Shown: in pieces, positions 1 to 64,000 of the stretch | How positions within the stretch are numbered: position 1 is the first letter of the stretch | Layout: every line of letters begins with the position of its first letter | Program-made: the position numbers and the translations under genes | Assembly (NCBI GenBank): GCA_947378425.1 | Contig: CANCJV010000002.1 | Span: 62,001 to 126,000 of the forward strand | Source of the DNA: Synechococcaceae cyanobacterium | GTDB lineage: Bacteria; Cyanobacteriota; Cyanobacteriia; PCC-6307; Cyanobiaceae | DNA: 64,000 nucleotides | Direction of reading: 5' to 3' | Notes under the pieces: generated by a model | What the model saw: the letters and a program-made list of their open reading frames with translations, nothing else | Told to the model about the DNA's origin: nothing | Databases searched by the model: none

Positions 1-573
1 ACGCAATCGAACTCCAATGCTTGGCATCCTGGAGCGTCCGATCAACAACAGCCTTCTGGAGCTCCTTAGTCCCTGGATGTGTGCGGTCTAGCCTGACGCC
101 CTGACCTTGAGGATCCAGATCAAGCGCCCGATGACTGACTGAATCCCTGTCCCTGGACCGAGCTCATCGGCGAGTCCAGCGCCGATCTGACAGGCGACCT
201 TGCCTGCTCCGTTGACATCTGACATGGCAGGCCTTTACCCAGACTCTTGTGTCTGAGGTTGAGGCGGCGGTTGTGTTTGTTGGGGCTGTTTGCTGTCGTG
301 CTTGTAACCGGGCCCCCCGCAACGGCGGTTCAGGTTCGCCCAGGCCCGGATTCTGCGCCACTGGGATCTGTTCCTGCTGATGAAGTCTTTGTAGATCACG
401 TTTTCGACGGTCAGTGCTGCCCAATGAGGCTGCGCTTTCATGCTGGCGCTTTGCGCCCCCGCGTCTGACCTGCATGCCGGATTCAATGACAGTGTCCGCT
501 TACTTTCTCTGACTCAGCGGCACTGCCCGATTGGCCTTGCCAGGGCCCATGGCCAGCCCTCCCGCGCCTCCAT
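1..573. other. gene-free stretch
   Basis: No convincing gene is seen on either strand. The open frames here are short, overlap one another and resemble no family I recognise. The psaL terminator lies at its right edge. The left side is cut by the window, so part of it could be the flank of a gene outside. Confidence 0.5.
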
Positions 574-605
574 GAAAAAAGCCCCGCCTTGGCAGGGCGG
601 GGCTT
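574..605 (-). terminator. psaL rho-independent terminator
   Basis: Read on the minus strand, a GC stem (GCCCCGCC at 581-588 pairing with GGCGGGGC at 596-603) is followed by six T residues. It sits 43 bases after the psaL stop and should end the psaI-psaL transcript. Confidence 0.88.
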
Positions 606-647
606 TGGGATCCGATCAGGGAGTCAATCCCTGAAAGCGATTGGATT

Positions 648-1139
648 TCAGTTGACGCTCCAGACACCACCGGCGATGTTCACCAGAGGGGAGACCAGGG
701 CCGTGCTGCAGAGGAACCAGGCGAAGGCTGCACCACCGCATCCGCCGAGCCAGAAACCACTGGCGAACTCAGCCCAGCCGGCCTTGGTGAACAGGTCGGC
801 GGGGGGATTGTCGATCGTGGCGTCGGGCGGTTGGACGTTGGGGCCGTTGCCGGCCGTGCCATAGATCGACAGGCAGACCGTGAGGATCGAAACCAGGCCG
901 ATGGTGGCCAGCAGGCCGGCGGTGCTGGAGTACTCACTGGCTCGCAGCGGACCGGTGATGGCGAAGGGGCCGTAGAGGAAGAAGCCATGGGCCATACCCA
1001 CTTCCAGCCCCCGGCGGTTGGGCGAGAGGGAGGGCCGGTAGGCGGGTAGAGCGTTCAGGAACGCCCGGGTGAAATAGCTGCTGTTGACGGGGGTCGCCAG
1101 GTTGCCGACGCAGGGATCGGCCACGGGGGTGACGGTCAT
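648..1139 (-). CDS. psaL: photosystem I reaction centre subunit XI
   Basis: PsaL is the thylakoid subunit at the trimer interface of cyanobacterial photosystem I. The 163-residue length is normal. About three hydrophobic segments are visible (roughly residues 46-66, 72-94 and 124-148), with the conserved GMAHGFF stretch whose His (about residue 51) is a chlorophyll ligand candidate. It follows psaI by 55 bases on the same strand and ends before a strong terminator, so the pair is probably one transcript. Identification is by whole-length resemblance and is firm. Confidence 0.96.
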
Positions 1140-1194
1140 GGGGCGCTCTTGGGCTCGGTAGGGGGCTCGGTGAGGGGTCTGGGCGGCGGACAGA

Positions 1195-1311
1195 TCAGTC
1201 GCGCGCTTCGATCACGTTGAACAGCAGGGCCATGGCCACGGCAGGGCCGAGGATTCCCACCAGGGGAACAAGCATGGACGGAAGCCAGGCGGCCGCAAAT
1301 TCTCCAGTCAT
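1195..1311 (-). CDS. psaI: photosystem I subunit VIII
   Basis: A 38-residue membrane peptide starting [19 protein letters not shown] and ending FNVIEARD. It has one hydrophobic helix (about residues 9-31) and the family's typical end. PsaI is a single-helix photosystem I subunit next to PsaL that helps trimer formation. The ATG is at 1311 and TGA at 1195-1197. It lies directly upstream of psaL on the same strand, the usual cyanobacterial order. It is short enough to be missed by length-filtered gene finders. Confidence 0.93.
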
Positions 1312-1433
1312 GGCAGTGGCCACGTACAACCGCCGGTACTGTAAGGAGCCCTCTCTGCTCCACTCTTGCCGCTTGGATTGGGTGACATAAAAGTTCAGCA
1401 GAATCCACCCGGCTTTCCACGCACTTCCAGCTG

Positions 1434-2000
1434 ATGAATCCCTCCCTGTTCGGTGCCATTGCTGCCGCTCTGCTGGCGGGCCTGTGGCTGAGTGCCCGGC
1501 GCCGTCCCAGGCCCTTGCTGCGTTCCGGTGACACCAGCGCTGTGGCAGCTCTCAACAGGGCCCAGATTGCTCTGGTTTCTGTTCAGGCATCGGCCTCGTC
1601 CCCCGGTCCGGCTGTCGCGCTCCCTGAGGCCTCCAGCTTTTCTCCCGCGTCCGGCACAACACCGTTGACGGCACGGCCCGAGATCCCTCCGGCGGGGGCG
1701 GTGCGCCAGCGGCTGGATCTGTTGCTCCAGCTTGAGCGTTGGTTCCGTGGCAGCGCCGTCGATCGCCGTCAGGCCCTGGCCGTGGCCCGTCTCTGGAGCC
1801 ATCCCTGTGTGTTGCCCCTGGTCCGTCGCGGCCTCAGGGACCCCGATCCCCAGGTGATGGCCGAGGCCGCTGCGGCGATTCAGGTTTTCCGCGGCCGACG
1901 CCAGGGCGTGCCTCCCCAGGACCCGTTCTCCCCGACCAGGGCTCAGGCCTCCAGGCCGGATCCCAATTCCCGACCCCGCAAGGTGCTGCGCACGCGATAG
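1434..2000 (+). CDS. small HEAT-like hypothetical protein
   Basis: A 188-residue protein with an N-terminal hydrophobic segment (about residues 5-20) followed by basic residues, so probably an inner-membrane anchor with a cytoplasmic body. After a low-complexity Ala/Ser/Pro stretch, residues about 80-155 look like one or two HEAT-type helical repeats (for example DPDPQVMAEAAAAI). The function is unknown. It is divergent from psaI, and its last 58 bases overlap the convergent glycosyltransferase gene, so the true C-terminus could be shorter if the assembly has an error. Confidence 0.62.
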   Translation: MNPSLFGAIAAALLAGLWLSARRRPRPLLRSGDTSAVAALNRAQIALVSVQASASSPGPAVALPEASSFSPASGTTPLTARPEIPPAGAVRQRLDLLLQLERWFRGSAVDRRQALAVARLWSHPCVLPLVRRGLRDPDPQVMAEAAAAIQVFRGRRQGVPPQDPFSPTRAQASRPDPNSRPRKVLRTR

Positions 2001-2932
2001 ATCGGCCGTCCCTGGCTTTCGTGATAGGTGCGCATCTGCAACTCCGCCAGCAGGCCGAAGCCGAACAGCTGCACCCCGCTGAGGATCGCCAGAACAGCCA
2101 TCAACAGCAGGGGGCGATTGCCGATGTCCACTCCCAGCAGGAGCTTCTCCCCCACCAGCCAGAAGGCCAGCGCCAGGCCCGTGCCCAGGCTCACGAGTCC
2201 GGCAAAGCCGAAGACATGCATGGGCCGGGTCAGGAATCGCTTCATGAACCACACCGTCAGCAGATCCATCAGCACCCGGAAGGTGCGATCAATGCCGTAT
2301 TTGCTCTTGCCGTAGCGGCGGGGATGGTGGTTCACCCGCACCTCGCCGATGCGGGCGCCTTCGATGAAGGCCAGGGCTGGCAGGAAGCGATGCAATTCGC
2401 CGTAGAGATTCATGTCAGCCACCACTTCGCGCCGGTAGGCCTTCAGGGAGCAGCCGTAATCGTGCAGCTTCACTCCCGTGACTCTGGCAATCAGCCAGTT
2501 GGCCAGCAGGGAGGGCAGCAGGCGGCTGATGGTGTTGTCCTGGCGCTGATGGCGCCAGCCACTGACCAGATCCAGCTGATTGCGCTCGAGCTGGTTCAGC
2601 AGCAGGGGGATGTCGGCCGGGTCGTTCTGCAGATCGCCATCAAGGGTCACCAGGATCTCGCCGCGGCTGGCATCGAATCCGGCCGCCATCGCGGCTGTCT
2701 GGCCGTAGTTTCGGCGCAGCAGCACCGCCACGAGTTCCGGCGTGCGGGCGGCCATGTCCTGCAGCAGGGCGGCGGTGCCGTCGCGGGAGCCGTCGTCGAC
2801 GAGCACGATCTCGAAGCTGCGCCCCTGGGGCTTGAGCGCCGCCAGCAACTGTTCGAGCAGATGGGGGAGGCTGCCTTCTTCGTTGTAGAGAGGGACCACC
2901 ACCGACAGACTTGGACGGCCGATCTCCGCCAT
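1943..2932 (-). CDS. family 2 glycosyltransferase (DPM1/GtrB type)
   Basis: About 329 residues from the ATG at 2932 (MAEIGRPSL), chosen because the GT2 domain begins at SVVVPLYNEE right after it. The nucleotide-sugar site is shown by VDDGSRDGT and the DXD-like LDGDLQNDP. Two C-terminal membrane helices follow, as in bactoprenol- or dolichol-phosphate sugar transferases, so the likely role is moving a sugar onto a polyprenyl phosphate at the plasma membrane. The donor is unknown. It follows the NlpC/P60 gene by 31 bases on the same strand, suggesting a cell-envelope operon. Confidence 0.87.
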   Translation of the reverse strand: MAEIGRPSLSVVVPLYNEEGSLPHLLEQLLAALKPQGRSFEIVLVDDGSRDGTAALLQDMAARTPELVAVLLRRNYGQTAAMAAGFDASRGEILVTLDGDLQNDPADIPLLLNQLERNQLDLVSGWRHQRQDNTISRLLPSLLANWLIARVTGVKLHDYGCSLKAYRREVVADMNLYGELHRFLPALAFIEGARIGEVRVNHHPRRYGKSKYGIDRTFRVLMDLLTVWFMKRFLTRPMHVFGFAGLVSLGTGLALAFWLVGEKLLLGVDIGNRPLLLMAVLAILSGVQLFGFGLLAELQMRTYHESQGRPIYRVRSTLRGRELGSGLEA

Positions 2933-2963
2933 GGTCAGTTGGGGGCTCAGGATGCACCTGAAC

Positions 2964-3698
2964 CTAGGGGGGCAGGGGACTGCCATCGTGGCTGTGCATC
3001 ACCCGTCCGGCACCGCGCAGCTCCTGGCGGTAGTGGCGGGCCACCGGATCCTGGTTCTGGGGGTTGAGGTCATCGATGCCCAGGCCGTTGCGGCCATGCT
3101 CGCGCCCGGAACTGTGCAGGTAGCGACCGCCGCTGAGGTGCAGCCCCACATGGGTGCAACGTCGCGCAGTGCCGAAGAAGATCAGATCACCGGGTTCCAG
3201 CAGGCTGGTGACACCTGGCTGCACCGCCACGGGCTGACAGAAGCGCTCCTGTAGGTAAGCGTCGCGCGGCAGCCAGATGCCCGCCGTGGCGAAGCTGGTC
3301 TGGATCAGGCCGGAACAGTCGAAATCCGGTCCAAGGTTGCCTCCCCATAAGTAGACATTGGCCTTCTGCATCGCCGCCACAGCAAAGCTCAGCACCTGCT
3401 CGAGCCTCCGGGCGATCGTGGCGCGCTGCAGTCGCGGCAGCAACGCCGGTGCGGCTGGCAGGCCATGGCTGCGGAGTTCGGAGGACTCCAGCCAGCAGGG
3501 GTAGCCGTCCTCCAGTAGCCGCACCCGCAGTCGCCCATGGGCGGGCCCCTCCAGCACCCGCAGTCGCCGCCCCGCTGCCACCTGGGTGGCCAGTCCAGGG
3601 CCCTGGGGGCGGCTGTAGGCATCCAGGGGATGCCGCAATTGCCAGTGGCTGTCCTGGGCGATGGGATCGGTTTCGTCACCGATGCCTAATCTCACCAT
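2964..3698 (-). CDS. NlpC/P60 family cysteine peptidase
   Basis: About 244 residues. The C-terminal half carries the NlpC/P60 catalytic Cys in DFDCSGLIQ and the His in CTHVGLHLSGG, with GDLIFFG between them. The N-terminal part is probably an SH3-like wall-binding domain. Such enzymes cut the D-Glu/diaminopimelate bond in peptidoglycan stem peptides. I chose the ATG at 3698 (MVRLG), because a start further upstream would run into the divergent hydrolase. No clear signal peptide is visible. Co-directional with the downstream GT2 gene. Confidence 0.85.
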   Translation of the reverse strand: MVRLGIGDETDPIAQDSHWQLRHPLDAYSRPQGPGLATQVAAGRRLRVLEGPAHGRLRVRLLEDGYPCWLESSELRSHGLPAAPALLPRLQRATIARRLEQVLSFAVAAMQKANVYLWGGNLGPDFDCSGLIQTSFATAGIWLPRDAYLQERFCQPVAVQPGVTSLLEPGDLIFFGTARRCTHVGLHLSGGRYLHSSGREHGRNGLGIDDLNPQNQDPVARHYRQELRGAGRVMHSHDGSPLPP

Positions 3699-3721
3699 GA
3701 ACCGCGTCGGGGGTAGGGGTG

Positions 3722-4654
3722 ATGGCGTTCTACAGCCCGGATCCACCAATGGACCAGACCCTGCGGTCGCTGGTGGCCTCGCTGGAGAGCGACGGCCGGC
3801 CGGGGCTGTCCCAGCAGCTCTCGATCACCTGGTTGCGCTACCCCGCCTCCTTGTTGCAGCAGGGCGCCAACCTGGACGCGACGGGCCTGGCGAAGCTCCA
3901 GGTGCGCGGCGCCAGCTGGGCAGGGGAGCGCCAGCGCTATCCCGCCAGTGTGGTGAAGCTGGTGTATCTGATTGCTGCCGAGGCCTGGTTGCAGCGCCAG
4001 CTGATCGAGGACGGCGAGGAATTACGCCGCGCCCTGGCCGACATGATCCGGGATTCGAGCAATGACGCCACGAGCCTGGTGCTCGATCTGCTCAGCGGCA
4101 CCACCAGTGGTCCGTCCCTGCCACCGGAGCGCTTCGACGCCTGGAGGCGCCAGCGGCAGCTCGTCAATGGCTGGTTGGTCGGCCTGGGCTGGCCAGAGCT
4201 GGAGGGCTGCAATGCCTGCCAGAAGACCTGGGGGGATGGCCCCTACGGCCGGGAACGGGACTTTTACGGCGATCGCCAGCAGAACCGCAATCGCCTCAGC
4301 AGCGAGGCCACCGCCCGGTTGCTGCATGGTGTGATCGCCGGTGCCATGGTGTCGCCGCCCGCTTCGGTGCGCATGCAGGACGTGCTCAGCCGCTCGCTGG
4401 ATCCGGAGCATCGGGCGGCCGACCCGGAGAACCAGGTCGATGGTTTCCTCGGGTCTGGTCTGCCGATCACGGCAAAACTCTGGAGCAAGGCCGGCTGGAT
4501 GAGCCAGGCGCGGCACGACGCGGCCTATGTGGAGGTGTCAGGTGCCGATCCCTTCCTGCTGGTGGTCTTCAGTGAAGGGAAGCAGGCGGCCGCCGACGAG
4601 GATCTGCTGCCCGCCATCAGCTCCGGGTTGCTGCAGGCCTGCCGCCAGAACTGA
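3722..4654 (+). CDS. serine hydrolase of the class A beta-lactamase fold
   Basis: About 310 residues. An SxxK motif (SVVK, near residue 76-79), an SxN element (DSSND, near 112-114) and a KAG in place of KTG/KSG are in the order expected for beta-lactamases and penicillin-binding proteins. There is no signal peptide, which is odd for a periplasmic enzyme. The real role may be a non-lactamase hydrolase. The ATG at 3722 follows a G-rich possible ribosome binding site; ATG at 3749 is an alternative. The start is only 23 bases from the divergent NlpC start. Confidence 0.8.
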   Translation: MAFYSPDPPMDQTLRSLVASLESDGRPGLSQQLSITWLRYPASLLQQGANLDATGLAKLQVRGASWAGERQRYPASVVKLVYLIAAEAWLQRQLIEDGEELRRALADMIRDSSNDATSLVLDLLSGTTSGPSLPPERFDAWRRQRQLVNGWLVGLGWPELEGCNACQKTWGDGPYGRERDFYGDRQQNRNRLSSEATARLLHGVIAGAMVSPPASVRMQDVLSRSLDPEHRAADPENQVDGFLGSGLPITAKLWSKAGWMSQARHDAAYVEVSGADPFLLVVFSEGKQAAADEDLLPAISSGLLQACRQN

Positions 4655-4741
4655 ATTGGCCTCAGCGCTCCTGAACCGGGACGGATGAGGCCGATTAAGG
4701 TCTGGCTGGGTTACAGAGTTGGACGGAAACCGTCCAGGAAC

Positions 4742-4829
4742 GGAGAGGGAGGGATTCGAACCCTCGACAGAAGTTGCCTCCTGTAACTCCTTAGCAGGGA
4801 GCCGCTTTCAACCACTCAGCCACCTCTCC
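4742..4829 (-). tRNA. tRNA-Ser (GCU)
   Basis: An 88-base class II tRNA. The acceptor stem is GGAGAGG pairing with CCTCTCC, the anticodon loop reads CTGCTAA (anticodon GCT), a long variable arm follows, and the T arm is GGTTCGAATCC. CCA is not encoded. It decodes AGC/AGU. Confidence 0.96.
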
Positions 4830-4910
4830 AGCGGCTCAGTGAGCTTACCTGACCACCTCGCGTTCTCAGGCCAGCGGTGCCGGCACAAGGTCTGGGCTGA
4901 GCCCCCGGTC

Positions 4911-7403
4911 TCAGTCGCCGCGGAAGAGCCGTTGCACCCGTCGGCTGTCGATGTTCACCAGCAGGTCGTAGGGGATGGTGCCGGCGCGCTCGGCTGCTTC
5001 CTCGGGGCGCAGCACCTGGCCCTCGTGGGCCCCGAAGAGCAGCACTTCATCACCGACACCGGCATCGGCCAGGGACGAGAGATCCACCGCCATCGAATCC
5101 ATCGAGACCCGGCCGAGCACCCGCACCTTCCTGCCCTGGATCATCACCTCACCTCGGTTGGAGAAGCTCCAGGGCACGCCGTCGTTGTAGCCGGCGGCGA
5201 CGATGCCGATGCGCTGCTGCTCGGCGGTCACCACGTAGGTGCCGTTGTAGCCCACCCGCTGGCCGCGGCTCAGGGTGCTCACCTGCACCAGCCGGCTGAG
5301 GAACGCCACCGCCAGCTCCAGTTCGATCGCTGAGGCCACGGCGGGCGAGGGATAGAGGCCGTAGAGGCCGAGGCCCAGGCGCACCATGTCGCAGCGGGCG
5401 TTGGCGAAGCGCACGGCGCCGGAGGTGGCGGCGGCATGCACCACCAGGGGTTCGTCGCTCTCGGCGCGGAGCATGGTGACGGCCGCTTCAAAACGGGCCA
5501 GTTGCTCCTGGGTGTGGTCATCGGCGGCTGGGTCGTCGGCGCTGGCCAGGTGGGTCATGACGCCACTGAGCCGCACCACCCCGGAACCCCGCAGCAGGCG
5601 GGCCACCCCGAGGGCCTCCTCGGGGCCGACACCGACCCGGCCCATGCCGCTGTCGATCTCAAGATGGACATCAAGGCTCGCGTCCATCGTGCGCAGGCTG
5701 GCCACCAGCCGCTGGGCGCAGGCCAGGGAGTACACCACCGGGGTCAGGCGCCAGCGCACCGCCTTGTCGATTTCGTCGCTGTCCATCAGCATCACCAGCA
5801 CCGGGCGATGCACCCCGGCCCGCCGCAGGGCGGCCCCCTCGTCGGCTGCGGACACGCCGATCCAGTCGACTCCGCTCTCCTGCAGGGCCAGGGCGAGGCG
5901 GGCCAGCTCGGTGCCGTAGGCCCAGGCCTTGAGCACGGCCAGGATCGCCACCTTCGGGCCGCAGAGGGCGCGGAAGCGGGCGACGTTGTTGCGCACGGCA
6001 TTGAGATCCACCAGGAAGCGGCGCGGGGCCATCGATTCCCAGATGGCCGAGGCGGCGCTGGCCAGGCCGAGGCGGGCGGCGCCCTTGAGCAGCACGGTGT
6101 CGCCGGGCTGGGCCAGGCTGCGTATGGTGGCGCCCAGGTCGCTGCTTTCGGCGAGCTCGATCACCGGTGCCTGGGGCCGGATTGCCCGCCAGGCGGCGGC
6201 GGTGTGAGCGTTGGCCGCATGGGGCAGCAGCAGCAGATGGCTGAAGTCCCGTTCCGCCGCCAGTTGGCCGATCAGGGCATGTTCACGCGCTTCGCCGTGG
6301 CCCAGCTCCCCCATGCCGCCGAACACGAACAGCCGCCGTCCCGAGTCGGGGCCGGAGCTCACCGTTTCCAGGGCGACCTGGACGGAGATCGGATCGTCGC
6401 TGGCGCTGTCATTGACGATCGTGATGCCATCCGGAGTCCGCCAGGTCTCCATGCGGGTCGGGCCGAAGCTGTAGTCCTGCAGCACAGCCACGATCTCGTC
6501 CACGCTGACACCCAGCTGCAGTCCTGCGGTCATGGCGATCAGCAGATCCTCCACCAGGGGAGCGGAACGGGTGCGCACCGGCAGTCGCACCCGTTCGCCG
6601 CCGAAGTCGAGGCTGAGCAGCAGGCCGCTGCCGTGGGGTTTCTGCTCGAGCAGGCGGGGTTCGCCTCGGCCCGGCTGCAGGCGGCGGCAGGGCAGAGGGA
6701 TGGCATCCAGCAGTGGATCGGCGGGGGCGATCAGCCAGCCTGCGGGCGGTAATTCCCGGAACAGGATCATTTTTTCGCGGGCGGTCACCTCACGGCTGCC
6801 GAAACCGCCCAGATGGGCCAGGCCCACGTTCACCAGCACGCCGAAGTCGGGCGCCAGGACCCTGGCGATGCTCGCCATCTCGCCGGGAGCGGAGACGCCC
6901 GCCTCGAACACCCCCAGTTCGGTGCCAGCGGGGGCGGAGAGCACGGCCAGCGGCACCCCCACCTGGCTGTTCCAGCTGCCGGGGCTGGCGGCGACCCGAT
7001 AGCGCTGGGCCAGCAGGGCCGTCAGCGCGCTCTTGACGATCGTCTTGCCGTTGCTGCCGGTGATCGCCACCACCTGGCGGATGTGCTGGCGGCGATACCA
7101 GGCCGCCAGGATCTGCAGGGCTTCCAGCGGGTCGTCGACTTCGATCCGGGCCAGCTCCGCCGAGCTGGTCGCCAGGGAGGCGTGCCAGCCGCGACGCACC
7201 ACCACCAGAGTGGCCCCGGCGGCGATCGCCGCAGCCACGAAGCTGTGACCATCCCGGCTGCGGCCCCCCAGGGCGAAAAAGGCATCGCCCGCCTGCACCC
7301 GCCGCGAGTCGATGGCCACCGCCCGGATCCGAGCGGCCGCCGGATCGCCGTGGAGTTCGCCTGCCAGCAGACCGGCCAGCGTGCGGGGGTCGGGGAGGGC
7401 CAT
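4911..7403 (-). CDS. fused MurF ligase / alanine racemase
   Basis: One uninterrupted 830-residue frame. Residues 1 to about 455 are a Mur ligase: P-loop TGSNGKT at 115-121, then NSQVGVPL and FEAGVSAPGEM. This half should join D-Ala-D-Ala to the UDP-MurNAc tripeptide. From MAPRRFLVDLNAVRNN on, the rest is a PLP alanine racemase: PLP lysine in AVLKAWAYG, GYNGTYVV with the catalytic Tyr, and a final VNIDSRRVQRLF. MurF motifs read as TIVK and NSQVGVP, as in the Bacteroidetes bifunctional enzyme, rather than canonical TTTK and NNEIGVP. Substrate supply and use in wall synthesis are thus on one chain. Confidence 0.92.
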   Translation of the reverse strand: MALPDPRTLAGLLAGELHGDPAAARIRAVAIDSRRVQAGDAFFALGGRSRDGHSFVAAAIAAGATLVVVRRGWHASLATSSAELARIEVDDPLEALQILAAWYRRQHIRQVVAITGSNGKTIVKSALTALLAQRYRVAASPGSWNSQVGVPLAVLSAPAGTELGVFEAGVSAPGEMASIARVLAPDFGVLVNVGLAHLGGFGSREVTAREKMILFRELPPAGWLIAPADPLLDAIPLPCRRLQPGRGEPRLLEQKPHGSGLLLSLDFGGERVRLPVRTRSAPLVEDLLIAMTAGLQLGVSVDEIVAVLQDYSFGPTRMETWRTPDGITIVNDSASDDPISVQVALETVSSGPDSGRRLFVFGGMGELGHGEAREHALIGQLAAERDFSHLLLLPHAANAHTAAAWRAIRPQAPVIELAESSDLGATIRSLAQPGDTVLLKGAARLGLASAASAIWESMAPRRFLVDLNAVRNNVARFRALCGPKVAILAVLKAWAYGTELARLALALQESGVDWIGVSAADEGAALRRAGVHRPVLVMLMDSDEIDKAVRWRLTPVVYSLACAQRLVASLRTMDASLDVHLEIDSGMGRVGVGPEEALGVARLLRGSGVVRLSGVMTHLASADDPAADDHTQEQLARFEAAVTMLRAESDEPLVVHAAATSGAVRFANARCDMVRLGLGLYGLYPSPAVASAIELELAVAFLSRLVQVSTLSRGQRVGYNGTYVVTAEQQRIGIVAAGYNDGVPWSFSNRGEVMIQGRKVRVLGRVSMDSMAVDLSSLADAGVGDEVLLFGAHEGQVLRPEEAAERAGTIPYDLLVNIDSRRVQRLFRGD

Positions 7404-7508
7404 GGAACCCGGAGGTTAGCCAGCCATGCCACGTCGAGGTGCGGGTCGTGCCGGACACCGAAGGGATGGCCGGATCTCGTTAAAGTTGATTGAACTTCGG
7501 GGGGTGGC

Positions 7509-8009
7509 ATGGGCCACGTTCTCGTGCTGAATGCGTCCTACGAACCGCTCAACATCACCACCTGGCGGCGGGCGATGGTGATGCTCCTGAAGGGGAAGGC
7601 TGAGGGCCTGGAGCACGATCCCAACCACCGAATCCGGCCGGATCATCTGCTCCCCACCGTGATTCGCCTGCATCAGTTCGTGCGGGTGCCCTACCGCCAG
7701 ATGCCGCTCACGCGCCGCAATGTTTTCCAGCGGGATGGCCATCTCTGCCAGTACTGCGGTTTCAGCGGTGAGCCGCTCTCGATCGATCACGTCGTGCCCC
7801 GCAGCCGCGGTGGCGCCGACATCTGGGAGAACGTCACCACCGCCTGTCTGCCCTGCAACGTGCGCAAGGGCAGTCGCACTCCGCGGGAGGCGGCCATGCC
7901 CCTGCGCCGGGAGCCGCGCCGGCCCCCCACCAGCCTCAACTTTGAAACCATCCGCCGGATTCGCGCCGGTCAGAATCGCGAATGGGCCAAATATGTGATC
8001 GGCGCCTGA
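7509..8009 (+). CDS. HNH endonuclease
   Basis: A 166-residue protein with an HNH fold: a CxxC pair (CQYCG) near residue 79, the catalytic IDHVVPRSRGG, and a second pair, CLPC, near 116. The N-terminal MGHVLVLNASYEPLNITTW is typical of a cyanobacterial and bacterial HNH family encoded as a single core gene. Its substrate is not known. It is divergent from murF-alr (about 105 bases between starts) and convergent with prfA (39-base gap). Confidence 0.9.
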   Translation: MGHVLVLNASYEPLNITTWRRAMVMLLKGKAEGLEHDPNHRIRPDHLLPTVIRLHQFVRVPYRQMPLTRRNVFQRDGHLCQYCGFSGEPLSIDHVVPRSRGGADIWENVTTACLPCNVRKGSRTPREAAMPLRREPRRPPTSLNFETIRRIRAGQNREWAKYVIGA

Positions 8010-8048
8010 CCTCGGCATCGGCGAGCGAACGTTTTCTTTCCCCTGCGC

Positions 8049-9164
8049 TCAGCCATTGGCGCCGCCGGCCTGGCTGGCCAGCTCCTGCAGCTGGCGGCCC
8101 TGTTCAGCGGCGATGCAGGCTTCGATCACATCGTCGAGCTGGCCGTTGAGCACGGGATCGAGTGAAAAGTTCTGGCCGAGACGGTGGTCCGTGACCCGGT
8201 TGTCCTTGGCGTTGTAAGTGCGGATCTTCTCGCTGCGATCACCGCTGCCCACCTGGGAGCGGCGCTCATCCCGTTCAAGGGCATTGGCTTCTGCCAGCTT
8301 CCGCTCGTACAGCTTGGCCCGCAGGATCTCCATGGCCCGTTCACGGTTCTGCAGCTGGGAGCGCTCCTGGGTGCAGAACACCCGGATGCCGGTGGGTTTG
8401 TGCAGCAGGTCGACAGCCGTTTCGACCTTGTTGACGTTCTGGCCGCCGGCGCCGCCGGAGCGGGCGGTGCTGATCTCCAGATCGCCCGGATCGATCTGCA
8501 CCTCCACCGGATCGGCCTCGGGCATCACCGCCACCGTGGCCGTGGAGGTGTGTACCCGTCCCTGGGATTCGGTGGCCGGCACCCGCTGGACCCGATGCAC
8601 GCCGGCCTCGAACTTCAGGCGGCTGTAGACGCCGTCGCCGCGGATCGAGAGGATGAGTTCTTTGTAGCCACCCAGGTCGGCTTCGGAGGCACTGACCGGC
8701 TGCACCTGCCAGCCGCGGCTCTGGGCGTAGCGCTCGAACATGCGGGCCAGATCGCCTGCCCAGAGGCTGGCTTCATCGCCGCCTGCCCCGGCCCGGATCT
8801 CCAGCATGACGCTGCGCTCATCGCGGGGGTCCGACGGCAACAGGGCCAGGGTGAGGCGCCGCTGTAGCTCGTCGATGCGCCCTTCCAGCGACTCCAGCTC
8901 GCTGATGGCCAGTTCCACCAGCTCCGCCATGGCGGCATCGTCGCGGTGCTCCTTGAGCAACCTGTGGGTGTCCAGCTGCTCCTGTTGCAGCTTGCGCCAT
9001 TGCTGGTGGTCGAGCACCAGGGGCTCGAGTCGGGCCCGTTCGCGGGCGATCGTCTGCAGTCGGTTCGGATCCGAGGCCAGCGCCGGATCGGCCAGCTGCC
9101 GTTCCAGGGCCTCGAAGGTGCGGCAGGCCGTTTCCAGGCGTTCGCTGAGCAGGGCAGGGTCCAT
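8049..9164 (-). CDS. prfA: peptide chain release factor 1
   Basis: 371 residues, close to the usual length. The GGQ tripeptide that triggers peptidyl-tRNA hydrolysis lies at about 240-242 in [10 protein letters not shown]. The PAT tripeptide at 196-198 (VPATESQG) reads UAA/UAG and marks RF1 rather than RF2. It acts in the ribosomal A site. It lies after the ribosomal array on the same strand, but a strong terminator between rpmE and prfA implies its own promoter in the ~60 bases upstream. Confidence 0.97.
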
Positions 9165-9221
9165 GGCGAAGGGCGTCCAGATGCCGCCGAAACGGCAGGC
9201 GAAGAGGCACGGGAAGCGTTC

Positions 9222-9257
9222 AGAACAAAAGCCGGATGCCCTGCAGGCATCCGGCTT
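9222..9257 (-). terminator. terminator of the ribosomal protein array
   Basis: A perfect 12-bp stem (AAGCCGGATGCC, 9229-9240, with GGCATCCGGCTT, 9246-9257) and a 5-base loop. On the minus strand it is followed by TTTTG. It lies 200 bases after rpmE and about 58 bases before the prfA start, so it should end the S10-spc-alpha transcript. Confidence 0.85.
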
Positions 9258-9456
9258 GCCGGAAGGTCTGGATGTCGCGGTGGCCAGGTGCCAACGGCGG
9301 CTTGCGCTGAACAGCCATGGTGGCTGCCAGCGGAGTCGGGTTTAACCCGATGCTGGGCTGTTTTTGAGGGATCTGTGGCCCCATGATCGGAGCCCAGTGC
9401 TGACAAGAGAGGCCTGAGGCCTCAGCCGGCGGCCAGTCCCTGGCTGGATCAGTCGA

Positions 9457-9756
9457 TCAGCCGGCGACCGCTGACGAGGGCTCGTCCGTTGCAGCAGGAG
9501 CTTCGGCGGCTGCCGTCTCGGTTTTCTTGACCCCTGCCGCCGAGTCGGCTCCAGCCATGCCGTATTTGCGCATGAAGCGATCCACCCGCCCCTCGGTGTC
9601 GAGGATCTTCTGGGTGCCGGTATAGAAGGGATGGTTGCCGCTCCAGACGTCGACGTGGAGCTCGGGGTGGGTGGAGCCGGTGGTCATCACCACCTCTCCA
9701 TTGCAGATCACCTTGGCATCGGGATACCAGGTGGGATGGATGTCGGCCTTTGGCAT
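9457..9756 (-). CDS. rpmE: 50S ribosomal protein L31
   Basis: 99 residues. The L31 core (ADIHPTWYPDAKVICNGEV, then HPELHVDVWSGNHPFYTGTQ) fills the first ~70 residues. The remainder is an Ala/Glu-rich tail that varies between picocyanobacteria. The four-Cys zinc set is incomplete, with only one Cys visible, so this is the non-zinc C- type. It is the last gene of the ribosomal array, 41 bases after rpsI. Confidence 0.94.
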   Translation of the reverse strand: MPKADIHPTWYPDAKVICNGEVVMTTGSTHPELHVDVWSGNHPFYTGTQKILDTEGRVDRFMRKYGMAGADSAAGVKKTETAAAEAPAATDEPSSAVAG

Positions 9757-9797
9757 GACGGTTGCAGCGATCGGAGACGGGAAACGGAGCTGATGAA

Positions 9798-10205
9798 TCA
9801 GCGCTTGGAGAACTGGGGCGCTTTGCGGGCTTTCTTGAGGCCGTACTTGCGGCGTTCCTTGGCCCGGGGATCGCGGCTGAGGTGGCCTTCCACCTTGAGC
9901 GGCTTGCGATTGTCAGGTGAGAGATCGCACAGGGCCCGGGCCGCACCCTGCTTGATGGCATCGGCCTGACCGGTGAGGCCACCGCCACGCACATTGACCA
10001 GCAGGTCGTACTGCCCGTCGAGGCCGAGGGTCTGCAGGGGAGCCTTCACCGCCGCCAGGTAGACGGGGTTGTAGTTGAGATAGTTGTCGCCGGGACGGCC
10101 ATTGATGGTGACGGTGCCACTGCCGGGAACGACCCGCACACGGGCCACGGCCGTTTTGCGGCGGCCTGTTCCCCAGTAGACGACGCGATTGGAGGAGCTG
10201 GTCAT
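9798..10205 (-). CDS. rpsI: 30S ribosomal protein S9
   Basis: 135 residues. The conserved [17 protein letters not shown] motif follows the start, and the chain ends in the basic [12 protein letters not shown], the tail that reaches the P-site tRNA. Its ATG overlaps the rplM stop (ATGA at 10202-10205), so the two are translationally coupled, as in most bacteria. Confidence 0.97.
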
Positions 10206-10657
10206 TTGGTGGCGGTGGCGGCGGGATCGAGGGCGAGGGGCTGGGGCTGCTGGGCGGCGTGGGGATGCTCAGCGCCTTTGTAGACCTTCAGCTTGCGGAA
10301 CATCTGGCGCCCGAGGGCGTTGTGGGGAAGCATGCCCTTGATGGCCACTTCGATGATCCGCTCGGGCAGACGACCCTGCAGGTGGGCGAAGGTTTCGGTC
10401 TTCATGCCGCCGGGGCGGCCGGAATGACGGCGGTAGAGCTTCTGGGTGGGCTTGTTGCCACTGACACGGATTTTGTCGGCGTTGATCACAACGACGAAGT
10501 CACCCGTATCGAGATGGGGGGTGTAGGTGGGCTTGTTCTTGCCACGCAGCACCTGGGCCACCTCGCTGGCCAGACGGCCGAGGGTCTGATCGGCAGCGTC
10601 GACCACGTACCACTGGCGGTCGAGCGTGTCCGGGGAAGGCAGGGTTGTCTTGTTCAT
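10202..10657 (-). CDS. rplM: 50S ribosomal protein L13
   Basis: 151 residues from the ATG at 10657 ([20 protein letters not shown]). This start is chosen because the family begins about ten residues before WYVVDA; a longer upstream reading adds a non-conserved Arg-rich stretch. [16 protein letters not shown] and [12 protein letters not shown] are family landmarks. L13 is an early assembly protein of the 50S subunit. About 186 bases separate it from truA upstream. Confidence 0.96.
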
Positions 10658-10843
10658 TGCGCCTGAAGGGCACCGGCTGACCGGCTTGGAAGACCACCGC
10701 ATCCGTGCTGTACGGCGGATGGCATGGGCTGGAGTGAACCTACCGCGCCGCCGTTCGGACTCGCTCAGCAGGGCGGAAGCCATGCCGGAGAGCCAGGGTG
10801 ACGGGTTGGCTGGAAAACAGCGCCAGCCTCAAATCGGCCCGAT

Positions 10844-11824
10844 CTAGGGAGGTGCCGAAGACACCGCTGGAAACTCCAGGGATCCGGGTCTGGCTGGTGT
10901 TGCGTTCGCTGCCGCGCTCGCAGGGACACCGTTGGCCCCGGGGGCTGGAGGTGGATCAGGCGATTTCAGCTGAAACCGCGGTTGTCCATCATACCAGGCG
11001 GCTTCAGGGAAAACCGGCTCGGGGTAGCCCACCCGCAGCAGGCAGAGCCCCTGGGGTGGGGCCGCCTCCCGCACTTCCGAGCGCGCCTGGGTCCGCCAGC
11101 GCCGTTCGAAGGCCGCCACGCTCAGTCGCCCTTCCCCGACGGCCACCAGCTGTCCCATCACCAGACGTACCATGCCGTAGAGGAAGCCGCTGGCCTGGAG
11201 TTCCACGGTGATCACATCCTCCTGGCGCTCCAGGAACACCTCCTGCATGGTGGTGCGGGCATGGGCTCGGCGGCTGCCGGCCCGCTGAAAGGCCGAGAAA
11301 TCATGCTCGCCGAGCAGGGTCTGCAGGGCGGCATCCATGGCCTGGTCGTCGAGGCGCAGTTGGTAGCGATGCCAGCTCCAGGCGCTCAGAAACAGGTTGG
11401 GGGTGCGGCCGTTGTGGATCGTGTAGCGGTAGCGCCGGTAGCGGGCTGAAAAGCAGGCGTGCCAGTGGCTGGGCACGGCGCTGGCCGCCCGCACCCGGAT
11501 CGTCGGTGGCAGGCGGCCATTGAGGGCCTTGGGCCAGCGCTGGGGTGGGATCGGCCCGGCGGCTTCGAAGTGGACCACCTGACCGGCGGCATGGACGCCG
11601 CTGTCGGTGCGCCCTGCGGCCACACTCCGGACCGGACGCTGGGGATCAAGGGCGCCGATCGCGGCCTCCAGTACCTCCTGCACACTGATCTGATGGGGTT
11701 GGCGCTGCCAGCCATGAAAAGCCGAACCCTCGTACTGGAGGCAGAGGGCGATCCGACGGGTCGCGGCTCTCTCCGGAGACGAGGGTTCGGCAACGGGGCC
11801 GGGATTGGGGGCCGTTGGCTTCAG
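10844..11824 (-). CDS. truA: tRNA pseudouridine synthase A
   Basis: The enzyme makes pseudouridine at positions 38-40 of tRNA anticodon stems. The catalytic Asp is in [16 protein letters not shown], and [12 protein letters not shown] is the C-terminal landmark. The conserved N-terminus ([19 protein letters not shown]) is in frame upstream of the first usual start, a GTG at 11683, so 11683 cannot be the true start. No ATG, GTG or TTG exists between there and the stop at 11855-11857. The best candidate is a CTG at 11822-11824 overlapping the rplQ TGA. The C-terminal tail is Pro/Ala-rich. Confidence 0.87.
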
Positions 11825-12171
11825 ACGAGCTCGATGATCGCCATCTCGGCGTTGTCACCACGGCGGGGCACGGTGCGGATGATGCGGGTGTAGCCGCCGT
11901 TGCGCTCGCCGTAACGATCTTGGGCCTTGTCGAACAGGGCGTGCACCAGCTGCTTGTCGAAGATGTAGCCGATGGCGCGGCGGCGGGAGGAGAGGCTGCC
12001 TTCCTTGGCCAGCGTGATCATGCGCTCGGCTTCATTGCGCAGGGCCTTGGCCCGCGCCTTGGTGGTGGTGACGCGACCTTCGCGGATCAGCTGGGTGGTG
12101 AGGCCACGCAGGAGAGCTTTGCGTTGGTCGGCGGGGCGTCCCAGCAGGGGGACTCGGCACTGGTGTCGCAT
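11821..12171 (-). CDS. rplQ: 50S ribosomal protein L17
   Basis: 116 residues, normal length. [20 protein letters not shown] and the end [12 protein letters not shown] are typical of bacterial L17, which sits near the peptide exit tunnel. It follows rpoA by 61 bases, as in most bacterial alpha operons. Its stop overlaps the likely non-standard start of truA. Confidence 0.97.
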
Positions 12172-12232
12172 GGGTCAGGTCTCGGGCTGAGGCGAAAGGG
12201 GCTTCGGAGAGGGTGTGATCGCAGGCGAGCGC

Positions 12233-13171
12233 TCAGGCGCTTGTGCGGCTCTGGGGCAGGGAGATGCCGATGCGCTCGAGGGCTTCGATCACCTCGTCGG
12301 CAGACTTGGAGCCGAAGTTCTTGATCTCCAGCAGATCCTCATAGCTGAAGCCCATCAGGTCGGAGACGGAGTTGACCTGGGCGCGCTTGAGGCAGTTGTA
12401 GGCCCGAACCGAGAGGTTCAGTTCTTCCAGGGGGATCTGGGCTTCGGCTGAGGGCTCGGGCTCAACGCCCGGCTCTTCGTTCATGGTGAGGCTGGCCAGC
12501 GGCTGGAACAGGCCGATCAGCTGGTTGGCCGCCTGGGCCATGGCGTCATCGGGGGTGATGCTGCCGTTGGTTTCGATCTCGAGGCGCAGGCGTTCCCGGG
12601 CTGAACCGCCTTCACCGACGGCGGTTTCGTCGACGGTGTAGTTGACGCGCCTCACCGGCATGAACACGGCATCGATCTGGAGCAGATCAATGGCACTGGT
12701 GTCCTCGTTGTGGCGATCGACGGGGCGATAGCCGATGCCCCGCTCGACATGGACCTCCATTTCGAGGCTGTGGCCGTCGGCCACCACGGCGATCAGCCGG
12801 GCGCCGTCGATCACCTGGACCTGGGAGGAGAACTGCAGATCGGAGGCCGTGACGGTGGCCGGGCCATTGACCACAAGCCGACCGATCTCCAGTTCGCGGC
12901 TGCGGCTGTTGACCGGCACCGACTTGCAATTGAGCAGGATGTCGAGCACGTCTTCCTTGACGCCCGGCACCGTGGCGTACTCGTGGTTGACGTTGGCAAT
13001 GCGCACGGCGGTGATCGCGCTGCCCTCGAGGCCCCCGATCAGAACCCGCCGCAGGGCGTTGCCCAGGGTGGTGGCCTGACCACGGTCGAGGGGACCGATC
13101 ACGAAGACGCCCGTCTGTGAGCGGTCGTCGGCAACCTGGTGCTCGACCCGATCGATCTGGTACTGCAACAC
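12233..13171 (-). CDS. rpoA: RNA polymerase alpha subunit
   Basis: 312 residues. The N-terminal assembly domain ([20 protein letters not shown]) and the C-terminal DNA- and activator-binding domain ([19 protein letters not shown], then [17 protein letters not shown]) are both intact, joined by an acidic linker near residues 230-240. The subunit dimerises to nucleate RNA polymerase. Position between rpsK and rplQ is the standard alpha-operon order. Confidence 0.98.
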
Positions 13172-13230
13172 GGTCTGAGAAGGCGGAGAGGTGGACGAAG
13201 CCGGGAGGCGATGAAGCTGGGCTGGTGGGA

Positions 13231-13623
13231 TCAGACCCGCCGACGCTTGGCACGCCTGCAGCCGTTGTGGGGCAGGGGCGTGACGTCACGGATCAGGGTG
13301 ATCTCGAGGCCAGCCACCTGAAGGGCCCGGATCGCGGTTTCGCGCCCGGAGCCCGGACCGCGCACCAGCACTTCGATCTGGCGCATGCCCTGCTCGAGAG
13401 CGCGGCGGGCGGCGGCTTCGGCGGCGGTCTGGGCGGCGAAGGGGGTGCCTTTGCGGGCTCCCTTGAAGCCGCTGGCCCCTGCGGACGACCAGCTGATCAC
13501 CTCACCGGCGGTGTCGGTGATCGAGACGATGGTGTTGTTGAAGGTGCTCTGGATGTGCGCCACACCGTTGGGCACATTGCGCTTGGCCTTCTTGGGGCCG
13601 GTTTTCTTTGCGGGCTTGGCCAT
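13231..13623 (-). CDS. rpsK: 30S ribosomal protein S11
   Basis: 130 residues. [17 protein letters not shown] and the C-terminal [19 protein letters not shown] are characteristic. S11 lines the mRNA channel on the 30S platform. The 262-base gap to rpsM upstream is unusually long for this array; I see no gene in it. Confidence 0.97.
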
Positions 13624-13885
13624 GGAGGGAGCCCTGCAGCAGCAGGGAGGTGATCGGGGAACTTGGGGGAGACCCCGGTGACGACGCCCTCAGATGGGGC
13701 AGCGGCGGGGTCGGACCCCAGCGCAGTGGCTGGAGTGGGGAGTCCTGGGCGTTGAGCGAGGGCGTTGAACGGAAGGCTGGGCCTGGCCCGTGCCCCAGAA
13801 CCGGCGGCAGGCGCTGGTCTGGAGTCGGGGCAAGGGGGCACTGGACACTTCGCCGCCAATGGGCCTGACAGCGAAGCGGCAGTGC

Positions 13886-14251
13886 TTACTTCTTCTTACC
13901 GGCCACGGTCTTGCGCGCACCACGGCGGGTGCGGGCGTTGGTGCGGGTGCGTTGGCCGCGCACGGGAAGGCCCATGCGATGGCGACGACCGCGCAGGCAA
14001 CCGATGTCCTGCAGGCGCTTGAGGGCCATGCCCTCTTCGCGTCTGAGGTCACCCTCGAGGGTGAAGGATTCGGCGGCGCCGCGCAGTTTCTGCACATCGG
14101 CGTCGCTCAGGTCCTTGACGCGGATGTCGGGATTGACACCGCTCTTGGCCAGGATCTTGCGGGCACGGGTGAGACCGATGCCATAGACGTAGGTGAGAGA
14201 GATCTCGACCCTCTTGTCACGAGGGATGTCGACACCGGCGATCCGAGCCAC
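13886..14251 (-). CDS. rpsM: 30S ribosomal protein S13
   Basis: 121 residues. It starts [20 protein letters not shown] and ends in a basic [12 protein letters not shown] tail that contacts the P-site t[18 protein letters not shown]-like sequence near the end is the family signature. In other bacteria S4 controls this operon from the rpsM leader; here two hairpins lie just upstream (14280-14318). Confidence 0.97.
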
Positions 14252-14279
14252 GTTGGAGAAACGATCAGGGGGGCAGGGG

Positions 14280-14318
14280 TTCCGCCCTAGGGCGGAAGGG
14301 GCCGCCCGGGAGGGCGGC
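14280..14318. other. two tandem hairpins upstream of rpsM
   Basis: A perfect 18-base palindrome (TTCCGCCCTAGGGCGGAA, 14280-14297) and a second stem (GCCGCCC at 14301-14307 with GGGCGGC at 14312-14318) stand side by side in the 168-base rpmJ-rpsM gap. There is no T run, so they are more likely processing or translation-control elements than terminators. Confidence 0.55.
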
Positions 14319-14419
14319 GGTTCACACGCCCGAAGGCGAATGGGGAAACGATCAGCGCCCGGGGGCTCTGGTCGATGGGGCGGCTCGGCCGAGGGGGGCT
14401 GAACCGGCAGGCCCGGGGA

Positions 14420-14533
14420 TCAACCCTGGCGCTGCTTGTGCTTGGGATTGGTGCAGATGACCATCACCCGACCGTGGCGACGGATCACCCGGCACTTGTC
14501 GCACATTTTCTTGACTGAGGCACGCACCTTCAT
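14420..14533 (-). CDS. rpmJ: 50S ribosomal protein L36
   Basis: 37 residues, [20 protein letters not shown] to the end HKQRQG. The zinc set C-x2-C...C...H is present (CDKC, then IC and KH), so this is the zinc-binding form. The ATG is at 14533 and TGA at 14420-14422. It lies between adk and rpsM, its usual place. Confidence 0.95.
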
Positions 14534-14608
14534 GGGAGTTGTGCTCTCCGATTTTGCAAACGAGCACCCTATCACACGGGTCAATCCAGCCCCCATGCTC
14601 CCGGGGCT

Positions 14609-15160
14609 TCACTCGGCCAGCAGGGCGCTGATGCGCTCGCCGATCTCCTCGACGCTGCCCGCCGCCTCGACGGACTCCAGCAGCCCCAGCTGGCGATAGT
14701 GGGCGATCAGGGGGGCGGTCTGCTGGCGGTAGACCTCGAGGCGATGGCGGATCACCGCTTCGTTGTCATCGGCCCGGCCGCGACTGAGCAGGCGCTGGAT
14801 CAGCAGCCCGTCATCGAGTTCCATCAACACCACCCGTTCGATCTGCTGGTCGAGTTCGGCGAGCAGCAGATCGAGGGCTTCGGCCTGGGCGAGGTTGCGC
14901 GGGAAACCATCCAGCAGCCAGCCCTGGCCGTGCTGCTCCAGGCGGCTGCGCACGATGGCGAGCACGAGGTCGTCGCTGACCAGTTCGCCGCTGGCCATCA
15001 CCGCTTCGACCTGGCGGCCGAGCTCGCTGCCGGCCTGGATCTCCGCCCTCAGCAGATCGCCGGTGGAGAGGTGCAACAGGCCGTGACTGGCGCTCAGGCG
15101 CTGGGCCTGAGTGCCCTTACCGGCGCCGGGGGGGCCGAGGAACAGGAGGCGTTGCTTCAT
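14609..15160 (-). CDS. adk: adenylate kinase
   Basis: 183 residues. P-loop GPPGAGKGTQ at about residues 9-18, the NMP-binding region STGDLLRAEI, and WLLDGFPRNLAQAE. The lid is short with no zinc Cys set, as in cyanobacterial short-form enzymes. It interconverts ATP + AMP with 2 ADP in the cytoplasm. Next to secY, the order found across bacteria. Confidence 0.97.
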   Translation of the reverse strand: MKQRLLFLGPPGAGKGTQAQRLSASHGLLHLSTGDLLRAEIQAGSELGRQVEAVMASGELVSDDLVLAIVRSRLEQHGQGWLLDGFPRNLAQAEALDLLLAELDQQIERVVLMELDDGLLIQRLLSRGRADDNEAVIRHRLEVYRQQTAPLIAHYRQLGLLESVEAAGSVEEIGERISALLAE

Positions 15161-15241
15161 GAGGAGAAACGGACGGGACGTCAGGGAGAGATGACGGCTT
15201 GGAGTGCGTCGGAGCCGGGGGCAGGAAGTCAGCAGGGGAGG

Positions 15242-16561
15242 TCACTGCCTCACCATGCCCTCGTAACGCTGGGAGATCACGTAGGTCTGGACCTGTTTGG
15301 CCGTGTCGATGGCCACCCCCACCAGAATCAGCAGTGAGGTGGCTCCAAGTCCCTGGAAGGTGCGCACCTGGGTGGAGCCCTCCACGGCTGACGGGATGAT
15401 CGCCACGAAGCCCAGGAACAGGCCCCCCAGCAGGGTCAGGCGGTTCTGGACGCCACTGAGATAGTTGGCCGTGGCCGAACCTGGTCGCACCCCGGGGATC
15501 GCCACACCGCCGCGTTTGAGGTTGGTGGCGATATCCACCGGATTGACCGTGAGCGAGGCGTAGAAGAAGCCGAACCCCAGGATCAGGGCGAAGAACACCA
15601 GCGGATAGAGCCAGGGGGTGCTGCTGTTGGGACTGAGGTAACCGGCGGCCTTGACCAGCCAGGCGTTGCGGGTGAGGTTGGCAATCGTCAACGGCAGAAA
15701 CACCACCGCCGAGGCGAAGATGATCGGCATCACACCGCCGGCGTTGAGTTTCAGCGGCAGGTAGCTCTGGCGCGAGGCGAGCATGCCGGAACCGCCCACC
15801 TGACGTTTGGCGCTGACGATCGGGATCCGCCGGTTGCCTTCCTGGACAAAGATGATGCCGACGATCGTGATCAGAAACACCAGCAACAGCACGACGATGC
15901 CGCCGACGGTGCTGCGATCTCCTGTCTGGGCCAGCTGGATGGTGGATCCCAGTGCATTCGGCAGGGTGGCGACGATGTTGATGAAGATCACCAGGGAGGC
16001 CCCCTGGCCGATGCCCCGTTCAGTGATCACTTCACTGATCCACATCACCACCATCGAACCGGTGACCAGGGCCAGGCTGGTCTGCAGCACGAAGAGCCAG
16101 TCGGGGAGTCCGGGCAGGGCGTACTGACGCAGGATCAGGGCGAACACCGTGCTCTGCAGGATTCCCCAGCCCAGGGCCACATAGCGGGTGATCTGGGCGA
16201 TCTTGCGGCGGCCCGCCTCCCCCTCGTTCTTCTGCAGATCTTCCAGCTGGGGTAGGGCCGCGGTGAGCAGCTGCAGGATGATCGAGGCGTTGATGAAGGG
16301 CAGGATGCCCAGGGCGAAGACGCCCAGGGTCGAGAGGCCACCACCGGTGAAGATGTTGAGGAAGCCGATCAGCTGGCCGCCGCGGGAGAGGAACTCCTGG
16401 AAGGCGACGCGATCGATTCCCGGCACGGGGATGTAGATCCCCAGGCGCACCAGCATCAGCAGGCCGAGGGTGGTGAGCACCCGGTCCCGGAGAGTCTTCG
16501 CCTGGAACAGCTGGCTGATGATTTCAGCGGCGCTGGGGTTGCGCCCCCTGCTGACGACCAT
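15242..16561 (-). CDS. secY: preprotein translocase subunit SecY
   Basis: About 439 residues from the ATG at 16561 (MVVSRGRNPSAAE); the frame continues upstream but without SecY-like sequence. Ten membrane helices are expected and many are visible, with plug region and landmarks VRLGIYIPVPGID, ALGILPFINASIILQLLT and RPGSATANYL. It forms the protein-conducting channel; cyanobacteria use one SecY for plasma and thylakoid membranes. Placed between rplO and adk. Confidence 0.97.
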   Translation of the reverse strand: MVVSRGRNPSAAEIISQLFQAKTLRDRVLTTLGLLMLVRLGIYIPVPGIDRVAFQEFLSRGGQLIGFLNIFTGGGLSTLGVFALGILPFINASIILQLLTAALPQLEDLQKNEGEAGRRKIAQITRYVALGWGILQSTVFALILRQYALPGLPDWLFVLQTSLALVTGSMVVMWISEVITERGIGQGASLVIFINIVATLPNALGSTIQLAQTGDRSTVGGIVVLLLVFLITIVGIIFVQEGNRRIPIVSAKRQVGGSGMLASRQSYLPLKLNAGGVMPIIFASAVVFLPLTIANLTRNAWLVKAAGYLSPNSSTPWLYPLVFFALILGFGFFYASLTVNPVDIATNLKRGGVAIPGVRPGSATANYLSGVQNRLTLLGGLFLGFVAIIPSAVEGSTQVRTFQGLGATSLLILVGVAIDTAKQVQTYVISQRYEGMVRQ

Positions 16562-16628
16562 GACGGATGCTGAGGGGAGATAGGGGAGGGAGTGAAGCGG
16601 CCCCCGGTCTGGGAGCGGACCTACGGAA

Positions 16629-16667
16629 AGAGCCGCCTGCCGGCCGGATGGCAGGGCAGACGGCTCT
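16629..16667. other. intercistronic hairpin between rplO and secY
   Basis: Outer stem AGAGCCG (16629-16635) with CGGCTCT (16661-16667), stacked on inner stem CCTGCC (16636-16641) with GGCAGG (16650-16655). On the minus strand it is followed by only three T residues, so it is at best a weak terminator or a processing site. Confidence 0.5.
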
Positions 16668-16700
16668 GAACCTAGGCGCAGACGGCGATGGACACCGGAC

Positions 16701-17156
16701 TCAGCCGGTGATCTCGCAGCTGCCGCCGGCAGCCTCGATCTTGTCGCGGGCGCTGGCGGTGAAGGCGGCCGCCTGAACGATGAGCTTGACCTTGAGCTCG
16801 CCATTGCCCAGCACCTTCAGGGGATGCTTGGGGCTGGTGACCAGGCCATCGCTGACCAGGGACTCCAGGCTGACGGTGCTGCCGGCCTTGATCTCGGCCA
16901 GCTTGCTGACGTTGATCACCGTGAACTCCTTGGGGTTGACCAAGGGGAAGTGCTTGAGCTTGGGCACGCGCCGGTAGAGGGGCATCTGGCCCCCCTCGAA
17001 ACCGGGTCGGGTGGGGCGACCCGAGCGTGACTTCTGGCCACGCATGCCGAAGCCGCAGCTGGCGCCCTGGCCGGCGGCGATACCCCGACCCTTGCGGGTC
17101 TTGCGCCGGCGTGAACCAGGCTGGGGCTTGAGTGAATCGAGTGAGTAGGTGGTCAT
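16701..17156 (-). CDS. rplO: 50S ribosomal protein L15
   Basis: 151 residues. [20 protein letters not shown] and [16 protein letters not shown] mark the family. L15 is a late 50S assembly protein. It follows rpsE by 8 bases; rpmD (L30), which lies between them in Escherichia coli, is absent, as is usual in cyanobacteria. Confidence 0.97.
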
Positions 17157-17164
17157 AGGGGATC

Positions 17165-17833
17165 TCAGGAGTAGATCTGCTCAAGGGAGATGCCCCGCTC
17201 CTTGGCGGTCTCCTTGTGGGTGCGAAGGCCGGCCAGGGCCACCATCGCGGCGCGGGCATTGTTGAGAGGGGTCTTGGAGCCCAGCCGCTTGGCCAGCACA
17301 TTCTTGATGCCGGCAAGCTCGAGCACCGTGCGGATGGACCCACCCGCGATCACACCGGTACCGGGAGCAGCCGGCCGGATCAGCACACTGGCGGCGCCAT
17401 CGCGACCGTTGCTGAGGGTGGGGATCGAGCTGGTGCGGGTGAGCGGAACCTTGACCAGATGCTTCTTGCCATCAGCCACGCCCTTGCGGACGGCCCCGAT
17501 GACATCGCCGGCCTTGCCGACGCCGACACCGACCTGGCCGCGCTCGTTGCCGACGACGACGATGGCGCGGAAGCTCATTTTCTTGCCGCCCTTGACGGTC
17601 TTGGAGACGCGGCGGATCTGCACCACGCGCTCCTGCCATTCGGAGTCCCGCTCCTGGCCGCGTCGGTTGTCCCGGCCCCGGCCGCCGCCGCCACCGCCGC
17701 GGCGATCGCGGTCGCCGCCGCCCTTGCCGCCGCCACCGCCACGGCGTTCCTGCTGCTGGCCTTCAGCCGCTGCGGGAACGTCCGATGCCGCCGGGACGTC
17801 GTTGGTCTGAATCTGGTCGTTGGTTTCGGTCAT
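17165..17833 (-). CDS. rpsE: 30S ribosomal protein S5
   Basis: 222 residues from the ATG at 17833. The conserved S5 part begins near residue 65 ([20 protein letters not shown]) with [14 protein letters not shown] further on. The first ~60 residues are an extra Gly/Arg/Gln-rich stretch, RGG-like, absent from Escherichia coli S5. S5 helps decoding fidelity at the mRNA entry site. Confidence 0.96.
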
Positions 17834-17846
17834 GGTGAGAGCAGGA

Positions 17847-18212
17847 TCAGAATTGAAGGCCCGCTTCCCGGGCGGCTTCGGCGAGGGCCTTGACCCGGCC
17901 GTGATACAGGTTGCCGCCGCGATCGAAGACCACCTGCTGGATGCCCTTGGCCAGGGCGCGTTGCGCCACCAGTTGGCCCACCGCGATCGAAGCATCGCAG
18001 GTGGCACCGGCCGTGAGGCTGGTGCGCAGGTCCTTGTCGAGGGTCGAGGCTGCGCAGAGGGTGCTCTGGGCGGCGTCGTCGATGACCTGGGCGTAGATGT
18101 GGTTGTTGGAGCGGAACACCGCCAGCCTGGGCCGGGCGGCGGTGCCGGAGAGCAGACGACGCAGACGACGATGGCGCTTCTGGGTCTGCTGTTTGCGGGA
18201 GATGGAAGACAT
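17847..18212 (-). CDS. rplR: 50S ribosomal protein L18
   Basis: 121 residues. [20 protein letters not shown] and [20 protein letters not shown] are typical. L18 binds 5S rRNA together with L5. Thirteen bases separate it from rpsE downstream. Confidence 0.97.
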
Positions 18213-18244
18213 GGGAATCAGGCTAACGGTGCTCGTGCAGACCT

Positions 18245-18784
18245 CTATTTCTTGCCGGTCTTGCCGGCCTTGCGCAGGATCCGCTCACCTTCGTACTTGA
18301 TGCCCTTGCCCTTGTAGGGCTCGGGGGGACGAATGGCGCGCACCTTGGCGGCTTCGTTGCCGACCAGCTCCTTGTCGGCGCCTGAGACCAGCACGTTGGT
18401 GTTGTTCTCAACGGCAAAGGTGACGCCTGCGGGGGGCACCATCTCGACCGGGTGGCTGTAGCCGGCCAGGACGACCAGCTTCGTGCCCTGGACCGAAGCG
18501 CGGTAGCCCACGCCGACGATCTCGAGCTTGCGGGTGAAGCCCTGACTGACGCCCTCGACCATGTTGGCGACGAGGGTGCGGCTGAGGCCGTGGCGCTCGC
18601 GGGAGCGACGGTTGCCGCTGGCAGGAGCGACCACCAGGGTGTCGCCGTCCTGGCTGATGGTGACACCATCGGGCAGGGTGCGACTGAGTTCGCCCTTGGG
18701 ACCTTTGACGACGACGTCGAGCCCGTTGAGGCTGACGCTGACTTTCTCAGGTATGGGAATCGGAGCTTTACCGATACGTGACAT
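18245..18784 (-). CDS. rplF: 50S ribosomal protein L6
   Basis: 179 residues. It begins [20 protein letters not shown] and ends with the signature [19 protein letters not shown]. Two similar domains bind 23S rRNA near the factor-binding site. Confidence 0.97.
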
Positions 18785-18802
18785 GGCTGTTTCCTCCCGG
18801 GA

Positions 18803-19204
18803 TCAGTAGACGTAGCAGAGCACTTCGCCGCCGACGCCCTGCTTGCGGGCATCGCGGTCGCTCATCACACCCCTGGAGGTGGAGATGATGGCCACTCCGA
18901 GGCCGCCGAGCACCTTGGGCAGTTGGCGGGTGTTCTTGTAGATGCGCAGGCCTGGCTTGCTCACCCGCTGCACGCGGCGGATGGTGGGCTGGCGATGCTT
19001 GCCGCTGTATTTGAGCTCCAGCACCAGCTGCTTCGTGACGCCTTCTCCTTCTTCGGAGATGGCGGCGATGAAGCCCTCATGCTGCAGCACATTGGCGATG
19101 CTCCGGGACATGCGGGATGCAGGAATCCTGGTGCTCTCGTGACGCTTCTCACTCGCATTGCGGATGCGGGTGAGCATGTCGGAAATCGGGTCGTGGTTGG
19201 CCAT
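18803..19204 (-). CDS. rpsH: 30S ribosomal protein S8
   Basis: 133 residues from the ATG at 19204 ([17 protein letters not shown]), which matches the family start; the longer frame adds unrelated residues. It ends [26 protein letters not shown], the conserved tail. It binds the central domain of 16S rRNA. rpsN (S14), found before rpsH in many bacteria, is not in this array. Confidence 0.97.
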
Positions 19205-19223
19205 GGTCGGGTCCGGAAGAGCC

Positions 19224-19763
19224 TCAGTTACTGCGGAACGGCATCCCCATCTCGCGGAGGAGGGCCCGGCCCTCTTCATCGCTGCGGGCGCTGGTCACGA
19301 TCGTGACGTCCATACCCCGGATGGCGTCGATCTTGTCGAAGGAGATCTCGGGGAAGATGATCTGCTCACGGATACCCAGGGTGTAGTTGCCCCGGCCGTC
19401 GAAGCTCCTGGGACTCACACCGCGGAAGTCGCGAATGCGAGGCAGGGCCAGGTTGATCAGACGCTCCAGGAAGGCATACATCCGTTCACCCCGGAGGGTG
19501 ACGGTGACGCCGATCGGCATGCCCTGGCGGATCTTGAAGGCGGCAATGGCCTTTTTCGCCCGGGTCACGACCACTTTCTGACCGGTGATGGTGGCCAGTT
19601 CGGTGATCGAGGCTTCGAGCGCCTTGGCGTTCTGGGCGGCTTCACCGAGGCCCCGATTGATGGTGACCTTGATCACCTTGGGGACCTCGTGGACATTGGA
19701 GAGACTCAGATCCTTCAGCAACTTGGGCTGGATCGTCTCCCGGTAGCGCTGTTTCAGTGACAT
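19224..19763 (-). CDS. rplE: 50S ribosomal protein L5
   Basis: 179 residues. [17 protein letters not shown] and the end [19 protein letters not shown] are diagnostic. It binds 5S rRNA and touches the P-site tRNA. The upstream gap to rplX (149 bases) is longer than most in the array and shows no gene. Confidence 0.97.
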
Positions 19764-19912
19764 GACGGAGGGAGGGAGTGCGCTTCTGGACGTGGTCAGA
19801 AGGCGGAGAGGTGGGGGGAAAGAGAGGGGGAGATGGAGAAGAAAGCCATAGAGGAGCGGTGTCGTGCCCTCAGCGGTTGGGCGCTAGCGGGAGCGACCAC
19901 CGGCGGCGGCGA

Positions 19913-20269
19913 TCAATCGATCACCTCACCGGTTTTCTTGAGGCGCCGTTTCTTGGTGCCGTCTTTGTCGACGACGATCTCGACGCGGCTGGCGACGTTC
20001 TTGGTGGTGGAGTACAGCATCACGTTGGAGGCATGCAGGGAAGCTTCCTCGGTGACGATGCGGCCGCTCTCGCCTTCCTGGGTTGGCTTGAGGTGGCGGG
20101 TGCGCAGGTTGATCCCCTGAACGATCAGGCGGTTCTCATAGGGAAGGGTGCGCAGGACCTCGCCGGTCTTGCCCTTGTCCTTGCCGGTGATCACCTGCAC
20201 GGTGTCGCCCTTCTTGATGCGCATCTTGGTGCGCACCGGGGTCTTCGCCTTGGGAGTTGCGGTGGCCAT
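19913..20269 (-). CDS. rplX: 50S ribosomal protein L24
   Basis: 118 residues. The KOW motif is seen in [20 protein letters not shown], followed by [19 protein letters not shown]-like sequence. L24 starts 50S assembly. Three bases after rplN. Confidence 0.97.
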
Positions 20270-20272
20270 GGT

Positions 20273-20638
20273 TCAGATCACCTCCGGAGCGAGGGACACG
20301 ATCTTGGTGAAGTTGCGCTCGCGCAGCTCCCGGGCAACGGGACCGAACACGCGCGTGCCCTTGGGGTTGTTGTCGTTACCAAGGATCACGGCGGCGTTGT
20401 CGTCGAAACGGATCGAGTTTCCCGTGTCGCGGCGCAGGGTGGCCCTGGTGCGGACCACGACGGCCTTGACCACATCCGATTTCTTGACCCCCATGTTGGG
20501 CATGGCGTCCTTGACGGCTGCCACGATCACATCACCCACGTGGGCGTAGCGACGGTTGGTGCCGAGCACCCGGATGCACTGGATGCGCTTGGCGCCGCTG
20601 TTGTCAGCGACGGTGAGGAAGGTTTCCTGCTGAATCAT
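20273..20638 (-). CDS. rplN: 50S ribosomal protein L14
   Basis: 121 residues. It begins [20 protein letters not shown] and ends [14 protein letters not shown], the standard start and end. It forms an intersubunit bridge. Confidence 0.98.
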
Positions 20639-20651
20639 CGGGAGGTCCTCC

Positions 20652-20921
20652 TCAGGTGGCAGCCGACGGGGTTGAGCCCGCGGCCGTGGAAATCACTTCG
20701 GCCACCATCCAGCGTTTGGTACGGCTGAGGGGGCGGGTTTCGGTGATGCGAACCCGGTCGCCGACGCGGCAGTTGTTGGCTTCGTCGTGGGCTTTGTAGC
20801 GGGTGGTGCGGCTGACGGTCTTCAGATAGATGGGGTGGGGGAAGCGGTTTTCCACCGCCACCACCACCGTTTTGTCCATCTTGTCGCTGACGACGGTGCC
20901 GACCCTTTCCTTGAGTGCCAT
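20652..20921 (-). CDS. rpsQ: 30S ribosomal protein S17
   Basis: 89 residues. [20 protein letters not shown] followed by [18 protein letters not shown] is the family core, an OB fold binding 16S rRNA. Fourteen bases after rpmC. Confidence 0.97.
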
Positions 20922-20935
20922 GGGAATCGGGGGGA

Positions 20936-21145
20936 TCAGGAGGCGGTGGAGCGCTGACGCTCCTTCTGCACCGAGAGAAGATGGGCCAGCTTGATGCGGG
21001 CTTGCTTGAATCGGTGCGGATGCTCCAGACGGCGTGTGGCCTGCTGGAAGCGGAGATCGAAGAGTTCGCGGCGAGTGCCGTCGATCTGTTCGGTGAGTTC
21101 GCTGTCGGTGAGGGTGCGCACCTCAGCGATGACGGGACGGGCCAT
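20936..21145 (-). CDS. rpmC: 50S ribosomal protein L29
   Basis: 69 residues in two helices. It reads [20 protein letters not shown] at the start, with [20 protein letters not shown] in the middle. It sits at the tunnel exit. It starts two bases after rplP. Confidence 0.95.
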
Positions 21146-21147
21146 GG

Positions 21148-21651
21148 TCAGGACTCCACAAGGGTGGGCTCAGGAACGGCCTTGACGGCTGCAGCTGCGG
21201 GTGGCTCCTCGTCGGCGTTAGCCGCCGCGTTCGGCTGATCGGCCAGGGAGATGAACTTCGTCTTGATGGGCAGTTTGAACTGCGCCAGACGCATGGCTTC
21301 CTTGGCGATCTCAGGGGTGATTTCCGGGCCACCCATTTCGAACAGGATGCGGCCCGGTTTGATCACAGCGACCCAGAACTCCGGGTTGCCCTTACCGGAA
21401 CCCATGCGGGTTTCAGCGGCCCGCATGGTGACCGGCTTGTCCGGGAAGATCCGGATCCAGATCTGGCCGCCGCGTTTGACGTGGCGAGTCATCGCCCGGC
21501 GACTGGCCTCAATCTGGCGGGAGGTGATCCAGCCACATTCCTGGGCCTGGAGAGCGAACTCTCCGAAGGCGATGGTGTTACCGCGGGTAGCGACGCCGCG
21601 CATGCGGCCGCGCTGTTGTTTGCGGAATTTGACGCGTCTTGGACTCAGCAT
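21148..21651 (-). CDS. rplP: 50S ribosomal protein L16
   Basis: 167 residues: the usual ~140-residue core ([19 protein letters not shown]; then GRGGQ-like [20 protein letters not shown]) plus a C-terminal Ala/Glu-rich tail of ~25 residues. L16 positions the A-site tRNA. Confidence 0.97.
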
Positions 21652-21665
21652 GGTTCAGGCCTCCC

Positions 21666-22394
21666 TCACTCCTCGTTAGAGCGATCTTCGAACTGTTGCG
21701 GCCGGCGATTGGCACGGCGCTTCGGTGCTCCACCCACGGGCAGCTTGTCCTGCTGGCCGGGGAGCACTTCACCTTTGAACACCCAGACCTTGATGCCGAG
21801 AACGCCGTAGGTCGTGGTGGCGACCTTGGTGGCGTAATCGATGTCGGCCCGCAGGGTGTGCAGGGGAACGCGACCCTCGCGGGTCCATTCGGTACGGGCG
21901 ATCTCGGCACCGTTGAGACGGCCGGCGACCATCAGCTTCAGACCGAGAACGCCGGCGCGCTGGGCGCGCTGCACCGCCATGCGCATGACACGGCGGAAGG
22001 CGACCCGCTTCTCCAGTTGCTGGGCGATGTATTCGGCCAGCAGAAAGGCGTCGGCGTCGACCCGCTCCACTTCGACCACGTTGATACGAACCTGACGGTT
22101 CGGATCGCCGAGGGTTTTCTGGATGCCGGTGCGCAGATCTTCGATACCGCTGCCCTGGCGGCCCACCAGGATGCCCGGTCGTGCCGTCTTGAGCTCGACT
22201 TCGAGCTGGTCGGCCTTGCGGGCGATCAGCACATCGCTGATGCCGGCGGCGGCGTACTTCTTGTGAATGAACTTGCGGATCCGGTCATCCTCCTGGAGGA
22301 GGGTCGGATAGGTCTTGCTGGGGGCGTACCAACGCGAGCGGTGTTCCTGGGTGATCCCCAGGCGCAGGCCGGTTGGATGGATCTTGTGTCCCAT
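21666..22394 (-). CDS. rpsC: 30S ribosomal protein S3
   Basis: 242 residues from the ATG at 22394 ([20 protein letters not shown]), the family start. The KH-domain signature [15 protein letters not shown] is present, with [13 protein letters not shown] further on. It forms part of the mRNA entry pore. Confidence 0.98.
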
Positions 22395-22413
22395 CGGTCG
22401 GTGTCCTCGGGGT

Positions 22414-22785
22414 TCAGGCGGAAGGGACCGCCACACCAATGCTGATGTGGCAGGTCTGTTTTTTGATCGCGTAGGCACGACCCTGGGCGCGGGGCCGGAA
22501 GCGCTTCAGGGACGGACCCATGTCGGCGCTGGCTTCGCTGATGACCAGGTTCGCCGGGTCAAGGCCGAGGTTGTTTTCGGCATTGGCCACGGCCGACCGC
22601 AGCACCTTGGTGATGGGGCCGGTGGAGCGGTAGGGCATGAACTCGAGCATGATCAGGGCGTCGCGGTAGCTGCGCCCCCGGATCTGATCGAGCACCCGAC
22701 GCACCTTCGACACGGAGCCACGGATGTAGCGCCCGTGGGCGAGGGCCTGGGCCGGATTGGACTTGGCGGTGTTGGTGTTTGCCAT
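22414..22785 (-). CDS. rplV: 50S ribosomal protein L22
   Basis: 123 residues. ARYIRGS-type start ([20 protein letters not shown]) and the C-terminal hairpin [20 protein letters not shown] that lines the exit tunnel are both visible. Four bases after rpsS. Confidence 0.97.
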
Positions 22786-22789
22786 TGGT

Positions 22790-23065
22790 TCAGCGGCCTC
22801 CCTTCTTGTCTTTGATGTGGCCCCGGAAGGTGCGGGTGGGGGCGAATTCCCCCAGCTTGTGGCCCACCATCTGCTCCGTCACGTAGACGGGCACGTGGGC
22901 CTTGCCGTTGTGAACGGCAATCGTGTGGCCGATCATCATCGGCAGGATGGTGGAAGCCCGCGACCAGGTCTTGATCACGGTCTTGTCGTCGGCGGCGTTC
23001 TGCTTTTCAACCTTGCGAAGCAGGCTGTCGGCAACGAACGGACCTTTTTTGAGTGAGCGTCCCAT
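22790..23065 (-). CDS. rpsS: 30S ribosomal protein S19
   Basis: 91 residues. [20 protein letters not shown] and [15 protein letters not shown] are diagnostic. It binds near S13 in the 30S head. Confidence 0.98.
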
Positions 23066-23100
23066 GGCGGATCAGGCGTACAGCAGTGCGGTGTGGGTCA

Positions 23101-23964
23101 TCAGGAGTCGCGTCCGCCACGGCTCCGTTTGGAGGTGCGACGACGTTTCCGAAGCACGAACCGGTTGCTGGGCTTGTTGCGCTTGCGGGTCTTGTAGCCC
23201 AGGGCCGGTTTGCCCCAGGGGGTTACCGGACCGGAGCGGCCGATCGGGGCCCGGCCTTCGCCACCACCGTGGGGGTGGTCGCAGGGGTTCATGACACTGC
23301 CGCGGACCTGGGGTCGGCGACCGAGCCAGCGCTTGCGGCCGGCTTTACCCAGGCTGGTGTTGCGCTGCTCGCTGTTGCCGACTTCACCCAGGGTGGCGTA
23401 GCACTCGCGCCGCACCAGGCGAACCTCCGTGGAGGGCAGCTTGAGGGCGACGTAGTCGCCTTCTTTGGCCATCACCTGGGCGCTGCCGCCGGCGGTGCGA
23501 ACCATCTGGCCGCCGCGACCGGCGTAGAGCTCGACGTTGTGCACGCTGGAGCCGAGTGGGATCGACGACAGGGGCAGGGCGTTGCCGTTTTCGATCGGAG
23601 CGTCCGGGCCGGAGACCAGGGTCTGCCCGACTTCAATGCCGGCCGGGGCAAGGATGTAGCGCTTCTCACCATCGCTGTAATAGAGAAGTGCCAGCCGGGC
23701 GTTGCGGTGGGGGTCGTAGTGGATCGCCGCCACCCGGGCTTCAACGCCGTGCTTGTCACGACGGAAGTCGATCACCCGGTAGAGCCGCTTATGGCCGCCG
23801 CCGCGATGGCGGCAGGTGATCACACCACGGTTGTTGCGCCCCTTGAGGCGGTGCTTGGCGATGACCAGCCCCCGCTCCCGTTTCTTGCCGGTGATCTCGC
23901 TGAAGTCGGTGACGACCAGGGTGCGAGTGCCGGGGGTGTTGGGCCTGTAATTACGGATTGCCAT
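23101..23964 (-). CDS. rplB: 50S ribosomal protein L2
   Basis: 287 residues. It starts [20 protein letters not shown] and has the conserved [20 protein letters not shown], containing the His important for peptidyl transferase centre function. Confidence 0.98.
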
Positions 23965-23979
23965 GACGTTTCAGACCCC

Positions 23980-24282
23980 TCAGGACTCAGGGAACAGCTG
24001 GATGGCGTTGCCTTCGGCGAGGCGCACCACGGCCTTCTTCACCTGGGCACGTTTGCCGGCGAAGCGTCCGACCCGACGGGAGCGACGGGGAGGATTCATG
24101 GTGCTGACACCGACGACTTTGACGTCGAACAGGGATTCGACGGCCGCCTTGATATCGGGCTTGGCAGCCCGATGGTCCACCTCAAAGGTGTACTGATTGA
24201 GTTCGAGGGCACGGGTGGCCTTCTCGGTGATCAGCGGGCGACGGATCACATCCGCCAGCCGGCCTGCAAAACGTTCAGCCAT
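23980..24282 (-). CDS. rplW: 50S ribosomal protein L23
   Basis: 100 residues. [20 protein letters not shown] and [15 protein letters not shown] are typical. It sits at the tunnel exit and docks trigger factor and SRP. Its start overlaps the rplD stop by eight bases, suggesting coupled translation. Confidence 0.97.
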
Positions 24283-24910
24283 CTCCGTAGACCTCCTGAA
24301 TCTTCGCGAGTGCTTCCTCGTTCAACACCAGCTTGTTGGCGTGGAGCAGATCGAAGACGTTGAGTTGATCGGCGGCGATCAGTTTGACCTTCTTGAGGTT
24401 GCGCACCGAGAGCTTGACGGCATCGGATGCGCCTTCAATCACCAGGAGCACCTTGGCATCGGCAGCGATGTCGAAGCGAGCCAGGGCTGCGGTGATGTCT
24501 TTGGTCCTGGGGCTGTCGAGACCCTTGCCGAAATCCTTCACCACGGTGATGTCACCGCTGCGGCTCATCAGGGCGGTGCGCAGGGCCAGGCGCCGTTCCT
24601 TGCGGTTCATGCCCAGCTCGTAGCTGCGGGGCTTGGGACCGAAGATGACACCACCACCGGGACGCAGCGGCGTGCGGATCGAACCCTGACGGGCCCGGCC
24701 GGTGCCTTTCTGCTTGTAGGGCTTGCGGCCACCACCGGCCACCTCGGCCCGGGTCAGCGTGCTGGCCGTGCCCTGGCGGGCATTGGCCAGCTGGCGCACC
24801 ACGGCGCGATGCAGAAGATTGGCGGCGGTTGTTTCCTTGGCGACCTTGAGGTTCAGGGAGGCTTTGCCAGCCTCCTTGCCCTGCCAGTCACGAATTGCAC
24901 AGTCAGTCAT
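24275..24910 (-). CDS. rplD: 50S ribosomal protein L4
   Basis: 211 residues. [20 protein letters not shown] is the tunnel-lining loop. In Escherichia coli L4 represses its own operon; whether that applies in cyanobacteria is not shown here. Confidence 0.97.
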
Positions 24911-24921
24911 GGTTCTCCTCC

Positions 24922-25569
24922 TCAGTTCGCGGCTTTGCTGCCCACCCGCTTGGCCGGGCGGATGTCGAGCAGGGCGCCGGGCTTGCCGGGGACCGAACCC
25001 TTGACCACCAGCAGGTTGCGCTCGGTGTCCACCTTGAGGATGACGAGCCCGCGGGTGGTGATCTGCTTGCCGCCGTAGCGACCCGCCATGCGCTTGCCGG
25101 GGTAGACGCGGCCCGGCGTGGTGCCGGCGCCGATCGAGCCGGGCTCGCGGTGATTCTTCGAGCCGTGGCTCATCGGACCGCGGCTGAAGCCGTGGCGCTT
25201 CTGAAGTCCGGCGAAGCCGCGACCCATCGTGTCGCCGCTGACGTCGACCTTCTGGCCGGCTTCGAAGGCCGCCACAGTGATGGCGCTGCCGAGCTCGAGA
25301 CCGTCGACGCCTTCGACGCGGTACTCGCGCAGATGGCGCAGCGGATCGTTGCCGGACTTGTTCAGGTGGCCCCGGGCCGGTTTGTTCACGAGTTTTTCGC
25401 GAATTTCACCGAAACCGATCTGAACGGCGCTGTAGCCGTCCGTGGCCTGGTTTTTGAGTTGGGTGATACGGCAGGGTCCCGCCTCGATCAAGGTGACCGG
25501 GATGGATCTGCCCTCGGGGTCGAAGAACTGGGACATGCCCAGTTTCTTCCCAAGAATGCCGATGGACAT
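24922..25569 (-). CDS. rplC: 50S ribosomal protein L3
   Basis: 215 residues. [20 protein letters not shown] at the start and [20 protein letters not shown] with the conserved loop reaching the peptidyl transferase centre. It is the first gene of the array; rpsJ (S10), which usually precedes it, is not next to it here. The promoter should lie in the 475-base divergent gap to ndhN. Confidence 0.97.
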
Positions 25570-26044
25570 GGGAGGGAGAACAACGCCAGCTGGACTGCCG
25601 CTGCCGCGCTCTCCAGGGGAGGGCTGCGGCTTTGACCGGAGCCCGAGGGCACCGGATCGAACGGCGGGGAGCTGAATTCGTGGGATCGCAATGGTGACAA
25701 TCGAGCCGGAGATCCAGGGGATTCCGATGCGATCGTCAGGAGCTAGCGAGGCGAATCAGCGGGCTGGGACTTCTCCGATGGCGCCGTTCGGAGCGAACTC
25801 CTGGCGGGCACGGGCAGTTTCCCGACGGTGCCGGCAGGGAAAGGGAGGAATCCCTTGCTGCTGGTTCCGTACTGGCCTGAAGGGATCGTCACCAATGACG
25901 ATCCCTGTGCTGCGCTCTGGAGGCCCGGCTAGCGGACGGGCACAGATCATCAGCACAAGCCAACAATGTACCCCACTGCCCATCCCACCCCCCTCCTGGC
26001 CGCTGGGACTGCCAGACTCTCTTCCTGTCTCGACTGACGCTCCG
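25570..26044. other. divergent control region between rplC and ndhN
   Basis: 475 bases without a convincing gene. It should hold the promoter of the ribosomal array (minus) and that of ndhN (plus). The notable item is a perfect inverted repeat at 25881-25906. I could not place -35/-10 boxes with confidence. Confidence 0.6.
25881..25906. repeat. perfect inverted repeat, 10-bp arms
   Basis: AGGGATCGTC (25881-25890), loop ACCAAT, GACGATCCCT (25897-25906). No T run follows on either strand. It lies 312 bases upstream of rplC and 139 upstream of ndhN, so it could be an operator or a leader hairpin. Confidence 0.75.
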
Positions 26045-26506
26045 ATGCCCCTGCTGCTGACCGGCCGCGGTTTTCGCCAGGACCTCGAGCGCTCCGGAGC
26101 GTTGGCGCTGTACGTGCCGTTGGAGGGTGGCGCTGAGACCAGACTGATGCGCCGGCTCCGGGCCGCCGGCTACCGGGCCCAGATGACTTCGGCCCGGGGC
26201 CTGGGTGATCCCGAGGCCTTTCTGTTCCAGCTCCATGGGGTGCGGCCGCCTCACCTTGGTCACCAGAGCGTTGGCCGGGGTGCCGCCGTGGGTGAAGTGC
26301 AGCGGGTGATGCCCCTGCTGGGGTCCCAGTTCGATGGGGAAAGCCCCGTATTGCTCTGGCTGCTGGAGGGTCAGGTTCTTTCGGCTGCTGAGCTGGCCGC
26401 CCTCTGTGCCCTCTGCCGCCGCGAGCCGCGCCTCAAGATCGTGGTGGAGATGGGTGGTGCCCGCGCCCTGCGCTGGCAGCCGCTGGAGCAGCTTGTTGGC
26501 CGCTGA
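26045..26506 (+). CDS. ndhN: NAD(P)H-quinone oxidoreductase subunit N
   Basis: 153 residues from the ATG at 26045 ([15 protein letters not shown]). NdhN is a cyanobacteria/plastid-specific peripheral subunit of the NDH-1 complex, which runs cyclic electron flow and CO2 uptake at the thylakoid. The family landmarks [20 protein letters not shown] and [15 protein letters not shown] are present. A longer in-frame reading upstream lacks homology. The downstream antiporter gene starts inside its last codons. Confidence 0.93.
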
Positions 26507-27800
26507 TCTGCAGGGACGTCTGGCCCTGATCTGGGGCGTTTCCTTTTTTTCCGGCTCCCTGGCCCAGCTGGCGGCTCGCCTCAGCGGACTGCCCGCCGTG
26601 GTGCTGCTGCTGGCCACCGGCCTGCTGCTCGGTCACGCCGGCTTCGCCTGGATCCAGCCCGACCAGTTGGGCCGTGGCCTCGAGCCGCTGGTTGGTCTGT
26701 TGGTCAGCCTGGTCCTCTTTGACGGCGGCCTCAATTTGCGGCTTGCCGGGCGGGACCTGCAGCGCTCGGTGCTGCAGCTGGTGCTGGTGCGCTCGCTGCT
26801 CGGCCTGGCCGGTGGCGCCGCCCTGGCCCACTGGGTCGCCGGCCTGCCCTGGCCGCTGGCCCTGGTGTTCGGTGCCATCGCCCTGGCCACCGGCCCCACC
26901 GTGGTGAATCCCCTGGTGCGCCAGATGGGCCTGAGCCCGTTTCTGGCTCGGGTGCTGGAGGCCGAAGGGCTGATACTTGAGCCGGTGAGTGCGGTCCTCG
27001 CCCTGCTGCTGCTGCAGCTGGCCCTGGGCGATCTCGGCAGTTGGCAGGATGTGGCGTGGCGGCTGTTGGTGCGGCTCGGCGCTGGCGTCGGCCTCGGAGC
27101 TCTGGCTGGCCTGCTGTTGGCGCTGGTGCTGGAGCGGCTTCAACCAGCTGAGCCCCTGGAAGGCTCTGGCAGCCCCGATCCGGCCGCTGGCGGTCTCTCC
27201 CTGCAGTTGACCCTGGGCACTCTGTTTCTGCTGTTCAGTGGCTGCGAGTCCCTGTTGCCCGAGTCGGGCCTGCCGGCTGCGGTTAGCGCCGGAGTGGTGG
27301 TGGGGCTGCGCCTCGATACCGCCGCCAGTTCCCTCGACGGCCTGATTTCCCAGTTGGCGATGCTGGCGATCACGGTGTTGTTCCCCCTGCTGGCGGCCGA
27401 TGTGTCCTGGGCGGAACTGAGTCCTCTGGGCCTCGGTGGGGTGTTGTGTGTCTTCGGGCTGATGTTGCTGCGCTTTCTGGTGGTGATGTCCGCGGGGGTG
27501 GGCTTGCCCCTGAACGTCCGCGAGAAGCTGCTGGTCAGCTGGATCGCTCCCCGCGGCATCGTCACCGCAGCGGTGGCCAGTCTGTTTGCCCTGCAGCTGG
27601 ACCAGGCCGGTGTGGCCGGTGCCGGCGCCCTCAAGGGGCTCGTCTTTCTGACCATCCTGATCACGGTGGGCCTAGGGGGCGTCACGGCCCCCTGGCTCGC
27701 CGGCAAGCTGGGGCTGAGTGGCGCGGAGCTCGCTCTGGAAGGCGCCGATCGCCCGAACGGCTCCCAGGGGGCTGAGGCCGTGCCCAGCAGCAGCGGCTGA
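26493..27800 (+). CDS. Na+/H+ antiporter (CPA1 family)
   Basis: About 435 residues, almost all hydrophobic, with 11-12 probable membrane helices. [14 protein letters not shown] and the ion-path region [15 protein letters not shown] correspond to the ATDP/xNDGT-type motifs of NhaP antiporters, here with ATGPTV. No ATG lies near the domain start; TTG at 26493 (or 26496) gives [15 protein letters not shown]. This overlaps the ndhN end by 14 bases, so translation is probably coupled. Expected role: exchange of Na+ or K+ for H+ across a membrane. Confidence 0.85.
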
Positions 27801-28097
27801 AACCTCCCGCTCTGGCGGGGGTTGATCAGGGCGGCGGCACCGTTCTGATCGCCCCCCGGACTGCGACCGGATGCCCCTGAAGGCTCCCCATCGGAGGCCG
27901 CGGTCTTCCTCTGCGCCCAGCCCGACCATCCGACCGCTTCAAGGCAGGGAACGGATCGATGGAACCAGCTCGGCGATCGCCGGGTCTCCAGATGCCTCAT
28001 GGAGCGCTTGGGATGATGGACGGGCGCGTCCGCCCTTGCCATCGCCCCCGGTTCTTCCCACCTTCGTGCCGAGCAGGCTCTGGCCCAGGGCCGCTGG

Positions 28098-29108
28098 GTG
28101 AAGCTGATCGGGGGCGCCAGCAATCAGGATCTCACCGCCATCGAGGATCTGGCGGGGCTTTACAGCCTGGTGGGGATTCACTGCCTCGATCTGGCGGCCG
28201 ATGCGGCCGTGGTCGCCGCCGCCCGTCGTGGCATCGCCTGGGCCGAGCAGCGCGGCGCGGCCAGGCCCTGGCTGATGGTGAGCCTCAGCGATGGCGCCGA
28301 TCCCCACTTCCGCAAGGCCTGGTTCGATCCGGCCCTCTGCCCCGCATCCTGCCCGCGGCCCTGCGAGCGGGTCTGCCCCGCCCTGGCGATCCCGCCCTTG
28401 CCGTCGCCTGGAGTCGGGGTGCTGGCCGAGCGCTGCTACGGCTGTGGCCGCTGCCTGCCGGCCTGTCCCCTGGGCCTGATCGAGGAGCGGGATCACAACC
28501 TGCCCCCCGACCAGGTGGCCGAACTGCTGTCCGAGCTGCGTCCCGACGCGGTGGAGCTGCACACCCGCATCGGCCGCGCTGAGGCCTTCGCCGAGCGGCT
28601 GGCCCAGGTGTGCTCTTCCGGGGTGCCGCTGCGGCGTCTGGCAGTCAGTTGCGGTCTCGAAACCGCTGCGGGGGCGGTGGGCATCAGCCCCGCCACGCCC
28701 GAGGCCCTGGCCCGCGAGCTCTGGCTGCGCCACGAGTTGGTGCTGCAGGCGGGCCTAGTGCCCCTCTGGCAGCTGGACGGCCGGCCGATGAGCGGCGATG
28801 TGGGGGCCGGCACGGCCCGGGCTGCCGTGCGGTTGCTTGGGGCCGTGGCGCCCCTGGCGCCGCCGGGGCCGTTGCAGCTGGCGGGGGGCACCAACGAGCG
28901 CACGCTGCCCCTGCTGCAGCGACTGGATCCAGCCCTGCAGCGGTCCGTGGCTGGCGTGGCCTTCGGCAGCGTCGCCCGGGCGCTGCTGCAACCGCTGCTG
29001 CTGCAGGCCCAGGAGCGGGGCGGGCGCCTGCTCGATCAGGCCGATCTGCTGCCCGATGCCAGTGCGATCGCCGGCAATCTGGTGCGGCCCTGGCTGGAGC
29101 GGCCCTGA
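28098..29108 (+). CDS. ldpA: light-dependent period protein, 4Fe-4S
   Basis: 336 residues from a GTG at 28098 (reads VKLIGGASNQDLTAIEDLA). LdpA is an iron-sulfur protein that senses redox state and feeds it to the Kai clock in Synechococcus elongatus. A Cys-rich block (CPASCPRPCERVCPA) and a ferredoxin-type CYGCGRCLPACP support two clusters. The frame stays open upstream to 28017 (reads AEQALAQGRW just before), with no ATG, so the true start may be a few codons earlier. Confidence 0.88.
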   Translation: MKLIGGASNQDLTAIEDLAGLYSLVGIHCLDLAADAAVVAAARRGIAWAEQRGAARPWLMVSLSDGADPHFRKAWFDPALCPASCPRPCERVCPALAIPPLPSPGVGVLAERCYGCGRCLPACPLGLIEERDHNLPPDQVAELLSELRPDAVELHTRIGRAEAFAERLAQVCSSGVPLRRLAVSCGLETAAGAVGISPATPEALARELWLRHELVLQAGLVPLWQLDGRPMSGDVGAGTARAAVRLLGAVAPLAPPGPLQLAGGTNERTLPLLQRLDPALQRSVAGVAFGSVARALLQPLLLQAQERGGRLLDQADLLPDASAIAGNLVRPWLERP

Positions 29109-29216
29109 GCCGGCACGGTTCAAGCGTCCGCGGCTCCCCCGGCGTCCGCGGTTCGACTGTCGCTAGAACCGGTCCAGGCGTTGGCCGCGATCCCGTAGCG
29201 CCCGCCACCCGAGCCC

Positions 29217-30917
29217 TTGGTCGCCCTGTCCTCCCCCCCGACCCAGCGCATCACTGACGATCTTGATCGCCTGCTCAAGGTGCTGCCGTTCAACGTTCAG
29301 CAGCAGCTCGCCAGCGCCGAGTCCAGGGAGGAGCTGCTGGAGGTGGTGCTCGATCTGGGCCGGGTGCCCGAGGCCCGCTATCCCGGCCGGGCCGTGGCCC
29401 TCGGCGAGGCGCCGATCGAGCGGGCCGATCTGCGCGGCGTGCTGGAGCGGCTTGGGCCCTTCGGCGGTGACAACCGGGCCGGCATCGAGTGCACCCTGCA
29501 TCGCATCAGCGCCATCAGGAATCGCACCGGCGAGGTGGTGGGGCTCACCTGTCGGGTAGGCCGGGCCGTGTTCGGCACGGTGGCGATGGTGCGTGATCTG
29601 CTCGATTCCGGCAGTTCGCTGCTGCTGATGGGCCGGCCCGGGGTGGGCAAGACCACGGCCCTGCGCGAAATCGCCCGGGTGCTGGCCGATGACCTGCTGC
29701 GGCGCGTGGTGGTGATCGACACCAGCAACGAGATCGCCGGGGATGGCGATATCCCCCATCCCGCCATCGGCCGCGCCCGCCGCATGCAGGTGGCGCGGCC
29801 GGAACTGCAGCACCAGGTGATGATCGAGGCGGTGGAAAACCACATGCCCGAGGTGATTGTCATCGATGAGATCGGCACGGAGCTGGAGGCCCAGGCGGCC
29901 CGCACCATTGCCGAGCGGGGCGTGATGCTGGTGGCCACGGCCCACGGCAACGAACTCGCCAACCTGATCAAGAACCCCACCCTCAGCGACCTGGTCGGCG
30001 GCATTCAATCGGTGACCCTCGGGGATGAGGAGGCGCGCCGCCGCCGCACCCAGAAGACGGTGCTGGAGCGGGCCGCCGAGCCCACCTTCGCGATGGCGGT
30101 GGAGATGCACAGCCGCCATCGCTGGCTGGTGCATCGCGAGGTGGCCGGCACGGTGGATCTGTTGCTGCGGGGTCAGCTCCCCCGCCCGGAGATCCGCGAA
30201 CTCGGCTCCGACGGCCAGTTGCTGCTGCGCCAGCCCGCCCCGTTCTCGCCACCGGCCCCCAGCCGCCCCGGGGCCGGCCCGGCGGTCACGCCGATTGTCG
30301 GTTCAGGCCTGCGGGGGGCCAGGCCCCTGGCCGCCGTGCCCCTGCCCGATCCCTTGGCCTCCCCGTCCCGCGATCAGCCGCTCCCTGCGGCGGAGATCCC
30401 CGAGCCGTTGCCGGCGTCCGCTCCCTTGCGTCTCTGCGCGGTCGGCCTGTCGCCCCAGCTGTTGCTGGAGGCGGTGCGCAGCAGCGGCCTGCCGGCCGAA
30501 GTGGTGGCCGACCCGGAGCAGGCGGACGCCGTGCTCAGTCTGCGCGGTGAGCTGGGGCGCGATCCGGAGCTGCGCCGGCGGGCCCAGGCGCTGAACCTGC
30601 CGATTCTGGTGATCAAGTCGGACAGCCTTCACCAGCTGCAGCGCGCCATTCAGCGGCTGTTGGAGCGTCGCCGGGAGCCGCTCCTGCCGGAGTCTGCGGA
30701 TCAGGGGACCCCGCGCCTCGACGATGCCCACGCCGCCCTGGAGGAGTGCCGTCTGGCCGTGGAGCAGGTGGTGCTCCCCCAAGGCCGGCCCGTCGAGCTG
30801 CTGCCCCGCAGTGATCGGGTCCGGAGGATGCAGGAGGATCTGGTCCGTCACTACCGCCTGCGCTGTGCCGTCTTCGGGCGGGGAGCTCAGCAGCGGCTGC
30901 GGGTGTTTCCGCTTTGA
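29217..30917 (+). CDS. SpoIIIAA/Ycf45-like ATPase with R3H domain
   Basis: 566 residues. A P-loop (MGRPGVGKTTALREIARVL) near residue 140 and Walker B VIVIDEIGTELEAQAA form a AAA-type motor of the SpoIIIAA/Ycf45 group. After a Pro-rich linker (about 340-400), the C-terminus has an R3H single-stranded nucleic acid binding motif (RRMQEDLVRHYRLRCAVFG). The function in cyanobacteria is not settled. The start is a TTG at 29217; no closer ATG is available. It lies 108 bases after ldpA. Confidence 0.85.
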   Translation: MVALSSPPTQRITDDLDRLLKVLPFNVQQQLASAESREELLEVVLDLGRVPEARYPGRAVALGEAPIERADLRGVLERLGPFGGDNRAGIECTLHRISAIRNRTGEVVGLTCRVGRAVFGTVAMVRDLLDSGSSLLLMGRPGVGKTTALREIARVLADDLLRRVVVIDTSNEIAGDGDIPHPAIGRARRMQVARPELQHQVMIEAVENHMPEVIVIDEIGTELEAQAARTIAERGVMLVATAHGNELANLIKNPTLSDLVGGIQSVTLGDEEARRRRTQKTVLERAAEPTFAMAVEMHSRHRWLVHREVAGTVDLLLRGQLPRPEIRELGSDGQLLLRQPAPFSPPAPSRPGAGPAVTPIVGSGLRGARPLAAVPLPDPLASPSRDQPLPAAEIPEPLPASAPLRLCAVGLSPQLLLEAVRSSGLPAEVVADPEQADAVLSLRGELGRDPELRRRAQALNLPILVIKSDSLHQLQRAIQRLLERRREPLLPESADQGTPRLDDAHAALEECRLAVEQVVLPQGRPVELLPRSDRVRRMQEDLVRHYRLRCAVFGRGAQQRLRVFPL

Positions 30918-31057
30918 GCGCCAGCCCTGTTGACGAAGGACCGGCCGCTGTGGGTAACTAGCTAGGCGCCGGTTCTGCCGGAGCCCATCGGTTTTCTGAC
31001 CGAACCAACCCTGGTCCCTTCAGCCGGAGCCCTCCGGATTCGTACCGGACCAACCAA

Positions 31058-31129
31058 TGGGTCGTCGCCAAGCGGTAAGGCAGCGGGTTTTGGTCCCGCC
31101 ATTCCTAGGTTCGAATCCTAGCGACCCAG
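31058..31129 (+). tRNA. tRNA-Gln (UUG)
   Basis: 72 bases. Acceptor TGGGTCG pairs with CGACCCA, the anticodon loop is TTTTGGT (anticodon TTG), and the T arm is GGTTCGAATCC. CCA is not encoded. In cyanobacteria this tRNA is charged with Glu and then amidated. Confidence 0.96.
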
Positions 31130-31171
31130 TTTTCAAGCTTTTTCACGGTCCTTGTCCGGTGGGTTGAGCTG

Positions 31172-31933
31172 ATGGTTTCTGCCTCGCCATCGGCGCCACG
31201 GCTGGTCTTTGATTTCGACGGTGTGCTGGTCGACGGCATGCGCGAGTATTGGTGGTCAGCCCGTCGGGCGGCGCTGGCTCTGGCCCCCGGGCTGGTTCTG
31301 CCCGACGAGGCCCCCGCCGGTTTCGCCCAGTTGCGGCCCCTGATCCATCACGGTTGGGAGATGGTGCTGATGGCGGCCGAGCTGGGCCGCTGCGATGGCC
31401 AGCTGGCCGCCCTTCTGGCGGACTATGACGGGGCCCTCAAGCCGGCTCTGCAGCACTGGGGCTGGAGTCCCCAGCAGCTGCAGGCGACCCTGGAGGCGGT
31501 CCGCTCCGAGGCGATCGCCAGCGATCGGGAGGGCTGGCTGGCCCTGCATCGCTTCTTCCCCGGTGTGCCCGAGAGGCTCTCCGCCCTGGGGCGGGAAGGG
31601 GCCTCCTGGACGGTGCTCACGACCAAAGGGGGCGCCTTCGCCGCCGAACTGCTGGCCGCCGCCGACCTCACTCCCGCAGCCCTGTACGGCCATGAGCACG
31701 GCAGCAAGCCGGAGGTGTTGCTGCGGCTGGGGCAGCAGCGGCCCCTCTGGTTCATCGAGGACCGCCGTCCGACTCTGGAGCTGGTGCGAGCCACCCCGGG
31801 ACTGGAGGCGGTGCGCTGTTATCTGGTGTCCTGGGGCTACCTGGCTCCGGGCGATCGCCAGGGCCTGGAGGGGGCCGGCATTCACTGGCTGGAGCCGGAA
31901 ACCTTCCAGGCCCCCCTGGCGCGCTGGCCCTGA
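31172..31933 (+). CDS. HAD-superfamily hydrolase
   Basis: 253 residues. Motif I is FDFDGVLVDG near residues 13-22 (nucleophile Asp), motif II is WTVLTTKGG, and motif III/IV are HGSKPEVLL and FIEDRRPTLE. The large inserted helical cap suggests a phosphatase for a small phosphorylated molecule; the substrate is unknown. It begins 43 bases after tRNA-Gln and is followed at once by the LexA-type site of recA. Confidence 0.88.
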   Translation: MVSASPSAPRLVFDFDGVLVDGMREYWWSARRAALALAPGLVLPDEAPAGFAQLRPLIHHGWEMVLMAAELGRCDGQLAALLADYDGALKPALQHWGWSPQQLQATLEAVRSEAIASDREGWLALHRFFPGVPERLSALGREGASWTVLTTKGGAFAAELLAAADLTPAALYGHEHGSKPEVLLRLGQQRPLWFIEDRRPTLELVRATPGLEAVRCYLVSWGYLAPGDRQGLEGAGIHWLEPETFQAPLARWP

Positions 31934-31941
31934 CCCGTTAG

Positions 31942-31955
31942 AGTACGCCCGTACT
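31942..31955. promoter_or_regulatory. LexA-type operator of recA
   Basis: AGTACGCCCGTACT is a perfect 5+5 palindrome. It agrees at 13 of 14 positions with the cyanobacterial LexA consensus RGTACNNNDGTWCB as I recall it (the D position is C). It lies 222 bases upstream of the recA ATG and nine bases after the HAD stop. Binding is an inference. Confidence 0.68.
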
Positions 31956-32176
31956 ACACGCAATTGGTACGCCGGCCGCCGGTGGTGGCACTGGTTCTCC
32001 AGAGGTCGCAGGATGGCCGCCGGTCTGGTTCCGGCATCGGTCCGCCCCGATCCTGGTCTCCGGATCCGCCACCAGCGCCGGTCCCCAATCCCGGTTCCTC
32101 GGCCGGCGCCAGCTCCGGCCCCCAACCCCGGTCTCCAGCGCCCGCCCTGCGGCCTGTTCCATCGCTCATCCCCCCC

Positions 32177-33400
32177 ATGCCTGCCGAATCCAAGGCCGAA
32201 TCCAAGGCCGCATCCGGCGCTTCCGGTTCCCTGTCCACCCCGTCTTCAGCCTCCAAGGCGGCATCCGCGGCTGATGCCAAGGCCATGGCCGAGCGCGACA
32301 AGGCCCTGGGTCTGGTGCTGAACCAGATCGAGCGGAACTTCGGCAAGGGCTCGATCGTGCGTCTCGGCGACGCTTCCCGCATGCGCGTGGAAACCATTTC
32401 CACCGGGGCGCTCACCCTCGATCTGGCCCTCGGTGGCGGCTATCCCAAGGGCCGGGTGGTGGAGGTCTACGGCCCGGAGAGTTCCGGTAAAACCACCCTC
32501 ACCCTGCATGCCATCGCCGAGGTGCAGAAGCGCGGCGGCGTGGCGGCGTTCGTGGATGCGGAGCACGCCCTCGATCCGGTGTATGCCGCCGCCCTGGGGG
32601 TCGACATCGAAAATCTGCTGGTCTCTCAGCCGGACACCGGCGAGATGGCCCTGGAGATCGTCGATCAGCTGGTGCGCTCCGGTGCCGTCGACATCGTCGT
32701 GATCGACTCGGTGGCGGCCCTGACGCCCCGGGCCGAGATTGAAGGGGAGATGGGGGATCTGGCGGTGGGCAGCCAGGCGCGCCTGATGAGCCAGGCGATG
32801 CGCAAGATCACCGGCAACATCGGCAAGTCCGGTTGCACCGTCATCTTCCTCAACCAGCTGCGCCAGAAGATCGGCGTCACCTACGGCAATCCCGAAACCA
32901 CCACCGGCGGCAATGCGCTCAAGTTCTATGCCTCGGTGCGCCTCGACATCCGCCGCATCCAGACCCTCAAGCGCGGCACGGAGGAGTACGGCATCCGCGC
33001 CAAGGTGAAGGTGGCCAAGAACAAGGTGGCGCCGCCGTTCCGGATCGCCGAATTCGACATCCTCTTCGGCCGCGGCATCAGCACCATCGGCTGCCTGCTC
33101 GATCTGGCTGAGGAGACGGGCGTGGTCTGCCGCAAGGGAGCCTGGTACAGCTACGACGGCGACAACATCGGCCAGGGTCGTGACAACACGATCGTCTGGC
33201 TGGAGCAGAACCCCGGCCCGAAGGAGGTGATCGAGCAGCTCACCCGCCGCAAGCTCACCGAGGGCTCGGAGGTCACGGCCAATTCGATGAAGCCCCTGGC
33301 CGCTGCGGCCAAGCTGGCGGCCGCGGCCGCGGGTACGGCGGAAGAGGATGCGGAGGAGGAAGAGGCGCCGACCACCACCACCCTGCCGGTGGCCAGCTGA
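32177..33400 (+). CDS. recA: recombinase RecA
   Basis: 407 residues from the ATG at 32177. P-loop GPESSGKT at about 99-106, [19 protein letters not shown], and loop L2 near [16 protein letters not shown]. The N-terminus has an extra Ser/Ala/Lys-rich ~35 residues and the C-terminus a very acidic stretch (EEDAEEEEA). RecA drives homologous recombination and the SOS response. The 71-codon open frame before the ATG is low in similarity and rejected. Confidence 0.98.
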
Positions 33401-33711
33401 GCGGTTCAGGCGATCGCCGCGACGGCTCAGGTCCAGCCGGAACCACCAGCCCGGTTGATTCCCGGCAAGCTCGCCCGACCCTGGCCGCCACTTCAGGGCA
33501 TGGCCGTGTCGGGTGCGGGCATCCCAGCCATCGATGGCCGGGATCGCCTGGAGTCTCCCGATCGATCCAGGGATCGCTCCGGGCACCTCAGCCCTTGCTG
33601 GGCTCCGCTCCGGGGCCTCCGCTCATCTCTTGGGCGGCTCCCGGTTCCACAGCGATCCCTGGGATGGCTGCGGTCACATCGGGTGACCACTGGCACGGTG
33701 CATGGGCCAGG
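33401..33711. other. gene-free stretch between convergent recA and DUF1815
   Basis: 311 bases between two converging stops. A HIP1 element (GGCGATCGCC, 33409-33418) is present. No gene or clear terminator with a T run was found. Confidence 0.55.
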
Positions 33712-34101
33712 TCAGGCCGCTTCCGGGATTGAGCCGAGCGGGGCGGGTGCGGCGGTTTGGGTCTTGGCTCGGGCTGCTGACTTGGGCACGGCGGCCGTGG
33801 ACTGCAGGATCGCGGCGACCCGATGCAGTTCCTGGATCGCCTCGGCGCCCTCCAGCTTGACGAGCTCGTGGCCGTCGCGGGATTCGATCCAGCTGATGCC
33901 GAAGTCCGACACCAGGAAGCGCACCATGTGGTTGTCCCCCAGATCGGTGACGAACGAAGCTCCCTGACCGTCGCTGCCGTCGCCGCAGACGTAGCAGTTG
34001 GCGACATGGCCGCGCTTCTGCAGGCAGCTGGCGAGAGCCTGCAGGCTCATGACCAGGTCGCTCACCAGGGCCCGGTATTGCTCGGCCAATCGGGGAAACA
34101 T
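33712..34101 (-). CDS. DUF1815 protein
   Basis: 129 residues. The first ~100 match the cyanobacteria-only DUF1815 family: MFPRLAEQYRALVSDLVMSL, then CYVCG and VRFLVSDFGISWIESRDGHE. The last ~30 residues are an Ala/Pro-rich tail. Function unknown. A Cys pair (CYVC) could bind metal. Confidence 0.87.
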   Translation of the reverse strand: MFPRLAEQYRALVSDLVMSLQALASCLQKRGHVANCYVCGDGSDGQGASFVTDLGDNHMVRFLVSDFGISWIESRDGHELVKLEGAEAIQELHRVAAILQSTAAVPKSAARAKTQTAAPAPLGSIPEAA

Positions 34102-34921
34102 CGGGGGCCCGCGAAGGACATCGATGTCAATCCTAAGGTTTTCTTCCGATTTATGGAGTGCTGTGGGTCTCGGTCAGCGGATCCACGTTTCGCCTGGTTG
34201 GGGTCGGAGCCAGGGTTGAGCCGGCCGGCCTGCCAGCTCCGCTGTCGATCTGTGGCCTTGCTCGCGCAGCCTGGCTGGCCTGCAGCCCAGCAGCTGGCCG
34301 CGCACCCAGCGCAGGGCCGGTCCAGATCAATCCCCAGGGGGAGCGGCGGAGATCCAGGCACGGGGTGATGGGCAGGCACAGACTCCTCGCTGACCCGCAT
34401 GGGATCGCGATCAACGGAGCCTGCCGGGTGATCCAGCCGCCCGTTGTCACCCATTGGCTGGGCCTGAGTCATTGGCGCGGTGCAGGCCATCGGTGGACGT
34501 CGACCTTGGCTCGGTCGCAGGGCAACGGCTCGTCGCCAACCCAGGCCTCGTCCCCCTCCAGGCGCTGGTCCCGAACGCATGGTTGGCAGCCAGCAGCAGC
34601 GGAGACGCACCGATCGCTGATTGGGAACCAGTCCTGGCCCCGATCCAGTTGCTGGACTTCGAGCGTGGGGTCCCACCCACTGGCAGGCAGCCCTGGTGCA
34701 GATCCCGCCGACTCAGCCTGGCCTAGAGGGTGGCCGTGGCGGTCAAAGTTCCTCGTGGTTATCCAGAAAGCTCCGCCGATCCCGGATCAGTCCCAGCCAG
34801 GGCTTTGATCCCGTCGTGAGTGCACCGCAGACCTTTGGGACCACGCCCTGCCACGGAGCGAATTGGGTCACCAGGATTGTCCTCCCGGCGATCCGGCGCC
34901 TGTGCCGTGGTGGACTCGGCC
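34102..34921. other. 820-base gene-free island
   Basis: No supportable gene on either strand. The composition is noticeably rich in GATC. It contains copy A of a ~110-bp repeat shared with the island at 48511-49397. Confidence 0.55.
34762..34875 (+). repeat. dispersed repeat, copy A
   Basis: About 110 bases that closely match the minus strand of 49061-49170. The 20 bases from CCAGAAAGCTCCGCCGATCC are identical. GCTCCG (34770-34775) can pair with CGGAGC (34854-34859), and CAGGGC (34798-34803) with GCCCTG (34845-34850), giving nested stems. It lies between the DUF1815 and DUF2839 genes. It could be a structured RNA or a small repeat; I do not recognise it. Confidence 0.72.
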
Positions 34922-35164
34922 TCAGCCGTCGGCCAGGCTCCACCAGCCTGCGGCGGGTCCGATGAAGCGGACCGTGACCCAGAACAGCACCAGGGCACCG
35001 ATGCCGATCCAGGCGCCGCGGGTGCTGACCGCCACGAAGCGATCCGCCTGATTGCGGCTGAAGGGCAGCCAGGGCACGATCCTTGGCGAGGTGTCGATGG
35101 GTTTGTCGACCTTCTTCTGGCGTGGTGGCAGGCCCTGGCTGGCGCGGCGCTTGGCTTCCCCCAT
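34922..35164 (-). CDS. DUF2839 membrane protein
   Basis: 80 residues. MGEAKRRASQGLP at the start, then IVPWLPFSRNQADRFV, and one membrane helix near residues 50-68 (GAWIGIGALVLFWVTVRFIG), the pattern of cyanobacterial DUF2839. Function unknown. It has the same orientation as the helicase-like gene, which starts beyond it. Confidence 0.88.
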   Translation of the reverse strand: MGEAKRRASQGLPPRQKKVDKPIDTSPRIVPWLPFSRNQADRFVAVSTRGAWIGIGALVLFWVTVRFIGPAAGWWSLADG

Positions 35165-35240
35165 GGGGGTGGGTCTGGCAACTTGGGTCAGGCTAGGCGC
35201 CGCTGGTTCCCCGCCCCCGGCGCCGGCGCAGCGGTAGTGA

Positions 35241-36698
35241 TCAGTTGGGCAGCAGCCGGTTCAGTTGCACCCAGGGCTCCAGGGCGCTGAACACCTGGCG
35301 CCCCCAGCTGCGGGCCCGCAGGCGGCCATCGAGCACCGCCAGCCGGCCTCCCTGGCGCCGTAGGCAGGCCAGGCCGCGCTGCAGCCGGTTGAGCGCATCC
35401 GGCAGCAGCAGCTCCCGGAACCAGTCGCGCCCCTGTCGGCGCAGTTCGCTGACCTGGGCAGCCGTCAGGGGATCCTCCAGGCTGGCGATCGGCAGCAGCG
35501 CCACGATCAGCTGGCTGGGGTGGGGCAACCGGCCCTGGTGCTCCAGCCACCAGCTCCAGCGGCAGCAGATGACGCCGTTGCTCTCTGGGGCGGTGGATTC
35601 CTGGACCACCCGGCTGCCGAACTCCGCCGCCAGGCCGCTGGTGAGACACCGCCGCAGGCCGGTGTCATCCAGCAACACGATCGTCAGCCCCGCCTGCCCC
35701 AGGATCAGCCGGCGGCAGTGATCGAGAAGGTGGTCGGCGAACTGGGGGCTGTTGGGCAGCGGCTGGCGCAGGGGGGCATAGAGGGGCAGGGGGTCAGAGA
35801 GGGGTGGATCGCCCAGATCGACCGTCACCACAGGGTTCAGTCCCAGGGCCAGCGCACTGGCTGGCGGGCCCTGGCCCTGGGCCGAACCGGCCAGTTCTCC
35901 CACCAGGATGGCGCCGCGGCCGCTGAGGAGTCCCTTCAGCTCCCGTAACGGCGCCAACGGCTGGCGATGCCCCTGCCATTGCAGTAGTTCCGGATCCACC
36001 TGGGCCCAGCTGCACCAGTCCTCTCCCTTGGCGGCCAGCCAGGCGTTCCAGGGGTCCGGCAGGGGAGCCAGCAGTGCCAGCAGCTGGCGCAGGGGCGCTT
36101 CATCGTCCGGGGCCAGCGCCACTGGCGCCCGCCCATGGCCCGGCTGGCTGAAGATCCGCTGGCTCAGGCGCTGGTGCAGCTCCAGCAGGCTGTCTTCGGC
36201 GGCTGGATGGGAGCGCCGCAGCCGATCCCAGTCCTGGGGATCGAGGCGGATGCCGAGGGCCTGACGCAGATGCCCTTCCAGCTTTTCGGCCTCCGGTATC
36301 ACCAGCTGGCGTTCCCCCAGGCTTCCATCCCTCCAGGCCTGCAGCAGTTCCCGATGGTTCAGCAGCCACAGCTGGCCCAGGGGTGCGGCCGAGGCTCCCT
36401 GCCAGCAGGGCAGGGACAGCCCCACCGCCTGCAGCCGGGGCCATTCCACCTGCAGCAGGCGTTGGCGCAGGGTGTCGCTGACCACCAGCGCCAGGGCGCT
36501 GTCGGCCAGGGCCAGGGGCACCAGCAGGCCGATCCACCAGCTCGGGTCGGTGCCAGGCAGCAAGCGCACCAGGGTGTGGTCCCGGCGGCGCAGACTGCGG
36601 GCCACCAGGCGACTCAAGGTGAGATGGTGCGGCCAGCGTTCGGCTCCCTCCCCCAGCAGGAGAGCCTTGAGCTGCCGATGGGCGCTGGCTTCCAACAT
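35241..36698 (-). CDS. degenerate DinG-like helicase
   Basis: 485 residues from the ATG at 36698 (MLEASAHRQLKALL). The C-terminus (LLPDALNRLQRGLACLRRQ, then RLAVLDGRLRARSWGRQVF) aligns by eye with the DinG/XPD motif VI region, normally LPQAVxRxxQGxGRLIR and LDRRxxxxxYGR. A clear P-loop and DEAH box are not seen; LLPGTDPSWW and VIPEAEKLEG sit where they might be. So it is probably an inactive or repurposed member. The frame stays open for 438 codons upstream, opposite tyrA, which I reject. Confidence 0.72.
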   Translation of the reverse strand: MLEASAHRQLKALLLGEGAERWPHHLTLSRLVARSLRRRDHTLVRLLPGTDPSWWIGLLVPLALADSALALVVSDTLRQRLLQVEWPRLQAVGLSLPCWQGASAAPLGQLWLLNHRELLQAWRDGSLGERQLVIPEAEKLEGHLRQALGIRLDPQDWDRLRRSHPAAEDSLLELHQRLSQRIFSQPGHGRAPVALAPDDEAPLRQLLALLAPLPDPWNAWLAAKGEDWCSWAQVDPELLQWQGHRQPLAPLRELKGLLSGRGAILVGELAGSAQGQGPPASALALGLNPVVTVDLGDPPLSDPLPLYAPLRQPLPNSPQFADHLLDHCRRLILGQAGLTIVLLDDTGLRRCLTSGLAAEFGSRVVQESTAPESNGVICCRWSWWLEHQGRLPHPSQLIVALLPIASLEDPLTAAQVSELRRQGRDWFRELLLPDALNRLQRGLACLRRQGGRLAVLDGRLRARSWGRQVFSALEPWVQLNRLLPN

Positions 36699-36741
36699 CG
36701 GCGGATCGTACGAAGCTGGCCGCAGTGACACCGAAGCGACG

Positions 36742-37701
36742 ATGACAACTCTCTGGCAGCGCCATCCGGTGGGGATCGTGGGCCTGGGGTTGATCGGCGG
36801 CTCCCTCGGCCTCGATCTGCTCGCCAGGGGCGCGACGGTGCGGGCCCTGGTGCATCGCCAGCCCACGGCTGAACGGGCCCTGCAGCGGGGCCTGGCCACC
36901 GAGGTGTCCACCGATCCGGCGGTGCTGCGCGATTGCGGATTGGTGGTGTTGGCCCTGCCCCTGGATCGGCTGCTGGATCCGCCCCCGCAGCTGCTCGCCG
37001 CGCTGCCGCCGGCAGCGGTGATCACGGATGTCGGCTCGGTGAAGGCTCCCGTGCTCCAGGCCTGGACCGCCCTGTTGGGGCCTGAGCGGGCCAGCCGTTT
37101 CGTGGCCTCCCACCCGATGGCGGGCACGGCCCTGGCCGGGGTGGAAGCCGGGGTGGCCGGTCTGTTCCGCGGGCGCCCCTGGGTGGCGACCCCGATCGAG
37201 GGCACGGATCCGTCGGCCCTGGCGGCGGTGGCGGAGCTGGCCGAGGCCGTGGGTGCCCGCTGGCTCACCTGTGGCGCCGCCGACCACGATCGGGCGGTGG
37301 CCCTGATCTCCCATCTGCCGGTGCTGGTCAGTGCGGCTTTGTTGCAGGCCGCCGATCGCGGCGCCGCCGCTGGGAGTGCCGCTGTCAGTACTGGCGCTGT
37401 GGCTGCGGACGACCGTGCTGGCGAGGGGAGCGCCGCGGCGCTGGATCCGGGGGTGTCAACCCTGTTCCAGCTGGTGCGCAGCCTCGCTTCCAGTGGCTTT
37501 GCCGACACCACCCGGGTGGGTGGCGGCAACCCGGAGCTCGGCACCTTGATGGCCCGGGGCAATCGGGAGCCGCTGCTGGCGGCCCTGGCCCAGTACCGCC
37601 AGGCCCTGGCCGAGCTCGAAGGCCTGGTGGCGGGCGAATCCTGGTCGGCGCTGCAGGCCTCCCTGGCGGAGGCCCAGCGGCTGCGTCCGGAGTTCCTCTG
37701 A
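36742..37701 (+). CDS. tyrA: prephenate/arogenate dehydrogenase
   Basis: 319 residues from the ATG at 36742. The NAD(P) fold begins GIVGLGLIGGSLGLDL (about 11-26). The catalytic His is in ASHPMAGTALAG, and the second conserved His in ISHLPVLVSAALL. The enzyme oxidatively decarboxylates prephenate or arogenate for tyrosine; cyanobacterial forms usually use arogenate and NADP, which cannot be read here. A ~30-residue Ala/Gly insertion (about 215-240) is unusual. It is divergent from the helicase-like gene with 43 bases between starts. Confidence 0.94.
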   Translation: MTTLWQRHPVGIVGLGLIGGSLGLDLLARGATVRALVHRQPTAERALQRGLATEVSTDPAVLRDCGLVVLALPLDRLLDPPPQLLAALPPAAVITDVGSVKAPVLQAWTALLGPERASRFVASHPMAGTALAGVEAGVAGLFRGRPWVATPIEGTDPSALAAVAELAEAVGARWLTCGAADHDRAVALISHLPVLVSAALLQAADRGAAAGSAAVSTGAVAADDRAGEGSAAALDPGVSTLFQLVRSLASSGFADTTRVGGGNPELGTLMARGNREPLLAALAQYRQALAELEGLVAGESWSALQASLAEAQRLRPEFL

Positions 37702-38240
37702 GGGCCTTCACCGGGTGAGGGCCGGTTCCGGGGGCGCGCGGCCCGTTCCAGACAGGCGCTGGTGTGGCCAGGGGCAGCCTCAGGCTCAACCCGCGCGATC
37801 ACCGTGGTCCTCGGCCCTTGGGGGTCGGGCCGTCGCCGGGGGCTGGCCTGCAGCCACACCATCCTGGAGTGGTGGTTCCCCGGGCCGATGCTGCGGCTGA
37901 AGCGGCGATGCTGAGCCCTGCGGCCCTCGCTGACTGATGGGGGGATGGGACGAGCCAGCAAGCTCCGAGAGTCCGTGGCTCCTGCGGGCCAGCGCAGCAT
38001 CCTGCTGGGCATCGCCCTGGGACGGGGCTTATGGAGCCCGTTACGACCTGATCGGGGTGCTCAGGTCGGCGACCTGGGAGCGGTGCGTGCCCCGAGGCGG
38101 CAAAGGCCAGTTTCGGCTCCCTTGCCCTGCCTGGCGCTCGGCTGGTTGCTGCCAGGCTCCGCACTGGTGCTCGGGCCCGTCGTGCCGGTCTGGCCGCTCA
38201 CCACTGGCCTGGCCTGTCGGTTGCAGGGACCGGGGCCGGG
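37702..38240. other. 539-base gene-free island
   Basis: It lies between the convergent tyrA and crtD genes. Long open frames exist because of the GC content but resemble nothing. No clear terminator with a T run was found. Confidence 0.55.
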
Positions 38241-39773
38241 TCAGGCCTGGCTGGAGGCCCCAGCGAGCCTCAGCTCCTGACCCTGGCGTTGCAGCAGCTG
38301 ACGGCAGGCCATCAGGGCCGTGAGGCTGACCCCGGCGGTGCCTTCGCCGGGGTGGATCGAATCGCCGCACAGCCATAGCCCCGGCAGCGGCGTGCGGCTG
38401 GCCAGGCCGAAGGGGCCGAAGCGCAGGGGATGCTGGCCCAGGCCTCCCACCCAGCCCCAGGGCCGGCCGGTCCAGCCGGCGAAGCCCCGGGGCGTGGCCA
38501 GTTCCCGATGGATCCACGGCTCCGCTCCGAGCTGCAGCACCTGGGCCAGGCCGGCCTGGATCCCGGCCATGGCGCTCTGTTTGCGGGCCTGATAGCTGGC
38601 CTCGTCGCCCTCGAACCAGGCCCGGGCCGGGGTGAACACACTGGCGATCACCGTGGCCTGCCCCGCTGGCGCCCTCCCATCACCCTCCTGGCTGATCGAG
38701 ACGAACAACGGCCCCGGTGCTGCCCAGTCGAGCTGCAGGTGGGAGGCACACTCCGGCGGCAGCAAGCTGCGTTCGAGGGCGCCATAGAACACCAGGGCGC
38801 CGCTCGGTTCCGGCAGGTGCTCCAAGCGGCGCTGGTAGCGGCTGGGCAGCTGGCCCCCCAGCAGCTCCGGCAGGCTCTGGGGCGGCAGGGTGACGACCAC
38901 ATCGCGGGCCTGGATCAGCACGGGGCGCTGCCCGGCCGCTTCCGCCTGCACCTGCCAGCCCCCTGACGCGCCGCTGGCTTCGAGCTTCTGCACCCGGTGG
39001 CGCAGGCGCAGCCGCCCGCCCGCCTGGGCCAGGCCTTGTTCCAGGGCCTCGGCCAGGGCCTGCATCGAACCCTGCAGATGCCACAGGCCCAGAGGCTCCT
39101 GCACCATCGAGAGCACGGTGGCGCCGTAGAGAGCTGCCGTGCGCTGGGCCGGTTCCTGGGAATAGAGCCTGAGTTGCAGATCGAGGAAGCGCCGCAGGCG
39201 CTGATCGCCGCCGCAGCCGCACAGGTTCTGCAGATCGGCGATGCTCGCCGTGGTCAGCAGGCCGCTGAGCAGCGTGTCGCCTCCGAGTGCCCCCACCAGT
39301 TGAGCCAGATCCCACCAGCTGCGGGGCGGCAGCACGGGATCCCGGGCCGCGAACGCCCAGTTGGCGTGATGGATCGCCTCACAGAGGCGCCAGAAGCGCT
39401 CGCTGCCTGGAAATTGGCGTTGGCGTTCCTGGCGCCAGCGATCGGGATCCCGGTGGATCCGCACCGGCGCCTGTCCATCGGCCAGATCCACCACGCAGCC
39501 GGGATCCAGGGGTTCGGCCGCCGGTGGCGTCACGTTCAGATGCTCGAACAGGCGCTGATGAATCCCGCCGCTCTCCAGCCCCGCCACCTGGGTGGCCCCG
39601 ACATCGAACACGTAGGGGCCGCGGCGGAAGGTGCCGGCACATCCGCCGCTCTGGTGGTGAGCCTCCAGTACCTCCACGCGCTGGCCCGCCCTGGCGAGCA
39701 GGCTGGCGGCCGTGAGTCCAGCGATACCGGCACCCACCACGGCCACATCGCAGGAGCAGACTTCGCCCGCCAT
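38241..39773 (-). CDS. crtD: carotenoid desaturase, CrtD type
   Basis: 510 residues from the ATG at 39773 (MAGEVCSCDVAVVGAGIAGL). The FAD-binding dinucleotide motif VGAGIAGLTAASLLARAG begins near residue 13. GGCAGTFRRGPYVFDVGATQ and QVAGLESGGIHQRLFEHL are typical of the CrtD branch rather than CrtISO. The C-terminus has the FAD motif LWLCGDSIHPGEGTAGV. The expected role is C-3',4' desaturation of carotenoid glycosides such as myxoxanthophyll; the exact substrate is an inference. Confidence 0.86.
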   Translation of the reverse strand: MAGEVCSCDVAVVGAGIAGLTAASLLARAGQRVEVLEAHHQSGGCAGTFRRGPYVFDVGATQVAGLESGGIHQRLFEHLNVTPPAAEPLDPGCVVDLADGQAPVRIHRDPDRWRQERQRQFPGSERFWRLCEAIHHANWAFAARDPVLPPRSWWDLAQLVGALGGDTLLSGLLTTASIADLQNLCGCGGDQRLRRFLDLQLRLYSQEPAQRTAALYGATVLSMVQEPLGLWHLQGSMQALAEALEQGLAQAGGRLRLRHRVQKLEASGASGGWQVQAEAAGQRPVLIQARDVVVTLPPQSLPELLGGQLPSRYQRRLEHLPEPSGALVFYGALERSLLPPECASHLQLDWAAPGPLFVSISQEGDGRAPAGQATVIASVFTPARAWFEGDEASYQARKQSAMAGIQAGLAQVLQLGAEPWIHRELATPRGFAGWTGRPWGWVGGLGQHPLRFGPFGLASRTPLPGLWLCGDSIHPGEGTAGVSLTALMACRQLLQRQGQELRLAGASSQA

Positions 39774-39819
39774 CGATCGGCCTCCTTGAAGGCGGCATGC
39801 TGGCAGTGCCCCACAGCCC

Positions 39820-40830
39820 GTGGAGAGGATGGCGCCACGCAGCGATCCCCTGCTGAGTTGGTTGGCGGAGCGGTTCGGGTTCGAATTGCTGCGGCGCCGC
39901 CCGATCGCCGGCGGCTCCAGCCACAGCACCTGGTGCCTGGAGCTGGCCAGCGGCGGCCCCCTGTTCGCCAAGATCACCGATCAGCGCCATCGGCCCTGGC
40001 TGGAGATGGAGCTCGATGGCCTGCGGGCCCTGGCCGTGGCCAATGCCGCTGCTGTCGCTGCAGCCGCCTCAGCCGGCGGGGCCCCGGGGCTGCGGCTGCC
40101 TGAGCCCCTGGCACTCGAGAGCTTGGGGGGGCAGGCGGTGCTGCTGCTGTCCTGGCTCGATCTCGGTGGCTCTTCGCGGCATGAGGTCGGCGGCGCTGGC
40201 GATCCAGTCGCTGATCTGGAGGCCACGGGCTGGCGCGGCCTCGGGGCCGCCCTGGCCGGGCTGCATCGTCAGAGCCTGGTACAGGCCTGCGCCCCGGGGG
40301 ATCGGCTCGATGGCCATTTCGGCTGGCCCCGGGACAACGTGATCGGTGCCACTCCCCAGCTCAACGGCTTGCTGCCGGATTGGGGAACTTTTTTTGTCGA
40401 GCGCCGGCTCGCCCCCCAGCTGGAGCTCCTGGCCCGCCAGGGCGGGGCGCTGCGGGGGGGCAGGGAGCTGCTAGAGCGCCTGCCGAGCTGGCTGGAGCCG
40501 CACCGTCCCGAGGCCTGCCTGGTACACGGTGATCTCTGGGGCGGCAATGCCGGCCTCTGCCGCGACGGCCGGGGTGCCCTGTTCGATCCAGCGGTGCACC
40601 GGGCGGATCGGGAGGTGGATCTGGCGATGGCCCGGCTGTTCGGAGGGGTGCCGGAGCGGTTCTTCAGCGGCTACGAGCAGGTGTGGCCGCTGCCGGCTGG
40701 CCATCAGCAGCGGCGGCCGCTGTACAACCTGTATCACCTGCTCAACCACGCCAATCTGTTTGGCGCCGGCTACCGGCACCAGGCCCAGCACCAGATCGAT
40801 GGGCTGCTGGATCAGATCTCATCCCGATGA
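39820..40830 (+). CDS. fructosamine/ketosamine-3-kinase family protein
   Basis: 336 residues. The kinase-like fold shows LVHGDLWGGNAGLCRDG (catalytic Asp and Mg site) and FDPAVHRADREVDLAM, plus GHFGWPRDNVIG, all fructosamine kinase landmarks. Such enzymes phosphorylate sugars bound to proteins, leading to deglycation. Start GTG at 39820; ATG at 39829 is an alternative. Divergent from crtD (46 bases). Confidence 0.9.
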   Translation: MERMAPRSDPLLSWLAERFGFELLRRRPIAGGSSHSTWCLELASGGPLFAKITDQRHRPWLEMELDGLRALAVANAAAVAAAASAGGAPGLRLPEPLALESLGGQAVLLLSWLDLGGSSRHEVGGAGDPVADLEATGWRGLGAALAGLHRQSLVQACAPGDRLDGHFGWPRDNVIGATPQLNGLLPDWGTFFVERRLAPQLELLARQGGALRGGRELLERLPSWLEPHRPEACLVHGDLWGGNAGLCRDGRGALFDPAVHRADREVDLAMARLFGGVPERFFSGYEQVWPLPAGHQQRRPLYNLYHLLNHANLFGAGYRHQAQHQIDGLLDQISSR

Positions 40831-41307
40831 CCTGCTGACCATGAATGGCAGCAGCTGAGGCAGGGCACGCATCCTGGCTGGCTCGGGCAATGTCATCGAA
40901 TGCCGAAGCCAGCCATTCAGAAACGATGCTGGCCTCGGCATTCGATGGCTCGCTGATGAGGGACCGAACCGATCGATTCCCGTCGCTTCAGTGCCACCGG
41001 CAGGGCCAGAAGGGCTCCAGCCCATGGGCTCCTGACACCGGTTCCGTGGCCATGAATAGCTTCGCCCGTAGCCGGCTGGGCATGGATTCGCTCGCCGCCT
41101 GGACCAGGTCGGAGCCTGGATGGCTGCGGCCCGCTGCGGCGAAACCCTCGTCGGGTGCTCACTGGATGGAGGCTTGCGGGGTCCCATCCAGCAGCGCTCC
41201 TCCGGCAGTGGCCCAGCCGAAGGCCGCACGACGAGCGACAGGAGGTCAGCCCGCCGAACCATCAACCGGCCCACCAGAAACCATTCACAGAGGAAAAAAC
41301 GATCCAA
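40831..41307. other. 477-base gene-free island with stem-loops
   Basis: No gene was found. It holds a long inverted repeat at 40895-40946 and a shorter one at 41162-41191 (CTGGATGG with CCATCCAG). The CAAD terminator follows. Confidence 0.6.
40895..40946. repeat. 18-bp-stem inverted repeat
   Basis: ATCGAATGCCGA (40895-40906) pairs with TCGGCATTCGAT (40935-40946). After one mismatch, GCCAGC (40908-40913) pairs with GCTGGC (40928-40933). The loop is 14 bases. No T run follows on either strand, so it is not a normal terminator. Confidence 0.8.
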
Positions 41308-41335
41308 CAAAAAGCCCGCCTGATCAGGCGGGCTT
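41308..41335 (-). terminator. terminator of the CAAD gene
   Basis: AAGCCCGCCTGATCAGGCGGGCTT (24-base perfect palindrome at 41312-41335; 12-bp arms). On the minus strand it is followed by TTT and, further on, a second T6 run. It lies 30 bases after the CAAD stop. Confidence 0.85.
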
Positions 41336-41365
41336 GCAAACTCAGGATTGAAGCTGCCCGGCAAC

Positions 41366-41776
41366 TCAGCCCAGGTATTCCTTGCGCAGACCCTGAACCT
41401 TCTCGATCACGGCGTTGCGCTTCTCGCCGGTGGTGAGATTGTCCCAGCTCCACTTGCCGACGATGACCAGGCCGAGCAACTCCAGCAGGCCCGGAATGAT
41501 CGGCAGCAGATTGATCGTGTCCAGCACCCCTTTGATCAGGATCTGGGCGACGATCACCGCCAGGATGATGCCGGAAGCCCTGCCGATCTTGCCCATCTGG
41601 GCCCAGTCCACCTTGTCGAGGGTCTCGTTGACCTTGCCGATGACCTCGCCGTAGCGCTCGCTGAAATCGAAGCCCCCTTCGCCCTGGCCGCCTGAAGCCT
41701 GCCCGCTGGAAGACGTGGTGGCTTCTACGCTCTCCATGACCTCGGTGGTGGTGTCACTGGTGGTGGTGTCACTCAT
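41366..41776 (-). CDS. CAAD-domain / CurT-like thylakoid membrane protein
   Basis: 136 residues from the ATG at 41776. The order is acidic Thr/Ser-rich N-terminus, an amphipathic helix (about 38-58), two membrane helices (about 68-86 and 91-111) and a charged C-terminal helix (TTGEKRNAVIEKVQGLRKEY). This is the layout of the CAAD domain and of CURT1/CurT proteins that bend thylakoid membranes. Whether it is the curvature protein or another stand-alone CAAD member cannot be decided. Divergent from the JAMM gene by 43 bases. Confidence 0.82.
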   Translation of the reverse strand: MSDTTTSDTTTEVMESVEATTSSSGQASGGQGEGGFDFSERYGEVIGKVNETLDKVDWAQMGKIGRASGIILAVIVAQILIKGVLDTINLLPIIPGLLELLGLVIVGKWSWDNLTTGEKRNAVIEKVQGLRKEYLG

Positions 41777-41819
41777 GGAGGGGAGCACTCGCGCAGGGAT
41801 TGGGCGGTAACTTACCGCT

Positions 41820-42338
41820 GTGGACCCGCACTCGCCAGGGGAGATCCGGATTGGTCGGCGGGCGCTGACGGTTCTGCAGGCCGATCTGAGCCGGGCCCTG
41901 CCACTGGAAGGTTGCGCATTGCCGGTGGGGCTGATCGAAGGCCCCGTCTGGCGGATCCGGCGCATCTGGCCCTGCCGCAACATCTGGGAGCCTGCCGTCG
42001 AGCGCGCTCAGCGCTTCACGATCGATCCCCGCGAGCAACTCATGGCCCAGCGCTGGGCCAGGGAGCGCGGCTGGCATGTGCTGGGTTCGGCCCACAGCCA
42101 TCCGGCCAGCGAGCCCGTGCCCTCGCGCATCGATCGCCTGCTGGCCTTCACGCCCGCCCTGATGCTGATCCTGGGGCGCGCCGAATCCGTCGGTGCGCCG
42201 GACCCGATCGCGGCCACAGGCGTGCTGCCGCCCAGGGGGACGGAGGAGGCCCAGTGGGCCCTCGCAGCCTGGTGGCTGGAGGGGGAAGGGCAGGCCGAAG
42301 GCCCTTGCCGGCGTCTGGCATGGAGAATGGAGCACTGA
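41820..42338 (+). CDS. M67 (JAMM/MPN+) metallopeptidase
   Basis: 172 residues from a GTG at 41820. The zinc motif is complete: Glu in LPLEGCALPVG (about residue 30), HSHP at 92-95, then S102 and D105 (H-x-H-P-x6-S-x2-D). Bacterial enzymes of this type (Mec+-like) cut after the C-terminal Gly-Gly of ubiquitin-like sulfur carriers. The next gene, 49 bases on, is an E1-like enzyme with rhodanese domain, which supports such a role. No carrier gene is nearby. Confidence 0.88.
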   Translation: MDPHSPGEIRIGRRALTVLQADLSRALPLEGCALPVGLIEGPVWRIRRIWPCRNIWEPAVERAQRFTIDPREQLMAQRWARERGWHVLGSAHSHPASEPVPSRIDRLLAFTPALMLILGRAESVGAPDPIAATGVLPPRGTEEAQWALAAWWLEGEGQAEGPCRRLAWRMEH

Positions 42339-42387
42339 GCCGCGGGCAGACGTTCTGCTGCGGCGTTGGTCCGCGCCTTCTCCAGCC

Positions 42388-43560
42388 ATGCTTCCTCCCG
42401 ACACCAGCGGTGTTCAGCTCAGCCCCGATGAGGTGGTGCGCTTTTCGCGCCATCTGATTCTGCCGGAGGTGGGCATGGAGGGCCAGAAACGGCTCAAGGC
42501 GGCCTCGGTGCTCTGCGTCGGCACCGGCGGCCTGGGCTCGCCGCTGCTGCTCTATCTGGCCGCCGCCGGGGTCGGTCGGCTCGGCATCGTCGATTTCGAT
42601 GTGGTGGACCACAGCAACCTGCAGCGCCAGGTGATCCACGGCACCAGCTGGGTCGGCAAGCCCAAGATTGAATCGGCCAAGGCCCGCATCCTCGAGATCA
42701 ATCCCCACTGCCAGGTGGATCTCTACGAAACGGCGCTGACCAGCGACAACGCCCTGGAGATCATCGCCGGCTACGACCTGGTCTGCGACGGCACCGACAA
42801 CTTCCCCACCCGCTATCTGGTCAACGACGCCTGTGTGCTGCTGGGCAAGCCCAATGTCTACGGCTCGATCTTCCGCTTCGAGGGGCAGGCGACGGTGTTC
42901 AACCTCGATGCCGAAAGCCCCAACTACCGCGATCTCTTCCCCGAGCCGCCGCCGCCGGGCATGGTGCCCTCCTGCGCCGAAGGTGGGGTGGTGGGGGTGC
43001 TGCCCGGCATCATCGGCGTGATCCAGGCCACCGAGGCGGTGAAGATCATCACCGGCATCGGCACCACCTTGAGCGGTCGTCTGCTGCTGTTCGATGCCCT
43101 GCAGATGAAGTTCCGGGAACTGAAGCTGCGGCCCGATCCGGAGCGCCCGGTGATCGAGAAGCTGATTGACTATCAGGAGTTCTGCGGAGTCGGTGGTACC
43201 GCTCCCGGTCAGGAGGAGGCAGGCGCCGTGATCAGCATCAGTGTCAAGGAGTTGCAGGCGTTGCTGGCCGGAGATGTCAGCGGCCTGGTGCTGCTCGATG
43301 TCCGCAATCCTCCCGAGGCGGAGATCGCCGCCATCCCCGGTGCCTTGCTGATCCCGCTGGATCGGATCGAGAGCGGTGAGGCGGTGGAGGAGGTGCGGCG
43401 CCTGTCCGAGGGCAAGACCCTCTACGTCCACTGCAAGCTGGGCGGCCGCTCGGCCAAGGCCCTGATCGCCCTGGGTCGTCATGGCATCGAGGGGGTGAAT
43501 GTGGCCGGTGGCATCAACGCCTGGAGCCAGGAGATCGATCCCTCGGTGCCCCTGTACTGA
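42388..43560 (+). CDS. moeB: MoeB/MoeZ-type adenylyltransferase with rhodanese domain
   Basis: 390 residues. The N-terminal E1-like domain has the ATP motif GTGGLGSPLL (about 45-54), DFDVVDHSNLQRQV and the DGTDNFPTR region. The C-terminal rhodanese domain (about 280-390) has active-site Cys 349 in HCKLGGRS. The zinc CxxC pairs of Escherichia coli MoeB are not obvious. It should adenylate and then sulfurate the C-terminus of a carrier such as MoaD, ThiS or CysO. It follows the JAMM gene on the same strand. Confidence 0.93.
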   Translation: MLPPDTSGVQLSPDEVVRFSRHLILPEVGMEGQKRLKAASVLCVGTGGLGSPLLLYLAAAGVGRLGIVDFDVVDHSNLQRQVIHGTSWVGKPKIESAKARILEINPHCQVDLYETALTSDNALEIIAGYDLVCDGTDNFPTRYLVNDACVLLGKPNVYGSIFRFEGQATVFNLDAESPNYRDLFPEPPPPGMVPSCAEGGVVGVLPGIIGVIQATEAVKIITGIGTTLSGRLLLFDALQMKFRELKLRPDPERPVIEKLIDYQEFCGVGGTAPGQEEAGAVISISVKELQALLAGDVSGLVLLDVRNPPEAEIAAIPGALLIPLDRIESGEAVEEVRRLSEGKTLYVHCKLGGRSAKALIALGRHGIEGVNVAGGINAWSQEIDPSVPLY

Positions 43561-43564
43561 GCCG

Positions 43565-44374
43565 GTGCCGTCCCCGATCGGGCTGCTGCAGTGGCCATCG
43601 TTGACCCGGGAGCGACTGGGGAGGCTTGAGCGGCAGTTCCTGCCCCTGCTGATCGCCGTGTTGGTGCCGATCATGCTGTTGCCGCAGACGGCGACGGGAC
43701 ATCGGGCCGGCAACGCTCTCTTGGCCAGCTTGATCTCGATCTTGATCGTGCAGTCGATCCGCACCGTGGGCCTGGCCGGTGCCAAGGTCGGTCTTGTCTG
43801 GCGTCGGCGGGCCTACTCCTGGTTCGGTCGGCTGGTGCTGGTCTCGCTGTGGATTCCGGTGCTGTGGGGCAGCTGGCAGCAGCCGGCGATCAAGGCTGCG
43901 GTGATGAGTGGCCTCTCGCTGTTCTTCCTGCTCACCTCGGTGGGGCTGATACGGATTCTGGCCCGGGTGCCGCGGGTCAATGCCCAGGTGATGGCCGGGG
44001 CGGCTGCGGGCTATCTGCTGCTCGGTTTCACCGGCGGGGTGCTGGCCACCGCCACGGAGGTGTACAAACCCGGCAGCTTTCTGATGGGCCATCTGGTCCA
44101 TCAGCAGCTGCTGCTGGACCGGCTCACCTATTACAGCTTCGTCACGATCGCCGGCCTGGGCTATGGCGATGTCGTGCCCGGTAATGCGATCGGCGAGCGA
44201 TTTGCGATCCTGCTGAGCGTGTCCAGCACCCTGTATGTGGCCCTGCTGGTGGGGTTGCTGCTGGGGCGCTTCATCGCCTCCCAGGAGCTGCTGCTGCTGG
44301 AGGAGGACAGCGTGCTGAAGAGTAGGAAACCGGCGGCTTTCGACAGCGAGGATGACGATCCAGTGCCTCAGTGA
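43565..44374 (+). CDS. potassium channel family protein
   Basis: 269 residues from a GTG at 43565, five bases after the moeB stop. Several membrane helices precede a pore loop with TIAGLGYGDVVPGN, where GYGD is the potassium selectivity filter, and a last helix (about 225-250). The C-terminus is short and acidic with no RCK domain. Six hydrophobic segments seem likely. Co-transcription with moeB is suggested by spacing only. Confidence 0.84.
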   Translation: MPSPIGLLQWPSLTRERLGRLERQFLPLLIAVLVPIMLLPQTATGHRAGNALLASLISILIVQSIRTVGLAGAKVGLVWRRRAYSWFGRLVLVSLWIPVLWGSWQQPAIKAAVMSGLSLFFLLTSVGLIRILARVPRVNAQVMAGAAAGYLLLGFTGGVLATATEVYKPGSFLMGHLVHQQLLLDRLTYYSFVTIAGLGYGDVVPGNAIGERFAILLSVSSTLYVALLVGLLLGRFIASQELLLLEEDSVLKSRKPAAFDSEDDDPVPQ

Positions 44375-44415
44375 TCCAGTGCTTCAGTGATCCAGCACCT
44401 CAGGAGTCCCCGCCC

Positions 44416-45609
44416 TCAGTAATCCACGCCCCGCTTGAGATCGACGCCCCGCTCGGCGTAGTGCTTGTGGCACACCATCTCCGAGTGCACGCTGGCCAGG
44501 TCGAAGTAGGCGGGGCGGCTCTTGCAGCGGCCGGTGATGATCACCTCCGTTTCGGCGGGCTTGCGCAGCAGGGTCTGAACGATCGGCTCCACCGGCAGCA
44601 ACTCAAGATCGACCGTGGGGTTGAGTTCATCGAGGATCACGGTTTTGTACAGGCCACTGGCAATCGCCGCCCGAGCGATCTCCCAGGCCCGCTCGGCCTC
44701 CACGTAGTCGATCGGCTGCTGTTGCCCGCGCCAGACGATCGCATCGCGGCCGGAGCGCAGGTGATCGACCAGGTGGGGATAGCTTTCCCGCAGGGCGGCG
44801 ATGGCGGCGTCTTCGGTGTAGCCGCTGCCGCCCTTGAGCCATTGCAGGATCAGCACCCTGTGGCTCTTGTCCTGACTGATGCCGCGACCGATCGCCTGCA
44901 GGGCCTTGCCCAGGGCGCTGGTGGACTTGCCCTTGCCTTCGCCGGTGTAGATCTCGATGCCATCGAGACCGGCGGGCTGGTCCTGGCCATCGCCCTCCCC
45001 GGCACTGAGGCGCCGGCGGTGGGCGCGCATCTCGGAGTGCAGATCGGCCAGTTGCACCAGCTGGGGCGGTGCGCCGCGGCCGGTGCAGATCACCTCCATT
45101 CCCGCCGGTTTGGCCGAGAGGGTGCGCACGACCTCGTCGGTTGCGAGCAGCCCCAGATCGAGCACCGGGTTGAGCTCGTCGAGCACCACCACGGAATAGA
45201 GGTTGCTGGCGATGGCCCCCTTGGCGATATCCCAGCCCCGCTGGGCTTCCTGTCGATCGAAGCGCGTGGCCTCCTCGGCGGTGAAAAACTCGCCGCGACC
45301 GGTGCGCACCTGATCGATCAGATGGGGAAAGCCCTGTTGCAGGGCTTCAATGGCGCCGTCCTCGTCGTAGGAGCGGCCGGGGCCCTTGAGAAAGCGCAGC
45401 AGCAGCACCCGGGTGCGTTTCTGTTCGCAGATGCCCAGCCCGATGGTGCGCAGCACCACCCCCAGAGCCGCCTGGCTCTTGCCCTTGCCATCGCCGTCAT
45501 AGACGTGCAGCTGGCCGTGGTCGCGCTCCTCGCTGCCGGCGGCGGTGCGGATGCCGATGCCCCGGCCGGTGCCCCGTTGTGGTGTCTGGGTGCTGCTTGA
45601 GCCGGCCAT
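44416..45609 (-). CDS. cobO: tandem corrinoid adenosyltransferase
   Basis: 397 residues made of two CobO/BtuR domains. The first has P-loop GDGKGKS at 39-45 and VVLDELNPVLD near 141-151; the second has GEGKGKS at 223-229 and VILDELNPTVD. The enzyme attaches adenosyl to cob(I)yrinate diamide in B12 (pseudocobalamin) synthesis. Both copies keep the ATP-site residues, so both may be active; single-domain CobO of ~200 residues acts as a dimer, and this may be a covalent version of that dimer. Confidence 0.93.
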   Translation of the reverse strand: MAGSSSTQTPQRGTGRGIGIRTAAGSEERDHGQLHVYDGDGKGKSQAALGVVLRTIGLGICEQKRTRVLLLRFLKGPGRSYDEDGAIEALQQGFPHLIDQVRTGRGEFFTAEEATRFDRQEAQRGWDIAKGAIASNLYSVVVLDELNPVLDLGLLATDEVVRTLSAKPAGMEVICTGRGAPPQLVQLADLHSEMRAHRRRLSAGEGDGQDQPAGLDGIEIYTGEGKGKSTSALGKALQAIGRGISQDKSHRVLILQWLKGGSGYTEDAAIAALRESYPHLVDHLRSGRDAIVWRGQQQPIDYVEAERAWEIARAAIASGLYKTVILDELNPTVDLELLPVEPIVQTLLRKPAETEVIITGRCKSRPAYFDLASVHSEMVCHKHYAERGVDLKRGVDY

Positions 45610-45671
45610 TGACGGGGTGTTCAGACCCTGATGCTACCCAGGTCGGGCGCTGGTTTTGCCAGGATCAGCCG

Positions 45672-46568
45672 ATGCTGTTCACCCTGCTGGAATCGCTCCC
45701 CCCCGAGCTGGAGAGGGCCCTGGAGGCCCTGCGGCAGCGGATCGCCAGCTGGGATCAGGTGGTGGTGGCCTATTCCGGCGGCGCCGACAGCGCTCTGGTG
45801 GCGGCTCTGGCGGTGGAGGCTCTGCAGGAGCGTGCCCTGGCGATCACCGGGGTCTCCCCTGCCCTGGCCCCCCATCTGCGCCAGGAAGCCCGGGCCCAGG
45901 CGGCCTGGCTGGGAGTGCGCCATCAGGAGCTGGCCACGGCGGAGTTGGCGGATCCGGCCTACAGCGCCAATCCCGAAGATCGCTGCTACGCCTGCAAGCG
46001 GGAGCTGCATCGCCTGCTGGCGGCGATCGCCGCGGCGGCAGGGGCGGCGGTGGTGCTGGATGGCGTCAACCGCGACGATCTCGGCGACCATCGACCCGGC
46101 ATCCGTGCCGCCCGGGAGCAGGGGGTGCGTTCGCCCCTGGCGGAGCTGGGGGTGGACAAGGCCGGCGTGCGTCAGCTTTCCCGGGCCTTGGGGCTGCCCT
46201 GGTGGGACAAGCCGGCCCAGCCCTGCCTGGCCTCCCGCTTTCCCTATGGCGAACCGATCAGTGCCGCCAGGCTGGAGCGGGTGGCGGCGGCAGAAGATTG
46301 GCTGCGGCAGCGGGGCTTTGCGCAGCTGCGGGTGCGTAGCCAGGGCGAAACGGCCCGCATCGAGCTGCCGGCGGATCAGCTGCCGGCGGTGCTGTGGCAA
46401 CTGGCGGATGGCGCCCTGCGCGAGGAGCTGGTGGCAGCCTTTTCAACGCTGGGTTTTTCGGCCGTGGGCCTCGATCTTGAGGGGCTGGTGAGCGGCAAGC
46501 TCAACCGGGTGCTGGCGAAACAGCCGCTGGGAACGTCTTATCTCCATGAGAATGAGCGGCAAACCTGA
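45672..46568 (+). CDS. larE: LarE-type sacrificial sulfur transferase
   Basis: 298 residues from the ATG at 45672. The PP-loop AYSGGADSALVAAL is near residue 34, DRCYACKRELH follows, and PCLASRFPYGEPIS contains the Cys that donates sulfur in LarE. In lactobacilli LarE helps make the nickel-pincer cofactor. LarB and LarC genes are not in this window, so in cyanobacteria the product may differ. It is convergent with speD. Confidence 0.88.
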   Translation: MLFTLLESLPPELERALEALRQRIASWDQVVVAYSGGADSALVAALAVEALQERALAITGVSPALAPHLRQEARAQAAWLGVRHQELATAELADPAYSANPEDRCYACKRELHRLLAAIAAAAGAAVVLDGVNRDDLGDHRPGIRAAREQGVRSPLAELGVDKAGVRQLSRALGLPWWDKPAQPCLASRFPYGEPISAARLERVAAAEDWLRQRGFAQLRVRSQGETARIELPADQLPAVLWQLADGALREELVAAFSTLGFSAVGLDLEGLVSGKLNRVLAKQPLGTSYLHENERQT

Positions 46569-46583
46569 TCAGGCTTGCCGCTC
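46554..46583. repeat. inverted repeat over the larE stop
   Basis: GAGCGGCAA (46554-46562) with TTGCCGCTC (46575-46583), enclosing the small palindrome CCTGATCAGG (46564-46573). It covers the larE stop and lies 38 bases from the convergent speD stop. There is no T run, so it is a possible two-way transcription brake rather than a standard terminator. Confidence 0.7.
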
Positions 46584-46621
46584 CCGGGATGGCGTCGGTG
46601 GATGGCGGCACCTCCGGTGGA

Positions 46622-47128
46622 TCAGACCGGGCTGAGCACGGGATCGCGCTCACTTCCTTCAATCGTGACCGGGGTTTCGCGCCGGAAGCTGGTCAGCTTG
46701 TGGCGACCGGCATTGAGCTCCTCGCAGAGCACCTGGCAGGCCCGTTCCGGCATGGTGTGATCGCCGCAGGTGAACACATCGACCGCCGCATAGCCGGATT
46801 CCGGCCAGGTGTGGATCGAGATGTGGGACTCGGCCAGCAGGGCGAGACCGGTGACTCCCTGGGGTTCGAAGCGGTGGGTGATCAGGTTGAGCAGGGTGGC
46901 ACCAGCACGCTTTGCTGCTGTCGTGATGGTGTCCCTGAGAAAAGCTTCGTCGTCGAGTCGCGAACTGTCACAGTCGTAGAGCTCGAGGATGCAGTGTTTC
47001 CCAACCGCGTCGGTGACGTTGGGGCTGGAGGGAGTCTCGATGGTGCCTTGGGCTTGGGTGGGGAGTGGCTGGTAGGCGGCTCCTTTCCATCCCGGATTGG
47101 GGTGGAGACAGGGCAGGCTCTGGTTCAT
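46622..47128 (-). CDS. speD: S-adenosylmethionine decarboxylase proenzyme
   Basis: 168 residues from the ATG at 47128. The core begins near residue 42 ([19 protein letters not shown]). Self-cleavage to make the pyruvoyl group is expected at the Ser in [16 protein letters not shown], and the Cys in DVFTCGDH is catalytic. It supplies aminopropyl groups for spermidine. The first ~40 residues are not conserved, so a later start is possible. It stands 75 bases after recF on the same strand. Confidence 0.9.
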
Positions 47129-47203
47129 CAGGGGTCCAGGCAACGGAGTGCCAACCTTACGTCTCGGGCGGCATGGGCGCTGCGTGCTGCCCATTCCTGT
47201 TGC

Positions 47204-48316
47204 TCATTGAGCACAGAGGTTGCCGGCGCGCATGTGCACCACCTGGGAGGCGGAGCGCCAGCCGCCGCTGAAGGACTCCAGGTGAGTGGCACTCACCAGG
47301 CATTGATGGCCCTCTCCCACGGCCTCCAGCAGCAGTTGCTGGCGCTGGGGATCGAGTTCGGCCAGCACGTCGTCGAGCAGCAACAGCGGCGGCTGCCCGA
47401 CGATCTGACCCACCAGCTCCAGTTCAGCCAACTTCAGGGCCAGCACCAGGGTGCGCTGCTGGCCGGCCGAGCCATAGCGGCGTGCCGGTTGGCCGGCCAG
47501 CAACAGGGCCACGTCATCGCGATGGGGCCCCACCAGGCACTGACCCAGCCGTTCCTCCTGGGGGCGCTGCTGCAGGAGCTGGTGCTGCAGGGCTGCCCGC
47601 CAGCACTCTTCCTGCTCGCCGTCCAGGGCGTCCATGCCCAGCTCGGTGCCACTGCGGTAGGCCAGGGCCAGGGGTTCGGCGGAGCCGCCGATGCGCTGCT
47701 GCCAGGTGGTCGCCAGCGGTTCCAGCCGCCGCAGGGCTCGCCAGCGGCGCCGGTGCAGGCGGGTGCCGATCAGGGCCATCTGCTGGTCGAAGACATCGAG
47801 CAGGGCGGCCCGATCCGCCAGGCCAAGGCCGCGGCGCAACAGTTGACTGCGCTGGCGCAGCAGGCGGCCGTAGCGGCTGAGCAGGGCGCCATAGACGGGC
47901 TCCAGTTGCAGCACCACCCGGTCCAGCCACTGGCGGCGCAGGGCGGGTTCACCGCGCACCAGCTCCAGATCCAGGGCGCTGAAGCCGACGCAGCGCAGCG
48001 GACCGATCAGGTCGAGCTGGCGCTCCAGCAATTTGTCGTTGCGCAGGGCCTGGCGACCGCCCCGGCCGCGTAGCCGCAGTTCCAGGCTGTCGCCCTCTCC
48101 GGTGATCGCTCGCAGCCGGCTGGAGGGTTGCCCGTGACTGATCAGATCCCGATCGCAGGCGCAGCGGTGTGAGCGCAGGCTGGTGAGCAGCTCCACCGCC
48201 TCCAGCAGATTCGACTTGCCGGCTCCGTTGGCGCCGATCACCAGCAGCCTGGGGGCATCCAGGGTCAGCTGCAGGCCGGCAAGATTGCGGAAGTGCAGCA
48301 GCTCCAGGCGGTGCAG
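47204..48316 (-). CDS. recF: DNA replication and repair protein RecF
   Basis: SMC-like ATPase that loads RecA at gaps. P-loop [10 protein letters not shown], then [20 protein letters not shown] and signature [20 protein letters not shown], with Walker [13 protein letters not shown]. The first usual start is a GTG at 48241, inside the P-loop strand, but the conserved RecF N-terminus ([20 protein letters not shown]) is in frame upstream without any ATG, GTG or TTG up to the stop at 48344-48346. A CTG at 48314-48316 (or 48338-48340, or an ATC) must serve, or a base is wrong. Confidence 0.88.
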
Positions 48317-48436
48317 CCGGATGGGGGTCTGGGGCGATCAGCGGCTAAGGTACCGCTGACAGGCACGACCGCAGGTGTCGCTGTCGCACCGGTGAGTTCT
48401 CATCCGGCGCGATCGACTCTCGGTTTCCCTGGTGTT

Positions 48437-48510
48437 GGGCATGTAGCTCAGTTGGATAGAGCGTCAGATTCCGGTTCTGAATGTCGGGGGTTCGAGTCCC
48501 TCCATGCTCG
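48437..48510 (+). tRNA. tRNA-Arg (CCG)
   Basis: 74 bases. Acceptor GGGCATG pairs with CATGCTC (one G-U pair), the anticodon stem TCAGA/TCTGA encloses TTCCGGT (anticodon CCG), and the T arm is GGTTCGAGTCC. CCA is not encoded. It reads CGG. Confidence 0.95.
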
Positions 48511-49397
48511 TTGATGGTTCTTCTGCCGACGGAACGGCGAAGATGACCTGGTCGCAATGGCGAGGGGGGTGGCAGCCTCTGGACCGGCGATCTCCACCCA
48601 ACACCTGGGGAGATTGCCGGCGTCGCCAGCAGGCAGGGCTGAATCGATCCGAGCTGGCGGCCCATTGAGTGGTCCTTGTCGGCCAGCTCCTCTGGGCCCG
48701 TGATGTTGAAGGTTGGGGCGATCAGCAGTCGGATGGCATCGCCATCGGCCTGAGGCTGATGGTCTCCTGGCCAGATGGACCTGGATGACCTGGATCCCTC
48801 CGCACCGGGATCTGTGGAGCTTCAGTCCCAGTCCCGGTGCGATGGGCAGTGGCGGACGGATCAGGTCCCCAGGGGGCTCCAGGCAAGGAGCCTGCCGGCT
48901 CAGCAAGGGGGAAGGATGGCTGTTTCGCTTGGAGCCGCTGCGCGCCATGGGTTTCCGGGAAGCTGATGGGCCGCGATCGCCGGAGCAAACGCGAGGGCTG
49001 TCCGCCGCCGAGGACATTCAGGCTGGAATCGAACGCAGAGGGCAGGGATGGTTCTCTTGATCGCCCAGGTCACTCCGTGGCGGGGCCTGCTGCCAAAGGT
49101 CTGGCGTGCCCCAACCACCTGATGAAAGCCCTCACTGGGACTGATTCGGGATCGGCGGAGCTTTCTGGGTCATCCCGAGCCGAGCTGGATCTGAGGCGAT
49201 CGGAGAATTCGATGCCAGGGCCGAATCGGGGCTTGCCCGGCGCGATGGGCCTGGCGCGGCACGCTCAGGTCGGTTTGCCGAAACTGCCGCAGGCCAGGGC
49301 TGAGCTCAGCGCCCAGGGACTCCTCACCCATTGCCGCAGGCGAGCGAGAGCATCGCCCACCGACCGGTGAACCGGATTGGTTCAGCTCACCGGCCGC
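48511..49397. other. 887-base gene-free island
   Basis: The longest gene-free part of the window, between tRNA-Arg and the GNAT gene. Composition is GATC-rich like 34102-34921, with which it shares the ~110-bp repeat. No supportable gene, known small RNA or terminator was recognised. Confidence 0.55.
49061..49170 (-). repeat. dispersed repeat, copy B
   Basis: The minus strand matches copy A at 34762-34875 over about 110 bases with scattered changes. The outer pairing segments are kept: GCTCCG (49156-49161) opposite CGGAGT (49072-49077), where copy A's C is replaced by T giving a G-U pair. This suggests selection on structure, but two copies are too few to be sure. Confidence 0.72.
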
Positions 49398-49859
49398 TCA
49401 GGGCTCGGTCAGGTTCAGTCCCATGGCCCGGATGCCGCCGGGATCCACCACGAAGCCGGCCCTGGTGACGGCCCGCAGCGCCTCCGGTGGCGCGGCCAAC
49501 GAGACACTGCAGCCCCCCATCTCCCGCCGCAGTCGGCTCAGGGCCGCCTGCACCAGGGCCTGGATCACCTCGTCGCGGGCCGGGTCGTCCGGATCCGCCA
49601 GCAGATCCCAGAGATTGGCGTTCAGGGCCTGGTCGCTGGTGGCCCGGATGAAGCCCACCAGCGCGCCTTGAGCGTTGCGAACGGCCATATACCAGGCGCT
49701 GCGCTGCAGCACCAGCGCCCAGCGCCCGGCGCCCCGGGGCCGGTCGCCACACATCAGCAGCAGCTGGTCCAACTCCTCGGCATCCCAGGCTGGCTGTTGG
49801 AGCAACTGATAACCCTCCCGCAGGTGGGGCTGGGGCGGTTGGCTGCGGAAGGGGATCAC
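49398..49859 (-). CDS. GNAT-family N-acetyltransferase
   Basis: 153 residues. The GNAT core is visible as WYMAVRNAQGALVGFIRATS (strands 2-4), LWDLLADPDDPARDEVIQAL (acetyl-CoA site region, without a textbook RxxGxG) and the end AVTRAGFVVDPGGIRAMGLN. Substrate unknown. It follows ppc by 37 bases on the same strand, so it may be the last gene of that operon. Confidence 0.8.
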   Translation of the reverse strand: MIPFRSQPPQPHLREGYQLLQQPAWDAEELDQLLLMCGDRPRGAGRWALVLQRSAWYMAVRNAQGALVGFIRATSDQALNANLWDLLADPDDPARDEVIQALVQAALSRLRREMGGCSVSLAAPPEALRAVTRAGFVVDPGGIRAMGLNLTEP

Positions 49860-49896
49860 CAGGGGACGGCTCGGGCCGGGGGAAGGGTGGCGGGGC

Positions 49897-52800
49897 TCAG
49901 CCCGTGTTGCGCATGCCGGCGGCGATGCCGTTGATCGTCAGCAGGGCGCCCTGGAGCAGGTCGCTACGGCTGTAGGTGCGGCCATCGCTGGCCTTGCCGG
50001 CCCCCTCGCTCATCGGTGGCTGGCGGTTCTGGTCGCGCAGCAGGCGCAGCAACGCCACCTGCAGATAGCCCAGCGGAATGATCGTGCGGTTGCGCAACTC
50101 CACCGAGAGCTGCAGGGCAGGATCGCCATCCAGCAGCCGCTGGTGGCCGCTGATCGCCAGCACCAGATCCCGGGTGAGGGTGAACTCGGCGGTGATCGAG
50201 GCCAGGATCGCCGCGAAGGCCTCGCGGTTGGCCTCCCGGCCGAGGGAGCGCACGTAGTGCCCCGCCAGATCGAGATCGACCTTGGAGAGGGTCATCTCCA
50301 CCTTGGAGATCAGCATCCGGAAGAAGGGCCAGCGCTGGTAGAGCAGCTGCAGCAGTTCCATCTGGTCCGAATCCTGTTCCAGTTCGGCCTGCAGGGCGGC
50401 GCCGACGCCATACCAGCTCGGCAAGAGAAAGCGACTCTGGGTCCAGCCGAACACCCAGGGGATGGCCCGCAGGCTGGAGAGATCGCGGGTGCCGCTCTTG
50501 CGGCGGGCGGGCCGGCTGGAGATCTGCAGCTTGCTGATCTCCTCGATCGGGGTGACCTGCTCGAAGAAGGCCACCAGGTCGGGGTTGTCGTGGACCAGGG
50601 CGCGGTAGTGGTCGCGGGAGCGGGCGGCCAGCCGCTCCATCAGCTGATTCCAGCTGGGGGTGTCATCGAGGGGCAGGGTGACCATGCTGTTCTGCAACAC
50701 GGCCGTGGACACGGTTTCGAGGTTGTAGAGGGCCAGCTCCGGCAGGGAGTACTTGGAGGCCAGCACTTCGCCCTGTTCGGTGATCTTGATGCGGCCTTTG
50801 AGGGTGCCGCTGGGCTGGGCCAGGATCGCCTGATAGGCGGGGCCGCCGCCGCGACCCACCGAGCCGCCACGGCCGTGGAACAGGCGCAGGGCCACGGCGT
50901 GCTCGTCGGCGAGGCGTTGCAGGGCGATCTGGGCGCGGTGAATCTCCCAGTTGCTGGAGAGAAAGCCGGAATCCTTGTTGCTGTCGGAATAGCCGAGCAT
51001 CACCTCCTGCAGGGGCTGGCCGCTGTCGGTGTTGCTGGTGAGCAGCTCCCGGTAGAAGGATTCGGCGAACAGCCGACCCATCACCGCCGGAGCGCGCTGC
51101 AGGTCCTCGACGGTTTCGAACAGGGGAATCACCAGCAGCTCGGAGCGCTGGGCCAGAGGGTCGATCAGGCCGACTTCCTTGGCCAGCAGCAGCACCTCCA
51201 GCAGGTCCGACACCGTGTGGCTCATCGAGATCACATAGGTGCGGCAGATGCGGGGTCCGAATTCCTGCTGCAAGCGATGCAGCATCCGGAACACCGCGAA
51301 GGTCTCGGCCGTGGCAGGGGTCCAGCGGGCCGCCGGTGGCAGCAGGGGCCGGCGGGTCTGGAGTTCGGCCAGCAGCCAGGACACCCGCTGCTCTTCGTCC
51401 ATGGCGCCGTAGGCGATCGGCAGCTGCAGATAGCGGCTGAGTTCGTCGATGGCATCGCTGTGGCGGGTGCTCTCCTGGCGGATGTCGAGGCTGGCCAGCC
51501 AGAAGCCGAAGATGTGCACCTGGGTGAGCAGGTCCCGCAGGGATTCGCACTTGAGCCCGGTGGCATCGAGGCTCTCCTTGAGCAGCTCCAGGTCGTTGCG
51601 GAACTCGTCCACCGAGTTGTAGTGCAGTTCCTGCAGCCCCACGCCCCCGGACGGCAGGCCGAAGGGGGTGTCGATGGCCGTGGACGAGGGGCTGTCACCA
51701 GGAAACTCCCAGCCCGCCTCCGCCAGTTGGTCGTTGCGCCGCTGACTCAGCTGCAGGCGCTCGAGGATGTAACTGAGCTTGAGTCGATAGGGCTCCTTGC
51801 GATAGCTGGTGGCCCTCTCTTCGTAGATCTCCGGGAAGCGCAGCCGATCCATCTCCAGGGATTCGAGCAGGGCCTTGCTGGGCGGACTCCACTGCATCGA
51901 GATGCTGAGTTGATCGCGCAGTTCCCCGACGGCATGGATATAGCGCTTCAGCATCAGCTGGCGCTGATAACAGGCGGTTCGCCAGGTGATTTCCGGCGTC
52001 ACCGAAGGGTTGCCGTCCCGGTCCGAGCCCACCCAGGAGCCGAAGGTGCAGAAGGAATCCCGGGGGGGAACCACATCCGGATAGCTGCTGGCCAGGGCGG
52101 TGCGCATCCGCTGCCGGAGCTGGGGCATGGCGTTGAACAGCACCTGCTGGAAGTAGTGCAGGGCGTAGTCCACCTCGTTGATCACCGAGGGTTTGAACTG
52201 GTGCAGTTCATCGGTGCGCCACCACAGCCGGATTTCCTCCTCCAGCTGCTGGCGCAGATGTTGGCGCTCATCCGGGTTGATCGCCGGACTGAGCTGCAGC
52301 TTCTGGATCAGGGCCGCCACCCGCCGTTGCTTGTGGCGCACCGTGTGGCGCACGATCTCGGTGGGATGGGCGGTGAACACCAGGCGGATGTCGAGCTCCC
52401 GCAGCAGGTTCTCCAGCTGGGCCGGGGGCACGCCCAGGGCCCGCAGGCGCTCGAACAGCTGGCGGAAGGTGGCCGGTTCGCTCTGGCTGGCCAGCCGCGG
52501 CAGGAACGGATCGCTCTTGGCGGTGACCGTCGCTGTCTTGAGGCTTTCGAGGTAGCTGTCCTCCTCGATGTGCTGCTCAAGGATGTTGACCAGTTGGAAG
52601 TACAGGGAGAAGGCGCGGGCGGCGGCAATGCCGTCGGCCAGATCCATCTCCTTGATCAGCTGCACGATCCCTTCGGTGTCCACATGGCTCTCGTCGGCCA
52701 GTTCGGTGGGGGTGACCGGGCCGCTGAGCTGCTTCAGCCGCAGCAGCCGTTCCACCCGCTCCGGCGGACATTCGCTGCGCAGGACGGACTGCCAGAGATC

Positions 52801-52932
52801 TTCCACCAGCTCCAGCCGTTCGGCCAGCAGGCGGATGACCCGGGGTGTGGGCTCGATACTCGCCGCTGAGGCGAGGGGAGCTGGATTGGTGGCGGGCGTC
52901 ACGGCCATGGGCGCTGCGGAAGGCTGCCGCAT
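49897..52932 (-). CDS. ppc: phosphoenolpyruvate carboxylase
   Basis: About 1011 residues, the usual cyanobacterial length. Catalytic landmarks: [20 protein letters not shown] (His), [20 protein letters not shown], and [14 protein letters not shown]. It adds bicarbonate to PEP to give oxaloacetate, refilling the incomplete TCA cycle. Start ATG at 52932 (MRQPSAAPM) with ATG 52908 as alternative; an earlier start would overlap gshA. It follows gshA by 28 bases. Confidence 0.98.
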
Positions 52933-52960
52933 GGGGGCAGACGGGACGTTGGAAGAGCCA

Positions 52961-54121
52961 TCATCCTCCCAAAGCGCTGGAGGCGTCTGTCGCAAGCCAT
53001 GCCTCCAGAGCATCCTCCCGGGCCTTCATGGCGGCGGTCTCACTGCTGAGGATCGCAGCGATGCTCTCCCCTTGCTGATGCCGCTGCCGCCAGCGCATGG
53101 CCTGGTTGCCCTGGGCGAGCAGGGGGGCAAGGGGGGCCAGGGCCTCCGCCAGCCCCAGTTCCCTGGCCAGGGGGGCCATGGCCGTCAGCTCCCGTTCGAT
53201 CCAGGCCCGGGCTTCAATCGGCTCGCCGCTGCGCCAGTCGCAGAGGCTGCTGGTGAGGCTGCTGCGGGCGGCGGCCCGGTCGTTGGCGTCGGCCAGATCC
53301 GCCAGGGCGGCGGGGCTGAAGCGGCTGGCCAGCAGGGGATCATGGCGCTGCGGATCCACCTGCAGCTGATGCAGCCGCACTTCGGCGAAGGCGGTCACGG
53401 CCAGCAGCAGGCGGGGGTCATCGATCAGGTCGCAGATGCGGATCTCCAGGCGGTTGAGGTCGTGGGGGCGCTCATCGCCATTGGGTCGCACGGAGGTCCA
53501 GAGATGGCGCACGTTGAACATGGCGGCGGCGGCCAGCTGTTCGTGCATCCAGTCGATGTAGTGCTGGTGCCCGAGGAACAGGGGCACCAGGGGCGGGGTG
53601 AGGGGGAACTGCAGCCAGCGCTGGGAGTCGGCGCCGGTGATGTCGTTGTCGAGGAAGGGTGAACTGGCGCTCATCGCCAGCAGCAGGGCCGCCTCGCAGC
53701 GCATCAACCTCAGGCCGGCGAACAGGTGCTCCATGTCGCTGATGCCCAGGTTGATGTGCACACTGGCGGTCACCACCCGGGTGCCATAGGTCTGCTCGAT
53801 CGTGTCGTGATAGGCATTGGCCGGATCGGAGCGCTCGAAGCGATGGCTGTCCCCCAGGCTCAGGGTGCTGCCGGGCAGCAGCGTCAGCCCCCGCGGCTCC
53901 AGCCAGGCCCGCAGCCGGCGGCGCGGTTCGAGCAGCAGCTGCAGCTGGCGCCGGTAGCTGGCATCCGGGACGGTGATGTGCTCGAGGTTGCGGTTGTCCG
54001 GTTCGGTGACGAAGCCCTCAAGGGCTGCGGCAGCCTCGGCGGCGCAGCCCACCACCGTTCCATCGGGGCGACCGGTGTACATCTCCACCTCAAAACCCTT
54101 GAGCAGCAGGCGGTCGCTCAT
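52961..54121 (-). CDS. gshA: glutamate-cysteine ligase, cyanobacterial type
   Basis: 386 residues. [19 protein letters not shown] at the start and [20 protein letters not shown] are signatures of the cyanobacterial GshA family. It makes gamma-glutamylcysteine, the first step to glutathione. Its ATG overlaps the trpE TGA by four bases (ATGA), and ppc follows, so trpE-gshA-ppc is very likely one transcript. Confidence 0.93.
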
Positions 54122-55761
54122 CGCGATGACTCCGCCGCAGGGGCCGCCGGCAGCAGGCAGGCAATCGCCTTGAGCATGCCGCGGGCCTTGTTGAGGGTTT
54201 CCTCGTACTCCGCCGCCGGCTTCGAATCGGCGACGATGCCCGCACCGGCCTGCACCTGCACCCGCCAGCGCCTGGCTTCGCCCCCAGCCCCCGCTGGCGC
54301 CGTGCCTGAGGCTTCCGGCAGCACCACCATGGTGCGGATCGTGATCGCCGTGTTGAGGGCGCCGTTGAGATCGACGGCGCCGTAGACCCCCGAATAGGGA
54401 CCACGGCAGTCCGGTTCGAGGGCGTGGATCAGCTGCATCGCCCGGATCTTGGGGGCGCCGCTGACGGTGCCCGCCGGGAAGCAGGCCATCAACAGGTCCC
54501 AGATGTCGTGCCCGGCTTCGAGCACCCCCTGCACCTGGCTGACGATGTGCATGACGTGGGAGTAGCGCTCGATCACCATCAGTTCACCGACCGTGACGCT
54601 GCCCGGTCTGCAGACCCGGCCCAGGTCGTTGCGGCCCAGATCGACGAGCATCACATGCTCCGCCCGCTCCTTGGGATCGGCGAGCAGCTCCACCTCCAGG
54701 GCCCGGTCTTCCTGCTCGTTGCTGCCCCGGGGGCGGGTGCCGGCGATCGGGCGCACCGAGGCCAGAATCGTGCCGTCCTGCCCCGGTTCGGCCTTGACCA
54801 TCACCTCGGGGCTGGAGCCGATCAGGTGCCAGTCGCCGAAGTCGAAGAAGGCCATGTACGGCGATGGATTGACCATCCGCAGGCTGCGGTAGAGATCAAA
54901 GGGGTCGCCTGTGATGCAGGTTTCCAGTCGCTGGCTGAGCACCAGCTGGAAGACATCGCCGGCCTCGATGTGGTGCTCACCCCGCAGCACCGCCGCCTCA
55001 AAGGCCTCCCGGCCGACATTGCTGCTGGTGGCCAGCTGGCTCGCCACGTCCGCGGCGGAGGCGTCATGCCAGGCGAGGGGCTTGATCGTGGTCGGCAGGG
55101 GGGCGTGCATGAGGCCCTCAAGCCGGGCGATGCGGGCGGCGGCCTGATTCCAGGCATGGTCGGCATCGAGGGGGCCGTCGTCGCTGCCGGAGAGGTCCAC
55201 GTAGGCCAGCGCCGTGATCTGACGCCGCACCTGGTCGAACACCAGCAGGTTGTCGGCCAGCATCCAGCAGCCGTCCGGTGGCCCCCCCGCCGGGGTGGGA
55301 TGGACGGGCACGCTGGGTTCGATCCAGCGGATCAGTTCATAGCCCCAGAAGCCGAACAGCTGGCCCACCGGCGGCAGCCCCGGCACCGGTGCCGGCCGCA
55401 GCTCGGCCAGGCATTGGCGCAGCAGTTGGAAGGGGTTGCCCTGGAGCTGGTCGTGGCGGCCACCGCGCCAGCGCCGCTGGCTGTGCTCGCCGCGGCAGGT
55501 CAGGGTCCACATCGGATCGCTGACGACGAAACTCCAGCGCCCCAGCTGCTCGCCTCCCTCGACCGACTCCAGCAGCACGCCATGGCCGCGGCCCGCCCCC
55601 ACCTTCAGCCAGGTGGTGAGCGGTGTTTCGAGGTCGGCGGGCCAGCGCTTCCAGAGCGGGATCAGGTTGTGACCGCCGAAAGCCGTCTCATCGCCGGCCA
55701 GCCTGCGGGCAGCTTCGGCCAGGAAGGTGTCGCGTTGGGGGGACTGGACGGAACCGGGCAT
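54118..55761 (-). CDS. trpE: anthranilate synthase component I
   Basis: 547 residues from the ATG at 55761. The N-terminal regulatory part has LIPLWKRWPADLETPLTTW; the chorismate-using core has MVNPSPYMAFFDFGD, SVRPIAGTRPRG, LVDLGRNDLGRV and GAGIVADSKPAAEYEETLNK. It makes anthranilate for tryptophan with TrpG, which is not in this window. The start codon stands only ~14 bases after the psaD terminator. The gene is the head of trpE-gshA-ppc. Confidence 0.95.
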   Translation of the reverse strand: MPGSVQSPQRDTFLAEAARRLAGDETAFGGHNLIPLWKRWPADLETPLTTWLKVGAGRGHGVLLESVEGGEQLGRWSFVVSDPMWTLTCRGEHSQRRWRGGRHDQLQGNPFQLLRQCLAELRPAPVPGLPPVGQLFGFWGYELIRWIEPSVPVHPTPAGGPPDGCWMLADNLLVFDQVRRQITALAYVDLSGSDDGPLDADHAWNQAAARIARLEGLMHAPLPTTIKPLAWHDASAADVASQLATSSNVGREAFEAAVLRGEHHIEAGDVFQLVLSQRLETCITGDPFDLYRSLRMVNPSPYMAFFDFGDWHLIGSSPEVMVKAEPGQDGTILASVRPIAGTRPRGSNEQEDRALEVELLADPKERAEHVMLVDLGRNDLGRVCRPGSVTVGELMVIERYSHVMHIVSQVQGVLEAGHDIWDLLMACFPAGTVSGAPKIRAMQLIHALEPDCRGPYSGVYGAVDLNGALNTAITIRTMVVLPEASGTAPAGAGGEARRWRVQVQAGAGIVADSKPAAEYEETLNKARGMLKAIACLLPAAPAAESSR

Positions 55762-55775
55762 CGGGCGAAAGGCAG

Positions 55776-55801
55776 AAAAAAGGCGGGGCCTCGGCCCCGC
55801 C
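55776..55801 (-). terminator. psaD terminator / possible trpE attenuator
   Basis: GGCGGGGCC (55782-55790) pairs with GGCCCCGCC (55793-55801), and on the minus strand six T residues follow. It lies 39 bases after the psaD stop and ends ~14 bases before the trpE ATG, so it is both the psaD terminator and part of the trpE leader. Confidence 0.88.
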
Positions 55802-55839
55802 ATTAAAGATGCTTGCCGTTAAGGCTCAGGCTCTAAGGC

Positions 55840-56271
55840 TCAGACTTCGTAGGTTTCCTTGCCGCTGAACTTGAGGCCGGCGGGGTTGGGGTTGGCGCCG
55901 ATGCGACGGGGGTTGTGACCCACCATGGGACGACCTTCGTTGACCTTCTCGGGGAAGACGCCGTCTTTGGGATGGAGGAATTCAGTGTCGCCGCCGGGGA
56001 AGATCCGGTAGATCTTGTAATCCTCGATGCGGGGCTTGAACTTGGTGCGCAACTGGGTGCCGAGGGCCAGGCACTGCTCTTTGCGCGCGAAGTACATGAG
56101 GTTTTCGCCCTCATTCATTTCAGCGGCGCCACCGGTGGGCAGCTCAAAGGCCTGGGCCTTGGAGCTGGTCCAGGTGATGGCGTACTTCTCTTCGGTTTCG
56201 GCTGCGTTCAGCAGACCACCGGTGCTGCCGATGTATTTCGGAAGTTGACCCTTGAGGGCAGTCGCTGACAT
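55840..56271 (-). CDS. psaD: photosystem I reaction centre subunit II
   Basis: 143 residues, normal cyanobacterial length. [20 protein letters not shown] and the basic [19 protein letters not shown] are diagnostic. PsaD is the stromal subunit that docks ferredoxin. The 126 bases upstream, before the sensor kinase stop, should hold its strong promoter. Confidence 0.98.
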
Positions 56272-56397
56272 GGCTCGCTGACCGTTTCAGCCGGAAACTA
56301 GCACCGTGATTTCGGCCCATCGGGCGCCGGCGCGGCAGTCTTCACACTCCGTCGACAAATAATTCTGCCCCGCGGCAGCTCAGCTCGGTCCTGGTGT

Positions 56398-57816
56398 TCA
56401 GGAGCTGGCTTCGGCCAGGGGGAAGAACACCGTCAGATGGCTGCCGCCCCGTTCGGTGAGGCGGCCGCCGAGGCGATGGAAGAGCTGGCGCGTGGCCTGG
56501 CGGCTCAGTTGCAGGCTGCCGGTGCTGGGATTCCAGCTCAGCACCGGGCCGACGCGTCGGGCCGTGGCCAGCTCGGCCGCGGCCGGCTCCTGGTCGCTGC
56601 TGCCGCTCTCGCCGCGGGGATCCTGACTGCCGAGCTGCAGCTTCAGGCGGGAGCCGGCCGGTTGCAGGCTCAGCTGCACCAGGCTGCCGCTGGGCAGGCC
56701 GCGGCTGAAGCGATCCATCAGGCCGCCGAGCATGGTTTCCAGCCGGCTGGGATCGCTCAGCACCGGCGGCAGATCCGGCGTGATCGCCAGCTGCAGCCCC
56801 AGACCGCGGCGGGCCAGCTGGCGCTGCCAGAGCTCCTGCATCTGGCCCAGCAGCTGGCTGAGATCGGTGCGGGCCAGGTCCTGGGCCGTCAGGGCCTGGC
56901 CGTGGCCGGGATGGCGCTGCAGTTCGGCGGCCAGGAAGATCAGGCCGAAGCGGTCGATCTGTTCGCTGCATTCGCCGTCGATCTGCTCCAGGCGTTGCCG
57001 CACCAGGGGCGTCAATTCGTTGCGGCGCAGCAGCGAGCGGATCAGGGTGCGGATCGTCGCCAGGGGCGTGCGCACCTCGTGGGTGAGGGCTTCGAGCAGG
57101 GCGAGTTCGGCGCTGCTGTCGCCATTGGGGCGATCGCCGCCGGCCGGCGGACCGGCGGGTCGGGCTCTGGGCCGGCTGGCCATCGGCTGCAGGGTCACGC
57201 TCGGGGCCATGCCCGCCAGCCGCTCCGCCAGCAGCGGCCAGAAACGCAGGGCCAGGTCAGGGTCGTTGTCGAGGCTGCCCAGCTCCTGCAGGGCCGTGCG
57301 CAGTCGGGCGGCGGCGGCGGGATCGTCGTGTTCAAGGCGACGATCGAGCAGCTGCAGGGCGCCGGAGAGCACGGCGGCATCGAAGCGCACGATCAGTCGC
57401 CGGGCCTCGGCGGGGCCCTCCAGGGCCAGGGCCACCTGCAGGCGCGGTGTGATCAGCAGCAGCAGCGGGTCAGTGCCGTCCGCTGGGCGCAGGGGCAGGC
57501 GCTGAAAGCTGGTCCCGGGGGCGGCCGTGCTGCCGCGCTTGCCGGGCAGCAGGGGCGAGCTGGCCGGCAGCAACTTGTCCATGCCCGGGGGTGCCCAGAC
57601 CCAGCCCTGCAGACGCAGCAGCAGCCTGGGCTCATAGAGCGCCGGCAGCGGTGCCGCCAGCCAGAGCCCCCGGGGGGAGGGGCCCGGCAGCAGCAGGTCC
57701 TCCTGCAGGGTGGCCAGGGCGGCCCACCACTGGCGCCGCACACTGTCTTCATCCCCCCGTCCCGGGGGCACTCCTTCGGCCAGAAGCCGGCGCAGCTGCT
57801 GCAGGTTCACCACCAT
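56398..57816 (-). CDS. sensor histidine kinase with degraded ATP site
   Basis: 472 residues from the ATG at 57816 (MVVNLQQLRRLLAEG). The H-box is intact: LLEALTHEVRTPLATIRTLI with His near 246. The N-terminal 200 residues are not a known sensor fold to me and have no membrane helix, so it is cytoplasmic. The N-box Asn (expected NLLxNA; here GGLMDRFSRG) and the DxGxG G-box are not seen, so autokinase activity is doubtful. Its start overlaps the end of rodA by 10 bases. Confidence 0.83.
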   Translation of the reverse strand: MVVNLQQLRRLLAEGVPPGRGDEDSVRRQWWAALATLQEDLLLPGPSPRGLWLAAPLPALYEPRLLLRLQGWVWAPPGMDKLLPASSPLLPGKRGSTAAPGTSFQRLPLRPADGTDPLLLLITPRLQVALALEGPAEARRLIVRFDAAVLSGALQLLDRRLEHDDPAAAARLRTALQELGSLDNDPDLALRFWPLLAERLAGMAPSVTLQPMASRPRARPAGPPAGGDRPNGDSSAELALLEALTHEVRTPLATIRTLIRSLLRRNELTPLVRQRLEQIDGECSEQIDRFGLIFLAAELQRHPGHGQALTAQDLARTDLSQLLGQMQELWQRQLARRGLGLQLAITPDLPPVLSDPSRLETMLGGLMDRFSRGLPSGSLVQLSLQPAGSRLKLQLGSQDPRGESGSSDQEPAAAELATARRVGPVLSWNPSTGSLQLSRQATRQLFHRLGGRLTERGGSHLTVFFPLAEASS

Positions 57817-59090
57817 CGCTGGCCGGCCTGGCTGCGGCGCGCCACCGAGGCGCACAGCCCCAGGGCCATGAAGTTGACGAGCATCGCCGAGCGTCCGTAG
57901 CTCACCCAGGGCAGGGGGATGCCGGTGACGGGGCCGAGGCCGATGGTCATCGAGATGTTGATCACCACCTGGAACAGCAGCATGGCGGCCGTGCCCACCA
58001 CCACCAGAGATTCGGCATCGCTGCGGGCGTGGGAGGCGATCTGGAGCAGGCGCCTGGCCAGCAGGGCGAAGGCCGCCACGATCAGCAACGAGCCGACGAA
58101 ACCCATCTCCTCGCCCACGGCACTGAAGATGAAGTCGGTGTGCTGCTCCGGGATGAAGCGCAGCTTGGTGAGCAGGCCGTGCATCAGGCCCGTGCCCCAG
58201 AGGCCGCCGGAGCCGATGCCCACCTTGCTCTGCAGCAGGTGATAGCCGCCGCCGAGGGGATCCTTGGAGGGATCGAGAAACAGCACCAGGCGATCGCGCT
58301 GGTAGTCCTTGAGGCCATGCAGCCACAGGTAGGGGGTGATCACGGCGAACAGCCCCTGGAGCGCCAGCACCGCTGCCAGGGCGAGCCGCTGCCAGGGGAG
58401 GGAGCGCCAGGCCAGCAGCCCCATCAGCGGCACCCAGGCCAGCAGGCCCCAGGGCCAGGCCCCCGCCAGGATCGCCGTGACCAGGGGCGAGAGCAGCAGC
58501 ACCAGCCAACTCAACGGCATGCCGGCCCAGAACAGCATCACCAGCAGCACCGCTCCGAACACCAGGGAGGTGCCCAGGTCGGGTTGGATGAACACCAGGG
58601 CCCAGGGCAGGGCGATCACCCCGATCGGCCGCACCAGATCCACGGGTCGCTCCACCGGATAGCGGGAGAGCACCCCGGCCAGCAGCAGGATCGCCGCCAG
58701 CTTGGCGAACTCCGAGGGCTGCACATGGAAGCCGGCGATGCTGATCCAGCGCTGGGCCCCCAGGGCCGAGGTGCCCACCAGGCGCACCGCCACCAGGCTG
58801 AGGATCGTGAGGCCGTAGATCGGCCAGCGGAACGAGGCCAGGCGTTCCAGGGGCAGCCGGGCCAATTGCAGGGCCAGGGCCAGCCCCACGGCGGCGGTGA
58901 TCCAGTGCTGATACCAGTCGGCATAGCCGGCCTGCCGCTGGGTGCTGGCGATCAGGATGCCGGCCACAAAGGTCAGGCCCAGGGGAACGCCCCAGAGGAT
59001 CCAGTCGATGGCGGCCAGAGCATGGCGGCTACGCCGGGCTCCCGTTCCGGCGTAGCCGCCTCGCCGGGCCCGGGGGCTCAGAACCGCCAT
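57807..59090 (-). CDS. rodA: rod-shape peptidoglycan polymerase RodA
   Basis: 427 residues, SEDS family, about ten membrane helices. QPSEFAKLAAILLLAGVLSR, FIQPDLGTSLVFGAV and IPEQHTDFIFSAVGEEMGF with the catalytic Asp region are characteristic, and the pattern fits RodA rather than FtsW. It polymerises glycan strands during elongation. It starts four bases after the mrp stop. Confidence 0.93.
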   Translation of the reverse strand: MAVLSPRARRGGYAGTGARRSRHALAAIDWILWGVPLGLTFVAGILIASTQRQAGYADWYQHWITAAVGLALALQLARLPLERLASFRWPIYGLTILSLVAVRLVGTSALGAQRWISIAGFHVQPSEFAKLAAILLLAGVLSRYPVERPVDLVRPIGVIALPWALVFIQPDLGTSLVFGAVLLVMLFWAGMPLSWLVLLLSPLVTAILAGAWPWGLLAWVPLMGLLAWRSLPWQRLALAAVLALQGLFAVITPYLWLHGLKDYQRDRLVLFLDPSKDPLGGGYHLLQSKVGIGSGGLWGTGLMHGLLTKLRFIPEQHTDFIFSAVGEEMGFVGSLLIVAAFALLARRLLQIASHARSDAESLVVVGTAAMLLFQVVINISMTIGLGPVTGIPLPWVSYGRSAMLVNFMALGLCASVARRSQAGQRWW

Positions 59091-59094
59091 CGTT

Positions 59095-60252
59095 TCAGGC
59101 CAGGGCCTCGCTCGGGGCGCAGCTGGCTCCCAGGCGAGCGGCGAGGTCGCGGAAGGCCTGGCCCGTGGCGGATTCGGGCGCGCTCAGCACCACCGGTCGA
59201 CCGCTGTCGCCGCCCTCCCGCACCGGCATTTCCAGGGGCAGCTGGGCCAGCAGTGGTACACCGGCCTCGGTGGCCAGGCGCTCGCCGCCGCCGCGGCCGA
59301 AGATCTCGTAGCGCTTGTCGGGGGCATCGGGCGGGATGAAGGCACTCATGTTTTCCACCACCCCCAGCACCGGCACGCCCATCTGCAGGAACATCGCCAG
59401 GCCGCGGCGGGCATCCTGCAGCGACACCTGCTGGGGCGTGGTGACGACGATCACCCCCTCCATCGGCACCGCCTGGGCCAGGCTCAGCTGGGCATCGCCG
59501 GTGCCGGGGGGCAGATCCACCACCAGCACGTCCCGCTCGCCCCAGGCCACCTGGTAGAGGAATTGGCGGATGATGCCGTTAAGCATCGGGCCGCGCCAGA
59601 TCACCGGCTGGTTCTCCTGGATCAGCAGGCCCATCGACACCATGGCGATGCCGCAGGTTTCGATCGGGGTGAGGACCTGGTCATTGCCGCTGCCCTGCAC
59701 CTCGGGGGTGCGATCGGCCACCCCCAGCATGGTGGGAGCATTGGGCCCGTAGATGTCGGCGTCGAGCAGGCCGACCCGCAGGCCGCTGCTGGCCAGGGCG
59801 CAGGCCAGGTTGACCGCCACGGTGCTCTTGCCGACGCCGCCCTTGCCGCTGCTGACGGCGATCACCCGCCGCACGCCCGGGATGCCCTGACGCTCGGGCA
59901 GCTGGCCATGACCATGGCCGCCACTGCCATGGCCGGCACCGCCGATCGGCCCGCTGGAGGCCGGCGCGGCGGGCTGGGCCAGTTCGATCTGCACGTCGTC
60001 AATCTCTGGGGCGGCCAGCAGGGCGGTGCGGATCTCCGCGGCGATGCGGCCCTGCTGGCTGGCGGCGAAGCCCGGCAATGCCAGTTCGAGCACGGCGCGC
60101 GATCCCTGGCGCCGGGGCCGCCGGATCCAGCCCAGGTCCAGCAGGCTGCGGCCGCTGCCCGAATCCTGAATCGGGGCCAGCAACTCCTCCAGAGCTGCGA
60201 TCGGCGCATCGCTCCAGGACTGGTCGGCGGGGGGCTGGTCGGCGATGGGCAT
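59095..60252 (-). CDS. mrp: Mrp/NBP35-type Fe-S carrier ATPase
   Basis: 385 residues. An N-terminal DUF59-like domain (about 15-95), a Gly/His-rich linker (GHGSGGHGHGQ), then the deviant Walker A SSGKGGVGKSTVAVNLACAL and DLPPGTGDAQLSLAQ. The conserved CxxC near the C-terminus of many family members is not seen. It is thought to bind and pass on Fe-S clusters. Divergent from hemF. Confidence 0.92.
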   Translation of the reverse strand: MPIADQPPADQSWSDAPIAALEELLAPIQDSGSGRSLLDLGWIRRPRRQGSRAVLELALPGFAASQQGRIAAEIRTALLAAPEIDDVQIELAQPAAPASSGPIGGAGHGSGGHGHGQLPERQGIPGVRRVIAVSSGKGGVGKSTVAVNLACALASSGLRVGLLDADIYGPNAPTMLGVADRTPEVQGSGNDQVLTPIETCGIAMVSMGLLIQENQPVIWRGPMLNGIIRQFLYQVAWGERDVLVVDLPPGTGDAQLSLAQAVPMEGVIVVTTPQQVSLQDARRGLAMFLQMGVPVLGVVENMSAFIPPDAPDKRYEIFGRGGGERLATEAGVPLLAQLPLEMPVREGGDSGRPVVLSAPESATGQAFRDLAARLGASCAPSEALA

Positions 60253-60441
60253 CCGGCGCGGCGGATCTGCGGTCAGGGCGAATCCTAGAGATGGCCTCGG
60301 CCGAAACCGTCCGGGGAACCGCCCAGGCGCCGGTCTCGCAGGGGCGGGTCGTCGTGACAGAGGCTCTCGAAGGCTTGTCGGCGGGGGGGCTGGCCTGAAA
60401 ACGTGAGAACGCTTCCTGTTGCCACGGGTTCGCCCGATCCG

Positions 60442-61497
60442 ATGTCGCCCGACTCCCTGCCGCCCGAGCCCCTGGCGATGCCTCCCGCCGATTCCCGCGC
60501 CCGGGCCCGAGCGCTGCTGATGGGTCTGCAGGATTCGATCTGCGCGGGCCTTCAGGACCTCGACGGCGAGGGCAGCTTCCAGGAGGAGAGCTGGGAGCGG
60601 CCCGAAGGCGGGGGCGGCCGCTCGCGGGTGATGAAGGCGGGCCGCATCTTCGAGCAGGGCGGCGTCAACTTTTCGGAGGTGCAGGGGGAACAGCTACCGC
60701 CGTCGATTCTCAGTCAGCGGCCGGAGGCGGAGGGGCAGCGCTGGTTCGCCACCGGCACCTCGATGGTGTTGCACCCCCGCAATCCCTATGTGCCCACGGT
60801 CCATCTCAACTACCGCTACTTCGAGGCCGGACCGGTCTGGTGGTTCGGGGGTGGCGCCGACCTCACTCCCTATTACCCCTTTCTGGAGGATGCCCGGCAT
60901 TTCCATCGGACCCTCAAAGGGGCCTGCGACAGCGTCGATCCGGCCTACTTCCAGGTGTTCAAGCCCTGGTGCGACGAGTACTTTTTCCTGAAGCACCGCG
61001 GTGAGACCCGCGGCATCGGCGGCATCTTCTACGACTACCAGGATCCTGTCGGCGTGCTCTACAAGGGGCAGGATCCCAAGGGGCCGGCGGCGGCGGCCAG
61101 CCGGGGGCTGGGGCCGATCCGGCAGGACTGGGAGCAGCTGTTCCGGCTGGCGGCTGCCTGCGGCAACGGCTTCCTGCCCAGCTACGTGCCCATCGTCGAG
61201 CGCCGCCATGGGATCGCCTACGGCGAGCGGGAGCGGCAGTTCCAGCTCTATCGGCGGGGCCGCTATGTGGAGTTCAACCTGGTGTTTGATCGCGGCACGA
61301 TCTTCGGCCTGCAGACCAATGGCCGCACCGAATCGATCCTGATGTCGCTACCGCCCCTGGTGCGCTGGGAGTACGGCTACAGCCCCGAGCCCGGCAGCCG
61401 CGAGGCCCTGCTCACCGAGGTGTTCACCAAGCCCCAGAACTGGCTGGAGGATGGCTCACTCGAGGAGCGCTGCCGGCCCCATCAGGCGGTGGGCTGA
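60442..61497 (+). CDS. hemF: oxygen-dependent coproporphyrinogen III oxidase
   Basis: About 351 residues from the ATG at 60442; a GTG at 60403 is an alternative. [40 protein letters not shown] with catalytic His, and [17 protein letters not shown] are family signatures. It converts coproporphyrinogen III to protoporphyrinogen IX for chlorophyll and haem. About 190 bases to the divergent mrp start allow for two promoters. Confidence 0.96.
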
Positions 61498-61771
61498 GGC
61501 TGGTTGGAGCCAGGCCCGGCTCCTGGCCTGATCACCCCCCCGTGGCCCGACTTGCTTACCCAGCAAGCTCCACGACGTGCAGGAGTGCGCCGCGGAGCCG
61601 GTTCAGCCCAGCCCGATCCGGGCAGGGCAGAGGCATGAGCTTGACCCCAGGGAGTCATCTGGGTGATCGAGTGGCCCGATCAAGGCCTGAACGCCCAATG
61701 TCCGCCGTTGCGTTGGCGCCCCTGATCTGAGATGGACCTGACGCTGGGTGGGCCTGACTCCTGCTGCTCCC

Positions 61772-62866
61772 TCAGCGAACCTGGGCGGTGCGATTGGTGG
61801 TGCTGCGGTTGCTTCCCCCCTGGTGGGCGGCCGTGCGGTTGCTGCTGAGGGTCTCGGCCGCTGGGTTGCTGGCGCTGGGCGAGCTCTGGCGGCCCAGGCC
61901 CAGCTCGAGGGCGTGAACGATGCGTTCGGCAATCGCCTGGACGGACTGCGGGCGGGTGCGGGGGTCGCGCAACGAGGCCTCCAGGTGCCCCTCCAATTTG
62001 CCGATTTCCAGCAGAGCGATGCCCCGCTTGGGCCCGCCGAGCACGTCGCGAAAGGCCATCGGATAGCCGCCGAATTCCTGGGCCAGGCTTTCGTCGATCG
62101 AGGTGAACGGCCGGTGCACGGGCGGGATCAGGCCCGAACCGACTCCGTCCGGGCCGTAGGCGTCGAAGTGGATTTCCACGGCGTAGCCGCCGCTGGCGGC
62201 ATGGTCATGACCGACGCTCCAGTTGGTGCCGGCCTCGTTGCCATCGACGATCGTGCGGAAGGGAGGCCTGTAGTAGCGGATGTCGAGGCCCCGCTGCTGG
62301 CCGAGGGTGACCACCTGGATGGCGATCACCATGTTCCAGTAGAGCTCGTCGCTGATGCCGGCATACATCGGCGCCGCGCCGAAGCGGCTCACGGCTTCGC
62401 CGGCGGTGCCGGAGCCGCCGATGTTCTGGGAGTCAGCGTGGCCTGCCATCACCAGGATCGGCGTGGTGGCGCTGACGCGGCTCAGGCCGACCCAGTCGCG
62501 CTGCAGATGGCTGCGGGGACCGGTGAGGGGATCGAAGGCCGGCAGCGCCGCCACCGGCGCGGGGTCGGTGCTGGGCAGGGGTGGCTGGCCCAGCCCGGGT
62601 TGGCCGAAAGCCATCTGGGCCTGCGCCGGGTTGATGGCGCCACCGCCCAGCAGCCAGCCGCCCAGCAGAGAGCTGCCGAGCAGCCATCCACCGAGCTGCC
62701 ATCCCCCCTGGCGCAGACCTTGGGCGAGCCGACGGGATGCCTGCCGCGCCTTCGAGGGCAGGGCGGAAGCCTGCCCATCCCTGAGCCGCCGCCGGCCCTC
62801 GATCGGGCGGTGGCCCCCGCGGCGCGCAGTCAGCACGCTGGTCACCGGCAGGGAGGGCATGGCCAT
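61772..62866 (-). CDS. exported N-acetylmuramoyl-L-alanine amidase-like protein
   Basis: 364 residues. A basic N-terminus and a Gly/Leu-rich hydrophobic stretch (about 51-75, ending NPAQAQ) suggest a signal or anchor. The rest fits the Amidase_3 zinc fold: MAGHADSQN (first His), ISDELYWN (Glu), YAVEIHFDAYG (second His) and LLEIGKLEG (catalytic Glu). Spacing is not textbook, so the substrate could be other than the wall. The C-terminus is Ser/Asn/Thr-rich and unstructured. Confidence 0.72.
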   Translation of the reverse strand: MAMPSLPVTSVLTARRGGHRPIEGRRRLRDGQASALPSKARQASRRLAQGLRQGGWQLGGWLLGSSLLGGWLLGGGAINPAQAQMAFGQPGLGQPPLPSTDPAPVAALPAFDPLTGPRSHLQRDWVGLSRVSATTPILVMAGHADSQNIGGSGTAGEAVSRFGAAPMYAGISDELYWNMVIAIQVVTLGQQRGLDIRYYRPPFRTIVDGNEAGTNWSVGHDHAASGGYAVEIHFDAYGPDGVGSGLIPPVHRPFTSIDESLAQEFGGYPMAFRDVLGGPKRGIALLEIGKLEGHLEASLRDPRTRPQSVQAIAERIVHALELGLGRQSSPSASNPAAETLSSNRTAAHQGGSNRSTTNRTAQVR

Positions 62867-62873
62867 GGGGCGA

Positions 62874-63431
62874 TCAGATGGGGGAGCTCAGCAGGGTTCC
62901 GTCACTGGCCAGCTGCAGGCTGGGGCCCAGTTCCAGTTCCATGGCGATCAGTTCATCGCGGTGGGCGCGCAGGCGCAGGGTGCTGCCACCGTCGGTTTGA
63001 TTCGCTTCGTTCATCAGCCGCAGCTCCAGCACCTCGGCCCGGGCGGCCCGGCGCCGATAGATCAGGCCGGCGGCGGGGCCGATCAGGGTGAGCAGCAGGG
63101 GCCACCAGCCCAGCTGGGGCAGCAGCTGGCAGAGCACCAGGCCGAGACAGGCCGCGCCGATGGCGCCGAGCAGCGAGAGCAGCAGGGCCAGGGGCAGGCT
63201 GGCCTCAACCTGACCGCGGTAGCGCAGCAACTGGCGCTGGGCATCGCCGCCTTCGCTCAGCCAGCCGCGGGCACTGAGCCAGTCACTGAGGCCGTTGAGC
63301 ACCTCCAGCGGCGGGCGGGGCGAATGCACCTCCACCACGGTCGTGCGGTCCTTGCTGGCGGCGCGCAGGAAGAAGACCAGGCCGATCGCCATCAGCAGGG
63401 TCAGCAGCAGGGTCGAAGCCAGGGGGGACAT
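62874..63431 (-). CDS. CCB2/CCB4-like cofactor assembly protein
   Basis: 185 residues. An N-terminal membrane helix ending FFLRAASKDRTTVVE, then two more helices near 81-120, and a polar C-terminal domain. It resembles the cyanobacterial 'cofactor assembly of complex C subunit B' family, which helps attach haem c' to cytochrome b6. The assignment is by overall look. It precedes the amidase-like gene by seven bases. Confidence 0.72.
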   Translation of the reverse strand: MSPLASTLLLTLLMAIGLVFFLRAASKDRTTVVEVHSPRPPLEVLNGLSDWLSARGWLSEGGDAQRQLLRYRGQVEASLPLALLLSLLGAIGAACLGLVLCQLLPQLGWWPLLLTLIGPAAGLIYRRRAARAEVLELRLMNEANQTDGGSTLRLRAHRDELIAMELELGPSLQLASDGTLLSSPI

Positions 63432-63517
63432 CGGCGCATGGGCGGTGCTGGCCCTGCATTCTCACGCATCCGTTCCAGCGCTGTCGTCGGCCATGGCTCT
63501 GGGCCACGATGTGGGCC

Positions 63518-64000
63518 ATGCGTATGGATCCGCTCCCGATGACTCAGGCCCCCACTTCCGCCAGCACCACTCCCTCCAGCGGCGGGCCCTCGGTTCCGCC
63601 GGTCCGCTTCGCGGTGTTCGACGGCGATCTCGATGAAGCCTGGCTGGCGCTGTACGGCAGCGCCAGGGCCCTGGCGATCGACACCGAGGCGATGGGGTTG
63701 ATCCATGGGCGTGATCGCCTCTGCCTGGTGCAGATCTGCGATGACGCCGACAACGTCTGCTGCATCCGCCTGGCCCGGGGCCAGAGCGAGGCGCCGCGGT
63801 TGCGTCAGCTGCTGGAGAATCCGGCGATCGAGAAGGTGTTCCACTTCGCCCGTTTTGACGTGGCGGCCCTGGCGGAGAACCTGGACATTGCCGTCCAGCC
63901 GATCTTCTGCACCAAGATCGCCAGCCGCCTGGCCCGCACCTATGCACCCCGCCATGGCCTCAAGGATGTGGTCAACGAGCTGGTGGGGGTGGAGCTCGAC
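63518..64000 (+). CDS. ribonuclease D-like 3'-5' exonuclease (partial)
   Basis: The frame runs off the window with 161 codons visible. The DEDD exonuclease fold is shown by LAIDTEAMGLIHGRDRLC (Asp and Glu of motif I), FHFARFDVAALAENL (motif II) and RLARTYAPRHGLKDVV leading to motif III. It should trim RNA 3' ends. Starts at ATG 63518, 63524 or 63539 are all possible. Divergent from the CCB-like gene by 86 bases. Confidence 0.88.
   Translation, partial: MRMDPLPMTQAPTSASTTPSSGGPSVPPVRFAVFDGDLDEAWLALYGSARALAIDTEAMGLIHGRDRLCLVQICDDADNVCCIRLARGQSEAPRLRQLLENPAIEKVFHFARFDVAALAENLDIAVQPIFCTKIASRLARTYAPRHGLKDVVNELVGVELD

Follow-up and report, generated by a model that had tools for sequence, protein, structure and literature searches.

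Why does a picocyanobacterium carry an alanine racemase joined to a Mur ligase, from where did such a gene come, and what might its ligase half do? These questions are raised by one gene in the window, by which we mean the whole stretch of 64,000 nucleotides analyzed here. A first-pass annotation, made from the letters alone, had described the gene as one 830-codon frame in which a complete Mur ligase precedes a complete alanine racemase and had suggested its transfer from Bacteroidetes, perhaps with replacement of the native alr. We consider it probable (roughly 70%) that a fusion from the Myxococcota side displaced alr, that its Alr half is the sole recognizable alanine racemase of the host, and that the ligase half has been kept in a noncanonical role. 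The features of the locus are collected in Table 1.

Table 1. Features of the murF-alr locus, numbered from the first letter of the window
Feature	Position	Strand	Basis or remark
murF-alr fusion gene (830 aa + stop)	4911..7403	-	Open frame; Pfam and NCBIfam; 20/42 genus genomes
MurF-like ligase half (aa 1-452; N-terminal, P-loop and C-terminal Mur domains)	6048..7403	-	Pfam; AF2 model
Alanine racemase half (aa 453-830)	4914..6047	-	TIGR00492; AF2 model
P-loop GSNGKT (aa 116-121)	7041..7058	-	Retained; K120 in 136/136 alignment rows
PLVED (aa 282-286)	6546..6560	-	Site of HNxxN motif; motif lost
NDSASDDP (aa 331-338)	6390..6413	-	Site of (D/E)xYNxxP motif; aromatic lost, Asp kept
PLP lysine K492 codon	5928..5930	-	Invariant in 40-row alignment; role presumed
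Catalytic tyrosine Y719 codon	5247..5249	-	Invariant in 40-row alignment; role presumed
tRNA-Ser(GCT)	4740..4830	-	One border of slot
HNH endonuclease-family gene	7509..8009	+	Other border of slot
prfA (peptide chain release factor 1)	8049..9164	-	Flank; TIGR00019, 476.3 bits
Beta-lactamase2-family gene	3719..4654 (start approximate)	+	Flank beyond tRNA; PF13354, 48.8 bits

Domain content of the fusion and racemases of its genome

The two-enzyme architecture was confirmed by both Pfam and NCBIfam. The frame starts with ATG and has zero internal stops, and its product matched Mur_ligase (residues 26 to 101), Mur_ligase_M (114 to 229) and Mur_ligase_C (317 to 442), followed by Ala_racemase_N (465 to 685) and Ala_racemase_C (699 to 825), each above the cutoff. 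The top NCBIfam match was the bifunctional MurF/Alr family NF008897, which spans both domains in the same order (protein residues 10 to 827 on positions 9 to 819 of the 822-position profile) and scored 573.7 bits, below the curated cutoff of 804. Taken singly, the Alr half passed the alanine racemase model TIGR00492 (298.6 bits; cutoff, 168), and the ligase half narrowly missed the MurF model TIGR01143 (284.3 bits; cutoff, 288.6). The motifs from which a Bacteroidetes affinity had been read, GSNGKTIVK (residues 116 to 124), NSQVGVPL (145 to 152) and EAGVSAPGEM (167 to 176), are indeed present; however, they are not specific to that phylum. They are common to most of the fusions displayed, including those of Myxococcota, and are therefore markers of the fusion family.

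Within the Alr half, residues K492, Y496, R589, R675, Y719, Y739, M768 and Y812 are invariant in a 40-row alignment; the Acidobacteriota copy L161, which lies outside this alignment, has Phe at the position of Y739. We take K492 to be the lysine that holds PLP and Y719 to be the catalytic tyrosine. The AF2 model of the protein matched alanine racemase 5fac_B with a Z score of 44.1 and an rmsd of 1.9 over 370 residues. The Alr half is the only recognizable alanine racemase of the cell and should supply D-alanine through the usual two-base mechanism of PLP racemases, in which K492 and Y719 would take part.

Four frames of the host genome matched PF01168, namely, the fusion, an ornithine-racemase-like frame (nearest model, ornithine racemase, at 284.8 bits and under the cutoff of 480), a YggS-family protein and one further frame, which we assume to be diaminopimelate decarboxylase (LysA). 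Among the three frames scanned against the models, only the fusion passed the alanine racemase cutoff. Neither a second alanine racemase nor a D-amino acid aminotransferase over its cutoff was found in this genome, which is 98.6% complete, so that these absences are not absolute. The genome also has five Mur ligase matches: the fusion, a stand-alone MurF (332.4 bits; cutoff, 288.6) and three more frames that, from their motifs, are presumably MurC, MurD and MurE. The first-pass annotation had reasoned that the ligase half may serve another purpose if a separate murF exists and had proposed searching the genome for both stand-alone genes; the murF is there, and besides the fusion none of the frames scanned passes as alr. 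The canonical MurF would have been retained for the ligation of D-Ala-D-Ala.

The alr slot and its two occupants

The fusion is rare among cyanobacteria. It was found in 3 of 386 genomes of the phylum sample and in 13 of 300 genomes of the family sample, representing 3 of 59 genera, which rules out a fusion universal in the phylum. Within the genus, the two forms are mutually exclusive: of 42 genomes, 20 have the fusion but lack a separate alr, and the other 22 have alr but lack the fusion. In 18 of the 20 carriers the fusion appeared as a single full-length match (66 to 100% identity), in one (G021) as two pieces within one frame (63% and 70%), and in one (G039) divided between two contigs (65% and 72%). 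Thirty-nine plasmid records matched the query, and none of them covered 80% of it.

Both forms occupy the same chromosomal position. The HNH gene adjoins the fusion in all 20 fusion loci of the genus, as well as in one locus of a second genus (L040), and the same gene adjoins alr in all 10 alr loci compared, which were drawn from the 22 alr genomes. On the opposite side, the slot is bounded by the tRNA-Ser(GCT) gene in 11 of 11 loci scanned, which come from 10 genomes, five fusion type and five alr type. Farther out, prfA is next along in 17/20 fusion loci and 10/10 alr loci; the sequence ends in two of the three exceptions, and the third (L024) is without prfA over some 830 further bases. The beta-lactamase-like gene is present in 13/20 fusion and 10/10 alr loci, with fewer than 300 bases of flank in four of the exceptions and no such gene across 1.5 kb in the other three (L020, L021 and L024). 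The HNH border thus never changes, and a few loci differ in their outer flanks. An alr-type genome on a single contig (L210) has the same gene order. Other cyanobacteria show an HNH match no more than 1.5 kb from alr at 9 of 27 loci, which points to HNH-alr as the older of the two arrangements.

Since the fusion and alr fill the same tRNA-Ser/HNH slot in sister genomes, there is good support for an in-place replacement of alr by a fusion akin to those of Myxococcota, and the earlier suggestion that the native alr had been replaced thereby holds. Synteny and trees together show that the acquired fusion took the place of the native gene between these two borders. The displaced stand-alone alr would be expected to catalyze the same reaction but differs from the Alr half in sequence (33 to 36% identity within the genus), in clade and in having no ligase half. 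The locus thus offers a clean natural case in which a foreign two-part gene from another phylum has ousted a wall-building gene from its own position, with both forms occurring within one genus.

The slot may have changed hands more than once. In a 49-row rpoB-rpoC1 DNA tree with 19 of the 21 fusion genomes (rpoB was not matched in G028 and G037), a single clade of fusion genomes was rejected (p-AU 0.00145) and at least four changes were forced; this tree also puts other genera inside this genus, and its base composition is uneven. The protein version forced only one change and a 29-row subset two, and a flank tree of HNH plus prfA from 31 genomes did not reject a single fusion clade (p-AU 0.38). 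The DNA tree therefore suggests several fusion/alr switches at the slot, and the other trees are weaker or nonrejecting in this respect.

Relatives and origin of the fusion

The nearest relatives of the fusion are found in Myxococcota. In a scan of named genomes, the matches listed included one cyanobacterial MAG at 65% identity, one Myxococcales MAG at 36% and Bacteroidota at 25 to 34%. Phylum samples, in which only matches at E values of 1e-60 or better were counted and which therefore give lower bounds, revealed a one-frame fusion in at least 24 of 188 Myxococcota genomes (top identities, 66% and 53%) and in at least 2 of 199 Acidobacteriota genomes (48% and 43%), plus one more as two contig ends, the only form in which the G423 fusion is visible. 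Among the kin of the best Myxococcota genome, 20 of 141 genomes had a match, with four more fusions at 66, 65, 59 and 55%. The Myxococcota fusions near the cyanobacterial ones thus come from six genomes with 53 to 66% identity, where the phylum labels rest on kinship to labeled MAGs (for Myxococcota, to L069). The Bacteroidota group comprised 47 one-frame fusions (L070 to L116), one of which (L075) comes from a MAG titled Thalassovita.

Trees of the fusion agreed with these identities. A quick tree of 60 rows gathered the 22 cyanobacterial rows, two of which (L029 and L068) are identical, into one clade inside Myxococcota and Acidobacteriota, and the 12 of 47 Bacteroidota-group rows included stood apart. 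A careful 26-row tree supported the cyanobacterial clade (100/99), its union with Myxococcota L178 (100/99), then with L179 (99/99) and then with Acidobacteriota (100/100). In a careful 31-row tree, the sister group of the cyanobacteria was a clade of three Myxococcota (G776, G1040 and G1041; 100/99), with two more Myxococcota outside both (96/96) and then L179 (100/98). Over these trees the cyanobacterial clade was supported at 99 to 100, and its union with the nearest Myxococcota at 100.

Separate trees of the two domains gave the same answer. The quick tree of the Alr half kept 15 native cyanobacterial Alr proteins together as a clade (100) and placed the Alr halves of the cyanobacterial fusions with Acidobacteriota and the Myxococcota copies L178 and L179 (99). 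In the MurF-half quick tree, all 41 unfused MurFs fell on one side of a branch (99), with the fused MurFs outside. A vertical cyanobacterial origin is ruled out, as the 15 rows of native Alr make up a separate clade with support of 100, and so do the 12 rows of unfused cyanobacterial MurF. Both halves lie outside the cyanobacterial clades, in line with the proposed transfer of the two-domain gene as one piece; given this placement and the rarity of the fusion, neither of the findings that the first-pass annotation had named as contrary to transfer, i.e., domains nested among cyanobacterial homologues or a fusion universal in the phylum, was obtained. In the Alr-half tree, one Myxococcota fusion (L196) falls toward the unfused Alr proteins.

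The proposed Bacteroidetes origin did not survive these comparisons. The Bacteroidota fusions share the two-domain order and the family motifs, which would fit a donor from that phylum, but they are the most distant fusion group, at 25 to 34% identity among the matches listed versus 65 to 66% for Myxococcota; they form their own clade (100/100), and a union of cyanobacteria with Bacteroidota was rejected in the careful 26-row tree under the model used (p-AU 5.6e-6), which makes a Bacteroidota donor extremely improbable. Slightly more room is left for the reverse flow, in which a cyanobacterium gave the fusion to the nearest Myxococcota. The sister trio of G776, G1040 and G1041 would fit such a course; however, Myxococcota L355, L356 and L179 and then Acidobacteriota branch successively outside, and at least 24/188 Myxococcota genomes carry a fusion that is confined to 3/59 genera of the cyanobacterial family, so that we regard this direction as very unlikely. 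An assembly or binning artifact is the least probable account of all. Many of the genomes are draft assemblies, but on the cyanobacterial side an artifact is excluded by a genome consisting of a single 3.67-Mb contig (G008) in which the fusion sits between cyanobacterial flanks. Contamination of G776 is likewise ruled out, since the tetranucleotides of its contig correlate with its own genome (r, 0.89 to 0.92) rather than with cyanobacteria (0.60 to 0.69); HNH and prfA are absent from 16 kb of this contig, two frames of which match a radical SAM protein and an acyltransferase. No HNH or prfA was found at the loci of four further Myxococcota relatives, and the contig of G734, only 7 kb long, gave a nondecisive r of 0.69 with its own genome. 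On the preferred reading, an ancestor within the picocyanobacterial family would have acquired the complete murF-alr fusion from the Myxococcota side.

The ligase half

Fused to Alr, MurF is in general an extra MurF, because a second MurF was found in 20 of 22 fusion-bearing genomes examined (exceptions, G746 and G429). In G776 this second MurF is a partial match under the cutoff, and in G637, G658, G682 and G761 it lies within a frame of 977 to 1,046 aa shared with another Mur ligase match. By sequence, the ligase half is a separate MurF lineage, distinct from the 41 unfused MurFs compared. The persistence of such a lineage beside another MurF raises the question of its role also in Bacteroidota, from which the fusion is already known; the literature titles and abstract openings searched named no MurF-Alr fusion and held nothing on the fused MurF being extra.

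The extra ligase is maintained. Over 11 genome pairs, dN/dS was 0.142 to 0.340 for the fused MurF half and 0.080 to 0.267 for the Alr half, which was lower in 10 of 11 pairs. These values rule out a decaying, unconstrained ligase half and therefore indicate that it is maintained, less strictly than the racemase half. In six matched pairs (G008/G407 and G000/G008 being left out for unfused murF), the fused half gave 0.148 to 0.259 versus 0.188 to 0.269 for unfused murF and was the lower of the two in 5/6. The AF2 models had a mean pLDDT and pTM of 88.8 and 0.64 for the whole protein and of 89.2 and 0.82 for the ligase half, which was folded and searched apart, the whole-protein fold list being filled by Alr entries. 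Its model matched a MurF complex with AMP-PNP and UDP-MurNAc-tripeptide (Z, 33.7; rmsd, 4.7; 425 residues), and the top nine entries of the VIA list were all MurF (Z, 33.7 to 29.8; 408 to 438 residues; rmsd, 4.7 to 8.1). The predicted fold of the ligase half is that of a three-domain MurF, a match that in itself shows no activity.

The ATP site of the ligase half has been altered. In the Mpl structure, adenine is contacted by Asn205, His323 and Asn327 and the ribose by Asp373, the triphosphate by the P-loop, Arg358 and His376, and the metal by Thr115, Glu178 and His210 (PMC3060825); key positions were transferred from this structure to the fusion protein by motif spacing. In an alignment of 95 fusions and 41 unfused MurFs (136 rows), K120, E167, H197, R317 and K440 are present in every row, and K211 is missing in one. 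All 22 cyanobacterial fusion rows have K120 (P-loop), E167 and H197 (metal site), K211 (position of the carbamoyl-lysine), R317 (Arg) and D332 (ribose); position 332 is Glu in the unfused cyanobacterial MurFs. Position 286 is Asp in 22/22 cyanobacterial fusion rows and Asn in 41/41 unfused MurFs, 47/47 Bacteroidota-group fusions and 19/22 other Myxococcota fusions (Asp in 2/22). Position 334 is Ala in all 22 cyanobacterial rows and aromatic in all 41 unfused MurFs, all 47 Bacteroidota-group fusions and all 22 other Myxococcota fusions. In the eight nearest relatives examined, position 334 is A, C, T or H, and seven of them have Asp at 286; the Acidobacteriota copy L161 keeps Asn at 286. As the 22 cyanobacterial rows are related, these losses count as one or a few events rather than 22. 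Two further changes are not clade specific: 12/30 other unfused MurFs and 47/47 Bacteroidota-group fusions likewise lack the His of HNxxN, and position 335 is Ser in 10/47 Bacteroidota-group and 6/22 other Myxococcota fusions as well. Unfused MurF had HNxxN in all 11 frames found by a motif filter at the 13 loci tried.

What might a ligase half do that is under purifying selection and yet has lost the Asn and the aromatic of its ATP site? Our leading candidate, which we put at a little short of an even chance, is that it binds a uridine-linked muropeptide precursor and tethers or tunes D-alanine production near precursor synthesis, without being the main ligase. Such binding would use the intact N-terminal domain and the P-loop core. 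A possible but less likely role is that of a working second MurF, which, downstream of Ddl, would join D-Ala-D-Ala to UDP-MurNAc-tripeptide and whose ATP pocket would function despite lacking the usual Asn and aromatic. The three predicted intact domains, the close match to a MurF-substrate complex and the purifying selection would all suit this role, and the retained P-loop Lys, Glu167, Lys211, Arg317 and Asp332 are those expected of a working ligase and count against a noncanonical one; on the other hand, Asn has become Asp and the aromatic Ala at positions fixed in 41/41 unfused MurFs, a separate MurF is already present in 41/42 genus genomes (the exception is 84% complete), and one cyanobacterial copy from the later tree set (L214) has Asn in place of the metal-site H197. 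Still less likely is a ligase for another substrate, joining, e.g., a single D-Ala or D-amino acid to the precursor or to a recycled muropeptide, perhaps with another nucleotide. The changed adenine contact would accord with this, as would the separate lineage, which with 0/41 unfused MurFs in it is tied to a source of D-Ala; against it, the N-terminal domain has DSR and DGH stretches, presumably for UDP binding, that are invariant in 14 cyanobacterial fusions. A broader and more speculative version of the precursor-binding role is that the fused ligase of Myxococcota, Acidobacteriota and cyanobacteria may be a repurposed, nonligating precursor binder that controls or positions the racemase, so that the precursor level would set the supply of D-alanine, with the alr slot being essential and its two distant alleles exchanged several times. 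The altered ATP site of the cyanobacterial clade makes the question of the fused ligase testable.

The closest known system is the bifunctional MurF/Alr of Bacteroidota (NF008897, PRK11930), which has the same domain order, length and EAG and NSQ motifs and is likewise accompanied by a second MurF in four of five genomes checked. Unlike the cyanobacterial fusion, which is remote from it in identity and scores below its family cutoff, it keeps the ATP-site Asn and aromatic in every row. Myxococcota fusions outside the near clade (L180, L182 and L185) are the same fusion at 34 to 40% identity overall and, again unlike the cyanobacterial one, retain HNxxN, Y(N/S), GDM and KASR. Two peptidoglycan precursor enzymes are also fused in MurC-Ddl of Chlamydia trachomatis and MurB-MurC of Verrucomicrobium spinosum (PMC4803751), but these involve other enzymes and separate fusion events. 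The fold-search list also contained a subunit of the plastid-encoded RNA polymerase (8r6s, 8xzv), a Mur ligase fold in another setting, and one chain of this type carries MurE-like as its database name. We take this subunit to be MurE-like with its wall role lost; it differs from the fused ligase in that kinship and in belonging to the plant plastid.

Surroundings of the alr/fusion slot

The gene encoding an HNH protein adjoined either alr or the murF-alr fusion in all 31 loci that were read in this genus and in a second genus, the latter represented by its fusion locus L040; of 27 loci from other cyanobacteria, 9 had an HNH match at most 1.5 kb from alr. On the tRNA-Ser side, the genes grouped in the table constitute a small cluster that may be wall-related. 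One fusion genome (G009, locus L024) differed from most others in its flanks, as prfA beyond its HNH gene and the beta-lactamase-like gene were both missing from the flanks read.

Coordinates of the features discussed, in the window or in the locus or genome named
Feature	Position	Remarks
HNH protein gene	window 7509-8009	top NCBIfam match, HNH part of IscB (67 bits; cut-off, 175)
NlpC/P60-family gene, Beta-lactamase2-family gene, alr/fusion slot and tRNA-Ser	window 2964-4830	grouped
Open frame, L074 (Flavobacteriales MAG)	3277-8442	1722 aa
Open frame, L177 (Acidobacteriota)	1456-4017	854 aa
Cyanobacterial fusion, L214	G906:C1:1564717-1567200	

Long frames in other phyla

The L177 frame carries Alr at its C-terminal end, and family searches matched nothing in its first 470 residues; this frame may be a mere open frame and not a fusion. 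In L074, the MurF-Alr fusion lies inside a longer frame, with approximately 900 extra residues upstream.

Ligase-half variant and an ornithine-racemase-like protein

Residue comparison revealed that the metal-site residue His197 of the ligase half is replaced by Asn in L214 and is present in all remaining rows read. The genome from which the window derives encodes, at L002 (G000:C48), an ornithine-racemase-like protein, which scored 284.8 bits against NF040742, under the family cut-off of 480.
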